From: Morchella semilibera | Taxonomy: Eukaryota > Ascomycota > Pezizomycetes > Pezizales > Morchellaceae | NCBI GenBank assembly: GCA_009192285.1 | Contig: WBVU01000005.1 | Span: 1 to 64,000 of the forward strand | DNA length: 64,000 bases | Direction: 5' to 3' | Shown: piece by piece, positions 1 to 64,000 of the stretch | Layout of the letters: each line of letters opens with the position of its first letter | Position numbering within the stretch: the first letter of the stretch is position 1 | Translations under genes and position numbers: made by a program | The notes under the pieces: generated by a model | Database searches by the model: none | Told to the model about the DNA's origin: nothing | What the model saw: the letters and a program-made list of their open reading frames with translations, nothing else

Positions 1-238
1 CCCTCCTCCCCCTTTGCCTTGTTTGAGTTGATGGTCCACCTAGACATTAATGTCTTGGTGGACCGCATGGATTTCTATGTCGAATATCTATGTTTAGGCT
101 TTCCCCCCCCCCCTCCCCTCCACCTCCCCCTCCAACCCTCCTTCCCCCTTTTGCCTTGTTTGAGTTGATGGTCCACCTAGACATTAATGTCTTGGTGGAC
201 CGCATGGATTTCTATGTCGAATATTCATGTTTAGGTTT
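1..238. repeat. two-copy tandem repeat, period about 137 bp
   Basis: Bases 1-102 recur almost unchanged at 136-238: both copies read through TTTGAGTTGATGGTCCACC and end at TGTTTAGG(C/T)TTTC. The spacer holds an 11-base C run at 103-113. The array lies just before the LINE-like reading frame; whether it belongs to that element cannot be told because the window starts inside it. Confidence 0.85.
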
Positions 239-309
239 TCGCTCCTCCTCCCCCTTCAATGGATTGATGGCTGATATTGCCTTCTCATCTCCACCCTTTT
301 TCTACTGTT

Positions 310-645
310 ACAGGTATATCTGATCCGACCATGCAGAGAATGCTCTGGGATTGGAGGCGAGGAATCTACTGTTGGGGCAGGAAATGTCTGTGCGGCGAGA
401 GGTTTGATAGGGGTCATGTCCGATGTATGGATCTGGACTTGGTGTTGAATGATGAGGAGAAGGAGATGATGGAGTTTGATAGACTCTTCCACCCACCGGA
501 CACCAAGTACACCGTCATTGATTACCTGCTTAACATCAAGGCGCATGATAGAGCGTACAGGATATTGACCGATTGGAACAAACGCCTTGCAACAGCATTC
601 CAAGAGAACGAGGTACGACGGTTGATGGATGAGTTTGGTGGTTGA
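310..645 (+). mobile_element. probable LINE 3'-terminal coding fragment (zinc-knuckle tail)
   Basis: An open frame ends at 645. It carries a CLCGERF...GHVRC cysteine-histidine motif, followed by a helical stretch ending in DRAYRILTDW. A CxC-H-C knuckle followed by a short helical tail is the usual end of the ORF2 of fungal LINEs of the Tad/I type, after the RNase H domain. The fragment at 22.4-22.7 kb has the same plan. Reverse transcriptase and RNase H are absent, so this is at most a 5'-truncated copy. A TTACAG|GT acceptor-like site at about 301-316 leaves open that it is the last exon of an unrelated host gene. Family assignment is inference. Confidence 0.4.
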
Positions 646-1282
646 AATTGATAGATACGATATGTTTACTTGGGTTCGGAGGTTACGGGAATACTCTTTC
701 GTTATTGATTTATTTGTGTTTCCACTGTTTTATATCTGTCACTCATTTGTTAATTTTCCTATGTCTCTTAATCATTTTCCCATCAACCGTTCCTGCTTTG
801 AGACGGGAATGGTGGGGTGGAGTGGAGGTCTGGGGCCGCTAGAAGTTGGAGTTTGCTCTGCTTCTTTTTCTTTGGAGGATGTACCTGTTGTTAGTCCTGG
901 TCTCGGGGTTGTGCCTCGGTATGGATTGGGCTGTTTTGGGTTTTGGTCTTTGCTGGACTGATTTGTTAGACTCGACTTAGGGGGTTGTGCCTCTGACTTG
1001 GGTTGAGCTGTTGGTTCGGGTAGGGGCTCTTCCTCCCTCGCATGGATTGCTGTTATAAGGGTGATGGCATGCATAAGGACCCGTGCTTGTGTTTGTTCTT
1101 GTCTTCTTCCTTGGTTTGTTGTAAGATCTCGCTTTGAGGGTTGCTTACGAATTTTGGGTTGAGCTCTCCTGGGGTGGATGGGGTTTCATTTTTGTACCTG
1201 CGGTGTATAGTTGTAGTCATGTGCCTAGGCTTTCCCTAGCTGTGGTTTGCTATTTGTACCCTAAAACAAATACAGCTTGATC
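646..1282. other. non-coding stretch after LINE fragment
   Basis: T-rich sequence with no convincing reading frame. It may be the 3' untranslated part of the preceding LINE-like element. It ends at the telomere-like block. Confidence 0.5.
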
Positions 1283-1313
1283 ACTAACCCTAACTAACCC
1301 TAACTAACCCTAA
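1283..1313. repeat. interstitial telomere-like repeat
   Basis: Three head-to-tail copies of TAACCCTAAC, a 10-bp variant of the TTAGGG telomere unit. It lies exactly between the LINE-like region and the pogo remnant. Confidence 0.9.
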
Positions 1314-1544
1314 CAATCATAACAACGCTTCGACTACCGAACCTTCGGGACCGATGCCAAAATGCCAGGACACACTATTCGCTATTTTGAGACTATAATT
1401 ACTGGCTGTACAGCAGGAAAAAACAGTAATTGATATCACTATCTTAGGAATTTCAAAAATCGACCCTAGATTAATGATTTCTGGTGTAAAATGAGGTCCC
1501 ATAATAGTCACTCATACAAATTCAATTCTGACCCTCAGGTCACT

Positions 1545-2647
1545 CCTCAAAAAGCCTATATCATTGGTATTATACTGAGAAAGAGGAGGATTTTTATTAC
1601 GGATATCAAAAGAATGGCTATATCGATAATTCTATTTGTCTCAAATGGTTGACGGATATATTTGAACCTGAAACGGCATCAAGGTAACTAACTTCTTATT
1701 GTTTTTAGCATCAACAACTAATTTATTATAGGGTAGATGAAAATGAATGGCGTCTATTTATTTTTGATGGCTACAATTCACATTTGGACCCTCTCGTTAT
1801 AGACTTTTGTTGGGATCATCACATTATTCCTTATTGCATACCGTCACATACTTCACACATCACACAACCACTCGATGTCGGTGTAATTTCCTCTCTCCAA
1901 AACTTTTATGGAGAAGAAGTCAATAAACTGCAAGGAAGGGCAATAAAAAATGACAATTTTCCGAATTTATTATCACGCGCAAGAGCAAAAGCTCTGACAC
2001 CTCAAAATATCAAAGCAGGATTTCGTGGCGCTGGAATAGTCCCATTCCGGCCTGATGTATCCCTTAGTACCCTGCGGCAACCAGAACCGACGCCTTCTGT
2101 TGAGGACAGTATAGATTCATTTATCAATAGTGATGATCTCCCGAAAACGCCGAACAATCCTCCACACACTCCAAGACTCACTCCTAACCGAGAGATCATA
2201 GCGCATGATCTGGCTATTTGGAATTGCCGGATACCAGAAACCCCTAGAGGATTCAGTAAACTACAACTAGAAGCCCTTTATACAATACACTCTACTATTC
2301 CCAATAGTATAAAACAGCGTGCTATCATAATCAAGCAAAGTCACACAATCCGCAAGCTCTGGGCCAATCTGCAGATGTCAAAAGCTGGGGAAAAGCATTT
2401 AAGAGAGGGAGAAAAACCCGGAGAAGTAAGGCAGGATAAGCGGAAATTAACTAGGGGCACCGCAACTATTGTTGAAAGAGGAAGTAACCTTATAGCTGAG
2501 AGAATCCAAAATGGTCGTGATAGTAGATGGTTGAATAGTCAAGTAGCGGGCCCATCAAAAAGGATTTGTAGAGGAAATAGTCCCACCCCAGATGATACAG
2601 AAGATCCTTCTAGTTCATATCAACCTTTTCATGTATTTAAATTTTAA
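1545..2647 (+). pseudogene. 5'-truncated pogo-type (DDE_1) transposase
   Basis: The C-terminal half of a Tc1/mariner-pogo transposase. Two frames join across an intron from about 1689 (GTAACTAAC) to 1731 (TTATTATAG). Before it is KNGYIDNSICLKWLTDIFEP; after it come FIFDGYNSHL with the second catalytic Asp, then SHITQPLDVGV with the third. A basic, Ser/Pro-rich tail ends at 2647. The N-terminal DNA-binding domains and the first catalytic Asp are not recognisable, and no TIR pair was found. It is therefore a dead fragment, not close to the intact element at 58 kb by eye. Confidence 0.85.
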
Positions 2648-3318
2648 ATATATAGTCGCAGCTCACTTAGTTGAATTAATTTGTGGCTGTTCGTGGTTTT
2701 TTTAGTCATTGACGTTCCCCGTTGTTGCCGGGCGCACCACACCCTAGTGTGCACCATACCCCCGTGAAGAGGTCTAATGTTCCTACTACACCTTGCGCCA
2801 CTCATTGCTATCATCTATCGTATCACATTACAATAATGACTAGCAGTCCCCGCTCAAAGGTTCTAAGATGAGTACTATAAAATGTGCTGCAAAAGCAACC
2901 CACATGAAGCGGGTGAAGGAATACATCAAGCAGAATACAGAAAATAAAACCCTGGTAAGCGGCGCCCAAACACTAGTGAGGATAGGCTGAGGTATTATTA
3001 TAGTTGAAACGCACAACAATGCGCGGGGTGGGGAGAAAAAACTCCTTAGAGTTCTGCTTTATATGAAGTCTGATCCCCTTCCCTTGGCTTTCTATATATG
3101 GTACAGTTACCTACATACTGCACCAGGCTATATAACACCAGGAATGATAAGGTTTGCCCACAATTCGCTAAATCAACGATAGAAACGACAGAAACAACAG
3201 AGTATAACAGTATTCATTTATCTACATGTAGCTTACGGCTAACCCAAGCCATATCCACCTTTCTGTCGTTGCATCACCCTTCCTCCCTCAGAAGCGCCCT
3301 TAATCTCTACCGAAGAGG
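2648..3318. other. intergenic, no gene seen
   Basis: No supported coding frame. It separates the pogo remnant from the 3' end of the coiled-coil gene on the minus strand. Confidence 0.5.
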
Positions 3319-4536
3319 TCACCTGGCAGATTTTGATCTATCTCTCTCCGTCTCAGCTCTTAGTTTTTCCGCTTCAGCCCTAAATTTCTCCGCCTCAGCT
3401 CTAAACATTTCTGCCTGAGCCCTAAGCTTCTCCGACTCCGCAGCTACTTTTAGAGTCTCAGCCCGCAACCTTTCCGCCTCAGCCCTGAGCCTCTCCGGCT
3501 CTGCTCTCGCTTTCTCGGTCTCAGCATTGATCTTCTCCGCCTCGGCTCGGAACCTCTCCGCCTCGGCTCGGAGCCTCAGTGTCTTCGCTGTCACATTGCC
3601 AGCCACCGGAGCCTGTGTGTTTGTGCCCACATTGACCTTCTCGTGCCTTAACCTCTCTGCCTCCGCCGCCCGCAAGCTCTGCTCAACCTCCACTCTCAAC
3701 CTCCCCTCCTCCTCCGCTGCGGCCCTCAATACCTGTTCCTCCTCCGCTTTCAACCTCTCCGTCTCCTCCGATGCGGCCCTCAATTCCTTTTCCTCCTCTG
3801 CTTTCAACCTCTCCGTCTCCTCCGCTGCGGCCCTCAATTTCTTTTCCTCCTCCGTTCTCAACCTCTCCGTCTCCTCCGCTGCGGCCCTCAATTTCTTTTC
3901 CTCCTCCGTTTTCAACCTCTCCGTCTCCTCCGCTGCGGCCCTCAATTTCTTTTCCTCCTCCGTTTTCAACCTCTCCGTCTCCTCCGCTGCGGCCATCAAT
4001 GCCCTCAAGCTCCGCTCATCCTCCGCTCTCAACCTCTCCTCCTCCTCAACCTTCCTCAACCTTGCCAGTTCTTCCCTGACCCATTTAACTCCCGCCTCCC
4101 TCTTTCTCTCCGCCTCCTCCGACTCCAACCTCCACCTCTCTTCCTGCTCAGCCTGCACCCTCCTCCACCCCTCCTCTCTCATCCTCCTCTCCAGCAGCTT
4201 CGATTTCTCCGGCTGCTCCCCCTCCGCCTTCCGATTTTCCTCCACCCCCACCATGAAACCCTTAGTCTCCGCCGCCACAACGTTGTCCCCGCGGCGGGCC
4301 TCTCCGCCTGGCGTGCCTGGCCTTGACCTTGGGTCGGGGAAGAGATCAATGAGAATGTCCTCGGTAGTGCCGGACGTAGGTACCGCTACCATGTGCAGAG
4401 ATCGCCCCCGCCCCTCATTCGATGAGCCCTCTAATGGTGGTGCGGGAGATTGGACGTGAGGCAAGGGATGCAGGCTTCCCTGCTGTGACTCGACAGAGTC
4501 ATTGGCTTTGGGTTCGGGTTTGGGGGGTTTTGGCAT
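3319..4536 (-). CDS. 405-aa coiled-coil protein with 18-residue repeats
   Basis: A single-exon frame of 405 residues starting at ATG 4536. Residues 1-110 are Pro/Ser-rich and look disordered. They include DILIDLFPDP, a hydrophobic-then-acidic stretch resembling a SUMO-interacting motif. From about residue 115 to the end the chain is almost pure Glu/Arg/Ala/Leu coiled coil. Its middle is built of near-identical 18-residue units (EETERLKTEEEKKLRAAA, 54 bp each); the end uses shorter RAEAE(R/K)xR units. No catalytic domain is visible. A structural or scaffold role is inference. The near-perfect DNA identity of the 54-bp units points to recent slippage or unequal exchange. I know no named family; it may be lineage-specific. 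Confidence 0.7.
   Translation of the reverse strand: MPKPPKPEPKANDSVESQQGSLHPLPHVQSPAPPLEGSSNEGRGRSLHMVAVPTSGTTEDILIDLFPDPRSRPGTPGGEARRGDNVVAAETKGFMVGVEENRKAEGEQPEKSKLLERRMREEGWRRVQAEQEERWRLESEEAERKREAGVKWVREELARLRKVEEEERLRAEDERSLRALMAAAEETERLKTEEEKKLRAAAEETERLKTEEEKKLRAAAEETERLRTEEEKKLRAAAEETERLKAEEEKELRAASEETERLKAEEEQVLRAAAEEEGRLRVEVEQSLRAAEAERLRHEKVNVGTNTQAPVAGNVTAKTLRLRAEAERFRAEAEKINAETEKARAEPERLRAEAERLRAETLKVAAESEKLRAQAEMFRAEAEKFRAEAEKLRAETERDRSKSAR
3735..4005 (-). repeat. 54-bp coding tandem repeat
   Basis: Five to six adjacent copies of a 54-bp unit inside the coiled-coil gene. On the plus strand each contains CAACCTCTCCGTCTCCTCCG and a CTCAATT(T/C)CTTTTCCTC block. Units differ at only a few bases, so copy number is likely to vary between strains. 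Confidence 0.85.
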
Positions 4537-5256
4537 GAGTGAGATTTCGTTCCCGATCGCTCGCTGATATATACGTCAAGAATAGTTGTGTATTCACACT
4601 CACTGACTCGATAGTTTAGGGAGTTATAAACCGAAGTTCGCGGTCCTCTGAGCCGGGGGGTGGGAGTGGAGATCAGTCTTCTTATATCCTTTCCGTCAAG
4701 ATTTGCGACCAAGTTGATAGTCTGAGAAAACTGCGCCAAGAATGACGTGAATCACGTTACTGGTCCCGATCAGGCCTAGCCTCTTCCAGCATATCACCTT
4801 TCTGCCGACATATCACATTTTGGAGATGAAATAAGACATCGAAATGCGATCTGTCACTTTTAGACGAGATTAGATGAGCTTAGATGAGCTTAGACGAGCC
4901 AGGGGCTACATGTCTCCTCTAGCCGGGCTTCAAGCCGACATCGATAGGGAGGGGGACCCAGCGCCTCCGGGTATGTATTCATCATGGAGGAGGAGGATAG
5001 TAAGAGCGCTGTTTTTGAGCTTCTCCGTAATGGAAATATGGGTTTATGCCATGCCGGGGGGGGTTCTGCTCCTGTGTGGAATCGGAGATAACGACAGCCT
5101 AGGTGCTGCTAGGTACATAAATTAATTTGATATAGACTGGTCTACTTGATCTCAACGCGACCTCCAGCACCCACGCCCTCTTCCCCGCCGCTCATCATAT
5201 TACCATCCCCACCCTCGTAATCTTACTTGACGCATCCGCAGCGCATAGACGTACCA
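4537..5256. other. upstream region of the coiled-coil gene
   Basis: No supported gene. The first roughly 200 bp should contain the promoter and 5' leader of the minus-strand gene ending at 4536. Tandem TTAGATGAGC copies occur near 4868-4900. Confidence 0.4.
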
Positions 5257-5402
5257 CCGCAAAATCTCAGTTCGTTCGGACGGTTACCAGAGGACAATTT
5301 TGCAGAGGAGCTGAAAAATATCACCCCTTGAAGGAAGAGATCAGAGCCTTTTACAGCCAACACCGCTCTTAGCAACCGTCCCAACGAACTGAGATTTTGC
5401 GG
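5257..5402. mobile_element. MITE of the 58-kb pogo family (146 bp)
   Basis: It begins CCGCAAAATCTCAGTTCGTT and ends with the inverted match AACGAACTGAGATTTTGCGG, followed by TA at 5403-5404; the left TA has become CA. The first 15 bases, and a GGACGGTT further in, match the TIR of the intact pogo-type transposon at 58272-60058. No coding capacity. It is very probably a non-autonomous passenger of that transposase. Confidence 0.9.
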
Positions 5403-5484
5403 TATGGCAGTCCGATCTCGATCTCTCTCGACACCCATCCCCGGCACATTCATCTTCACTCCCCGTGCCTCCCAGTCCATTTAA

Positions 5485-5564
5485 AAGGCTCTGGGATAAA
5501 GTGAGTGAACTAAACGTGGTGTTGACAGGTGAGAATCTGTTCACTCACTTTATCCAAGAGCCTT
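5485..5564. mobile_element. 80-bp hairpin, MITE-like
   Basis: AAGGCTCTGGGATAAAGTGA at 5485 pairs with its inverted copy ending at 5564, with arms of about 26 bp and one mismatch around a 28-bp loop. It could be a very short MITE or a folded-RNA source. Confidence 0.7.
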
Positions 5565-7137
5565 GTACCAATCCTATAGCTACCCCACCCGCCCCTTGCT
5601 TCCCCTCTTCCGTCCCCCCCCCCCTCCCCACCACCGGCGACAACACGACCATCACCACCAACAACAGATCCTCCAAACCCCTACATCTATATCGCGCACG
5701 CAGATGTACGCCTACCTAATTGCCTTGGCCGGCGCCTTCTCCTAACTAGTCACAACCACCCCTGCACCCCTGCCGCCCACCCATCCCACCCTACTCACAC
5801 CACGCTCACGCCACGCGCGCGTGGAAGGGCAGGAAAGATCGTTGGTAAGCGCCATCAGGAGAGGGGGGGGGGTGCTGCACCCGAGCTCTCCCCGGACTTA
5901 CCACAGTCCTGCTTATAATTGTATTGGGGCCCTCCTCCGCCCCCCCCCCCCCCACCGCTGGAACCTACCATTAGCGACCAAGGAGACACCGGTTATGGTT
6001 CCTTTGATGTGGAGTATAGGGGAAAAGGGGTGGGCGTGCGTGAGGGGGAATATGCAGATGAGGTTGGATGTATCCTTTTCCTTGTCCCCCGCTTTCTTGT
6101 GGATGAATGAGTTGTGTTTAGTAGTAGTAGATGTGGATCGGTAAACCTAGTTTTTATTTCTCCTATAGTGTACCGTTGCTTGTCATTGCTCATTCCATCT
6201 ATTTCTTTCTCTATCAACCCCGCCCCACATTAACCTCATCCACCGACACCTTCCAAGCCCCCATAGTCACACCCCACTGATCTACCAGATCCCTCTTCAA
6301 GTTTCCACAATAAACCCCACTCCGGTCTCAGCTTCTCACATCCTTGTGAGTATAGACAGCGCTCTCACGATACAAAACAGTGTAGTATATCTATATTGTA
6401 TATGCATAAGGTAGATCCACAGCCCCCTCCATCCCTTCTTGCTCACCAACCTAGAGCTGTTCTAGTGAGTTTTTGTTCCGGTGGAGGAGTGCCAGGAATT
6501 AACCCTAACCCATGCAGCGTGTAATTAAAAACTGATTCAACACAAAGTGGATAGATGGCCTATATGTGGGGAGATACTTGACCTGTGCCGGTAACAAGCC
6601 GGTACTCACCAGCCAGGGCAGATTATATATACATAGATTAATTAAAACAGCACCAATCTCACCCCCAATCGATGCAGAACATTGAACACCCCGCGCGACC
6701 GGTGGGTAATGAATAAGAAAGCAATAGTAAGATGAACCAAGACTATGCGAATCAACATCGTGTTAACCTTCATAGAAATCTAGGAGAGCGAGTGTCCGAC
6801 AGTGTAATTCAATAATATTTGAAGTGAAGGGTCGAGAGGTCGAGATATAGCGCCGCGCTAGTGACGATCCAGGTCTATCACTATTTCCGGCATTATGCCA
6901 GAGGCAAGGGGCCGCCGCACCCAAAGACAGCGAGCTCCACCACAGCTAAAAATCGGGGGAGCCGAATAGCTCGAGTAACACTTTAAGACAAACAAACAGT
7001 GTTATTTAACATCATTCCAGACTCGTTCTCCTTCTCTGTCGCCGGCACTCCACTAACTATTTTAATTTACCTATGTCATCTACAATCGGCCCTCCCATCC
7101 CCCTGCTCTAGAGCATCTCAATTCTGACCCTTACTTC
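5565..7137. other. intergenic, no supported gene
   Basis: Pyrimidine-rich DNA with C runs at 5614-5624 (11) and 5940-5953 (14). A frame at 5919-6110 starts with a proline run and has no recognisable domain. A short CCCTAA pair lies near 6498. Confidence 0.4.
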
Positions 7138-9066
7138 TTACGAGATGCTCCTTGTCCATTCCATCTGATCATTACCCACCGCACTTGTTTGGTCGCTTTC
7201 TTCATCCATCACTGCCCTCAACCTACTCAGTTTCAATTCTAGAGTATCTATCCATTTCTTCGCTCCCTCCAGCTTCAACTCATAGTTGTGCTTCATCCTC
7301 CCAATTTTCTCGTGTGTTTCACCTAACTCCGTCTCCACTTTCTTCTCCTTCTCACGTAACTGTCTCTCCCTCTCCTCGTGCTCACGCTTGATCTTACCAA
7401 TCTCCTCTCTTTCTGTAACTATTGCCCTTTCCCGTTCTTGCTTCTCACATAGCTGACTCTCCATCTCTGTCATCGCTGCCTGTATCTCGCCCTCCCTCTC
7501 CTCGTGCTCCCGTTTAATCTTGGTAATCTCTTCTTCTTTTTCTCTAACGCATGCTCTTTTGCGCTCCTCCATTTGTTGTACTAGGCTCTTTGCTTCTTCC
7601 AACTCCACCCTCACTTTCTTCCCGCTTTCCTCCTTCTCACAGAGCTTTCTCTCCATTTCTATCAACGCTGTCTGTATCTTGCCCCCCCACTCCTCGTGCT
7701 CCCGTTTGATCCTGGTAATCGCTTCTTCCTTTTCTCTAATCAATGCTCTCTCGCGCTCCTCCTTTTGTTGTACTAGGCTCTTTGCTTCTTCCAACTCCAC
7801 CCTCACTTTCTTCCCGCTTTCCTCCTTCTCACAGAGCTTTCTCTCCATTTCTATCAACGCTGTCTGTATCTGGCCCCCCCACTCCTCGTGCTCCCGTTTG
7901 ATCTTGGTAATCGCTTCCTCTCTTTCTTTAATCAATGCTCTTTCGCGTTCCTCCTTTTGTTGTACCTGTCTCTTTGCTGCTTCTAACTTCACCCTCACCT
8001 TCTTCTCGCTCTCCTCCTTCTCACGTAGCTGACTCCCCATCTCCTGTAGCTTGATGTCCAACGCCTTGCGCTCGCTCTCCATCTTCTCAACTTTCCTCTC
8101 CGCAGCCAAGATTTTATCACGCAGCGCCACCCTGTCTTGCAAAGATTGAATGTCTTTCCGCTCTCCAAAAGCAAGAAGGTTTGATTTCTCTCCCTCTAGA
8201 CCCATATTCTTCTGCCGCTCATCAAGGAGCTCTCTCTCCATTTTCCTACTCTTCTGCTGCTCATTAAGGAGACCTATTCCCAGAGATATCACCTTGGAAT
8301 TTTCATTTTTGATCATATCTATCAGGCACGGGATAGCCTCTTCATGGCTCAGCACCCGGACCCCCTCAAACGCCCCAGCCAGGCACGCCGTGCTTCCACA
8401 ACCACTACAACCGTCATCGTCCGTTTCCGTCTGGCCAATCGCAGCCGGGTGGTGTCCTCTGATGTTTCTTGTGCTATCTTGCTGATCATGTGAGTTTGAT
8501 GCTCCTACCGACCTCGGTTGGGTCTCGGGGATATGGGGAGAGGACTTTGACGCTCCGGTGACTAGAGCTTGGCGGGGGTCGGGGTCGTGGTCCTGCTCAA
8601 CCCCGTTTGATTGCTTCTGAGGGCTCTGTTCTTCTTTCTTCATTGTCGGTGGCTGGGAGCTCTGACCTTGTGTACCGACTGCCAGCCTCAGTAGGTTCTC
8701 GGAAACAGCGGGAGGGGAATTTGAGGCTCCGGCGACTGATGCTAGGTGGGAGCCGGAGTCGTGGTTTTGTGCGGCCCTGTTTGGTTGTTTCTGAGCGCTC
8801 TGCTCTTCTTTCTTCATTGTCGGTGGCTGGGAGCTCTGACCCTGTGCACCGACTGCCAGCCTCAGTAGGTTCTCGGAAACAGCGGGAGGCGAATTTGAGG
8901 CTCCGGCGACTGATGCTTGGTGGAGGCCGGAGTCGCGGCCCCGTGCGGCCCTGTTTGGTTGTTTCTGAGCGCTCTGCTCTCCTTCCTGATTTATTGGCTG
9001 TTGCGGCGGGGCCTGGGAGCCGACGCCCGATCCCCCACGATGTTTCTTCCGGCTTCGACGACTCAT
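7138..9066 (-). CDS. 642-aa coiled-coil protein with two sets of internal repeats
   Basis: Single exon from ATG 9066. Residues 1-16 are very basic (MSRRSRKKHRGG), a possible nuclear signal. Residues about 25-190 carry a 58-residue unit (AVSENLLRLAVG, QSSQPPTM); two copies are near identical and a third is diverged. Residues about 220-290 form a non-repetitive stretch with Cys-rich CSGCGSTAC and SHEEAIPCLIDMIKNENSKV, the only part that looks like a folded domain. The rest is charged coiled coil in which a 64-residue unit (KREHEEWGG, EMERKLCEKEESGKKVRVEL) recurs about three times. No enzyme motif is visible. A scaffold role is inference. It resembles the 3.3-kb gene in architecture but not in sequence by eye. 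Confidence 0.75.
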   Translation of the reverse strand: MSRRSRKKHRGGSGVGSQAPPQQPINQEGEQSAQKQPNRAARGRDSGLHQASVAGASNSPPAVSENLLRLAVGAQGQSSQPPTMKKEEQSAQKQPNRAAQNHDSGSHLASVAGASNSPPAVSENLLRLAVGTQGQSSQPPTMKKEEQSPQKQSNGVEQDHDPDPRQALVTGASKSSPHIPETQPRSVGASNSHDQQDSTRNIRGHHPAAIGQTETDDDGCSGCGSTACLAGAFEGVRVLSHEEAIPCLIDMIKNENSKVISLGIGLLNEQQKSRKMERELLDERQKNMGLEGEKSNLLAFGERKDIQSLQDRVALRDKILAAERKVEKMESERKALDIKLQEMGSQLREKEESEKKVRVKLEAAKRQVQQKEERERALIKEREEAITKIKREHEEWGGQIQTALIEMERKLCEKEESGKKVRVELEEAKSLVQQKEERERALIREKEEAITRIKREHEEWGGKIQTALIEMERKLCEKEESGKKVRVELEEAKSLVQQMEERKRACVREKEEEITKIKREHEEREGEIQAAMTEMESQLCEKQERERAIVTEREEIGKIKREHEERERQLREKEKKVETELGETHEKIGRMKHNYELKLEGAKKWIDTLELKLSRLRAVMDEESDQTSAVGNDQMEWTRSIS

Positions 9067-9296
9067 GATAGTTATATGCGGTGCGATAGATGGTATGGGT
9101 TATAATGGTGCTGCCCGTGGTCATGGTAATCGTGCCGGAGACGAATATATATCTCCCGGTGGGGGCCTGGCAGATTAGGCATCCCACTTTATGCAGCAGG
9201 ATGCAAGGTGACAAAGCATGCTGTGTTGCCCTACTCGCGCGGCCGGTTTGAAGCCAAGCCTTTGCAGCATTCAGACCAATTGCCTTTTGTTCTGAG

Positions 9297-9768
9297 CTAT
9301 GGTGCGGCGCTCTTTAAAGATGACACAAATCGCATCGTTTATAAGCGACCTTTTTGCCAGACAAGATATCAAGAATCTATGTAGCCAAATTGTAGGCATA
9401 GGTATGACAAAGACTTTCGCCTCATAGATTTTTGATATCTTGCCTTGTTGGGAAGTTATAAGCAACGCCATTTACCTATGTTGTATGGCTCGAGAAGCTA
9501 TGGAGGGTAGGTGTGTAAACTTCGGCGTTTGCAGCCAATCAGTCTATAGAAACTAGGAGATCTACTCCCATAATTGTACTAGCGCCTAGCCTAACGGTCT
9601 AATTCCCATACAAAAAAGATTCCTCTGTGGTTTACACACCCACCCCCTATGCCTTCTCGCGCCATACGTAAATGGCGCCAAGACCTCGGTGGAGTGGAAC
9701 AGTAATATAGCCATTTATACAACTACATTACAGGATCGCAGCCAACCTTTAAGACGCACCGCACCATA
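9297..9768. mobile_element. TIR repeat containing nested foldbacks
   Basis: ATGGTGCGGCGCTCTTTAAA near 9299 is matched in inverse by TTTAAGACGCACCGCACCAT at 9748-9767. Inside lie a palindrome around 9338-9468 (AAGATATCAAGAATCTATG against its inverse) and the MITE at 9486-9664. The same GGTGCGGCGC end recurs near 10778, so this is a dispersed family. Boundaries are approximate. Confidence 0.6.
9486..9664. mobile_element. foldback MITE with TA target duplication
   Basis: Arms TGGCTCGAGAAGCTATGGAG and the inverse ending CTTCTCGCGCCA run about 37 bp and are flanked by TA at 9484-9485 and 9665-9666. Matching CGCCATTTAC blocks just outside suggest it sits in, or is part of, a larger palindrome. Confidence 0.75.
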
Positions 9769-10441
9769 TTTCAATTGGGCAGCGCAAGTACTCGTGCGGC
9801 TGGTCTGAAGCGCCCTAACGGACTGTCGAAGTCCAAAAGATTCAGCTTTTACAACCTCCAGATCAGCAATGCAATTTTCGTTCTTGTGTGAATGCCTTAA
9901 ATCCGGCAGCACGAGTACCGGGTACCAAGGGTAACTCTGGCTAGATGTCAGGTCCTAGCGACGAACGCTCGCTATCCGCTGACGGTCGTGAGTGGGGTAC
10001 TCCCTGGAGTGACGTCAACAGGTGGGGATCAGGTCCTGGACAATGTTTCCAACGGTTATTCGGTTTACCAGTTCTAACTGGTTTTCTAGAACCGTTTAAG
10101 AAAATAGTTAGGGTTCAATTTTCACTTCTCACTATTTGGTTCGGTTCGGCTTTGGGCTTTGGCAAAACTGGTTTTGTATGCACCTAGAACTCTGTAGATC
10201 TAATTAATAGTGCCTAACCCTGACCCTAACCCTGAACACCTTTGGTGTAGAGTTCCTGCCAGGACCTCAGACTCTTTCTATGGTTTAAACCGTTGCTTAT
10301 TCGGTCGGTTCAGTTGCAGGCTATTTTTATTCAGTTCAGTCTAGTTCAGTGTATTTTGCTGAAATACAAACCGGTTACAACCGTTGGACACACTAACCCG
10401 CAACATGCTGCAGGTTGCTTCTGCGTCTACGTCCGCATATA

Positions 10442-10587
10442 CCGCAAATATTCGATAAATTCGCTATCGTTGCATAGGGGTTCAGTTGGGTTTCTTGGTG
10501 AGAGAAGGTACTCTCGAGCCTCTCCCTTGAGGCTCTCTCACCAAAAAACCCCCGCGCAGCGATAGCGAATTTATCGAGTGTTTGCGG
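10442..10587. mobile_element. 146-bp foldback MITE, CCGCAAA ends
   Basis: The left arm CCGCAAATATTCGATAAATT and the inverted right arm fold over nearly the full length. TA flanks at 10440-10441 and 10588-10589. Only the outermost CCGCAAA is shared with the pogo element at 58 kb, so relation to that family is weak. Confidence 0.85.
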
Positions 10588-11238
10588 TAGTCCATACAAA
10601 TTAAGCGAGCCCACCACCACCACCACTGCTTACACGGTAATGTCCCAGCGTGCCCAAGGGTACTGGAGGGAAGCATTTTTAGTAGTATGGTTGGGATTGG
10701 TAATAAGGATCAAGTATCTGATTGACGGTCAGTCCGAATGGCAACGAGACACTTAAAACCCTTCTAGTAACCGTGATATGGTGCGGCGCGTCTTAAACGT
10801 GACATGCCAGTATCTCAGTTGGAACAACCTTGGCCACTCTGGTTGCTTATGAACCATAAGAGCCTTAGATTCCAGCTAGTCTATGGCTGGAACTGAATCT
10901 TGGCTGCAATCCTGTGATGTAGGGGTACAATAATAGGTAAATGCCATCCTTTATAACATTTCAACCGGACACAATATCAAAAATCTAACATAGAAAGGTC
11001 TTCGCATTAGCTATATGCACAACCCCCTGTGTTTGAGACGGGCGGCCCGGGCCTCTGTTAGGCGGGCCGGGCCGGGCCCAGTGGTTTTGAGGCCTGTTCC
11101 GGGCCAGGCCTTATGCTCCTCCAGGCCCGCGCCACTTGACATCAAGAGTGAGCCATACAAGATTTCCAACCAAGGATCTCATCCTGCTTCAACCATCTAC
11201 AATACTCAACCATCACCAAATACTAGATTAGAAAGACA

Positions 11239-13864
11239 ATGGAGGAAGATCCCAACCATGAATATTGTGTTATTAGTCCAGCTCAAGATGCCCCCTCATC
11301 CACCAACAAGAAGCGCACGCCACCACAGGCATCTTGGGTTTGGGGTACAGAGGAAGAACCAAATAGGATTAAGGTTTTAGTTGATGGCGTTAGGTATATT
11401 TCCCCATCCAATAATGCGGGAACTCAGTCTAATCTTTCCGCTTCTACTAGTTACTGGCAGTGTACAAGATTTCAGAAGAGATATTTACACTCACATGGTA
11501 CAAAGCATCCGGGAGAGCACCTTGTTAAGAAACATAAGTTAGAGGAACCAGAAGAAAGCAAAGTAAAGCGTTTAAAGCAGAGTGTAAACACAATAGAAGC
11601 CACAATTGATAGGCTTCGTTCCAGGAGTATAAGACAGCGGGAGGAATCAGAGAGGCATCAGGAAGAGGTGGAGAGACAGAAGGAGATGCTTTGTCTACTA
11701 ATTGATGAACAGGTGCTCAAATCTATATGGGTTAGTGATTAATTTCTTTGTATCCGCTAGCTGCTAACTGTTGTTAACAGATTGATTTGATTATAAAGCG
11801 TGATTTACCTTATGAGTATCCTACATGGCCGGAAATCCATACTCTTTTTCAACTTATATGTTCGGATGCAGCATCAGTTCTTCCTCAAGCTGCACAAGGA
11901 CGCCAATGGGCCAGCCCGGGCTGGAAAATAGGGTCGGCCTGGCCTGGCCCAAGCCAAATAGCCCCGGCTAGGCCCGGGCCAAACATTTATAGCCCAAGCT
12001 CCCACAAATACAGGTATTCATCACAATTCGAACCAATTTTCTTGAGATCAATGTAGGTAGGATCGAAAATGCTGCAATTCAATCTGCCTTTTATAGTATG
12101 AAATATACAAACGTTGTTTACCTTGCCTCTCATAGTACAGAATGTTTATATATCGAGGAATAACTGCTAAGATTGTATGAGCACCTTCAAGCCTGGGCCT
12201 GCCCGCTTAGCCCAGGCTAAATATTAGCCTCCGCCTGGCCCAGCCCATCAAATAAAATTTAGGGCCCGGCCTGGCCCGCCCAAAAAGAGCCCAGGCGGCC
12301 CGTCTCAACCCACGGCCCATTGACGTCCTTGAAGCTGCAAGTACAGTAAAGGCATGGGCCATAACTTCATGAGATTTAGGGAAACAGCGGATAAAACCAC
12401 TCCTCCACCCCGCAACTTCCGATACCCACATATCTATGGATCTCCGGATATTTCCAAATAATATGGCATTTCTTGTTGCAGTAGCCCATTTCACAGCCGC
12501 TACTGGAGAGCTTTAGTACCCTTTATTGGCACTTCGCAAGCTTGATGGCCCTCATTCTGGCAAGAACCAAGCCAGTTTATCCTTCAAAATTACTGAGCTG
12601 GACTATGATATTAAAGCGAAGTTGGGCTATTTTATGATCGATAATGCTTCGTCAAATGATTCCATGCTGGAGTGTATAGGGGAGAATCTACGCCAGGCAA
12701 GTATATCATTTGATAATCTGAAACATTGTCTTCGTTGTAATGGGCATGTGATTAATCTTAGTGTTAAGGCATTTTTTTTGATCGAATCAGGATGCTTTCA
12801 ATCATGTTAGAGGGAATGAAGTATCCGTGATTCAAGAGGATATCGAGAGGTGGAGAAAGTTGGGACCACCCGGGAAAGCCCACAATATTGCTATTTTCTC
12901 CCGCCGTACTCCACAAAGATGCGCCAAGTTTAGAGAGTTCAGCGGAGGTTCACTCATCTCAAAAGACAATGACACTTGCTGGAATACATGGGTAGATATG
13001 CTTGAGTCTATGCTAAAGCCAGAAGTGAAGAGGGGAATTCGATACTTAATTAATGGGTCCAATGATTTAGAGAATGATAGACTTACTACGAATGATTGGA
13101 GCTTGTTGGAGAGTGTTCAAAGCATTTTATCTGCATTTTGTACTGCTACAAAAGCCACTGAAGGACGCGAAGTTACCCTCAGCAAAGTTCTACCATCTAT
13201 GGACTACCTTCTTAATACCTATACGGAGGCACTACAATAGGCTGAAACAACTGGCAACGTTCCCTTGGCCTCTATGATCCCAATTGGTTGGGCCAAATTA
13301 GACCACTACTATGCCGCCAGCAGTCAAGCTCCTATATATATCGCTGCAGTAGTACTAAATCCCCGTCTAAATGGAATTATTCGGAGGCTAGAATGGAATT
13401 ATTTGGAGGCTAGATGCAAACCACAGTTGGGCCGGGCACCTAAGGCATACTGGTTTGCACACAAACAGACAGTTCCTATTACGGTATCGCAACCCGACCT
13501 TTCAATCGTACTAGAGGACAATAACCCCTTCAATAGTTGGCTAGATTTAGAGGAGTTGGAGCCCAAACAGCGAAGCCTACCGAGGGCATCTAGATCAGAA
13601 GACGAATACGAAAAGTATTGTAGAGACAGCAGTCCTGACCGCTCTGTAAGGAACTCCCTTCAATGGTGGCTTGATCCACAGCAACAACATGCTTATCCGG
13701 TACTGTCTCGCTGGGCAATCAACATACACTCAGTGCCAGCTATGTCATCTGAGGCGGAGAGGGTCTTTTCTGGGGCTAAAAAGACTATCTCTGACTCAAG
13801 ATACAATCTGGGTGCAGATGGAATCGAAGCAACTCAATGCCTTAAGTCCTGGGGGGAGATCTAG
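11239..13864 (+). pseudogene. hAT transposase, broken
   Basis: Exon 1 (11239-11712) holds a Cys/His stretch YWQCTRFQKRYLHSHGTKHP like a BED finger, then coiled coil. An intron (11713-11780, branch GCTAAC) leads to IIKRDLPYEYPTWPEIHTLF. The frame is cut by the nested element at 11895. Beyond it come HISMDLRIFPNN (first Asp), HSGKNQASL, YFMIDNASSND (second Asp), a long helical insert, and the dimerisation tail MSSEAERVFSGAKKTISDSR up to LKSW at 13864. Stops (after 12370 and 12510) and frame changes (about 12800 and 13240) make it non-functional. The order of parts matches hAT transposases. No host gene role is suggested. Confidence 0.9.
11895..12331. mobile_element. nested non-autonomous hAT element (437 bp)
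   Basis: TIRs CAAGGACG(C/T)CAATGGGC at both ends, followed inward by GGCCCGGGC-rich DNA. It is flanked by a perfect 8-bp duplication AAGCTGCA at 11887-11894 and 12332-12339, the hAT hallmark. It interrupts the transposase of a related hAT element, so it is younger than its host. Confidence 0.95.
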
Positions 13865-14229
13865 GGAATGATATGGTGCAAGAGAGTTGTATCTTATTTG
13901 CTTTTCCTATAGCGCATTAATAGTTATCTCCCTCATAGTTACCATAATACACTACAACTTATCTGGATCGTTCTTTATGAATATCATTGTAAGCCCGTCA
14001 ATACGCCTAGAAGCCCGGGCCAAATAAGGTGGGCTAGGCCTCCGTTCAAAATTGCCAGGCCGGGCCGGGCAGGAGTTATATTTTCGCCCGGGCTCGCCCA
14101 TCCCCGTCCTTGACTGTCACGCGTGTTGGAAACCACAACCCGGACCTATTGGGCGTTAGATTCATCACGTTGCCATAAAGGGTTTAAGTGTCTTGGGTTG
14201 TAATATGGACTGACAATCTATTAGATATT

Positions 14230-14374
14230 AATTTGTCTACATAAGCTAAGGAGAACCCCAATCAAGTCCGCGCTAAAGCACGACCTCAAGCCCCTCAAAC
14301 TGCCATCCCTTGGTATCAAGACGACGCCTCTTGGTCAAAAGACGGACCTGCTGCGCCGGGGCAAGGGGCTACAG
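14230..14374 (+). pseudogene. possible exon relic with SAP-like motif
   Basis: An open stretch ending at CAG|GTAAGG (14374/14375) encodes LKLPSLGIKTTPLGQKTDLL, resembling the helix-turn-helix SAP DNA-binding motif (leucines, a central glycine, GxKxDLL). No matching exons were found on either side. Too short to be certain. Confidence 0.25.
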
Positions 14375-14399
14375 GTAAGGAATTGTTTTGGTGCGTCTA

Positions 14400-15471
14400 G
14401 TGTGCCTGCTGCACCTGGGCGCATCAAGGCGTGACCAATTTTTTTGCTGATGCAAGGGAAGGATAGGAGGGGTCCTTCCTATTTTCTCCTGATTTATCCT
14501 AGTTTAAAGACAACTAATAGTACAATGTGTCCTTTTCCCATCAATTATTGTATTCTTTTCCACTTCTCTTAGTTTTTCTCCCGTACGACAGCGGGAGTCG
14601 GAGGGATGTTGGTAGGGTATATTAATTACTTAAACAAAGATTTCTCTCGCACTTGGTGTGTTATAGGCTACAGCCTATGAATCGATTATGTAGAGTACTG
14701 AAATACAATAGTTGGGGTACTGACTAAGCTCGACACATTAAAGTAGGTACTGAGCAGCCGGAAGCCTTAGGCCCAGCGAAAGGCCCCGTAAATTGGGGGA
14801 TGTGAAAGGTCCAGCTGGGAACAGAACTGGACCAAAACTAATGCAGGTTGATGAATGTTGCTAGGTGTGCACGAGGTCAGACCCTTACGCCAGCCTCGCA
14901 CCCTGGTGCTCGGTTGGGGGTAGCTAAATTTTAATTTGACCACCGCCGTGGTCGCAGGCGGCCTGCCGGTAGGTCATATCCCATGTTTACCACTACACTA
15001 CGTTGTGATTATTTGGATAGCAAGAAATGCTATCGAGAACCAGCTAGTGACGCATGTGCATATGCACTACAAACCTCAATTACGGGCACGGACCCACCTC
15101 TACACATCAGAAATGAGTAACTTAGTCATGAGCGTTATCCAGACAGTAACAGTCAATCCCAAATGCTGAACATTCCCTCGATGGATATCCACAGTGAGGA
15201 GCGCCCGCCCAGGGGTATCGTTCTTGCTCAGAACATCTTTTTACAGAACTATAGTATAAGATATAGTATACGTATAAAGAGACCTCAAAGCTGCTGCGGC
15301 GGCACCTACACCACAAACTGCCCTGAAAATGGATAAACGTAGTTTTATTGCGTAAGAGTTAATTTGAGTAATAAAGAAATGACGGAGACAGGCAATAGAA
15401 GCTTTGAAAACCAGAAAACAAGTTTCAAGAGAGAACCAGCCAAATCCGACACCAACAGAGAAGATTCACAT
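14400..15471. other. intergenic, no gene seen
   Basis: No supported frame. The last part is the 3' flank of the minus-strand gene ending at 15472. Confidence 0.4.
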
Positions 15472-16162
15472 CTATCTAAAAGCGTAATTCCTAGAGACAT
15501 AAAACTCAAGCCTGTGCGTCCACCCCTCGTCCCCAGTTCCAGTACCTATGTGCCGCCCTAACTCGAACTTACCCCGCAGAGGGCCTCCAATACTACCAAA
15601 AGAGACCATCATTCTCCCCGGGCCCGGTTGGTCCCAAACGAAAAATTTGAACTTCTGGGTCCAGCCGGTCAGAGCAGAATCCCAAGAAGCCCAGATCCTG
15701 GCAGGCGGACTATCTGCTAAGTGGATATATAGCTGACGCATTTGCTGACCTTGGAGGATATTCTGCGGAACGCCAATCGTGAACCGGTTGACCCACCCAC
15801 TGGGTTCCAAGGATTTCCAAGAAACCATATCGCGGCGTGGCTTTGGGTACCCGCCGATAACAAGCGTTCTATAGGGCTGCTACCGTCCAGTGTTAGTAAT
15901 CAACATGGGAATAAGGGTGCAGGGCTAGTACATGAGTACTACGTACCATCATAGGTTCAATGCTTTCCATCGCCTCTAGCGTGATATCCACTACTGGGTA
16001 GTTGCCCATGTCCGTGGATGATTCCAGTTCCTGGGTTGTGCCTTGGCTTGTGATTTCATCAGCCAGAGGCGCGAAATCTTCCTCCTCTGTGTGGGTGGTA
16101 ATGCTCGTGACAGTATCTTCCCCCGAGGCCGTACCTCCACCAGCGCTTTCTGTGCTTGACAT
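15472..16162 (-). CDS. two-exon gene, 206-aa protein of unknown function
   Basis: Exon 1 is 16162-15947 (72 aa) and exon 2 is 15876-15472 (134 aa plus stop). The 70-bp intron starts GTACGT, has a clear ATTACTAAC branch site and ends GTAGCAG; the frame is kept. The N-terminal third is acidic and Ser/Thr/Glu-rich (EEEDFAPLADE), probably disordered. The C-terminal part is rich in Trp, Phe, Tyr and Gly (ARIWASWDSALTGWTQKFKF, FELGRHIGTGTGDEGWTHRL) and alternates in a way suggesting a beta fold. No signal peptide, membrane segment or known catalytic motif. I do not recognise the family. The clean splice signals and uninterrupted frame argue that it is real. Confidence 0.7.
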
Positions 16163-16776
16163 CTTCTAGGAGTTTGATCTCTGTGAACAGGTCAGGAGAG
16201 TAGCAGGTAGGACACAAGTGGGACAGTGGGAAGAGCACCCACCTTCGTGTAGTGACTCGACAGTAGACTTCTATCTTAACAAACCGTAACTTTTAGGACT
16301 ACCAAGGGGGTGTCCAACTTGCTATAAGGTGGATGTAAACGCTGGACAAACCTCTAGAGGGGGGGCTGGCAACCGACCCCTCTATTTAAGCGGGGAAGAT
16401 TCGGATCCAATGCCCTGGTGTGGTGCGAGAGGGCTTGCTACGTTGTCAACCAGCTCACACTAGTTCAGGGTGATCTCCCATTATTGCGATTTGCAGGTCG
16501 GTGTCTTAGACATAAAGATAGGTGTTGGATATGTTCCCATTTACGAGGTGCTTCACCAAATGAAAGCCCTACACCAACACGGGCACAGTATCCAGGATGG
16601 CCCCTTCTGTCTCCCTCGACAGCTGCCCTAGAAATCGCAATAGCTGCGATAGTCGGAGTCAAGGCTCTTTAGTGTTCTCTTCCCGGAGCCAGCGAAATAG
16701 TTGGTTGAGGTGATGTGTATGTAGCATGTTACACAAGGTTGTCAATGTCACCCCCATTACAATGCAGCGCGTTCTA

Positions 16777-16907
16777 TCGCCGGTAGGCTGAAACATGCTC
16801 AGAATCTGGTGCAGTGCATATTATACGAACCAGGCTGACTTGCTATAAAGGGTTTTTTTGGCGCAATGTTGCACCAGATTCTGAGCATGTCTCGGCCTGC
16901 GAGGCGA
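16777..16907. mobile_element. foldback MITE, TA target duplication
   Basis: Left arm TCGCCGGTAGGCTGAAACAT and the inverted right arm share ATGCTCAGAATCTGGTGCA perfectly. TA flanks at 16775-16776 and 16908-16909. Confidence 0.85.
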
Positions 16908-16910
16908 TAG

Positions 16911-18267
16911 CCTATTGGAGGAGCATAATCAAGTGCGGGGTAGCACCTACCTAAGAGTAAGGCTTTGTGACTACAATGCCCAGTTTGTCATAAAACCTCG
17001 ATAGGTGAGCCTAAACCAAAAATACGTGCATGTCTAACCTTTCCGAACTGAACTGGGCCTGCATACGATTTACATATTCAGAAACACGAGTAGACTGCCA
17101 GTCCGAATAGCAGCGAAACCAAAACAAACCCTTCACGGAAAGCACCGCAACCTCACATCCACAGTTTACAGCGATGGGGAAAATTAATATTAATGTAGAA
17201 ACAGGGGTCTAGGGACAGGTTTAAGATGACTGCCCCGGCCAATAGGCCCCGTACCATACTTCTTGAATAATTTTCATCATTGTAAGTCAAGCTATGGATA
17301 GATCGAGCCTCAAGTGGTTCTTTTAAACTTTATACAGAAAAGAACCGCCACAAACCAAGACCCACCTAGGCATGCTGCAAAGGCAGATCATCCAAAAACA
17401 GAAACAGAAATAAACAAAGCACGGATAGAAGACCGCCCTCATTGCCAGAGATTATCGTGGTTGTCTATGATCTCAAGGAAATCTTGCAGCGCACACCTGA
17501 TCATCTTGATGCCCCTGCATATGGCCTGTGTCACCTAGAGAGTTCCGCACCTGCAGGCGCATGCAGGTACCTGGGGAATATGGTAGTATCCAGGCCCACA
17601 ACTGACCAAACCTCCCCCATGTAACGTGCGGGTGATATCGTGATCACTATTACTGCAATGGCTATTATCGTCGGTTTTGTGTTTCTGAGCCACCGTAATA
17701 CCGATCACCACACCGCACAAACACCACGATTGCCGACCGAGGCATCCATGCAGCCGCACAGCCACACAAACAAACCCCCACTTCCTCACACAGCGCTTGC
17801 CATCACCACTGACGCCCATGATGTCAAAGTACAGATTAAGACTGTAGCGGTACTTAGGTCAAGGTTTTGTTCACGCCATAGGGAGGCTCTACATGCGATG
17901 TTCCTGGAACCAATGAAATCATGATATAAAAAAAGAAAGAAAAAAAAGTAGTAGTTGAGTGCTTGAGCTAGTTATCAGAGTATGATATCGGCCTTAGCGC
18001 CACTGTTTGACCCTCCTAGACCCCTGGTTGTCGTTCCGCCAGTATCGTCGTTGCTCCAAAGCCAACTAGGTATCTTACTCTAGGTTAGGTTAGATAGACC
18101 TCCGCCCCTACACTTGTATATGTACTCGGGTGTGTACCAAAGTGGTCAGAACTCGACAACGATTGGTTGAGAATGTATGAGTGCGACAGGCTAGGGCCAA
18201 TAAGACATGTCAAGAAAATATATATAAAATATTGTATCTATCAGCACCTTCCGTATATGATATTTTA
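16911..18267. other. intergenic with repeat end, no gene seen
   Basis: A copy of the 10.7-kb TIR end lies near 17093. Frames around 17314-17924 are short and lack recognisable features. Confidence 0.35.
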
Positions 18268-18330
18268 TGGAACAGCAAATGTGTCAAAAGTACTTTTACC
18301 AACGCTAGTAAATTGTGTTGTGGTGGCGGA
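18268..18330. mobile_element. fragment of the 27.8-kb MITE family
   Basis: GTGTCAAAAGTACTTTTACC after TATGGAACAGCAAAT matches the TIR of the element at 27845-28190. Only one end was found. Confidence 0.7.
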
Positions 18331-18404
18331 GGAGTGACCGTCAGGAGTTGGGCACAAAGCGCTCCGGCTATAGGTGTCCCCAGCTATAGTATCCACTACA
18401 ACCA

Positions 18405-18537
18405 CCGCCATTACTCGAAAAATTGGCTATGAATATGAGATCAAAATTGCTATAAGCAGACCTGATCTACGCCCTTCAACCAATCGTGAAGGAGGTAATC
18501 CCTGGCCGGAGATAGCCAATTTTTCGAGTTTTTGCGG
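18405..18537. mobile_element. MITE, CCGC-type ends
   Basis: ACTCGAAAAATTGGCTAT at the left is mirrored by ATAGCCAATTTTTCGAGTTT before TTGCGG and TA at 18538. A shorter relative is at 36914-36993. Confidence 0.8.
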
Positions 18538-18851
18538 TACGCCCCCGCCTAACGCCGTGCCGGATACGGCACGGAACGACCGCAAGGAGGCCACACCCAC
18601 TCTAAACACCCCTCCCCTAGCCCTCGTCGCAACCTATGACACCTCAGCATGCCGTCCCAAAATTGGTACAATTAATCCACAATGTCACTCGTGCCAAGAC
18701 CCGCCGTACCATCAAGTCGGGCTGCTGTGGGTTAGTGCAGGAAGTTCAGGTCGGTGCCGGCTTGTGCTGTTGTGCTTCTGTGATAGCCGGCCCGAACCGG
18801 TCTCTGCTGCTTTGCTGTGGTTGCGGGGCTATGTGTGGTTTGGAGGAGATA

Positions 18852-19052
18852 TGGCGGATCTACTCATAGAGGGTGAGTGCGAGCACTCCCACCCCCAAAA
18901 ATGCTATTGGCTGATGGCCACTAAATCCAAGTGTGGCAACCAAGAAAGGACCCGTAGTTCCTTAGTAGTTTAACACTATTACAGGCCCCCAACCAATGAT
19001 ATTTTCAGGGTGGATATGTACTCCCACTCACCCTCTATGAGTAGATCCGCCA
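18852..19052. mobile_element. 201-bp MITE with perfect 28-bp TIRs
   Basis: TGGCGGATCTACTCATAGAG and eight further bases are repeated exactly in inverse at the right end. TA flanks at 18850-18851 and 19053-19054. The perfect arms suggest a young insertion. Confidence 0.9.
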
Positions 19053-19245
19053 TAGATGGAAGTTTGTTTGCGGATGTTAGTTGCGTGGTAGACGAGTACA
19101 ATCGGCTATCTGTTTTATGGTATGATCGAGCTGAATACTCGCGTAGAAACTACCTAATTCCGCACAAGGTGGTGCCCACTCAGAGTGCGGGTGTACGGAA
19201 TCTAAAAGTGACTACCCACTTGTAGAGTAGTGTGGGGTGCATGTA

Positions 19246-19696
19246 GTCTCGTGCCCATCGCCTATTTTGGTGTGGTTAGTATATCTGTATTTATTACTCC
19301 ACACCAGTAGGGTCTGGAGCATTATCTTCCGGCATTCTTCGGAAAAAGTCCGAAATATGATGCCAGAGTGCGAAATGAGTCCGAAATATGATACCGGAGT
19401 CGAAATGTGATACCGGAGTGCGAAATGAGCCCGAAATGTGATATAAAAGTCCAGATTGTGATATAAAAGTGCGAATTGTGATATCGGGGTCAGAATTGTG
19501 ATATCGGGGTCAGGATAAACCTTAATTCTCCGGCCAGAGACTAAAAAAACTTTATTTTTTGTATGTAAAAAAGCTCCGGCAGCCCTAGTTTCCCGAAAAA
19601 GGACTGGGTAACAAACTTTTTTGGGTAAGCACACCAGACCCTTCCGGTATTGAACAATAAATAATAATAAATATCGATGGGGTCTGGGGACGAGAC
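19246..19696. mobile_element. TIR repeat carrying a 20-bp degenerate satellite
   Basis: Ends GTCTCGTGCCCA and TGGGGACGAGAC, flanked by TA. The interior (about 19340-19510) is a run of units like GTGATATCGGGGTCAGAATT. The same satellite motif recurs at about 41925-42035 and 56130-56215, and a shorter relative of the element at 30014-30320. Confidence 0.65.
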
Positions 19697-20447
19697 TAGG
19701 GTGCATGTATGTTCCGGAGTATGCTTGTGCTTCAGCTGGGGTAGATCGCGCAGTGTCAACTTAGAGCTGAAGCCCGTCGTTGGTTTAATTAGAACATCAA
19801 GGATGGTATCGGCGCTCCAATTCCTCCATCATTCAGAGCTGAACCCATCTGCGCAATGACGGAACGTTCTCACTCTAGATGATCTATATGGCGATGATCA
19901 TCTCTTTTGTTAGTAGGTGAGCCAAGATATGGGGCCATCGCAGCAACTGTGAGACCTAACCAATAAAGCAATTTGTTACCAATTACTCTTTCTCTATCCT
20001 CTCAAAAGCCGACCGTCAAGAGCCACCCACCGATTGTAGCACCTACTTCTTACTTAATATCCCTTGGCCGTAGTTTTAACTATTATTTCTTTGCGTAAAT
20101 TCTATACACAAAAGTAATGCACACTCGATGACTTATCAACCACTAGATCGTGACATGCCAGATAAGGTTATTTCCAGGCTAATATGAGCAATACTATGTC
20201 TCAAAAATACCAAAAACACCTAAAACATTTAGAGAAGGTAGTTCTGGTTGTTTGTCTCATGGGAGGACCCAATCCGTTCTAGACCCAACTGTTCTGCAGA
20301 AAGCCAAAGTGGTTTCCGGAGCAGCTAAGCGGCCGGAAACAGCTGACAAAAACCAATCCACCGTTCCAGTCTAGAGAGTATTCAAGATTTCCACCGCTTT
20401 ATCAAATACAAATACAAGACGGCGTACTCTACGTTTGAAATCGGAAC

Positions 20448-20472
20448 CATTAGGGTTAGGGCTAGGGTTGGG
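20448..20472. repeat. interstitial telomere-like repeat
   Basis: Degenerate TTAGGG units (TTAGGGTTAGGGCTAGGGTT) immediately before the micro-retroposon at 20480. Confidence 0.85.
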
Positions 20473-20479
20473 TTCGTGC

Positions 20480-20509
20480 TTTTTTTTTTTGTTTACTTCA
20501 TTAATTACA
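20480..20509 (-). mobile_element. micro-retroposon, 20-bp core plus poly(A)
   Basis: On the minus strand it reads ATGTAATTAATGAAGTAAAC followed by 11 A. The core equals those at 44860-44889 and 48995-49023. No convincing target duplication here. Confidence 0.6.
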
Positions 20510-20690
20510 TCCAGCTTTTAGGCTATGATAATGACCCTCTCCCCTCTGGAGAGTGTCTGTATTCCTCCCTTGGGGTGTTTAAAATCCGTATCCCAAACGC
20601 ATAACGGAAGAAGTAGATATTCTTGTAATGACCAAGATTATCGTGGGTTCTACAGCGTGGGGAAATTACCTAAATGACTAATACACAAGA

Positions 20691-21687
20691 TCAGTAGTTA
20701 TAACCTTGGCCTGGGAAGTGTTTTCTGTCGTGATCAACCTTCAGCTGTGTAAACTCATAATCTTTGTATAAAATCATAGCATCTTGATCGAGTGGAGTTC
20801 TCGCGGACTCCCCCACGGCGAGAAATGCACCAACCGATGCGTGACCCATACTACTGTTACCCGTAATTGCATCGCATAAAACAAAGTGATATAACATGTC
20901 GTATATTCGGATAAGCGGACGTTTGCGCTGGCTAACCCATACTAGATTGCAATAAGGAGGTCCATAAAAAGTCATAATAGAGAAATAATAATAACACCCC
21001 CTCATCCGACGCATCTCCTCCGCTCCAGTATACAACTCAATGCAGATATGTCCACGCTGGCCTCGGAAGCCCCTCCATATTATCATGTATAGCCCTATCC
21101 CCATATGTCGTCAAATAATCTACCGCATCCCTGAAATCCACCATCTGCACATCCCCAAAATCTTTCGGATCCATGCTCAACCCTACATGCCTCATCACCA
21201 GTATAGAGTCCCCCCACCGGTGATACGCTTTCCCGCCCGTAACAGCCATAACACACTCATTGATCCCAGATCCGTCGATCATGAATTCATCGTTATAGTA
21301 TATCTCTAGCTTGTCATCCCTCCACCGCTTCCTGAGCCCATTCGCCGGGAGACTCATTGATCGTGCGACGAAGAACTTGACCTCTGGGCACTTTGGTGAC
21401 CGCCAGTGTGAGCCATCATCTTCGTCGTATTGGAGTGGACAGGCAACCCAGAGGAAACGTGGGGTGGTGGACTTCTCAGGGAAGAGGATGCCAAGGAAGT
21501 GATCGGGTGTTGGGCGGGTCTGGAAGTTTAAGTAGGTGGGGCAGAGGATCTTGTGGACTGACCAGTCAGCCTTTTGGCATGGCTTGGAACAGTAGGTCAT
21601 GTTCTTGCAGGATGCGCAACGGGTGGTGGTTGGGGTAGCGCACATTGCGCATTGATTCTTCGGGTCTGTGGGCGTAGTGGTGGGCAT
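20691..21687 (-). CDS. MYND zinc-finger protein gene with one frameshift
   Basis: From ATG 21687 the frame encodes an N-terminal MYND finger: CAMCATPTTTRCASCKNMTY, then C..CQKADW..HK..C, with the full C4-C2HC pattern at residues about 13-49. A domain with no name I know follows. The first frame stops at 21037. An overlapping frame continues from about 21070 to 20691 (HICIELYTGAEEMRRMRGCY onward). No intron boundary fits the junction near 21050-21065, so a one-base change or sequencing error is likely. MYND fingers bind proline-rich partners in transcription and methyltransferase proteins; no SET domain is visible. Joined length would be about 330 aa. Host gene, possibly a recent pseudogene. 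Confidence 0.75.
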
Positions 21688-21689
21688 CG

Positions 21690-22329
21690 TGGAGTAAGAC
21701 CTGGAGTATTGAGGGGTGGGGGTGGGGGTGGGTTCGGAGTTGAGAGGGCCTTTAGTTTGATGAGGGAAGATATAGCAGGGGAGGGCTATTTACAACGGGT
21801 TGCCTTAATCTTGGGTGCCTTAAATGCTGTTACACACAGAACGCGATAGCCGTGGCGAGGAATATTAACAGAACAAATATTCACATTGGCAAGACAGCCC
21901 GTCTGATTTGCTGGGGGGTGCCTTTTGCGGTGTCTCGGCGGTTTGGGGGGCGTGGTGTTTGGGGAAATAAATTAGTGTTCCTATGGTGCTACGGGCCTTT
22001 TTTTTCTCTTCATGATTTCATTCGTTTCTAGGTACAAGAATGTTGCGTGCAGGGACTCCCTATGGCATAAACAAAACCTAACCCCTAACAACTAACATAG
22101 GAAGCCGCCAGGAAAACAAACAAACACAAATATTAAGAGAGCAGCGAATCCGTCACGTAGGAACAAAGGAAGGAGAGAGAGAAGTAATACTATCCAAAGC
22201 AGCTTCATCCGAACTTAAAGAAGAGAGAGATGACAGCGACGTAAGAGACGATGAGGAAGAGAGCGAATAAAGTGGGCATTTGGGAACTTGATTCTTCAGA
22301 GGGAACCCCCTTCCCGTATTAGTGATGTA
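21690..22329. other. upstream of MYND gene, no further gene seen
   Basis: Holds the presumed MYND promoter on the minus strand. A short CCTAACCCCTAAC block lies at 22078-22090. Confidence 0.4.
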
Positions 22330-22451
22330 CCCGCTATCGACCATAAGAACCTGAAAACGCAGGCGCCAACATTTGTATGGCCAAGATTCTCCATACAAAT
22401 TACCCCTGTCTTTGTCACTTGCATTTTCAGTTTCTTATGGTGGATAGCCAG
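22330..22451. mobile_element. MITE, CGCTATC(C/G)ACCAT ends
   Basis: CCCGCTATCGACCATAAGAA pairs with the inverse before TA at 22452. Same family as 46555-46697: both share TIRs, GAACCTGAAAA and an internal CATACAAAT. It lies at the 3' end of the LINE fragment and supplies its last codons. Confidence 0.85.
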
Positions 22452-22735
22452 TAGGTAATGAGGTTGTGAAGGGCCGTTGGGGAGGCGAATAGGGCTTCTA
22501 GCGACATGGCATTCGGAATGGTCCTTTCTTCACGAGCAGGACACCGTAGAATGGCGTGTGGGAGATCTTCATCTTCTTCGCATCTGGGGCAGATGGGGGA
22601 GGCGTCAGTGTGCATCCAAGTGGGGTGAGCGGCGGGGTAGCCTTTTCTGGCAGAGTCTTCCTGGGTGGGCGTCGACAACCTCATAACGTGTTTCACCGGG
22701 AAAACGGTCGTCACTAGGGAGGCAACCGGGTCCCG
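22427..22735 (-). mobile_element. LINE 3'-terminal fragment with zinc knuckle
   Basis: The minus-strand frame runs FPVKHVMRL...CPRCEEDEDLPHAILRCPA and a helical tail ending YWLSTIRN. The CxxC-H-C knuckle is the ORF2 end of fungal LINEs. The body of the element is missing. A second scrap of the same coding region (FPVKHVI) occurs at 26079-26130. Confidence 0.75.
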
Positions 22736-22884
22736 TTGATGAAAGATGATAGCACTAGGGTTCAGCCTAATACGAAGCCAAATATGTTGGAAGTGCTTTT
22801 TGTTGTTTTTGGGTGATATTTACTTAGGGTAGTGTGGTGGGATGGGGTACCTTCGGAGGACCTAAAAGGAGAAGAAATTATGTA

Positions 22885-23020
22885 TTATGACAACCATCCT
22901 TCACCACTCAACATTAGCAAATATCATCTAAAATAGTCAAAAGACATCTAAAGGGTGTTTCTGGACACTTGATTCGTCCTAGCCTCAGAATCTAAAAATT
23001 TTAAAGTCCTGTTGTCATAA
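22885..23020. mobile_element. MITE with TTATGACAAC ends, copy 1
   Basis: Ten-bp inverted ends TTATGACAAC and GTTGTCATAA. About 88% like the inverted copy at 26130-26264, including 14 bp of flank (GAAGAAATTATGTA). Confidence 0.75.
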
Positions 23021-24902
23021 TTTAACTCCGCTACCCGCTATTCGCGATCCACGTGCATGCCCGCTTGCTTGCCTGCTTACCTTGGTGGGAAGTGGGATGG
23101 AGGTGAGGAATAACCGATAACCGGGGTTGATCGAAGCGGGGTCAGAAATTCCTAAAAAAAAAACAGTTTTTGGCGAGAACAGAGTTATTGCTGGCAGTGA
23201 CCTAATACCGTACCACCCAGACCTCCACCGGGATCGCACTTGAAGTAACACTCCTCCCTCGCCTCTCCACACCCGCTGGACCCACTTGTCTGAGGGGATC
23301 CTCCAATTATAAAGAAGAGTGGTAACTGGTGGGGGGGATGGGCTCCGGTAGTGGTAGGAGTGGTTCCCTGCTGAAAATAATGAAACTGATAATGACCGGC
23401 GGTCTGCTGCGTATATTCCATCAATCACCGTGGTGACTCCATTGTGCCAGGGCATACGTCCAAACGATTGGGTTGTAAAGAAAAGAGAAGCGTAAAATTA
23501 TTTCAATTTAAGGCCTACTAAACATTCTGCTCACCCCCTAAATATGTGTAGCATATGTCCCTGGAGACTGCCTATTCTGGTGTCATATGACCCTAACCCT
23601 GACTGACGCACGAGTGAAGATTTATGTCTGCAGTTCCGGCCATCTGTGCGCAAAGAAGATAAGAAGTAGATCCTCGCTCACTGAAAGACCCTGTTCACCT
23701 GAGTATCAAGACAATGAATACCCCGGTTGGTAAAGCTAGAAGATACCCAGGCAGCATACAGCCCATAAGTTAGATAACAATCACCCGGCCTACAAGAGCC
23801 CCTCAGCTACAAGCACACGAAAACACCCATAGCTCAGGAGTATGATTTTAGAGATACAGTTTTACCCCCAGCCTTGTTGCTGCTCAGGTTGCTAAAACGG
23901 ACGGCCCGACATTTCGACCTGCGCAATATCAACAAGTTCACCCGCTCTAAGCTCGCACAGGATCCCAGCCGTAGATGCCTGGCTTGGTCTGCGGGTATTT
24001 ATCGTCTGCTGAGCCGACTGCTCTTCGTGGGGCGAACAGTTTGGGGTGATAGATAAAAGCAACATGAATGTGGTATGGTATTGGCCTCAGCTCATTTCCT
24101 GGCAATGGGGTCTTCGAATCCCGAAATCCCACCGCTCGTAGGTCTAGGCAGATGACTGGAGGATGCACACTGGGACTCTTGCTGGCTCTACTACATTGGG
24201 AAATGTATCGTGATACTACATCCCGATCATGCATCCAAAGTATAATTCATCGGTGAATGCATCCCCAGTCCCGGGCCAACTTTACGATTTTACTGTTGAC
24301 ATTACTTGAAAGTCAGAGGCGAAATTTAAAAAAATACGTTGTCAGGATCAAACGTGGAGCATTAAGCTGGAGCATCCTGCATTTCACCGTATAAGCCATC
24401 AGTTCACTCTACCAGCTATGGGAATTAATTGATTCATCTCCATAGCTAGAAATCCATTTTTTTGATTCATTTACTACAAGCACAATATGTCCTCATCGCA
24501 AAGGGTTTTCTCCAGTGCTCTCTCCAGTGTCCTTTCCGGTAAATTTTCTAATGCCTTTGAACCAATGCTCCTTTTAGTAGCCTTTTTAATGTCCTTCCTC
24601 GTGCTGTGCCTGCACGCGCGCATCTAGATCAGATCTAGAAATGTCTTTTCCGGTATGTTTTTTGGTGTGTGTCTCTCTTTATATTTTTTTAACAACCCCC
24701 CTCGGACAACGAGTATGAAATAGATAGTGCCCTTTCTAATATCTTTTCTAAAACTTTGTCTGATGTCCTTCTGGTGTCTTTTTAATATTTCTTTCAAGTT
24801 AAACTTTTAGCCTTTCCTTGCCCTACACGAGGAGCAGAAATGCCTTCTCTACTCGTTTTTCTTAATACATTTTTCGATGTCTTTTTTGATTCTCTCTTCA
24901 TG
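23021..24902. other. intergenic, low-complexity pyrimidine-rich end
   Basis: No supported gene. From about 24490 to 24900 the DNA is a degenerate series of TTTTCTAATGTCTTTTC-like units leading into the Ty3/Gypsy fossil. Confidence 0.4.
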
Positions 24903-25999
24903 CTAGGCCGGTATTAAAAATGATTTTTTTATGTCTTTTCTGAAACCTCTTTTCGTGCCTTTTCTCGTACCCTTTCTATTAAAGTTCCTACCTCTAGCGA
25001 CATCTCTCCGGACTGACGGGGCCAGTTCGAATAGATTACCATATGTAGTAGTGACAGGGGTGTCACGTAATTGGGTAAGTACATTTGCGATTTCAAGGCC
25101 AGTCATTATCCTAATGTTTTTGTTTACGTAGGGGGTTGTGCCCTTTGGTTTCTTGGGATTGGCTGGTCCAGGCTGCGTGTAGTGTTGAGGAACAAATGAT
25201 GGTACACCTTCTTCGGTGGTGGGTGTTGGGGCTAACCGGTTTGGTTGCGCCATTACTCTGGGTTTTGTTGTGGGAGCTTAATTTGGTAAGTTGTTCTTTC
25301 CAAAGGCATCTCCAGAACTCCGTTTCCCGGCTGCCAGTGCATCAAACCATTCGATAACATCGACACCCGGCACTACCATTCCCTCACAGTATCTTGTGTT
25401 GACTGTCAGCTCATGGACCGAGACTTCGGGTGTGTCGCGTAGAGGGGTGTTGTTTTCATTTTGATCATTTCTTCGATACTTATTGAGCATATGTTCGGTC
25501 TTGACTCTTTCTCTTATCCTGAGTTGCTCATCTCTAGAAAGTCCAAGGTTCTGGCAGTCTAGGGTGATGTGTCCGTCCATTCCGCACCTGTACCACGTGA
25601 TTATATACTTGGTGTTGTTTCTCATTTCCGTGCGTCCAGGGTTAGGATAGACTGGCCTCTGAGGTGCGTTGTTTTAGGCGTTGTATGGCAAGGGCTGTGT
25701 GTGCTGATTGTGGGGTGGGTTGTTTTGCCTTGATATCCCGAATACTTTAACTGGTTGAGGGTGAGGGGAAAGGTGGAAATGGGTTGGGTTCTACTTCCTT
25801 CATGATTTCCATAATCAATTTCTTGAGGTCTGTTTGGCCAAACATTGTGGCCTTGTTTGGTTTTCTGTTTTTCCGTTTTGCCTCCCCTATGTACCAGAAA
25901 ATATGGAAGTGCGACATCTCGATGTGGCTTGGTTGGTCGGCTTGGTGAAGTGGCAGGACTAATGAGAGGGTAGTTGACTAAGCACCGCCAAGAGCCCAA
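24903..25999 (-). mobile_element. fossil Ty3/Gypsy LTR retrotransposon fragment
   Basis: Minus-strand pieces resemble the end of gag with a zinc-knuckle-like region, followed by the gag-protease linker region typical of fungal Ty3/Gypsy elements. Protease core, reverse transcriptase, integrase and LTRs are not recognisable. It is broken in several places and short, so an old remnant. Not a functional element. Confidence 0.55.
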
Positions 26000-26078
26000 T
26001 ATTTAGATATTGAGGTGGTTAGCGCCACTTCCTATATTAACGGGAGGTGGGCGCGCGGGCAGGTGCGCGAGGAGGCAT

Positions 26079-26130
26079 ACATATAACGTGTTTCACCGGG
26101 AAAGCAATCATCACCGGGTAAGCAATCAAC
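26079..26130 (-). mobile_element. LINE scrap
   Basis: ATAACGTGTTTCACCGGGAA equals the segment at 22683 inside the LINE fragment, same strand. It abuts the MITE at 26130. Confidence 0.5.
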
Positions 26131-26264
26131 CATGACAACAGGACATTAAAAATTTCGGATTTTGAGGCCGGAGCAAATCAAGTGTCCAGAAACACCCTTG
26201 AGATGTCTTTTGATTATTTTGGATGAATTTGCTAAGGTTGAGTGGTGAAGGATGGTTGTCATAA
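26130..26264. mobile_element. MITE with TTATGACAAC ends, inverted copy 2
   Basis: Inverse of 22885-23020. The right end GTTGTCATAA is followed by TA; the left end has lost its first two bases. Confidence 0.75.
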
Positions 26265-27361
26265 TACATAATTTCTTCCCCTCCTTAAGTACTATCATCT
26301 AAGCTATATTATTGAGGAGGCTTTACCACCTATTGTTTAAGATGGTGTAAACTTAATTTCTATTAGTGTGATTACAACGACTACATGTATATACCCAATT
26401 GGAGAAAAAAACCACCAGACTGGGCAGTAAATGAATCAAAATCGGGCTTTTTACAAAGCCCCTTTCAAAATGAACCAATTTACCCATTCTACCAAATCCT
26501 TTGCTTGGCAACTTATCAGTTGCTTCGTTCCCATGTCTGGTAGAGCCGACCCAGACATTTGCTCATATGAACGAAACTAGATAGCTACATGTATCCTCCA
26601 CAGAGACGAAATTCCTCCATTGGCTCCTTGCGCTCCCTCGCCTCCATGGAGGCCAGAGAGGACGGGGATTTTCTGCTGATAATATGCATCACATCGAGCA
26701 AAAGTGTAGATGAATCTGCTTGTAAAGTTGTAGATAGAAAGGCTTACCGGTAAAAGTGTAGGTAAAATCATCTGTTGATACATTTACACCAGACACCGCA
26801 TGCGGATGCATCGTTTAGTCCATTTACCGATTTCTTTGCGTGGAAAAAGGCACAAAAGACACACTTATCGGGTAGAGGGCGTGTGCGTTGCGACCTCGCT
26901 TTGGACTCTGTTGCACCAATTTCACGAAATTTTGCTACACACATAACTAAGCACATTTAGAATAACAGCCAGCTACTATTCCCATGGTTCTCTCTACCGT
27001 CCTATATACCACCATTATCTTGCCCCCCTCGACCCTGTCCCTTCCATCAACAGCGATCCGGATCTCCTACTACTTACCCTCCCTAGCGTAATCCGAAGAA
27101 GCTTAGAGACACACCTCCAGAATACCAAACCCCGAGGTTCCTCTGTCCACTAGCCGGTAGTCCTTTGGCCGGTGATTGGCAAAACGGGAACAAATATGTC
27201 GTTGCGCGCGCTACCACGGTGTGCGGTGTGGCAGGCGGGGGGTGATCGGTGGGGTGGGGTCGTGGTCATAATACAACTACCTGCTTAGGCCCCAATCACC
27301 TTCTGTCATCCATCCCCCACTCATAGCAAGGTTCCTCATAACTTTTCACCCGCTTTTCGTC
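26265..27361. other. intergenic, no gene seen
   Basis: No supported frame on either strand. Confidence 0.4.
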
Positions 27362-27412
27362 ACCATCCATCATTTTAATGAAGTAAACAAAAAAAAAAAC
27401 CATCCATCATTT
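27362..27412 (+). mobile_element. micro-retroposon with perfect 14-bp target duplication
   Basis: ACCATCCATCATTT occurs at 27362-27375 and 27399-27412. Between the copies lie only TAATGAAGTAAAC and a run of about 10 A. This is the signature of target-primed reverse transcription in an insert of 23 bp. Confidence 0.85.
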
Positions 27413-27418
27413 GCGACT

Positions 27419-27432
27419 AGGGTTAGGGTTAC
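27419..27432. repeat. interstitial telomere-like repeat
   Basis: TAGGGTTAGGGTTA, seven bases after the micro-retroposon. Confidence 0.85.
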
Positions 27433-27555
27433 ACACCACACGGGCAAACATAGATTGTTTATTTCTTCATTCATACTTCATGAATGTACATAGGTTAGTT
27501 ATAAACCTATATTAAGTTATAGGACTTTTTTTGATTTTTAATATTTTTTTCTCTA

Positions 27556-27726
27556 TCCCCTGGACGTATGAGACATTGGAGAATCTCTCTCATGCATTAA
27601 CGCCGAGATTCTGGGTGTAAAGAAGTCCGGGTAAGCAGAGTAGTCTCTATATTACGCCGAATGTGCCATGAAGTTCGCAGGTTTATGCATGAGAGAGATT
27701 TTCCACTGTCTCATTCGTCCAGGGGA
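27556..27726. mobile_element. foldback MITE with PiggyBac-like ends
   Basis: TCCCCTGGACGTATGAGACA and its inverse form 42-bp arms, with TA on both sides. TCCC(C/T)TGGACGnATGA is shared with the PiggyBac element at 51900-54134, which may mobilise it. Confidence 0.85.
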
Positions 27727-27844
27727 TAGGCTCTCATTGACCTATGTTTCGATTAATCCTTATATTAGTAAATGATTTTAATACATGATAATAGCTTTAC
27801 AAGAATTGATTTATTCGCTGAAAAACTCCGATACGCAGGTAGTA

Positions 27845-28190
27845 TGGAGCGGTAAATGTGTCAAAAGTAATTTTACCAACGGTGGTATAAGCACTGAACT
27901 TCAGTCCTTGTTCTAGTATAAATGCTGACTTTAAGTCTTTATTCTGCATTATCATTAATACTAACAGTTTCACACCGGTGGTAAAATAGCTGCCACCGGT
28001 AGTAAAATGGTAGTGAAATTCCCCACTGGTGGACAATGTACATATATACTGGCATTATATAGCCCCTTTTGGCCAAAAGGTCTGTGCTTTCATCCATTTT
28101 AAGGTATAAATGTTGGTATTATTTTCACCACCGGTGGTAAAATAATTTCCCAGCGTTGGTAAAATCACTTTTGACACGTTTACCGCACCA
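27845..28190. mobile_element. 346-bp MITE with ACCGGTGGTAAAAT satellites
   Basis: TIRs TGG(A/T)GCGGTAAA(T/C)GTG and a further 25 bp, TA on both sides. The interior repeats ACCGGTGGTAAAAT-like blocks on both strands. Confidence 0.85.
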
Positions 28191-28279
28191 TACAGGTAGG
28201 CCAGTGTTCACACTTGTTCTGCATAGGTGAATTTCACAGATTAAATTTTTATTTACGTCCCGGTTATATACCACAACTC

Positions 28280-28425
28280 TTCGCTACTCACCTGCCTGCC
28301 TACCTGCCTGCTTACCTGCCATTCCTGCCTGCTGTACCTACCTGCCATATCTGCTTGATTTGCTGCTTGATTTGCTGCTTGATTTGCTGCTTGCTTGATT
28401 CGCTGCTTGATTCGCTGCCTATTTT
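28280..28425. repeat. simple repeats (CCTG)n and GCTTGATTTGCT
   Basis: Interrupted CTGCCTAC/CCTG units followed by four to five copies of GATTTGCTGCTT. Confidence 0.8.
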
Positions 28426-28832
28426 ACGGATTAGCTTATGTATAATTAGTAGGAGCAGAGAGCTGGGGGGGGGGTGTAGGAGTGAAGGTGTGGAGATGGA
28501 GGTGTGGAGATGGAGAAGGAAGGGCGTGATACCTCTAAGTCCCAGCCCTAACCCTGAATTGCTTACAGTTTTTGACAACTCTTTTCCTTAGTATATGATT
28601 CTCTCCAAAAGAGCATTAATTATGCCTTAACGGGCTCTAAATGGGCACCAAATATAATCTTCTTCACCCTTTTGGGTTCAATTAATGGTCTTTTCGAAAT
28701 TAAGTCTTTTTAAAACCATGCCGCAGTATTAGTGCTCAAAATCATACTTATAGAAATATCTGAACTGGCGCTAAACTATGTGTGTGGTACAGATCCGAGG
28801 TCCAAAAGGAGATCGATCTACTACATACACTA

Positions 28833-29799
28833 CCGCCCGTCCGCATATCTGTATGAGGATTATACCATGCCTACATACGTCCGAATTGACCATTATTTGA
28901 TATTAACCCGTAAAACCTTTATAAGGTCCTTGAAACGCCCTGTTTGCCTTAAGGGTTATATGTATTCAGCCTTAGTATGTATGATAATGCGATAGAGAGT
29001 TATTTTATGTGAAAAGTTGGATACGAGGTAGGCCGATTACCCTTCTAGATGGTGAATTTCGAATTAATTTGATATATTTCTCTATTTAATATGCACTTTA
29101 CTCTATACTAAAACTTTTCTATGCTTACCTGCCTGCCTGCGCGTACCTGATCTAAGTGCCTGTTCATTCGCTATAATTCGGTACTGGAATCCGTTGGATT
29201 GGGTGTTGGAATTCACTGGATTGCTACATGATGCTGAATTGTTGGATGGGGCTCCCATTTCCGCTAGATTTGCTAGATGTGGGTGCGATTGCCTGGATTG
29301 GGCGGTGAAGGCATGATTGGATGGGTTCATAGATTTGCCTGATTGGGTAATAAGATTCGTGGATTCACTGTCACGGGGTAGATCATGTCATGGACATGAT
29401 GTATTGGGCAAGGCGGGGGTGGCGTAGTGAAAGGATGAGACATGAGCCGTAGAGATGAAAGCGTAGAGGTGGTAATGGAAGCGTAGAAATGGAGGTGTAA
29501 GGTGGAAGATGAAGTGTAGAGGTGAAGGTGGTGAGGTGTAGCGAGGAAGGCGGTGCGGTTTTTATTGCTAAGCTAACCTAAGCTCAAAAAGTATGGATTT
29601 TCCTAATCCCTATTTCTATATTCACGTTTCTCCCCCAAAGACTATTAATCGAGCCCTATTCGGCCATAATTATATGCCAAATATCAGTATGATCTCCAAA
29701 CCAGGCTCAATTAAGCCCTATCTTGATATGAGGGTTATACCAGGCTTTTATATGCTATCGAGCCCTTATTTAGTCTCATACAGATATGCGGACGGGCGG
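28833..29799. mobile_element. 967-bp non-autonomous TIR element, copy 1
   Basis: CCGCCCGTCCGCATATCTGT at one end is repeated in inverse at the other (25-bp TIRs), with TA on both sides. The interior has a CACTGGATT-type minisatellite at about 29180-29340 and no open frame of note. Its sibling is at 54307-55323 in opposite orientation. Confidence 0.9.
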
Positions 29800-30013
29800 T
29801 AAAGTACATACCGTCAAAACTCGAAAGATTATCTATGCATGCAAGATCAAAATCACTAAGTATGTACATATACTAATAGCCACTTCTGAGTCCTTCCCCT
29901 AGTGGCTACAGGTAAACCTGACCCTGACCCAGAACCAGCTGCTCACATGTACCTATATCTCAAATAGGGTGGATGTCTCTGACATGCATGTATGGCCTAC
30001 CGGACCAATGTTA

Positions 30014-30320
30014 GTTTCGTACCCATCCCCTACGAGCAGCTTGCTGCTCACCGTATAGTCTGGAGCATTAACCTTCCGAAAAATATCAGGTAAAAGCCCG
30101 ACACTCTCAACTTACTATTTTGGTGGCCCAAATGAAGACTGGGGAGGCTAGCAGAACTTAATTGTTATCGAAGAGTTAATGAAGCTAAAAAAAAAACTTA
30201 TTTTCGTATGTAAACCCAGCTCCGACAGCCCTCCGACAGCCCTCCGACCCCGACAACAGCATTTTTGACCTCTGGAAGCTCTAAGCACTCCGGCAGAGAG
30301 GTCTCACCAAAGGTCGGGAC
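30014..30320. mobile_element. short relative of the 19.2-kb TIR repeat
   Basis: TTTCGTACCCATCCCC near the left, GTCTGGAGCATTA and an A-run plus CAGCTCCGACAGCCCTCCG correspond to segments of 19246-19696. The right end reads GGTCGGGAC before TA. Confidence 0.55.
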
Positions 30321-30599
30321 TAGTGGGCATTGCTGTATTTAGCGAGAGGAGAGTTAAGCTCTCGAGCCCCCCCTTACCAAGATTATTACGAATAGAAGTA
30401 ATTGCAATCAGTTTCCCACTATTACTCTACCCTAACTCTGCACCTTCCCTTTGCGTCTGCCGTTCAGTGATAGTAATGCTCGCCTGCGCATATTGTTGCA
30501 AAGAAAAGAGGCCGAAGATCTAGAAGAGGTAACCAACCACAGCTGTAGAGAGCTAGCTAAATAGTATCTTCCGGTTAGTTAATCCTCACACAGCTTCCA

Positions 30600-32570
30600 G
30601 CGATACTTCGCTGTGGCAAACGACTTCCTTGACACCTCCTCTAAAAGTGCTTTGATGTGGACAACAAAGACTTCGGCTAGCTCTAGAAAAACGTGGACCT
30701 CAATGTGGCCAGCAATACTCTCAACAAGTACTCCTATGAATACTTCCACGTCGTCAGTAATGTCCCCGACAGGTAGTAGTCGAAGAAGTAATTCGACGTT
30801 GCCGGCGATTTTTTGATAAACGACCTAAAGAATACTTCCACGCCGCCAACAACGCCCTCGGGAGCTAGTCCAAGGAGTAATTCTACACACATCGTCAATA
30901 ACGTCCCCGCCAAGTGGTCCAAGGATCAATTCGATATTCCCAGCGATGGTCTCGATGAGCGCTCCAAGGAGTACCTCCAGTTGCCAGTCACGGCGTAGAC
31001 AGGCTGCCCAAGGACTATTTCCACGCCGCCAGTGACTGCCTCGAGATGTGGTCCAAGGAGTAATTTGACACCCCAAGGAATGCTTCCACATCCCCAATAT
31101 CGTCCTCGATAGGTAGTCCACGGAGTATTTCCATGTCTCCAACGACTGCCTCCACAAGTAAGAGGCGGCTGAGGGGTAATTCGGTGTTGCATGGTGGCTT
31201 CCAGAAGTCATCAGGAGGGTCCCTTGGACAAGCACTCAAAAGAGTATTTCCATGTCACCAACCGCGTCCCCGACGAGTTCTTTAAGGAATAGGATTGACA
31301 ACACCACGACAGGATTGCGGCTGACAAGGATCTCTGCATTGTGGATGCTGTGCGCAGGGAGCACTCCATGGAGTACCCCGAAGTTGTCAACAAAGCCTTC
31401 GATAAGCACTCCCGGTCGTGCCCTAATGTAGCTATAGATCTGCTCTATAAGTCTTCCAAGTACTATATCCACGTCGCCAAGAATAATCGTGATGCATTCC
31501 AACGAGCACATCTATGTGACGAACGACGACCTCGGTGAATCAGATTAACTAGAAATCCTTCCGCATGTGTAGTAGCATTCTAGTCAAGAGCTCTATGGGA
31601 GATATTTACGTAGCTAATGGTGTTCTGCTAGTGGTGTTCTGGGCAAAGGGCAGCCAAGGAGTATCTTTATATCATAACGTCAATCATGTAATCGAGAAGA
31701 TCTTTGGACAATATTCTTTTGAGGACTCTCCCGACAAGGTATTTCCACGTCACCAGCGGTGTCATGGAGAAGATCCCAAAGTCACACAAGAGCTAACTGA
31801 TAGGTGTGTTTCCACGTTGTCGATGAGGCATTCAATAAGGGCTCCCAGTAATACCTCGACAAGGTCCCCAAGGGGAGCCTCGATGCTGCCAGCGATGACC
31901 TCGGTCTAGTATTGGGCACAAGCCGAGCTAGTTCAGGCTTCAGGCTCGAGCTTTAGGCCCGGACACCTCGAGCTCTCCTCCCCACGAGCCCAAGCCAGCT
32001 CGAGCTGATACCGGAAAAGCTCGAGCTAAGGCTCGAGCGATCTAACCTATTAGTAGTGGGTTGATATTGGCAAAATTGTAAATATATTAAGGATAGGTCC
32101 TCTGGGGATCGCCTGAAATGAAATATATATCTATATGACTATCTTTAGCTACATCTTTGAGAGCTCGAGCCTAAGCTCGGGCTATATCCCGGAGCCCGAA
32201 CATATCTAGCCTTTTTTTCCACAATCCGGGCCAGCTCGAGCTTTAGGCCAGGCTCGTCTCGAACAGGCTCGTGCCCAACACTACCTCGGTCAACCTGAGG
32301 TAGTTATGGATAACCTACACCTTGCCTAGCATGTGTTCGGTACGTTCATGAGAGAATACTTTCGTGTGGCTGACGACGGCCTTGGCGGTGCGGAGGTGCC
32401 TCGGTATTGCTTTAAAGTATCTAAGACTCCAGTAGGGATAATTATATGTAGCTGATGATGCTTTTAACAAGGGGGAGCTCCAGGGTATATATTTACACGT
32501 CGCCAACGTTGTCATACATGACATTTCTATGCAGTATTCTCACAAGGACTCCTCAGTACTATCGTATAAG
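30600..32570 (+). pseudogene. decayed protein-repeat gene, 45-bp units
   Basis: A long degenerate array whose units read, in shifting frames, close to SKEYFHVANNALDEH: 15 codons, 45 bp. Examples are YSYEYFHV near 30735, KEYFHVTN near 31246, the run HSMEYPEVVNKAFDK at about 31366-31410, SKYYIHVAKNNRDA near 31455 and REYFRVADD near 32350. No unit order keeps one frame for long, so no full protein is encoded now. The array is split by a hAT MITE at 31907-32283. The DNA period and coding sense show a former repeat protein. Its function is unknown. Confidence 0.65.
31907..32283. mobile_element. 377-bp hAT MITE with 8-bp target duplication
   Basis: Ends TAGTATTGGGCAC and GTGCCCAACACTA, interior full of GCTCGAGC blocks. 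Exact duplication CCTCGGTC at 31899-31906 and 32284-32291. Confidence 0.95.
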
Positions 32571-33590
32571 ATATATCGAGAATATTATATTGCGTATAGT
32601 CTTGAGATGGGCGGAAGGGGCAATAAGCGTGGTGTAAGCAATGTCATAGATGCATCACCCTTACGATGATTGAACATCTGCTGACTAGATCCTCGGTATG
32701 TGCTCTATACATACGTATATATATATACGTATAGTCCCAGACAGCGTCTACGGATTATCGATTGATCGCCAAATAGGTACCAGAACTATGTTCCCCATTC
32801 TCCACCAAAACTAGCCTCTCCAACCCGCTATAGTCACCGTGATCCTGCCCCCTCTCTTTGAACCCTATCAATAGCTCAACCAAAGGGTTCTTTGTGGGCC
32901 TATACCACTACCTAGCTCAACTTAAGAGAAGCGCCATTCTTCAGCCACTCCTCTACAACCTTTGAAAATATTTAGTTGTTTCAGTAAATATATGAAAGGT
33001 TCTTCACACATATCTCCTCCATACCAACCCCCCGCCAAAATGATACTTTATGGCTAGCGAAGTCCTAATGCGGGTGTCCAGGGGCTCACTGGCCGCCACC
33101 TATGGCTTCCAAAAAAATCCCTACATATCGAGCCAATATTCCAGAGGTCCCTAGACTCAAGGTGAACACATGGTACATTCCTGAACGAGCCCTGGAATAG
33201 GTATCGGGATACGGGAAGAAACTAATGATCGATAGTATGGTTCCCATCAGCATTTCCGCTAGAACGAGAAGCACCCACGCAGGTAAGTAGTCTATGAAAT
33301 AATGCCTTGACTTGCCAAAATTGGAACAAACGAAAGCACTCGACAGCAGCCAAGACGTGGGTTAGGGCTTGTAATCACAGGGGTTAGGTTTAAAATCAAG
33401 CCAAGAATGCTAGGCATGTATTCAACACCAGGGTAAGGGGCCAGAAATTAAAGAAAAAGGTGAGACCGTCAGAAACGCGCTCAATCGGGGTACAAATATA
33501 TATATACTTGAATGAATGAAAGGCATAGACACCACTGGCGATCAGGAAGTTGAGGTATATCGAGCGAGCATTTACACAATATGTTATTTG
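32571..33590. other. intergenic, no gene seen
   Basis: AT-rich palindrome TACGTATATATATACGTA near 32714. Otherwise nothing recognisable. Confidence 0.4.
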
Positions 33591-33767
33591 TCCCTTGGAC
33601 AGATGGGAGTTGTCAAATTCGCGGCCTGGACCGTGCACCACTTGGTAAGGTGCCTATACTGCATGTTACGGTAAATATTAACCACAGAAACAAACAAGAA
33701 AGTCGAATAGTTTACCACACTAGGTCAACATCAGCTGAAATTTGACAACTTTCATCCGCCCAAGGGA
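33591..33767. mobile_element. MITE with PiggyBac-like ends
   Basis: TCCCTTGGACAGATGGGAGT and inverse GCCCAAGGGA, plus inner AATTCGCGGCCTGGACCGTG, match the ends of the PiggyBac element at 51900-54134. TA at the right, TG at the left. Confidence 0.85.
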
Positions 33768-35576
33768 TATTAATTAGAGAGGTTAGTGGAGCCAAGCATA
33801 AAAAAATATGAAATGAGAATAAAGAGCGCCTGTCATGGGCACAGTGTGTGTGGGTCGAGCAGAGAGTTCGAGAGTTCGAGTGAAGCAATTGAGGGAGTCC
33901 GCCCGAGGTCCGTCACTGCCGGGCTATCAGGGCGCAGAAAGTAGTACATTTGACACTGGATAGCTTGGTGCGAAGCGTATCAGCTGATGCAAGAAGTCAC
34001 ATTAGATATCGAGGGCGGTCTAGGTGTTGCTTTACTCACTTGCTCCCAGAGGCAGGTAATTCGCCTGCTTAGTCTCATAGGTCTAACTCTTGTTCTCGGC
34101 TTTGCTCCATGACCATGGCAACTTGCGTTTTGCCGGGGCTTTATGGGAAAGACATTCCCTGCCTAGTGTATGGGAAGTTGAGGTTCTACAATCGTACGGG
34201 GGTGAAGTTGTAACGCTCAGCCACAACAGTTAAAGTGTAAAGTCACGCAAACCAATATCCTGGCCGTTCCAACCCCACTCCCGTACGCTTGTACCATAAC
34301 TTTAGGCTATGTTCCTGTATGAAGCATTAATCAATCAATCAATTAAAAGTATAGGTAATAAATAGATAAATAGATTGCGGGTAATCATCAGTTATCACTC
34401 GATCTTGTCTCATCCCGGGAGTTTGTGGATAAGGCTTCTGATGGGTCTACTTGGGCTTAACGGGTATGTACTGCTACTAATCTTGACAAATCCTCATTAA
34501 CAAACTTGCTCCTCGGCCTCCTCAGAGGTAGGCCCATTAAATTAGTCTGAGCCAGGTCAGGTCGAATGGGGATATAGCCATATATTTTAGGCGGACTACA
34601 TGAACCGGAGGGTAAAGGAAGGATACAACCGTAGGAAAAGAGATATACACTTTCATATACATTAAGAATAAGTGAATATCTTTCTTTGTCTTGTGCGTAA
34701 ATGATCAAGCTGTAAACCCTCATTTGAAAACGCTACAAGTGATAGTAAAAGGGTCGAAAATTAATCTGCCCAATAGCATAACGTGTAGTGATGGGCATGA
34801 GACGACATGACGAGACAAGTTCATCTAGGGTTAGGGTTTGGCAACATACTTGGGGCGTGGTTAATCTAGCGTCAAGGTCACATAACCATGAGGGGGCTCG
34901 ATAGCTTATCAAGACTAGGCCCTTGCCTCGAGACCTTCGAGACTGGATGCGTTGAAGATGAAGCATTGAGTTACCCACCTTTCATTAATTTGTCGGTTGA
35001 GTAAGTAACCCTAACCCTAACTATATCTTGGATATCCCGCAACGCAGTCATATTTGGCATTGGCAGGGCCCTAGGCCTGAGCTAAGTCTCTGTAGAATGG
35101 GCATCATACTGTGGGTGACATGGGCTGGTTGCAAGGTTGTACGGGTATCATATTAACTGGGACTGGTTTTGTTTCCCCTCGTAAATAAGGGCCTGACAGC
35201 AAAAACATAGGTTATATAAAAAAGATGACCGTCCTGTTCCTCTAGCTGTAGGTTGATGCCCCTCATATAAACACGAGGCCAAGTGTGGATGCCACACCTA
35301 GCCAGTATGCAGACTTGGCCTTGGTGAATGCGCACCAAACCTGTACATGTCTGCTCTTACATTTACCCTGAGCTGTAGGTACATATACATGAATTATCTC
35401 TAGAGACCTATGTGGACATAAGCCTACTTGACTACTGTCAATATCCCTCAAGGACACCTTCGCAGCAGACTGGCACTCGGCTGTCCGGTGGGTCTCAACT
35501 AAATTTGAGTTGGAATCGGGATGCAATGTGCCATATATATGGCTGCTCAACTGCTCTGATTCTAACCTAACTAACC
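33768..35576. other. intergenic with telomere-like blocks and a hAT-type end
   Basis: TAGTGATGGGCATGAGAC at 34796 resembles a hAT end; no partner was found. TTAGGG blocks lie at 34826-34840, 35007-35021 and 35565-35583. No supported gene. Confidence 0.4.
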
Positions 35577-35792
35577 CTAACTCTGATACTCTGTCTGAGC
35601 CTTCACTTCATCCAGTTCTATGCTGAGCCGGTGCGCCTCCGCAGCTACTCTCCTGGTCTCCGCCTTCACCCTTTCCGTCCCCCTTCTATTGCTCTCTACC
35701 TCTACCTTTTCGATTTCCGCCACCCTTCCTCGTCTCCTTCCTCCCCATTCACCCTTCCTATCCCTATTGCGAGCCCCCCCCCCCCCCCGCAT
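35577..35792 (-). pseudogene. coiled-coil C-terminal fragment
   Basis: A 71-codon minus-strand frame ending TRRVAAEAHRLSIELDEVK. It reads like the tails of the window's coiled-coil proteins (compare ETLKVAAESEKLRAQAE at 3.4 kb). Its upstream side is a 15-base C run (35774-35788) and nothing coding was traced beyond. Likely a gene fragment. Confidence 0.4.
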
Positions 35793-36227
35793 TCAGCCTC
35801 CCCGTCTACGCCTTCACGTTATCAAGGCGATTTAATTAAGCTCTAAGGGCAGTTCATTCTAAAGCCCCACCCATCTTTTCAGCCTTATCCGAGGGTAATA
35901 TCCTACCCTCCCAGACCTTTGAATACCTTGTGACAGATAGTTATATCCTCCGGTACCTGAATCCTAGATAGCCCTCCCCCCCTTCCCTCTCAACTACGTT
36001 TAGGGAGCGACATAGTTAGGAGAAATATTTTAGGACGATATGCCTAGGGGCTGTATCGAAAGGAGGTACAAGTTATCAAGGCCAGCTATCCAGAGTATTG
36101 CACTGACTACACGCTGTCATCTTTCAAGACCCGCCTATACTTTTCTCTTTGTTTATCTCATCTCATTACAACGCCAGACGTCCTTCCCGCACCAAATAAT
36201 ACAATAATGATCCTTGTGCCCTTCCCT
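35793..36227. other. intergenic, no gene seen
   Basis: Pyrimidine-rich DNA with no supported frame. It separates the coiled-coil fragment from the 145-aa gene. Confidence 0.4.
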
Positions 36228-36665
36228 CTAGGGGGGCGCTGAGCCGCCCCAGTCCTTAGGCTTGTTTATATCGCTTGCCATCTTCTCCTCTCTCTTCAAC
36301 ACCTCCTCCCTCATTCTCTCCATCTCCACTTTCACATTCTCCGTCTCGGCGGCCAATTTGTCCACCTTGGCCTTGGTCCTCTCCATCTCCGCCGCCATCG
36401 CAGCCTCCTTTCCGTCTACTTCTAGATCTGATCTTTGCTCGCCACTGGCCAAGCGGTTGCGGGTCGCAGCATCGAGGTGCGCAGCCTCCGACAGCCGAAG
36501 CGACGCTTGCGCCGTTACCCCCAGGATATGCAGGACGCTGCCAATCTGTCCCTCGGTCAGGCGGTCTAGCTGCTTGGGGGTGAGGAGGTGAAGAAGGGCC
36601 TGGCTGTTTACTCGGAGCAGCTCGATGCAGTCATGGGATGCGGGGGTGGCGGTGGGCGCTGTCAT
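36228..36665 (-). CDS. 145-aa helical/coiled-coil protein
   Basis: Single exon from ATG 36665. Residues about 10-80 are hydrophobic-patterned helices (LLRVNSQALLHLLTPKQLDR, QIGSVLHILGVTAQASLRL), suggesting a small helical domain. Residues about 85-130 are charged coiled coil (AAEMERTKAKVDKLAAETEN). The end is KPKDWGGSAPP. No known motif. It is on the same strand as the 434-aa coiled-coil gene about 0.7 kb away and shares its compositional style. Lineage-specific protein; function unknown. Confidence 0.6.
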   Translation of the reverse strand: MTAPTATPASHDCIELLRVNSQALLHLLTPKQLDRLTEGQIGSVLHILGVTAQASLRLSEAAHLDAATRNRLASGEQRSDLEVDGKEAAMAAEMERTKAKVDKLAAETENVKVEMERMREEVLKREEKMASDINKPKDWGGSAPP

Positions 36666-36872
36666 GGCACAAGTGTGTATTTGTATTCTATGAACTCGGT
36701 AATTAGGACAATGGCTTTGAGGAATATATAGCTACTGCAGAGCTGAGCTCACTGGTCTTAGAGTGTAGTTGTTGGTGCGGGGGTGGAGTGCACGAGGGTG
36801 GAGTGCACGAGGGAGACGAGGGCGGGTATGCAATAGCCGGAGAGGTAGGTGTGGTCACGTAGGAGCGACGGG

Positions 36873-36900
36873 TCAGGGTCGGGGTCAGGGTCAGGGTTAT
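36873..36900. repeat. telomere-variant repeat (GGGTCA)n
   Basis: Five GGGTCA/GGGTTA units about 210 bp upstream of the 145-aa gene start. Confidence 0.8.
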
Positions 36901-36913
36901 TGGCACTAATATA

Positions 36914-36993
36914 ACAGACAAGTTGGCTATCTCCAATCAGGTCTATAGTGATTTTGACCTCATATGCACAGCCGACCTTTCGAGTTTTACCGG
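36914..36993. mobile_element. 80-bp MITE related to 18405-18537
   Basis: In reverse it begins CCGGTAAAACTCGAAAGGTC and contains ATGAGGTCAAAATC and AGACCTGATT, in the same order as the 18.4-kb copy. TA flanks at 36912 and 36994. Confidence 0.7.
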
Positions 36994-37401
36994 TAGCTGG
37001 TATTACTTTAAGGAAAAGCTGTCCCACGCACCCGCAGTCCTCAACCTACCTAAACTACTACTTCCTTCACCTAGATACGTATACATGCATGCAGTCACAT
37101 AGGATTTACTGCTACGCACGCTGGATATGTTCTTTACTTTGTTATATATAATTGAAATGTGCTAGACAAGAGGCTCTGTTATATATGCGAGCGAGTAATT
37201 ATAAGATACAAAGATCCACCGGTAAACATTTGACTGGCTTGTTGTGTATGTACTTTTTGTATTTCCTTGACCCCAAGCTGCAAGCCTGGAAAGATTAGCT
37301 GGGCCCCGCTATATATATATATAAATCCACCGCTCGTACGCTCCCCACGCCAAGCAGGGCCAGATGGGCGCAGGCTGACTAGTCTGGCTCCTTTGACTCT
37401 G
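36994..37401. other. intergenic, no gene seen
   Basis: No supported frame. An AT dinucleotide run lies near 37308-37324. This is the 3' flank of the 434-aa gene. Confidence 0.4.
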
Positions 37402-38706
37402 CTAGTGGTAGATAGGGCTGCTGTCGGGTACTGCGGACGACGTCTCCCGCTTCGGGGATGGAGAATGTTGGGATGGCGTGGCGGAGTTGGAGTAAAGTGA
37501 CCGCTCAGATTTGATGCTATGGGCAGTCTCTATGACTCCCTTGCCGGGAGAGTTGCTGGCCAAGGGGTCGTACTCGCTGACAGTGGGTGTGGAGCGTGGG
37601 GTGTGATTTCTCGAGGAGGCCGCACTGTGTCTGCGAGTCTTTCTCAAGAGATTGTTGTTGCTGCTGGGCCGCTTCCCCCGGCTGCATTTCGACATACGGG
37701 GGTCCTCGTACCCGGATAGGCGGGGCAAACGGCCCTCACGGCGGGGGCTACTTTGGCTAGAGTGCGTTTGTTGAGACGTGTCGGAAGGCGCGACATCATA
37801 TTGATATGAAGTAGGGGGACCGACCCCATACGGCTCCGCGTCCTGATGGACCAGGCCAAAGCCTTGCCGCTGGTGTAAAGCCCCAAGCAGCACGCCATGC
37901 CGAAAGATTTGGTTCTTCTCCTCCCGCACGCGTGTTTTCACATCTTCTTCACGCTCCCTCCTGCGTTGCTCCTCGGCCTCATCCATTCTGGTCAAGAACT
38001 GTTTGCCAATGCCCTCGATGCGTGACTCCGCATTATTTATCTTGGCCGAGAACTCTTCTCGTATGCTTCCAACCGTGTTCTCGTTGGTTGTAAACCTAGT
38101 GTCGTGAGCCTCTTGACCCTGCTGGAGCTGTGTTATCAAACTGTAGATATTGTCGATATGGTAGGCCGTGGAAGCATTGGTAATCGTTCCGGACGCTCGA
38201 GAGGACGGTTCCGTTTGTTGGTTGACCGCGGGTGTTGCTCGCGCGGGTACGGAATCCCCGCCCCAAACGGTCCCCCGCATCCTCACCTCCCCAACAGACT
38301 TAGACCTACTAGCGGCTACTCTCCGGGCATCGCTACGAGCGGATATGGCCAGCTTATAATCACCCCCAGCAGATCCGCTCCTAGCTCCCCAATTGTGGCC
38401 ACCGCCGCTCGCTGGTATCGGTGAGATTCGTGTCGTCTCACCTTGGGCTACCTGTGGATCCTCATCGGTGGTCAGGTCAATGAAAACGCGAGCCGGCGTC
38501 CCCCGGCCGGGAGTGCCGGTCTCCGCCCCCGTATACACACTGGTGGACCGATTGCTGACCAAGGCGGGTCGTGGGAGCCAGCGCGGTATAGCCGCGGGTT
38601 CGTCTGGGCCGAATGGGGAGTTTTCGTAGCAAGGACTGGCGATGGGGGGAGGGCTATCTCCGGAGGGTGAACCCCTTGTTGGAACGAATGGGTTACGGAA
38701 AGCCAT
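37402..38706 (-). CDS. 434-aa disordered/coiled-coil protein with SIM-like motif
   Basis: I place the start at ATG 38706 (MAFRNPFVPTRG); the frame is open 68 codons further up, but that part encodes repetitive YLISHPSYLISH and looks like 5' leader. Residues 1-170 are Ser/Pro/Gly-rich and contain ARVFIDLTTDEDP, close to the canonical SUMO-interacting motif VIDLTxDE. Residues about 180-270 are a helical stretch with HIDNIYSLITQLQQGQEAHD and AEEQRRREREEDVKTRV. The tail is basic and Ser-rich (RGKRPSSNNNLLRKTRRHS), a possible nuclear signal. Divergent from the IRG-like GTPase 504 bp away. Role in SUMO-dependent nuclear bodies is only inference. Confidence 0.65.
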   Translation of the reverse strand: MAFRNPFVPTRGSPSGDSPPPIASPCYENSPFGPDEPAAIPRWLPRPALVSNRSTSVYTGAETGTPGRGTPARVFIDLTTDEDPQVAQGETTRISPIPASGGGHNWGARSGSAGGDYKLAISARSDARRVAASRSKSVGEVRMRGTVWGGDSVPARATPAVNQQTEPSSRASGTITNASTAYHIDNIYSLITQLQQGQEAHDTRFTTNENTVGSIREEFSAKINNAESRIEGIGKQFLTRMDEAEEQRRREREEDVKTRVREEKNQIFRHGVLLGALHQRQGFGLVHQDAEPYGVGPPTSYQYDVAPSDTSQQTHSSQSSPRREGRLPRLSGYEDPRMSKCSRGKRPSSNNNLLRKTRRHSAASSRNHTPRSTPTVSEYDPLASNSPGKGVIETAHSIKSERSLYSNSATPSQHSPSPKRETSSAVPDSSPIYH

Positions 38707-39209
38707 GTGAGATATGAGATATGAGGGATGAGAGATGAGATATGGAGGGTAGAGTTCTGGCCAAAATTCCAAAGTCAGTCGATACTTTTCGTTTATAGGA
38801 AAACACACAAAGTGGGTGAGTACTCCGCTCCCAGAGAAAGATAAGACAGCGCAGCCTTCCCTTGGCAGACTTGGCTGTCTGCCTGAATTTAATTTCTGGA
38901 TTCTGACCACTCACTACCTGAGCCCCAGATTTAGAACGTTCGGCTGCGGCGCTGGTAATAAGCGCGCATATTGTTAGTAACCTAATATGCAGCAAATTGG
39001 CGCGCGGGGTAGTTGTTACTAGGCTGCCATAACTTGGTTGCCTGAAAATCAATTCGCGTCTCTTCTCCAGCCTAGCTAGGCTGCCTTCTCTATCCTTATC
39101 TCATGCGACAATATTAACCTTGACTCCCCATACTCTACGTCAACCAAACATCCCCCGCTCTCACGTCTCTTGGTTTCAATTATAATACACATTCTCACGT
39201 TTCTACGAT
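38707..39209. promoter_or_regulatory. shared divergent upstream region
   Basis: 503 bp between two outward-reading start codons. Tandem GAGATATGAG units (38708-38740) lie in the presumed leader of the minus gene. No TATA-like element clearly placed. Confidence 0.4.
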
Positions 39210-40372
39210 ATGGGTAACGATGCTTCTGTAAGGACGATTCTTGACCGTCAGCCCTCCTAGAAACCTCATCCACTAACAAGTAGCAGAGAATCGAGGCGGA
39301 CCGTCAAAGAGAGGAGAATACAAAGCTACTGGCTGAGATTCAGAACCTGAAGCATGAGAAGCATGAACTGGAGTTGAAGAACACCAGAGCAGAAACTACA
39401 GAGAAACTGCAGAGAGTAAACGAAAGGCTGGAACAGATCAAGAAGGACCAGGAGATGAAGGAGGCTCTTCGAAAGTCCGAGGAGGAGAAGAGAAGGCTGG
39501 AGGAAAGAGTTAAGTTGGACAAATTCGCGAGGAAGATTGAAGAAGATGCGAGAGCACGAGTTGAGCAAGAAGTGTGGTTGCGCCAGGAAGCCGAGAAGAA
39601 CCTGGAGCAAGGAATCCCTCCGATGAAATACCCTACCGGCGACCAAATTGCAGAAAAGAGAGCAGCTCTTGAATACCAGGAAGGCCTTCTACACATTGCT
39701 ATCACTGGTTGCTCTGGATCAGGCAAGTCTTCGTTGATAAATGCGGTGCGCGGCTATGGAAACCCCAAAACTGGCTTTGCTGCTCTGAGTAGTATCAACT
39801 CAGTCATCAACACTCTATCTCCAGGACATCTTGCCCCAACTGGAACCAATGAAACAACTACAAAGATCCAACGGTACGCTGACCCGCACCATGCGCGAAG
39901 AAGTCTGGCTTGGTATGACATCCCTGGGGCTGGTACAGTCCGTGTACGAGATTGGCAATATTTCAACGATCAAGGCCTGTACATCTTCGACCTCATCATG
40001 ATTGCTGTCGGCGATCGTATTACCAAGACCGACGTAGACCTCCTATTCCATTGTAAGCGATTTGACATTCCCACCTTCTTTGTACGATCCAAAGCAGATC
40101 AATACATAAGGAATTTGGCGGACGACGAGGGGAGCTCTGAGGATGAAGTTCGTCCTTATTATATCGAACTCACCCGTACTGCGTTCAACAGCATTTTGAC
40201 CGAAGTGGGGCTACCACCACAAAAGATTTATATCGTTAGTAAAGAGAGTATTCGATTACTTAACGACGGCAAGGGACAAAATCCAAAATGCCTTATCGAT
40301 GAAGAGGAGCTCATTAGAGATATTACCGATGCACTTCATAAGTGGTCAACCCCGGTCCCCGCCGACGAATAG
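39210..40372 (+). CDS. IRG-like (p47) GTPase with N-myristoylation signal
   Basis: Exon 1 (39210-39227) encodes only MGNDAS. A 56-bp intron (GTAAGG, branch CACTAAC, TAG at 39283) leads to exon 2 (39284-40372); total about 368 aa. MGNxxS is a classical N-myristoylation signal, so the protein is probably membrane-tethered, as vertebrate IRG proteins are. Residues about 7-115 are coiled coil. The GTPase domain has a P-loop GCSGSGKSS (148-156), a Thr-rich switch ETTTKIQRY, DIPGAG as G3 (218-223) and RSKAD as G4 (274-278), then a helical end. The arrangement fits the IRG/IIGP family of dynamin-related membrane GTPases. Whether it acts in defence here is unknown. All GTP-binding motifs are present. 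Confidence 0.88.
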
Positions 40373-40601
40373 AGCGCAGGAGGCATATTGGGCTTGGATT
40401 TCCATTGTTTGTTTTCTCTTTCTGTTTATTTCTTTGGGGTGCGCGATGGTTGGGGGAGTGTTATGGGATAACGGATGGTGGTATGTAGTCAATCGAAGTT
40501 TGGGAAATCTGCGTTTACAGCTTAGGGCAATTGGATTCTCTTCTATTTTATTTTTATTTGTCCTAGCGATAGTAAGAATCGAGTTGACTTTACACCCCTA
40601 A
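40299..40601 (+). other. overlapping frame with two membrane segments
   Basis: It overlaps the last 74 bases of the GTPase gene in another frame and encodes AWISIVCFLFLFISLGCAMV and a second hydrophobic run FSSILFLFVLAIV. It may be chance, or an alternative C-terminus reached by unseen splicing. No donor was identified. Confidence 0.25.
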
Positions 40602-40818
40602 ATTAATGTCCATGGTATTATGCTTGAACAGGATGAACCCGTCAAACCAGGAGATGGATGTTTCTACTGGGGGGTGATCACCACCTCCGAGAAATTCCAT
40701 TCACTCCAAGTCCCAGGAATCAACCTAAACGATAAGGTAGACAATACACAAAAACCGCTCATATACAGATATTCCCGAGCTAGAAAATTACCATGCTATG
40801 CATCTAAAGTATTAACAC

Positions 40819-41160
40819 TTACTTCCGGCCATCCCCGGAGGCCATGAAGACGCTATATGCCCTACCCACAAAGACTCCGTACCCAAACCGTGCCCTAGTC
40901 TTCTTCAACTCCTCCATGCGCAATCGTGGAGTAGGTACCTCCCCTCACTACACCACATACCACCTTTGCATCACTAGTATACAACAACGACCACATCGCC
41001 GCAAGGTCTTCCGGTGCGTGTGCTACGGGCTCAGAAAGACGCAGGCCCCAATAGAGGAGGCTGATAATTGTCGTAGCGTATACAACTATGGCAATGCTAA
41101 TGATGATCGTTGTGCTACTCGTCAATACTCGCTCACGAAAAGAACCAGAAAATGCGTCAC
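40819..41160 (-). pseudogene. C-terminal end of a fungal membrane protein, broken
   Basis: On the minus strand a membrane segment TIIISIAIVVYATTIISLLY is followed by APEDLAAMWSLLYTSDAK and, in a second frame, RARFGYGVFVGRAYSVFMAS. This order (last TM helix, helical PEDLAAM...LLYxSDA block, then aromatic GYGxFVGR strand) is typical of the ends of large multi-span membrane proteins in filamentous ascomycetes. One frame change lies near 40900-40920. The upstream part ends in a MITE-like repeat at about 41120-41260, so the gene is a truncated relic. Confidence 0.45.
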
Positions 41161-41260
41161 AGAAACAGGGATAATTTGTGGGAGAGATTATCGCCGTTCC
41201 ATACAAATTCTCTCTGGTTCTTATGCTGCAGCTGGTAGACAAGTATATGTATGTAGATAT
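41120..41260. mobile_element. diverged relative of the CGCTATCCACCAT MITE
   Basis: TACTCGCTCACGAAAAGAAC at the left and CTGGTTCTTATGCTGCAGC at the right, with an internal CCATACAAATT as in the copies at 22.3 and 46.6 kb. Ends uncertain. Confidence 0.45.
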
Positions 41261-41294
41261 ACCGAGTATGCAATGTAGTAGTACTACGTGGGTA

Positions 41295-41356
41295 GGGGAA
41301 AGTCTCCAGAACTACGGTCGTGGTGGCAATAGGCCATAATTCTGGAGACTTTCCCC
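41295..41356. mobile_element. 62-bp perfect hairpin
   Basis: GGGGAAAGTCTCCAGAA repeated exactly in inverse. A minimal foldback or a structured RNA site. Confidence 0.75.
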
Positions 41357-42667
41357 GACCGTATATACCTGTACATATATATCACACCTAGACCTCTCAA
41401 ACCATAACTAGCCCGTACATATTCTCGCCCTCCGCAACATGTCCAACCCTTGCGCCCCTCTCCCGAACTTTATCTAAGTACTCTAAGGACTGCACCGTAT
41501 TCACACTCTAGTTCCAGGCGGGGGATAAATGGTCCTCCTACTCGACTCCCGATCAAGTCCCGACTGTATGTTGGGACCGAAACAAAACAGCCGGAGTCTC
41601 AAGACTATGTCCGGCCCTCACTCTGCATAAAAACAAAGCCTTCCGGGCGCCGCGCAGTACATTTGGACTCTACTAATTGCTAAGGGATGGGGTTAGGGTT
41701 TAATGTATGTATCCACAGAGCTAGTAACGTCGCAATGATCTACCTTCGACCCCCTCTGTAAAACCCGGGTGAGATTACCACCGGGTCTAGTGGCGGGTGC
41801 GGAGTTGGACCAGCGTTGGGGGAGGTGTGCTGTATTTACCATGGCCAATGCGGCATTCTTACCCCAATCACCCCTTTTTGGTACCGGAGCTGTGTTTAAT
41901 ACTCTCCATTTCCTATGTCGGACTCTGAAATATGATATCGGGCTCTGAATTGTGATGTCGGGCTCTAAATTGTGATCTCGGAGTCCAAGAAGATGTGATA
42001 TAAGAGGCCGAAATATGATATCGGGGTCAGAATAAATGTGCGATCCGACGACAGGGAGAAATCGCGATCGGAATGCCAAGAGCGGAGTCCTCTTTGATCG
42101 GTATGTACTTGATCTAAAAGGATCCGGGCGAGGACAAGATTCCTGGTATAGACCCAGTCCAGTCCAGAATCAGTATGAAAGAAAGAGCATCTCTCTGCCA
42201 AACCCGGCCACTTTTTCTCCCCGGGAGTGTATACATGGACGTCATCTTGGTGTATTCGCAGCCAGACACCACTCAAGGACTCGCTCCATGCGGCCCGGCC
42301 AACGATATCGAGCTACATGGCGGCTACGAGCACTCGAAAAGGGCGCCCTCTGCCAGGAACGGGGACTTTGGAGTGGTAACAAAAGACACCGCTGGGGAGT
42401 GTGCTTGGAGGAGGGGGTACGGTACTTCCTAGACTTTTCATATCTTGTCTGGTTGGAAAGTTCTTTAAGGTGCGCGGTAGTAGTCCATTTACATACCATT
42501 GTTCATGCGACGCGCACACACGCTCAGCAACCGAGTCCATGCACCCGCCCGACAAGTGAGCCTGTATACCAGCGCCCCGCACCTCCCTCCCACATCATCT
42601 AAACCACTGCAGCCTGCAAAGTAGGAAATAATAAGGAAATAAAAAAAAAAACCCTCCCGAAGATAAG
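41357..42667. other. intergenic, satellite-like block
   Basis: A GGGGTTAGGGTTTA block at 41688 and ATATGATATCGGGCTCTGAA-type satellite units at about 41925-42035, as in the 19.2-kb repeat. No supported gene. Confidence 0.4.
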
Positions 42668-44243
42668 ATGCCGAAGCGGGACGCTACCTCTCGCCCAGAT
42701 CCGGAGGCGATGGCTCCCCCCCCCGCCTCCGTCAGCAACAACGCGTCCGGATCCACCCCCAAGCGTCGTCGCCGCTCCTCCACAACCATCCTCTCCCCCT
42801 CCCCCGCCACCAACCCCCTCCTCCTCCTCCCCTCCACCTCCTTCTACACCATATCCCACTTCTCCACCCTCAGCCTCCGAACCCACCTCGACACCCTCCT
42901 CGCCGCCCTTACCCCAAAGATTCATATCCTCCTCACTTCCTGGGCCACACATGCCACCACACTCCCCGACAAGGACTTCCAGACCCTCGATTGCACCGTC
43001 AAGATCCTCCAAACCCACCAGCCCGACCCCACCAAGGTCTGCCCCCTCCTAGCAGAGCTCGGTGACCCGACAACTCCCGAGACGCGCATCATCACACTCT
43101 CCCTGCTTGTCCAGGTCGCGCTACGTCTCTTTTCAGCCCTCGGTGGGCGCCCCCGCAACAGCGTCCCCGGAACCCCCGATACGGAGAACCCCAGGGTCGC
43201 GTCTTCACCCCGCAGCGCGTCCGTCACGTCCCGGTGTCACCAGCGCGATGGCAGCAGGTCGGTCCTCAGCATGCACCCCTCCCCGGAGGTCGCGCACATC
43301 ATCCCTCGTGCTGCCGGGAACATTGGCGGGAGCGCGTTCTGGTCGCTGGTCGATATGTTTTTGGGTGTCGGGGGCGCGGAGGAATTGAGGGCGTTTGCCT
43401 TTGGGGATGCCGTGGATGGACGCACCGATACGGTGGCCAATACAATGTGTTTGAACTCGTTGGAGCACGGATCGTTTGATAAGGGCGAGTGGGAGCTTGT
43501 GCCACTGCTGGAGGGCTTGCTGCCGTATTCGGCATCCACGTGTGTTGAGGTACGTACAGAACCCCCTCCCCGGGCCCGGGGGGGGGAGGGGGGGAAGAAA
43601 AAAACTACCCAGCTAACCCACTCACCAGTACCCAGCACGAATCGGCTTCCTGTCCAGAGAGCCCATCGGCCTCGCCATGTATACTACCACGGCGGGCGGC
43701 GGCATCCGCATCACTGGCGAAATCATGGACGGGCATGTCATCACGCTGCGGACGCCCAACCCGGGGGAGCTCCCTCTTCCGCATCCTCTGCTGCTGCAGA
43801 TGCATAGCGTGTTTGCGCGCATCCTGCATCTCAAGGCATCTGCTGGCTACCCGGAGAACGAGGGCAATGAGGGAAGTGACGAGTGGGTCGGCGATGCGGT
43901 GGAGGGCAGTGCCAGGTGGGTCGGCGATGTTGTGGAGGTGGATAGATGGGCCGAGCGATTAGCGGGTAGGCTATTGGCGCTGGGGCAGGTAGAAACGGCG
44001 GAGAGAGTGGACGGGTGGGTGGGGTCCGTCCCACTGGGGGTCGTAGAGGTGTCGGAGAATGAATTGCTGAAAGAGGAGGAAGCGGAGGGGAAGGAGGAGG
44101 AGGTCGGTGGCCAGAGGCAGGCGCCGACCCCAGCAGCATCAACGCATGCAGAGCAGAGAGAAAGGAAGCGGAAGAGGGAGGCGAGTGTCGAGTGTTGGCC
44201 TGGCCAGCACAGTAGCCTAGGCCACAGTGGTAATGGCCCTTAG
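42668..44243 (+). CDS. HNH nuclease-like protein, two exons
   Basis: Exon 1 is 42668-43549 (294 aa); a 79-bp intron (GTACGT, branch GCTAAC, CAG at 43628) precedes exon 2, 43629-44243 (204 aa plus stop). About 498 aa in all. Near the start is a basic PKRRRR, a possible nuclear signal. The middle matches the fungal HNH_2 pattern: CHQRDG (190-195), VAHIIPRA with His210, FWSLVDMFLG, VANTMCLNSLEH with Asn258 and His267, then WELVPL. The cysteine usually found after RDG is a serine here (RSVLS). Exon 2 adds AMYTTTAGGGIRITGEIMDG and a Glu/Lys-rich tail. Many such proteins are predicted only; nuclease activity is inference from H210/N258/H267. Confidence 0.85.
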
Positions 44244-44859
44244 AAGATACCTGTCGATTAGAGATACTTAGTCGAGGGGAGAGAGCTTATCTCCCCCCCC
44301 CCCCTCCCCCCTCTCCTCTATCAAGAACAATTACTACTATCCTTCCTATTGTCTTCCTTCAGCCGGCCTAGGGGGGATTCGGGGAACTCGCCTTCAATAA
44401 AGTAGGGATATGACTCTGCCTCGGGCTTGTCATCCGACGTTGCCGAAGCTCTTTCGGGCGTCTTAGGGACAGGGAGTTTGAGGCTTTGGGGGTTGGATTT
44501 CGCCCATCACGGTAGTGGGGACCAATGGATATGTTGTGCCGGAGGTCCTTGACCTATAGCAACTGCGGAAAGGTCGGGTATGCGGCCGGCCTCTAGGCCA
44601 CATGATGCATATGCATATGGGAGGTCTTGACGTCTCGGGAACCATCTGAGTTTCGAGTGATGAAATAATATGAGTTCTAGTCTTGTTGATTCCGCAGCTC
44701 CAGCATCCATATGATTAACAAGCGAATCCAGTGGAATCAGGTAAAGTCTTAGAATGTACGTGGCTCTCCAGGCCCACCGCGCCTGCCTCTTTGACGCTGC
44801 AGCACTAAACTCGCGGTCCAAAGGCGGACACACATCTACTTGCACCCAACCTATATAGC
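44244..44859. other. intergenic, no recognised gene
   Basis: C12 run at 44293-44304. A minus frame at 44507-44845 has no identifiable feature. Confidence 0.35.
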
Positions 44860-44901
44860 CTTTTCTTTTTATTTACTTCATTAATTACAAACCTACATAG
44901 C
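44848..44901 (-). mobile_element. micro-retroposon with 12-bp target duplication
   Basis: On the minus strand TGTAATTAATGAAGTAAAT plus an A-rich tail (44860-44889), flanked by AACCTATATAGC (44848-44859) and AACCTACATAGC (44890-44901), one mismatch. Confidence 0.8.
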
Positions 44902-46554
44902 TTGGAAGTCTTGGGAATAAATTTTTTTTGTCCGTTAATAGCTAAAATACTCTAAAATACAAACCTATGGCTCTAAGGTCAAAACGATATCCATATGAAT
45001 TTCTTGCCTTCATAGCAGCCCGTACACGTACATACGTAAGTATGTATACATATGGTTGGGTTGGCATGTATTATACCCAGAGGTCCCAACCTATGCACCC
45101 CCGCGGTGGTCTCTGCTTTTCATTTCCCCACTGTATATCCTCCTCTGTCCGTGTACCCTCAAATCTGACCTCCTGATAATAAAAAAAAGATACCCACTCA
45201 CTTGATTAGGCCTATTCCCCTTGTGTGTTTGGTAGCGGCTCGATATTCTGGGTCCAGTTCGTATTGTCGTGATGAGGAAAGAATGAAATGATTGACGGTA
45301 TCTTTACGGAAGAGGGTGGTGGCGATGGCGGGCAATGTCGACATCATGAGCAATAGATGACAGATGTTATTTTCCTTCTACAATTAGGGCGGGTGAAAAG
45401 GGGTACGCGAGGTCATCACATAAGGTTATGAGTGATAATCTGTGATTCAAGATTCAATGGCTTATGCACGCAACCTGCAGGTAATGGCGGAAACCTAAGC
45501 TCCCCGTACCGGGGGCTGGGGCAAGTTTTCTCGTCAATGGATCGAGAAAAAAAAGAAAAAAAGAAAATAAAACGAGTCAAAGATTTGGGTTTGGTGCCGG
45601 ATTTGCTGTCTCCGATATCATACACAACAGGCCGGCGTCGCTCCTTAATCCTGAGTATACAGTTGGTTGGTAAATGTATCATTGGATCCAATATAAGTAG
45701 TGACGGCGTATGGGGATTTATCGTAAGCATTGACTGTCTATGGTGTTGAACACCCCCCCAGAGCCCGCTTACGCCGCCTTTGCTAATAGGGGCCTTCCGT
45801 ACCTCTACCCTCATTACCTCGCCCGCATGGGATGTAGTGCGCTTTGTAGCTAGGGCCACTGATCTTGTAGGTCTATAGACTACTGGACTGGTGCCGCACC
45901 ACAACGCCGTGCTGCGCCCTCCCCCGACCTCATTACTCCCTCCCGGCGGGCAGCAATGCCAACTGCATATCACTGGGGGGCTGGTTGGGGGGGGTGGAGG
46001 CCTCCCCCCTCCGTCCCTAGCCTCCTCTTCCTCACCACTCTCTGCTCCTCTCCCCCTTCCTCCTCCACTTCTTCCCCCTCCCCTTCTCCCCCTCCTTTCC
46101 CCCCTCTCCCCAACCTTCGAGGCCGATCCATGCTCCCGGGCCCATAAGCCAGTGTCGGACTCTGTTTCTACCCCTGCCCCGATGGCGTCGGGGGTACTAG
46201 GTACCACTACGGGGGACACTGGGGTATCCCGGTTCTGTGGGTTTTCCTGTATGGGGCGGGCGCTAGAGAGGTGGTTGGGGGTGCTGCTGCTGCTGTCTCT
46301 GCTGGTTTTGGTCCTGGTCCTGGGCGCATATCCGGCAATTCTCCGTCCAGTACAGCAGATTTCCTGGTTTCATTCTGTAAAACAGACTAAATTCCTTGCT
46401 GAAAAAAAAGGAAGCTGGCCCAAGTGGTTCGGTAAAGCAAATATTTGGTATGGTGGCATCCGTTACATCGGAGGGCGACTGTACTCTGTCAAACGTTCGA
46501 TGGCCACAAAAGCGCCGACCCCCCCCAAAAGCAGCCATTGTTCGACTCTAAGTA
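44902..46554. other. intergenic with dubious overlapping frames
   Basis: Proline- or arginine-rich frames overlap on both strands between 45416 and 46554. One plus frame has a hydrophobic WLGVLLLLSLLVLVLVLG stretch. Low complexity makes them unreliable, and I call no gene. Confidence 0.3.
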
Positions 46555-46697
46555 CTCGCTATCCACCATCAGAACCTGAAAATGCAAGTGAACAAGGCAG
46601 GGATAGTTCCTATCTCCAGGGGAGAACGGCGCCGCCGCATACAAATAATCCTTGTAACTGTCACTTGCATTTTCAGGTTCATATGGTGGATAGCGAA
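46555..46697. mobile_element. MITE, CGCTATCCACCAT ends
   Basis: CTCGCTATCCACCATCAGAA and inverse, about 38-bp arms including CCTGAAAATGCAAGTGA, TA at 46553 and 46698. Sibling of 22330-22451. Confidence 0.9.
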
Positions 46698-47667
46698 TAC
46701 AATACATAATAGCAACCTAGTACTGCCAATACAATTCCCCGCGTCTCCTAGCCTCATCCTTGTTTCTTCTCCCTACCGGTATTCTGGCCTGCAACCTGGT
46801 AGACTACGGCGCAGCCAGTATCGAAGCAGGTTAGATATATACCAGGGATGAACCTCTCCCCTGAGCTATCCGGAGAGCAAAGGCCGAAATTAGCACCCCT
46901 TATAGGATTACCCGAACCTGCCTTTTCCTTTTTACCGCACTCACCACATACGTGAGCGAACAATGACCTGACTTATTGAAAAAAGAGAGATCTCCAGGCC
47001 CCAAGGATCTGCCGCCCAGGACTTTGGTGGTCTGTTATAGAAACAGTGTAACGACGTTTCGATAATCCCGCGTGGTCTGCGGTTCGAGTATGACCTAGCT
47101 AGCACAATATCTCAGATGCAAGGTGTGTTTCCCGGTAGCCATCCTATTCAATGCCGTCCAGGACTTGTGGACCTTGATATGGAGGAGCGTTGTCTGCTTT
47201 CATCCCGCGCATAGCCAGGATACCCACCGGAAATCAATAATAATCCATCTTGGGATGAATCGTCACTCCATTCTGTGCAGTCGAGTGATATCTCATGATG
47301 CTCGCTTGCTGTTGCAGTTCCGTATGTTGCGTGCAGCCAAACACCCTCCTCCTACTGTCCTCCCCTCTCCCGCTTCCCTCCCCCCTCCTCCTAAAACTAC
47401 ATTAGATACTGAAATGAATCACATAATGAAAGCGGAAAACAAGCAGGTATAATGATGACATAACGTAATGAATACATGTTCAGGTGTCCCTTAACTACCT
47501 CTCTTCTTCATAATGCTTCCCTGGACCTATAATATTAGTAGAACTTAGGCTTTGGTAGATTATACTCTCTACAGCCAAACTACTACCCACGCTCAGCGGG
47601 CTAAACCAACTACCCAGCACCGAACAAGCTTTTAACGACTAAAAAAAAAGAGACACTAGAAATTATC
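46698..47667. other. intergenic, no gene seen
   Basis: No supported frame. Short frames near 47123-47452 show no recognisable feature. Confidence 0.4.
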
Positions 47668-48072
47668 TTAATTCAGGGCCCAGAGATCCAGAATTGTAAA
47701 ATCCCGAGCTAATTTTTCAGGTGCATATGATGTGTTTTTCCAAGCGGTCCCCCAGGTGTTTCTGCTTTTGGCTGGTGTTCCCATACAAATTTTACCATCA
47801 AAAACCACCAAAACCTCTGTAATCCGACTATATATTAGCACCGTGAACAAACTGGCGGCCCAATAATTCCTCAGAGGCTTAAGTAATACTCTTTGTATAT
47901 TCGCCCCGGTAGCTATCTCCGAGTAGGTACAGTTAACAAGGATCGAGCGTGTTTTTATATATAGAGTGACCCCAGTCTGCCATTCAAATCGCCCTTGCCC
48001 AACGACCTCGCATCTCACTATTCTATATTCTTCACGCGAGTACGCTCTAGCTACCACACCCCGTGACGGCAT
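47668..48072 (-). CDS. unrecognised 134-aa frame
   Basis: A minus frame with mixed, non-repetitive composition (NYWAASLFTVLIYSRITEVL, LARDFTILDLWALN). No domain, no intron signals checked out, no neighbour support. It could be a small gene, the end of one, or chance. Confidence 0.2.
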   Translation of the reverse strand: MPSRGVVARAYSREEYRIVRCEVVGQGRFEWQTGVTLYIKTRSILVNCTYSEIATGANIQRVLLKPLRNYWAASLFTVLIYSRITEVLVVFDGKICMGTPAKSRNTWGTAWKNTSYAPEKLARDFTILDLWALN

Positions 48073-48981
48073 ATTTGTGCCTGCTATGGTTGAATATCAG
48101 ATATGCGGTATGATATCGAAATGGTACTCTTTGCCGGATTTACTAGATTTCACGCCCGAGTGTTTATGTTGGCAGACGAGCGTATATCACTGTACAGAAA
48201 TCATGTACTCCCTGAATATCGGATCTATATCAATTGCGCTTGAGCAGTATGAAGCACGGATGGGTGGTGGTAATTGCGCTTGTAGCACGGTTATCGAGTG
48301 CAGCATGGTGAATCACTCGGTAACCGTCTCATTTCAGTCCTTCCTTTTATTTATCTATTTATACTTCATACTGCTTTCAGTCCTTTCTAAGTTTTGTTAT
48401 TTAATCTTTCTAGAAGAAGAATTAGGCGGTAAGGGTCTTGATTATTTCGTTGACTACATTGCTTTTAGCGTCCTTTAAATACAAAATCATCTAGTATACG
48501 TGTTCTTCGAACTTAACTATTATTGTCTCCTTATCCTCGACTGGCTAACGTGTCCTCCAGGCTCTACTGTGACATATACCGACAATGCCTCTAGGCAGTA
48601 TGACCGCATGGCCTCATAAACAATTAGTTAACAAAAGTAATCGTGGTTTCCTCCGGAGTCAACACCCAGCACTAAGCCTTTGTCATGGGATGACCGGAGA
48701 GGAAGGCTGGTACTTTAATGTCCCTCGCACTTGGGCCAGACCGCAGCCAGCCTATTCAGGCCGCATATAGTGCACCCCGATGCGCACAGAGCGTGCCTTT
48801 CTAGGTCAGATATGATGGGCGCTGCGAGCAGGTGGTTGGCTCATGATCACCTTACTTGTACCCACCACGTTAAATATTCCTGCCAGGCCTTTACCTTGAC
48901 ATCTCGTTGCAAGTTGAGGGCATTCAATATATTATCCCTATTTCATACAAGCTAAACTATCCACTCAACACACTTTGTCGC
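48073..48981. other. intergenic, no gene seen
   Basis: No supported frame. A plus frame up to 48478 is hydrophobic but unconvincing. Confidence 0.35.
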
Positions 48982-49035
48982 TCATCTGGTAGCGCATGTA
49001 ATTAATGAAGTAAACAAAAAAAATCATTGGTAGCG
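48982..49035 (+). mobile_element. micro-retroposon with 12-13 bp target duplication
   Basis: CATGTAATTAATGAAGTAAAC plus 8 A (48995-49023), flanked by TCATCTGGTAGCG (48982-48994) and TCATTGGTAGCG (49024-49035), which differ by one C. Confidence 0.8.
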
Positions 49036-50055
49036 TCACATCATATGACTCGCGAGGAACGTCATCTTTATTTTATAGGTTGATATGTATTGAGTAAAAG
49101 ACCCGATTCTGACGTCGCTTATATATCCATAAAATTAGTAGTTACCACACACTAGACAATAGTCCTAGGTACATTTGACTAAACTTCCGTATGATGACTA
49201 CTAACTAACTTTCCTGTTTACTCAAAAGTCCGGTACAATATTTGTGAGGATTGGACTCTTTCTTTGTCGTCCCATTAAAACACTGTGGTCTTTTTTCTTC
49301 GAATGGTCATATAGTACGTTGTCTCTAGATCTAGTCATGACCATCCTAAATCAATTACTCTCATTGTAACTACTTACGCCTAGATCCATCTCTTCTCGCG
49401 GCAGAGCTATTCTCAACTCCCTATCGACTGATGTCCTCTATCGCTACCCTCGCCTCGTATTTATTTTTATATTTAAAAAGACCTTTTACTATCATAGAAG
49501 GATAAGACATAACTAACCCCCGACACCTCCAGACCGTAAACTCGGACAACCTACCACCGCGAGTACACCAAGAGACGCCCGAGAGGGATACCCAGAGCAG
49601 AAAGCTATAGCAACTCTGCTATGGGACAAGAAAGGCATTGAGGCGGCTATAAAGATCTGGAAAGCATTTCAAAAGATGAGAAGAGAAACAGCAGAGGAAG
49701 ATGAGGAGGAAAGGCAGGAACGAAGGGAAGGGCATATGGATGGGGACTGGAGAAAGGAGTGACTCCTGATGAATGATTAGTCCCGAGATAGCGAGGGCGT
49801 CAGGAGAGGGAGGGAGGCGATTTAGAGTTTGTTTTTGTCTTTGTTTTCTCTGTTTCTTCGAGTTTGATGTCGGTGATGGAGGCAAAGGGAGGAAAGTTCA
49901 CCTGCTTCGGGAAGAGGAAAGAGGTAGTTGCCATAGACTAAGGGCTGCATGCATGCATGAAGTATAAATAAATAATAAATAACAACTATCACTGAAACAA
50001 AGATGCCACGGTATGGCATATAAACAAAAGGGAATCCCAATAACTTGAAAATGAG
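49036..50055. other. intergenic, no gene seen
   Basis: AT-rich. Short frames at 49619-49885 and 49773-49967 overlap on opposite strands and are not supported. Confidence 0.4.
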
Positions 50056-51488
50056 TTACAGATGTGGCCAGTAGTCCGCCCGGGATGGTGTCAAGAACAT
50101 CTCCCTTGATACCTCACGTAAACCTAAATATGACTCCACCGTGATGAACCCAACAGAAAAGAAATAAAATCCGACAAAACAAAGAGTCAGCCAGCTTGAA
50201 ACCTGATGTAAAACATATCTTGTAGCCCTCTTTTGCATCCGGAGTTCCTCCTGCTCCCGACTCAGGGTTTCACCTTTATTTGCATATTTCAGGAAAACCC
50301 CATCCAACTCGTCCACAATATAGCTGAAAGACTTGAAAATCCAGAAGGCCTAAGGTGGAAGTTCCACAACCCTGCAACAAGATCCTGCTCAGTTCTTTCT
50401 TGCAGGATTCGTTTCTTCTCATCCCCCGATCCATCTTCTAGATATAGGTAGTATCCCATCCACCTGTCATCACGACCCCTTGCGCTCACCCACATCGACT
50501 TGAATGACAATGTCGTACAGAGCTTTATTATGGAATGCGATAAAGGTTCGTGGCAACTGTATCGTGATAAGTTTGGCTCGTTCGATCTATAAACTTTGCT
50601 CTTTACCGTATGGTACTGCAATGCACCTTGCCCGCTTTCTGTGCCTCTTGCTCCTCTTCCGCCCCAAATTCCGAGTTAAACTCGTGAACCGGATTGAATT
50701 TGTTAGGGTTGGGCTCGCCCATACCCGGTTGAGCTAGGTGAGTTGTAGAGGAGGTAGCTGAAATAACAGTCACTTAAAATTAAGAGAATTAGTAAAGGTT
50801 TATGTATTGATATGGATCTATAGGCAGTGATAACTTACTAGTTGGTGATTTGAGATCGGGGGTCTCCTCTGATACGTTCCGCTTCATTAGATGTATCCCT
50901 GATCGGTTCGTTGACGTCCAAGGGTTTTCCACCAGAGTGGCGTAGATTATCGCCATTCAAATGACATGAATCAACACATGTATCTCTAGCAAGCTAATGG
51001 CAATTCCGCTCTCCATCTTGTTATTGAATTGACGACTAGCCACAGGGCCTGTATCACGGCCAAGAATTTTCCGAACGTGCTTGCTTTTCCTTTATCGGTA
51101 ATGGCTGTATATTCAAAGCTGAGGTTCATCAATAAGTCTATTTTCTATGTAATAGATAAATCCCGTGGGTGTCAATATGGCTCTATACGGTCGGGGTGGT
51201 GGTAGTTCTTCTGGTGTCATCCAGGGTATAATACTTTTTAAATTTGCTCTTTATCCTCCAGGACATTGGTGGCTTATACTCTTTCACCCAGTCTTCCTCA
51301 TATGCAGATGGCTCCTTAATCTCATCCACAATGAATCCCCCCATCACGATGAAAAGCGCGACCTTCATATCCACCTTCCGCTTAATTCTTTCGACATCTT
51401 TGGCATCATTGTACTCGTCCCATTTGAAGTTCCGCCACGCATGACAAAACAAGATTGCAAAGAAAAGATCAAGGAGCGCGTCAGCCAC
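50056..51488 (-). CDS. possible multi-exon host gene, structure unsure
   Basis: Several minus-strand pieces look coding. At 51488-51237: MADALLDLFFAILFCHAWRN then a charged region with VALFIVMGGFIVDE. At about 50970-50840: CHLNGDNLRHSGGKPLDVNE ending at a strong CTA|GTAAGT donor. At about 50630-50493: CHEPLSHSIIKLCTTLSFKS. At about 50354-50056: a helical stretch VDELDGVFLKYANKGETLSR and a membrane segment LTLCFVGFYFFSVGFITVES. A GTGAGC...ACCTTAG intron (50492-50355) joins the last two in frame. The other joins are not settled, and one possible join meets a stop, so the gene may be broken. No family recognised. Confidence 0.35.
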
Positions 51489-51899
51489 TTGATCCGCATT
51501 GGTGCCTTCACAAAAACGAATACTCCCAGTATCAAAAGTGACTCAGATTTACGTCGGGCGGTAGCGAAAACAGGTGAGAGTTGGCAAAAAAGTCAGACTG
51601 GACTGGAGACTTGGAGGATAGGTATCAGGAGGGAGACACTGATTAAGCGCGCATCCGAAGAAAGGAAAAAGATCCCTTCGATCCTTCATCCGCCTTCCCG
51701 CGAATGGCAAGCCCTACATATCACAGACAGTAGAGGGTTTACGCTCGGTTATAAGCTACGGATGACGGAGGAAGCCATCAAATAATTGGATCTTGCGGGC
51801 AAATATGTGCCGGAAAATGATGATGGTGTTGCCCATGGTAAGCGGGGTGACTACCAGTCAAGTCATGTGGGTGTATGGGGCGATTATTGCCGTTGTTTA

Positions 51900-54134
51900 T
51901 CCCTTGGACGGATGAAACTTGTAAATTCGCGACCCGGACCGTGCCCCACTTGGAGCACTTGTTCTAACTACTTTTGGTAATCACATGATATCAGATTCTA
52001 GTCCGTTGGGTTGAAGAATACTGGTTTATTTGAGGGATCCGGAGCGTGGATCATTAACTTTATGGTATTCTACAAAGCAGGTCCGACACAAAACGAAAGA
52101 GCAGAGTTGACAAAAGAAATATGATGTGGGAGCACGCTTTCCCTTTAATCCCTCTTTTCTAAATTTTAATCTGCAGCGGTCACACTCTCTTCTCTTTGCA
52201 AGCCGGAGTTTGGTGTGTGTAAGGACAACAGCCGGGCCCGCTTCTGTTTTACTTATGGTAGGAGGTGGAAGGTCAAGTACACCATATGTCTTACTGTAGC
52301 GAATACCAGTAGTCTTCCTATGATAGCGACGTGTTGGGCGGTTTGGCTTAGCCCAACGTCCTAGCAATTGACTAGCCAACATAAGCCGGAAATCTTTATG
52401 TGTTGGTAATGTTTTTTCTATTCTTGATAGGCGGTATAGGATAAAACAATTCACAGTAATGGTATCCAGAAACCAAAAAAAGAATGGTAGCCAGTTGCGT
52501 CTTGCGGCCCGGGTCAATTGAGTGAAAAAAATAACTACGGTATTGATCGGCAATGTCAACCCCACCTTTATGGAGGTTGTAGTCATCAATTATAGCCGGA
52601 ATTGGTATATTAATCGTATGTTTATCTTGAAAAGCTGGTTTGATCAAGCGACCGCTGGTACTTGTGATCCGGGGTTGTTTTCTGATTCGATGAACTTTTT
52701 CTAGAAGATCGTGAATAGTTGATAGCATATGAACGTGGTTGTTATCCTGCCATTGCATCGCGAGAACCATTCCATTACTACCAGTAACTGCACCACCAGA
52801 TACTGTATTCCACGGTATGTCTTTGGCCGAATTATTGAGGTCAATCGGAAATCGTCCTTCTTGTACTCTGGCTGTTCCACATGCACCAATCCTTAAGTTC
52901 TCATGCAGTTTCATGTACAATTGAACAGTACTAAAGAGATTATCCATGAATATAACAAAGTCGGAGGTATGGTACGGAAGTGACTGCTCAGCAAGCTGAT
53001 AAACTACCGCAACAGTAGGTGCTGTAATACCGATGTTGTCCCGATAAGTTGTAGAAAGCTCTGCAATCCCTTTGACTCGAGAATGAAATCGCCAGTTCAT
53101 TGTATAACCATGATCGCATATAGCAAATACTTTATAGCCTTCAGTAATTGGCTTATTAGGCATGCGTACTGTATGTTTACTTCTTCCACCAAATCGTATC
53201 ATCATCTCATCGACTGTTACTGTAGTAGAAGGATGATAGTATTTCAAACAACTGTCCCGTAGTTTGCTGCTAAGTGGTTCAAGTTTATTCCACCAATCGG
53301 TTGTACTACTAGTACTCTTGGTTGAGGAAAAACCTTCATCGTTCACGATATGGTCTGATACGGGAGACAGGTGTAAGTAGCGTTTGATTTGAAAAAACCG
53401 ATTATTCGACATTGCGTTGGAAATAGGTTCCCTCCACAAGTATCGTGACTGTGATAGCCGTCCACCAACATGTAATTTCATTCCGGCACTTCTTCTCCAT
53501 ATATCTGAAGGGGTTTTGCATCGGAAAACTCCCATAGCAATCAAGATTGCCAGAAACACTCGTAGTTCTGAGGCAGTCACAGGTCTCCACCTCCTCCCGT
53601 ACCTAACTTGACCTATTCCATCTGTAACTTGGGCCGCACCCTTTAGAATTGCATAGGCGTTGGTATTTATTACTATTGATTCCATAACCTCCTCGCTCCA
53701 GAAGAGCTGAAAGATCTCACTCGCATCCAAACCCTATTGAATTATTAGTTTCCCTTTTCTAAAAACCGGAATTATTCAATAATTACCTCTTCAATTAATG
53801 CCTCAGCTTCATGATAGCTCCGTGGTAGAGGACAATAAATTGGCTCTTGTGCCTGTTGCGCAGCACTATCTCTCAGAGCAGTTGTGGCCCCAGACATCCC
53901 TACTCTTTTTGCTGCACGCCGAGAGCCTCTTCTAACATCTTTTGATTTAGATGCCCGGCCCTGATGTAGTACGCCCAAAGGTTTTCTGATGGTTGAATTC
54001 GGCATACTTCAGTAATGTAGCAAGCTTTCATGATCCGATCCACAGAAAGCTGTTGCCGTTTGCTAGTTGAAGTCCATCCAGCAGGGATGGCACGGTCCAG
54101 GTCGCGAATTTTCAAATTTCATCCGTCCAAGGGA
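51900..54134 (-). mobile_element. PiggyBac-type transposon, near complete (2235 bp)
   Basis: Ends TCCCTTGGACGGATGAAA and inverse, 46-bp TIRs with three mismatches (inner part AATTCGCGACC(C/T)GGACCG). The flanking dinucleotide is TA on both sides (51898-51899, 54135-54136), not the TTAA usual for PiggyBac. Encloses one transposase gene on the minus strand. Confidence 0.9.
52026..54005 (-). CDS. PiggyBac-type transposase (DDE_Tnp_1_7), one frameshift
   Basis: Exon 1 is 54005-53787 (73 aa). A 53-bp intron (GTAATT, branch ACTAAT, AG at 53734) leads to exon 2 from 53733. The PiggyBac core follows: GLDASEIFQLFWSEEVMESI, FLAILIAMGVFRCKTPSDIW, VTVDEMMIRFGGRSKHTVRM (first Asp), FVIFMDNLFSTVQLYMKL (second Asp), YNLHKGGVDIADQYRSYF (third Asp). 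After that the frame is shifted by one base at a run of seven A (52525-52531, plus strand). In the next frame RRNWLPFFFWFLDTITVNCF continues to a Cys-rich zinc finger (CDRCRLKF, CQLCSFVLCRTCF) and stop at 52026. All three catalytic Asp are present. The run could be a mutation, a read error or slippage site. Confidence 0.9.
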
Positions 54135-54306
54135 TACAATTGCTCAGAGTGGCAGATGGTGATTAGAGATGGAGGGCTTGGTTGGTGTGTGGCGGCGGAA
54201 CCGGCAAACACATCTAATACACTCAGAAATTGAGCTTTGTGACCATCCGAAAAAGATCGATAGTATTTTTTGCCTGATTAGCCAAGCAAGATGAGTACAT
54301 ACTTTA

Positions 54307-55323
54307 CCGCCCGTCCGCATATCTGTATGAGACTAAATAAGGGCTCGATAGCATATAAAAGCCTGGTATAACTCTCATATCAAGATAGGGCTTAATTGAA
54401 CCTGGTTTGGAGATCATACTGATATTTGGCACATAATTATGGCCGAATAGGGCTCGATTAATAGTCTTTGGGGGAGAAACGTGAATATAGAAATAGGGAT
54501 TAGGAAAATCCATAAGCTTTTGAGGGTTAGGGTTAGGACTTAGCAGATAACAAACACGCACGCCTTCCGTCTCTACACCTCCACACCTTCACCTCTACAC
54601 CTTCATCTCCACCTTTACACCTCCATCTCTACGGCTTCATTCTCACCTCTACGGCTTCATCTCTACGGCTTCATGTCTCTGCCTTCATCTACGCCACCCC
54701 CGCTGCAATTGAACATCATTGTCCAGACATGAGCTACCCGGTGGAAGCAGTGAATCCAGCGAATCTATTACCCAATCAGGCAAATCTATTGGGACCAGCA
54801 TCCAATCCAGTCGCTTCAGCGCCCAATCCAGCAAATCCAGCACCCAATCTAGCGAATCTAGCGAATTGAGCACCCAATCCAACGAATTCAGCATCCAATG
54901 TAGCGAATCCAGTGAATCCAACACCCAATCCAACGGATTCAGTACCGAATCTAGTAGCGAATGAAGCAGGCACTGTAGTCAGGTACGGCAGGCAGGCGGG
55001 CAGGTAAGCAGGTAGGAAAAGTTGCTAGTATAGAGTAAATGTGCATATTAAATAGAGAAATAATCAAGAGTTTAATTTGCGAAATTCACCTATGCTAGAA
55101 GGGGTGTGAATACTGGCCTACCTGCGTATCCAGACTTTTCACCGAATAAAATAACCCTCTTATCGGCATTATCATACATACTAAGGCTGAATACATATAA
55201 CCCTTAAGGCAAACAGGGCGTTTCAAGGACCTTATAAAGGTTTTACGGGTTAATATCAAATAATGGTTAATTCGGACGTATGTAGGCATGGTATAATCCT
55301 CATACAGATATGCGGACGGGCGG
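54307..55323. mobile_element. 1017-bp non-autonomous TIR element, copy 2
   Basis: Inverted sibling of 28833-29799 with the same CCGCCCGTCCGCATATCTGT ends and TA flanks. The middle (about 54750-54970) is a minisatellite of CCAGCGAATCCAGCACCCAA units. It carries AGGGTTAGGGTTAGGA at 54526, where copy 1 has only CTAACCTAAG. Confidence 0.9.
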
Positions 55324-56685
55324 TAGTGTAATAAGAAGATAGCATTTCTTCCCTCAAATGCATGACCAGGAGTGGTGTAGACCGCTTCGAGTATACCTAG
55401 AATTTGTGCTACCTTGTGAAGGGTAAATGTCTGCATCCGGGAGAATTTTATCTCATAATCCTGTTGAGGAATGCCCTCGTATAATTCATCTACAGAATCT
55501 ACACTCATTTTCGCGGGACAGTGATGCGCTAAGAACCATTTGTGATTTCAGTACTATATATTTCTATTTGCCACCCCACTCGCATATTGTCTCCTCGCCA
55601 GTCAACCACAAATGGTCATGATATTAACTCAAAAATGACACTCCCGGCAACCATCATTGAGTCCGGCAAATTGTAGATTTCAGATATCGTTAGTTGGCAA
55701 GTACTCTCTCTTGCATTGGAAAAGTGTTAATATGCTAGCACCTTAGCTTGTTTAGTTTCGTCGTGTGATAGTATTGGTGACACATTTAGACTACGTCTTC
55801 AGCATTGTATAAACACAAAATACTGTCGAGATTGTAGTGGGCACCCGCATCTCCGGGGTTGTTCGCACGTATAGATGAACATGCATAGGTATACTTTCTT
55901 TGCCCAGCCGCGGACCTTCGTACCCGCCCACTACCGGAGGGGCTGGAGCTAAATCGTTCCGAGTTTTGGTAAGATTTTTGCGGATGTATGAATTAAGAAC
56001 CCTCGGACGTCAGAGACGCTGCTAGCGGAGGTCGGGGGCTGTCGGGGAGCTGTCAGAGCCCACTTTACATACAAGGAATAAAGTTCCTTTTTAGCTCTCA
56101 ACATGGGAACTAAGGTTCATTCTAACCCCGATATCATATTTCGGCCCTAACGTCACATTTTGGGACTCCGACATCACAATTCAGAGCCCGATATCACATT
56201 TCGGAGACCGACATGATCGGGACCGCGATTGACGCCGCGGTCAAGGCCGTCGGTGGCGGGCCCAGCGCGAGAGTAGGTAAAGCGTTAGGGCACAAGTCCA
56301 AGAACCAAAGGAAGTATGTACTGTAGTATCAAGGGCGCTGACTGGATACTAGGGAGGATAGTATCGCATGTTACAGGGTGTGATCTTGTGTCAGTGACGG
56401 CATAGGCGCAGAGTAGGGGCGGGAACATGGTTAGCGTCAGTTTTACGGGCTATCATGATTTCCTTCTTATCCTGGAATTAACAAGGTTTCTACTCTTTCT
56501 GTTTTGGTTAAATGATGGATGATGAATGTTTCTGTGTTTCTGTTTTGTTAACTTATGGATTAGCAATGTTTCTGCGCGCGCTCACCCGAAATTAAGTTAT
56601 TTTTTTGCATCCGAGACTTGAATCCAGGCGTTGTTGAGATTATATATACCGGGAGTATATACATGCGGGGGCTTAAATGCTTGAA
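55324..56685. other. intergenic with degraded satellite
   Basis: GATATCACATTTCGGAGACC-type units at about 56130-56215 belong to the 19.2-kb satellite family. A GGAGCTGTCAGAGCCC block near 56047 matches 30.2 kb. No gene seen. Confidence 0.4.
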
Positions 56686-56912
56686 TAGTGATGCGTAGAG
56701 ACAAGGGCGCTTGTCTGAACTATCGATTGGTCTCAAGTCTCGAGACTTCGATGTCATGTATATATATGACTTTGATGCCAGAAAAGGCCCGCTGCTAGAT
56801 TGACCCCAGCCTCAGCTCGGGAGTCAAATTGTGTCTCGAGACATCTATGACAGGTCTTGTTCTGCCCCGGGACATTGTCTCGAGATAACTTGTCTCGTGC
56901 CCATCACTCTTA
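56686..56912. mobile_element. hAT-type MITE with 8-bp duplication
   Basis: Left end TAGTGATGCGTAGAGACAAG, right end in reverse TAAGAGTGATGGGCACGAGA. TGCTTGAA is duplicated at 56678-56685 and 56913-56920. Confidence 0.75.
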
Positions 56913-56920
56913 TGCTTGAA

Positions 56921-58271
56921 GACTCCAATGATGTCATCTCACCCGTCCTGAACCTCAGGTTGATACTCCGCGCTCTCCACCATTATATATTTGGAATAGT
57001 GTTATAGGCGAGGTACTTATGACGACATGCCCTTTGGAGCGTGGCCAACATGACACAAAAACGAAACGACCGTGGCGGTAAGAAAACGTGGCTCTGCACC
57101 AGGTTACCTTTATTACCCTCAATAGATTTTCTCATGCTACAGGATATCCCTTGAACCGCCGGTAAATGCTGTCCCCCAGCTAAGGAATAGAACATATTAC
57201 TATAACTCCTTGGCTAATTAATTGCCAAGTCTGTCAAAAGAGACCCCGGGCCCATCAGCGTAAAGGGTCTAATACTGGCACCTGTTAGCAGATCCTGACA
57301 TTTGATAATTCATCCCCCATGCAAGCTTTCAATCTTTATCATTGGGGGCGGGTTTAACATGGACACCTTAAGGGATAGCCAGCTATATAGTTATATGGTA
57401 AAAGACTACAACTTCAAAATGTCAAGACCCTCCCCGTGGCCATGGCCAGGGGATCGTTTTCTTGGCATGCAACAGCCTTATCACATATGCGAATGCGGAG
57501 CCTCACGTCACTACACTGAGCTTGTGTATGTTTGGGTGAGGAGGTGGAGTGCTAATATTCCCTATACTTTCTGACAAATGTTATATCATCTTGTTGGAGG
57601 GGGTGGTGGGATATATGGTGGTGTGGTTTGGAGTCGCAAAGCTTGATGAAGTATTTAATTCCAAAGGTTGAGCAATAATTACTTGTATGGATGATATTAA
57701 GAGGTAGCGAGGTTCTGACCTCACTCTCTCAACCAAGTATGATTTCTTAATAGCCAACTATGCAATGAGTCTTTGCCACCGGCCTATAATCGTCTCTACT
57801 GGTATCTTTATGTGGATTACTCCAATTAACACCTTCTGGTCAATCCAGATTCTCCCCTGATGCACCCACAGGTCTCTCTGACTCTTGCTGCAAACATCAG
57901 CATCCTCCCCCATCCATTTCCGGCGGCACTTTCCCGCAACTCATCCTTTGGCCTTGAGATACGGTACGCACGACCACACACCACACACCATGCAGCAGCA
58001 GCAGCGCCGGGCATGCACCGGGAGCTCAGCCTCGTGATGAGATGCCCACCCGTGATGTCGTCGGGGGCGCTGATGGTGCCATAAAGTCCCAGGGTAGGTA
58101 GAGAGATGTCGATGTTATGGATGTATTCACATAGAGTAGTAGTACTCTATCCGTTGATTCCTCTGCCCCCCCCCCCCCCCAAGCCTGGCACCAGCCCCCG
58201 CCACAATGTCACGCCTCATCTCCCCTACACACGAGCCGCTACCCGCACTCGACAAATATCACGAGCAACTA
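56921..58271. other. intergenic, no gene seen
   Basis: No supported frame. A 15-base C run lies at 58166-58180, just outside the pogo element. Confidence 0.4.
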
Positions 58272-60058
58272 CCGCAAAATCTCAGTTTATACGGACGGTT
58301 GCCAAGGGTTGGGCTTGCAGGTAATCAACCCTTTTGGCCAATAATTGTGTTGATCTTTGCGGCTGAAGTTGTGATGATATAGGAGTTGCGTGAGGTGTAT
58401 TCCTAGCCTCTACAACAATCAACCCACGATACCCAACCATGATGTCCACTAAAGATCCGCTGCAAAACCTTTCCAAAAGGGATAGAAAGAAGCCCGGCTC
58501 AAAGCCAAAACTCATCAGAGAGCGAATGCCACTTGATGTCTCAACCTTAAAACCTACAAGGAAAGTGCGAAGAATGTACAGCCGTGAAACCAAAATCCGA
58601 GTTCTGAAATTTCACTTTCTTTATAAATTACCAGTGGAAGGAAGACTTGACCAGTACCGGACGCCTACACTTGCGGAGACCTCTACTATGTTTTTGATTC
58701 CTGAGAGTACCGTGCAACAATGGACCAAACAGGAAGGTACTATTATACAGCAACACTCTGGCAGCTTTACAGCCGGTTCACAATCATTTGTTTGTAAATG
58801 GCCGGAAATGGAGGAGAAATTGTATAGTTTATTCTTAGCAAAGCGTGCTGAGGGAAAACTAGTGAGGAGAGGATGGTTTAGACGACATGCAAAAAGGCTA
58901 TTTTTGGAGTCCTACCCAAATTCTTCCCTATTTGTTTTTTCCGCTGGTTGGTTCAACAAATTTCTTGTCCGTCACTATATTTCAATCAGATTCACGACCA
59001 ACAAAGCCCAAAAAATTCCTGATGATTACCGGAAATTGATTATCAACTGGTTAAGGTTCAACAGAAGGGTGTCACAGCCCCAGAACTTTTGGGAGAGAGT
59101 AGGACTCATGGGAGACATTGGGAGGTACCTCCTATCCAATATTGGTAATTTGGACGAAACACCTATACCATTCGAATATCTTGACGGCAGAACCTACGAT
59201 ACAACTGGATTACGTACGATATGGGCAAAGACTGCTAAAAGTGGCTGGGATAAACGGCAGGCTTCTCTAATCTTAATGGTATATGCAGACGGAATACCAC
59301 GAGTAAAGCCTAAGATCGTCTTCCATGGAACTACAGGAGAGCAGATTCTTAAGAAGGAACAGCACCTATATGACCCAAGGGTGACGGTAGAGTTCAACAA
59401 AACTGCCTACAACAATGAAAAAATATTTATCAAACAAATCGAAGAAGAGATAGCTCCTGCCTTCGAAGGCCGTCCCTCCCTTTTTGCAGTAGATGCAGCT
59501 GCATTTCACAAAAGCGAAAATGTTCTAGCAGTATTTAAAAAATATTTAATCACCCCATCCATGATACCTAGCGGTTGTACCAGTCTTGTCCAACCTTTGG
59601 ATATATCTATCAATTTCCCTTTTAAGGAAATGTTACGAGAATGTGTGGAGGAATATATTGAAGAAGCAGAGAATAAGCCAGGTAGAAAAAGCAAGTGGAG
59701 TGTTGGGGATAGGCGTATCATGACAACTATTTGTGTTGGACGGATTTGGGAGAGATTCTGTACAGAAAAAAAAGGGATCATAAAGCAGGCTTTCCGTAAT
59801 GTGGGGTTATCCTTACCCTTAGATGGGAGTGGCGATCATGAGTTAAACATCAAAGGATTTACACACAAGGACTCGGAGTTGGAGATAGGAGACTGGTCAA
59901 AAGATTATGATAGTTCTGTAATGGTAGATCATAGACTTGTCAGTGAGGCAGACGACGAGTCCTCAGCTGTAGAATACCATTGAGTACGGGCCGGGTGGCT
60001 CTGTCTCACCTGCAAGCCCAACCCTTGGCAACCGTCCGTATAAACTGAGATTTTGCGG
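58272..60058 (+). mobile_element. intact pogo-type transposon, perfect 51-bp TIRs
   Basis: Element of 1787 bp between TA dinucleotides at 58270-58271 and 60059-60060. The first 51 bases (CCGCAAAATCTCAGTTTATA onward to TTGCAGGT) are repeated without a mismatch in inverse at 60008-60058. It holds one uninterrupted transposase gene. Identical ends and an open frame suggest recent insertion. Confidence 0.95.
58439..59983 (+). CDS. pogo-type DDE transposase, full length (514 aa)
   Basis: Intron-less frame of 514 residues starting at the ATGATG at 58439. Residues about 40-100 form a Psq-like helix-turn-helix (YSRETKIRVLKFHF, PESTVQQWTKQEG). Residues about 118-190 form a CENP-B-type DNA-binding domain (EGKLVRRGWFRRHAKRLF, FSAGWFNKFLVRH). 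The DDE domain follows with NLDET (Asp239), FAVDAAAFHKS (Asp352) and SLVQPLDIS (Asp388), spacing DD35D. The basic N-terminus (KRDRKKPGSKPK) may be a nuclear signal. It cuts and pastes at TA targets. All catalytic residues and DNA-binding parts are present, so it may still be active and may drive the MITE at 5.3 kb. Confidence 0.95.
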   Translation: MMSTKDPLQNLSKRDRKKPGSKPKLIRERMPLDVSTLKPTRKVRRMYSRETKIRVLKFHFLYKLPVEGRLDQYRTPTLAETSTMFLIPESTVQQWTKQEGTIIQQHSGSFTAGSQSFVCKWPEMEEKLYSLFLAKRAEGKLVRRGWFRRHAKRLFLESYPNSSLFVFSAGWFNKFLVRHYISIRFTTNKAQKIPDDYRKLIINWLRFNRRVSQPQNFWERVGLMGDIGRYLLSNIGNLDETPIPFEYLDGRTYDTTGLRTIWAKTAKSGWDKRQASLILMVYADGIPRVKPKIVFHGTTGEQILKKEQHLYDPRVTVEFNKTAYNNEKIFIKQIEEEIAPAFEGRPSLFAVDAAAFHKSENVLAVFKKYLITPSMIPSGCTSLVQPLDISINFPFKEMLRECVEEYIEEAENKPGRKSKWSVGDRRIMTTICVGRIWERFCTEKKGIIKQAFRNVGLSLPLDGSGDHELNIKGFTHKDSELEIGDWSKDYDSSVMVDHRLVSEADDESSAVEYH

Positions 60059-60060
60059 TA

Positions 60061-63000
60061 CCGCAACTCTTTGAGCCCCCAAAGACTTGATTCTTCCATA
60101 CACACAACGGATACAACTGCGGCACTGGGGGGGTGGGGGGGGGGTACCGGTGTCGGCAATGTCTGAGGTGTGGTGCTGCCGGGCACAGGCTGGTCGCGCG
60201 TTGGTCTCTGTCTACTGCTGGGGGCTTGTGTGTTGAGGTTCCGGAGACTTGGGAATATGGGATGAATTCATGTTCTCAGGCAGGCAAGGCTATATGTGGC
60301 GGGTGAACTGATACGCGACAGATTAGCAGAACGGTGTCGGGGGATATGGGGGAGAGTGGGGTGTGGGACGATGGCACCCCTCGCGGACGTTATTTCTTGG
60401 GTGGAGAGCGGGCGGAAGGGCAGAGGTTGGTCGCTGGTTGCTGCAGAGCGGTGGGGGGATTTGAGGGGGGGGTAAAGTTCTGGACTTGGAGACTGGTGGG
60501 GGCGGGGGATTGCGGGAAGGGGGGGGGGGAGCAGCTATATAGGCTACGGCGGCGTGGAGTGCTAGATACGGCCGAGATTACTTTGGTGACTCCTCCTGCC
60601 TACCTGATCTTGGAATCTCCTCGTGGTCTTGAAGGTATCGGCCTCCCTATTTAGCTTTTTCCCCTGCCGACCCTTGAAGTGAGGGATAAGAGGTTCGTTG
60701 TCTTGTTCTTTCCTTTCCCTCCCTTCACCATTAGTACTAACCAGCGGCATCAATATCCTCGAATGTCAGTCTTACTTTGTTCGTAGATGACAGGTCGACT
60801 ACCATAAACCTTACGCATATACACCAAACCAGTGTTACATACTATCCTACTCCGCCTCGACCAGAGATCGCGATGACCACGATGAGTGAAACGACTTCTG
60901 GTTTTTGGCTACGGTAATTTCCGCTCAGGGTGGTGACATGGTGTGTTTGGAACTTTCTCCACCGAGTCTAGAGGAACCCATAGCAGCTTATTATCTCAGT
61001 TGGCGAGGCAAGAGATATACAAGCGGAAGTGCAGCACCATAACCAGGGGCTGCTTATTTGTCGCTTGTGGGTATGTTTCACTACCACGAGACGTCCCTTA
61101 ATGTTTACAACGTTTACATGAGTCGGTTTGTTGCTACTTTCTTGGCTGCTCTATCCTGCAGACTTTGCCTGGCCTCCGGGTACAGTCTTGAGTGTTGTAT
61201 GGCTTTCTCTGTCGGCCTTGTCCTAGACCTTTTGATAGGCCTGAGGTAGTCCCTCATCGGTTCCGGTGCCAGAACGATTTTCCCTACCGCCCTTGAAGGG
61301 AGATCGGACGGCCCTAGAGCGGACGTCCACCACCTGGCTCTATAGTTCCGCCCTGTTGATACTTCTTCTGGGAATTTGGGACGGATCGCACGCCAATATC
61401 TCATCTACCACCGGGGCGGCTTCTGAATAGGGTTATTAGATAAGGAGCGTTCGACGCCGGGATAGATTAAGTCCGTTTATAAGTGGGGATGAGGTTGCGG
61501 GAAGAAGTACGGAGCGATGGTCAATCTCAATTATACGTTAGAGTGATAAATGTTACGCAGGTAGTTAGTCTATAGCTTCTTTAGGTACCCCAAATTTGAC
61601 TACACCCCCTATGTTGACCACACCCCCATCAAAAGCTTTAGTTACCGGTTTCCGGAAAGATATTGTTTGGGTTTCTATTTGGGTTTGTCACGCGGAGTGT
61701 TGATGAGTCTTCGTCCTGGGTACAGGCGACTCTCGTTATAGTGATACGTGATACTCGCTTTATAAAGATAACACTTGCCAGTCCCAACAGTATGCAGTCT
61801 TAATGATATCTTGATGAAATGATATCATTAGGTATTTAGTGAAAGTTTGTACGGGTATCTTTATATCAAGAGAACAAAAACCTAGCAAGAAAGTGAAAAT
61901 GATTAAGGAAGAGTAAAAAGGTAGCGTTTTTTTGAAGCTGGGAATTTCTGAGCGGGTGAACGTTTTGCTGGGATAATAAAATAGTTTTACGGTAAAGGAC
62001 TAGGATAAACACGCAGACAGCCGAGCGGGCAGGCGTGTGGGCATATATGTACATCACCTACACATATAACCCTCAAGATTTGGCCATATATCATAAGGTT
62101 TATTAAAGGAGTCTCAAAGTCCAAGAATAACCACCCCCACAAAACATGTGCCAAGACCTGATATTTGTAGGGGCCTAGCAAAACCCGCCCAGGTCCCGCG
62201 AGCTTAGATTTCAGAGCGATGTAGATCCTCAAAGGATTGATAAAAGGGGGTATAACTTGAAGTATATCTTTTAGTTAAAGGATGGGTAAGCTCTCCTTCG
62301 TGACGCAAAAAAGTAGTACACAGGGTCAGGGTTAGGGTTAGTCGAGCCGGAAAGTACTTATTTGAATGGGGCGAGAAAACTCTTTGTATGAAAGTTCCGT
62401 CGTTATGTTAGGCCCTAGTGCAATCATTGGAGTAGATCTCCCAAATGCCATAGACTAGTTAACTACAAACGCCGAAGATGAAGTAGAATAGAATTATACT
62501 TATTGAATGATACCAGGAACATACATTGGAATTTGCGGTAGTGGTGTACGAGGGGCATGGCAAGGACAGATGGAGGTAGGTGAAATGTCTAGCGGAAGTA
62601 GAGTGCGATTCGCTCCACCAATTAAAGTGATATGATATCTTGTACGGGAATTCGAGGACTGGAGTGTCATCAGCCAAAACACAAGGACATGTAAAGAATC
62701 GTAAAGGTGATCACTGTGACACGATACCAGTGCAAGGACATCAACGCCGAGTTATCAATACATTAACAATTATCTTTATCTATTTTATATTTTAAACAGT
62801 GCCAGTACTTGGAGGGGGGGGGGGGGGGCGGGGGCGGTATTGTACGCACCTTAGAGACGCGCCACACTATGGAAACATACCCCACGACTACGAATAAGAG
62901 GTGCGGCCTTAACACCGCCAATGCGAGTGACCCCCCATGACGCCCTGTCCCACCGCGGAAACACAATCCGCGCGAGTGCCACCGACATTGGCATCCGTTT

Positions 63001-64000
63001 CCGACGACACGGCTCGCGGCCTACAACTGCACGCTAGCTCTATAGTAGCCCCCCTCGAACCGGCTAACCACGTTATCCCAGCACCGCCACCCCCCCCCCC
63101 CTCCCACTCTTTACTCCTGGACACCCCTCCCAATTGCTGTTCCTGGCGAAGCCCTCGCTGGGGGCCACCAGTCCTGCGGCGGTGGAGGCGGTGGGAAAAC
63201 CGGTCTGAGGCAAGCCCTAATACTGCTTTGATGCCGTTACTAGCCCCCACCCCCCTCCCCTAGATGCTGCATGCGCCCAGAAGGTGGCTCTGTCCCACCG
63301 ACTACCGGGTTAAACTTAAAGGTCTGGGAATATAGCGTTGTGGATCACGACTGGGAATTATTACCGCAATTGGAGCTCGCCAGCCCGCCACTTTTCTAGA
63401 CTAAAGAAGCTAGACCTTACAACCCGTTTAATAATAATAAACGTCCCCTTAGCTTACCCCCCCCCCCCCACTGATATGATTTGACCGCTCGTCTAGAGGC
63501 GTGTACTACGGTTCTAGATTACCCATGCCGAGCCATAATAACACCTAAATACTTTCCACCAAACCACTTTCCGGTCTACCCCCTCTCTCTACGTTTTTAT
63601 ATCCAGGCAGGTTGATACTCAGGCATCTCGTAGTTGGATGATAGACACAAAACAGAAATTCGGATCAGGGGGAGGTATCGTGATTTGGCCAACACCCTCT
63701 GAATCTAATATTTAGTTCCTGGCGGCAGGTTTTGGTGTGGAAATCCCGCCAAGAGCACAAAATGTGAGCTCAAAATTTGAAAAACAGGGATTTGCCAAAT
63801 CACTCTAATACTTCCCTAGGACTAAATAGTAGATATAATATGGGGCGAGAACTGTACTGTTGAGAACCCTGCGGAGATGTATGTCGTATGTATGATGTCG
63901 CATGTATGTGTCGGCCGTGTGGTGTTGCATGTGGGTGTCGCATGAACTGTTTCCGGAGCGGAAATCGGGAACCGTTCTGACAGGGTAGGGCACCGACGAC
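60061..64000. other. long intergenic tail, no supported gene
   Basis: G or C runs at 62814-62828 (15), 63090-63101 (12) and 63457-63469 (13); telomere-like block at 62322-62341. A minus frame at 61114-61404 (SALGPSDLPSRAVGKIVLAP) has coding-like composition but no recognised family. Nothing else stands out. Confidence 0.4.
62322..62341. repeat. interstitial telomere-like repeat
   Basis: AGGGTCAGGGTTAGGGTTAG, three near-perfect TTAGGG units. Confidence 0.85.

Follow-up and report, generated by a model that had tools for sequence, protein, structure and literature searches.

Four sites in the 64 kb of Morchella semilibera DNA analysed here (the window) carry a common 3' core followed by an A-rich tail, and at three of the four, site 1 being the exception, duplications of variable length abut both ends of the insert. 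We consider, with a probability of about 0.7, that these inserts arose separately, each by target-primed retroposition from one and the same RNA 3' end, carried out by machinery of the LINE type. Retroposition as such appears likely, and we infer an RNA intermediate, LINE machinery and a source RNA longer than its copies.

The core reads AATGAAGTAAA(C/T), then A's. A search of the window for the core including its tail (AATGAAGTAAAYAAAAAA, with up to two mismatches allowed) returned four copies, three of them exact and one with a single mismatch, against 0.01 expected from 100 dinucleotide-preserving shuffles, which bears out the first-pass annotation of four window sites with a common 3' core plus poly(A). 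The copies lie at 20485(-), 27377(+), 44865(-) and 49004(+), and are referred to here as sites 1, 2, 3 and 4 (Table 1). Sites 1, 3 and 4 reach further 5' than the core as it was originally described, sites 1 and 4 both carrying ATGTAATTAATGAAGTAAAC and site 3 carrying TGTAATTAATGAAGTAAAT. An A-rich tail follows one constant 3' end at all four sites, the tail having been part of the search pattern, and its variants are A8, A10-11, A11 and the interrupted AAAAAGAAAAG. The target sequences are unrelated to one another, and as there is no A run at the insertion points, the tail must have arrived with the insert; at site 3, an A8 run lies 20 bases upstream of the duplication. In this respect the inserts differ from Zorro3 of Candida albicans, which is likewise fungal, target-primed and A-tailed but which inserts into poly-A tracts and has 18 of 19 mapped 5' ends that are full length or longer (PMC1965478).

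Table 1. Inserts with the common 3' core, their target duplications and nearby telomere-like tracts (positions in the window)
Feature	Positions	Strand	Remark	Random places as good (of 4000)
Site 1: ATGTAATTAATGAAGTAAAC + A11	20480..20510	-	no target duplication found	1631
Telomere-like tract, 10 bases from the tail of site 1	20449..20469
Site 2 left target duplication ACCATCCATCATTT	27362..27375	+	
Site 2 insert TAATGAAGTAAAC + 10 A	27376..27398	+	an 11th A is assignable to tail or duplication
Site 2 right target duplication	27399..27412	+	14/14 identical	0
Telomere-like tract, 4 bases from the right duplication of site 2	27417..27432
Site 3 duplication copy after the tail, GCTATATAGGTT	44848..44859	-
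Site 3 insert TGTAATTAATGAAGTAAAT + AAAAAGAAAAG	44860..44889	-
Site 3 duplication copy before the insert, GCTATGTAGGTT	44890..44901	-	11/12 identical	23
Site 4 left duplication TCATCTGGTAGCG	48982..48994	+
Site 4 insert CATGTAATTAATGAAGTAAAC + A8	48995..49023	+
Site 4 right duplication TCATTGGTAGCG	49024..49035	+	one gap relative to the left copy	17

The duplication at site 2 is genuine beyond doubt. Between 27362 and 27412 the window reads ACCATCCATCATTT, TAATGAAGTAAAC, an A run and ACCATCCATCATTT again, and the 23-bp insert with a perfect 14-bp target duplication that had been annotated there is exactly what is found, the two 14-mers being identical. Among exact direct repeats of at least 11 bases whose starts are 18–109 apart, moreover, only those of site 2 have a pure A tail between them. 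A MITE-like imperfect inverted repeat is present just downstream, at 27553–27729.

Duplications were scored by gapped alignment of abutting repeats, and the main null consisted of 4000 random places outside tandem repeats, at which the search had the same freedom as at the sites themselves. The sites had been chosen by core and tail and not by their duplications, with the exception of site 2, which was the starting point of the first-pass annotation. The scores were 14 at site 2, 9.5 at site 3, 10 at site 4 and 4 at site 1; taken singly, sites 3 and 4 correspond to chances of about 0.006 and 0.004, and site 1 is at background. A coarser null, reached by 0, 13, 9 and 2052 of 6000 places for sites 2, 3, 4 and 1, flattered sites 3 and 4, and a null in which tandem repeats were kept gave 6, 13, 12 and 605 of 1500 in the same order. 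There are 15 uninterrupted A/T runs of at least 8. Those behind the core at sites 2, 4 and 1 score 14, 10 and 4, and none of the remaining 12 exceeds 6.5; site 3, with its interrupted tail, is not among the 15.

That an AT-rich word simply happens to lie beside A runs and accidental direct repeats might be argued from the single-site values of sites 3 and 4, and also from a look-alike at 30176(+), TTAATGAAGCTAA followed by A's, which was rejected as a fifth copy since it is part of another repeat and not an insert (the other copy of that repeat, at 56006–56096 and 75% identical, reads GTTGAGAGCTAAAAAGG at this place). Against such an origin stand the four core copies where 0.01 were expected, the 14 of 14 match at site 2, equalled at none of the random places, and the A/T runs elsewhere, which have no such repeats, and we therefore regard it as highly improbable.

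The earlier description of three target duplications of 12–14 bp holds without qualification for site 2; those at the other two sites are imperfect, matching at 11 of 12 positions at site 3 and pairing 13 against 12 bases with one gap at site 4. Decay is uneven, as site 2 is intact, site 4 has a gap in its duplication only, and site 3 combines a mismatch in the duplication with one altered base in the core and an interrupted tail, which suggests that sites 2, 3 and 4 arose separately and differ in age. When 36 A runs of at least 7 were scanned without gaps for repeats up to 300 bp upstream, site 2 alone was supported (it scored 14, an unrelated run at 52475 scored 9, site 4 scored 8 and site 1 scored 7, whereas 103 mismatched pairings used as controls reached 11 at most). 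In a wide scan for A-rich-tailed stretches that lie between direct repeats and measure up to 1.5 kb, tandem repeats included and with a cut-off that misses sites 3 and 4, there was no excess over T-rich-tailed controls (31 of each), and thus no general wave of A-tailed insertions shows in the window.

In the retroposition model favoured here, the RNA 3' end would be ...ATGTAATTAATGAAGTAAAC followed by poly(A), belonging either to the LINE's own transcript or to another with the same tail, such that source transcripts would end ...TGTAATTAATGAAGTAAAC-poly(A). Synthesis of cDNA would start at a bottom-strand nick with priming on the A tail, reverse transcription would stop after only 13–21 non-A nucleotides, and the cDNA would then be joined to the upstream flank, with 12–14 bp of target becoming duplicated. 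The first-pass annotation had likewise seen the footprint of LINE-type target-primed insertion, and the 3' end, the A tail and the abutting 12–14 bp duplications at three sites are in keeping with this. Site 1 is not: no duplication lies beside its insert, and none above background was found up to 9 kb upstream, which points toward what that annotation had itself named as its refutation, copies without duplications.

The three inserts that bear duplications contain 13, 19 and 21 non-A bases, and if truncation lengths are assumed to be exponentially distributed, the probability of three such short inserts is 0.0072 for a mean of 100 nt and 7.5e-5 for a mean of 500 nt. They are hard to square with ordinary LINE truncation, which is an unlikely account of them, and these low probabilities imply that copying stops unusually early or that the template is short. 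Like the 5'-truncated fungal LINE copies Ylli of Yarrowia lipolytica and MGL of Magnaporthe, the inserts keep the 3' end, have a poly(A) tract and would be truncated at the 5' end. However, the 104 Ylli fragments range in length from 30 bp to 1 kb, with no target duplications identified (PMC5014426), and the shortest MGL portion reported in chimeras is 230 nt, with direct repeats of 10–20 bp where these could be found (PMC2104539); at 13–21 nt plus A's, the inserts here fall below both of these lengths. They also resemble SINEs of the Mg-SINE type, described as short and mobilised via a LINE-like 3' end (PMC2104539), but differ from these in being too short to hold a pol III promoter. Neither such a promoter nor a 5' part derived from an RNA gene is present in inserts of 13–21 nt plus tail, and in the window as a whole no Rfam family matched at gathering score and no tRNA gene was found. 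No longer copy with the same 3' end was found within the window, and no reverse transcriptase domain was detected by Pfam in its 113 stop-to-stop ORFs of at least 95 aa (20 + 93). A literature search on very short retroposons, on fungal SINEs and on the core as text gave nothing matching among the papers listed, which does not imply absence from print.

The inserts of sites 3 and 4 begin, and the homology of site 1 ends, within 2 bases of one another. That the homology of three sites ends near the same 5' point might mean either that reverse transcription stops there or that the whole unit measures about 20 nt. The first possibility can be put as a specific form of the retroposition model, in which a hairpin near the 3' end of a longer LINE, SINE or mRNA brings the reverse transcriptase to a halt some 20 nt from the tail and site 1 is a longer copy that includes the hairpin. 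In the predicted fold of 100 nt at site 1, a hairpin ends directly before TAATTAATG, 1–3 bases from the insert starts of sites 3 and 4, and template switching by the fungal LINE MGL has been proposed to arise from hairpins (PMC2104539). However, the fold does not reach significance (z -1.62, with equally good folds in 14 of 200 shuffles), and since site 1 has no duplication above background within the 9 kb upstream, its status as a longer copy cannot be demonstrated; we consider this form possible but doubtful.

The second possibility is that of a genuine tiny unit, either an RNA of about 20 nt or a tailed small RNA, whose 5' end would be fixed near ATGTAATT and which LINE machinery would copy in full. 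The nearly identical homology limit at sites 1, 3 and 4 (ATGTAATT at sites 1 and 4, TGTAATT at site 3) and the lack of a longer copy in the window are what such a unit would be expected to leave. Yet the 5' ends do vary, as the insert at site 2 starts at TAATG, 6–7 nt further in than at the other sites, and the clustering of three ends is weak evidence if all truncations are shorter than about 30 nt. Such a unit would also have no room for a promoter, so its transcription would presumably depend on a host locus, and the small number of copies, only four, tells against it just as it tells against the retroposition reading in general. We thus think it unlikely that the sites represent a retroposon family of about 20 nt plus tail, consisting of full-length copies of a tiny polyadenylated RNA whose end is all that the LINE machinery needs.

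Short interstitial TTAGGG-like tracts, 16 in all, are spread over the window from 1282 to 62342, with a mean of one per 4 kb. One such telomere-like tract is 10 bases from site 1 and another is 4 bases from site 2, and in random placements at least two of four sites fall within 10 bases of a tract with a frequency of 0.0022 (0.00245 within 15 bp), in a test chosen post hoc. L1 prefers TT/AAAA as its target. It is conceivable that scraps of cDNA were captured at staggered breaks near the tracts, by end joining and not through a nicking endonuclease, and this would be consistent with the proximity of sites 1 and 2, with the missing duplication at site 1 and with targets unlike the L1 preference. 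But the nearest tract is 3146 bases away from site 3 and 1666 bases away from site 4, the proximity test was conceived after the sites had been seen, and one RNA end has been used four times with a near-constant duplication length, all of which makes such capture quite improbable. Telomere-associated fungal LINEs, the FoTeRs, do exist (PMC12857005), and the proximity of sites 1 and 2 to the tracts is best treated as a lead only.

Several other candidates and elements were encountered. A MYND-finger ORF (21040–21789, minus strand), to which NCBIfam gave no match, ends 535 bases upstream of site 1 on the same strand; the idea that a retrocopied MYND-finger gene ends at site 1 was rejected, the repeat in question being a 12-mer with one mismatch, 1.2 kb away, which is no better than background (its score of 9 is equalled or exceeded at 43 of 200 random places). 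In viral contigs, four loci with the core had no A tail and eight loci with core and tail had no abutting duplication by eye, and all were taken as chance; a 22-base pattern had no match in prokaryote genome contigs. At 48232–48388, inserts of 29 and 32 bp each lie between exact 11-bp direct repeats (AATTGCGCTTG; TTTCAGTCCTT), and both carry the 12-mer AGCAGTATGAAG in opposite orientation (arms 48243–48254 and 48364–48375, the latter sharing one base with its repeat); this pair looks like templated filler DNA. The window also holds a 1-kb element in two inverted copies (28826–29806 and 54300–55330, 88% identical), near whose ends stands a perfect inverted repeat of 27 bp. Its DNA-transposon proteins comprise DDE_1, a hAT dimerisation region and DDE_Tnp_1_7. 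One transposase ORF, 52399–53733(-), has DDE_Tnp_1_7 (piggyBac type), and another, 58394–59980(+), has HTH_Tnp_Tc5 and DDE_1 and lies between 53-bp perfect inverted repeats (58270–58322 and 60008–60060), with no overlap between this ORF and the first of the two repeats. Two transposase proteins of the window and one 29-base inverted-repeat pattern had no confirmed relative in viral contigs.

Were the tiny family to prove real, four copies per 64 kb could amount to thousands per typical fungal genome, unseen by repeat finders. More generally, if inserts such as these are common, target-primed reverse transcription would often stop or be resolved almost at once, leaving footprints shorter than repeat annotation detects, and these would provide a direct readout both of the 3'-end sequence that the machinery needs and of when cDNA synthesis ends.
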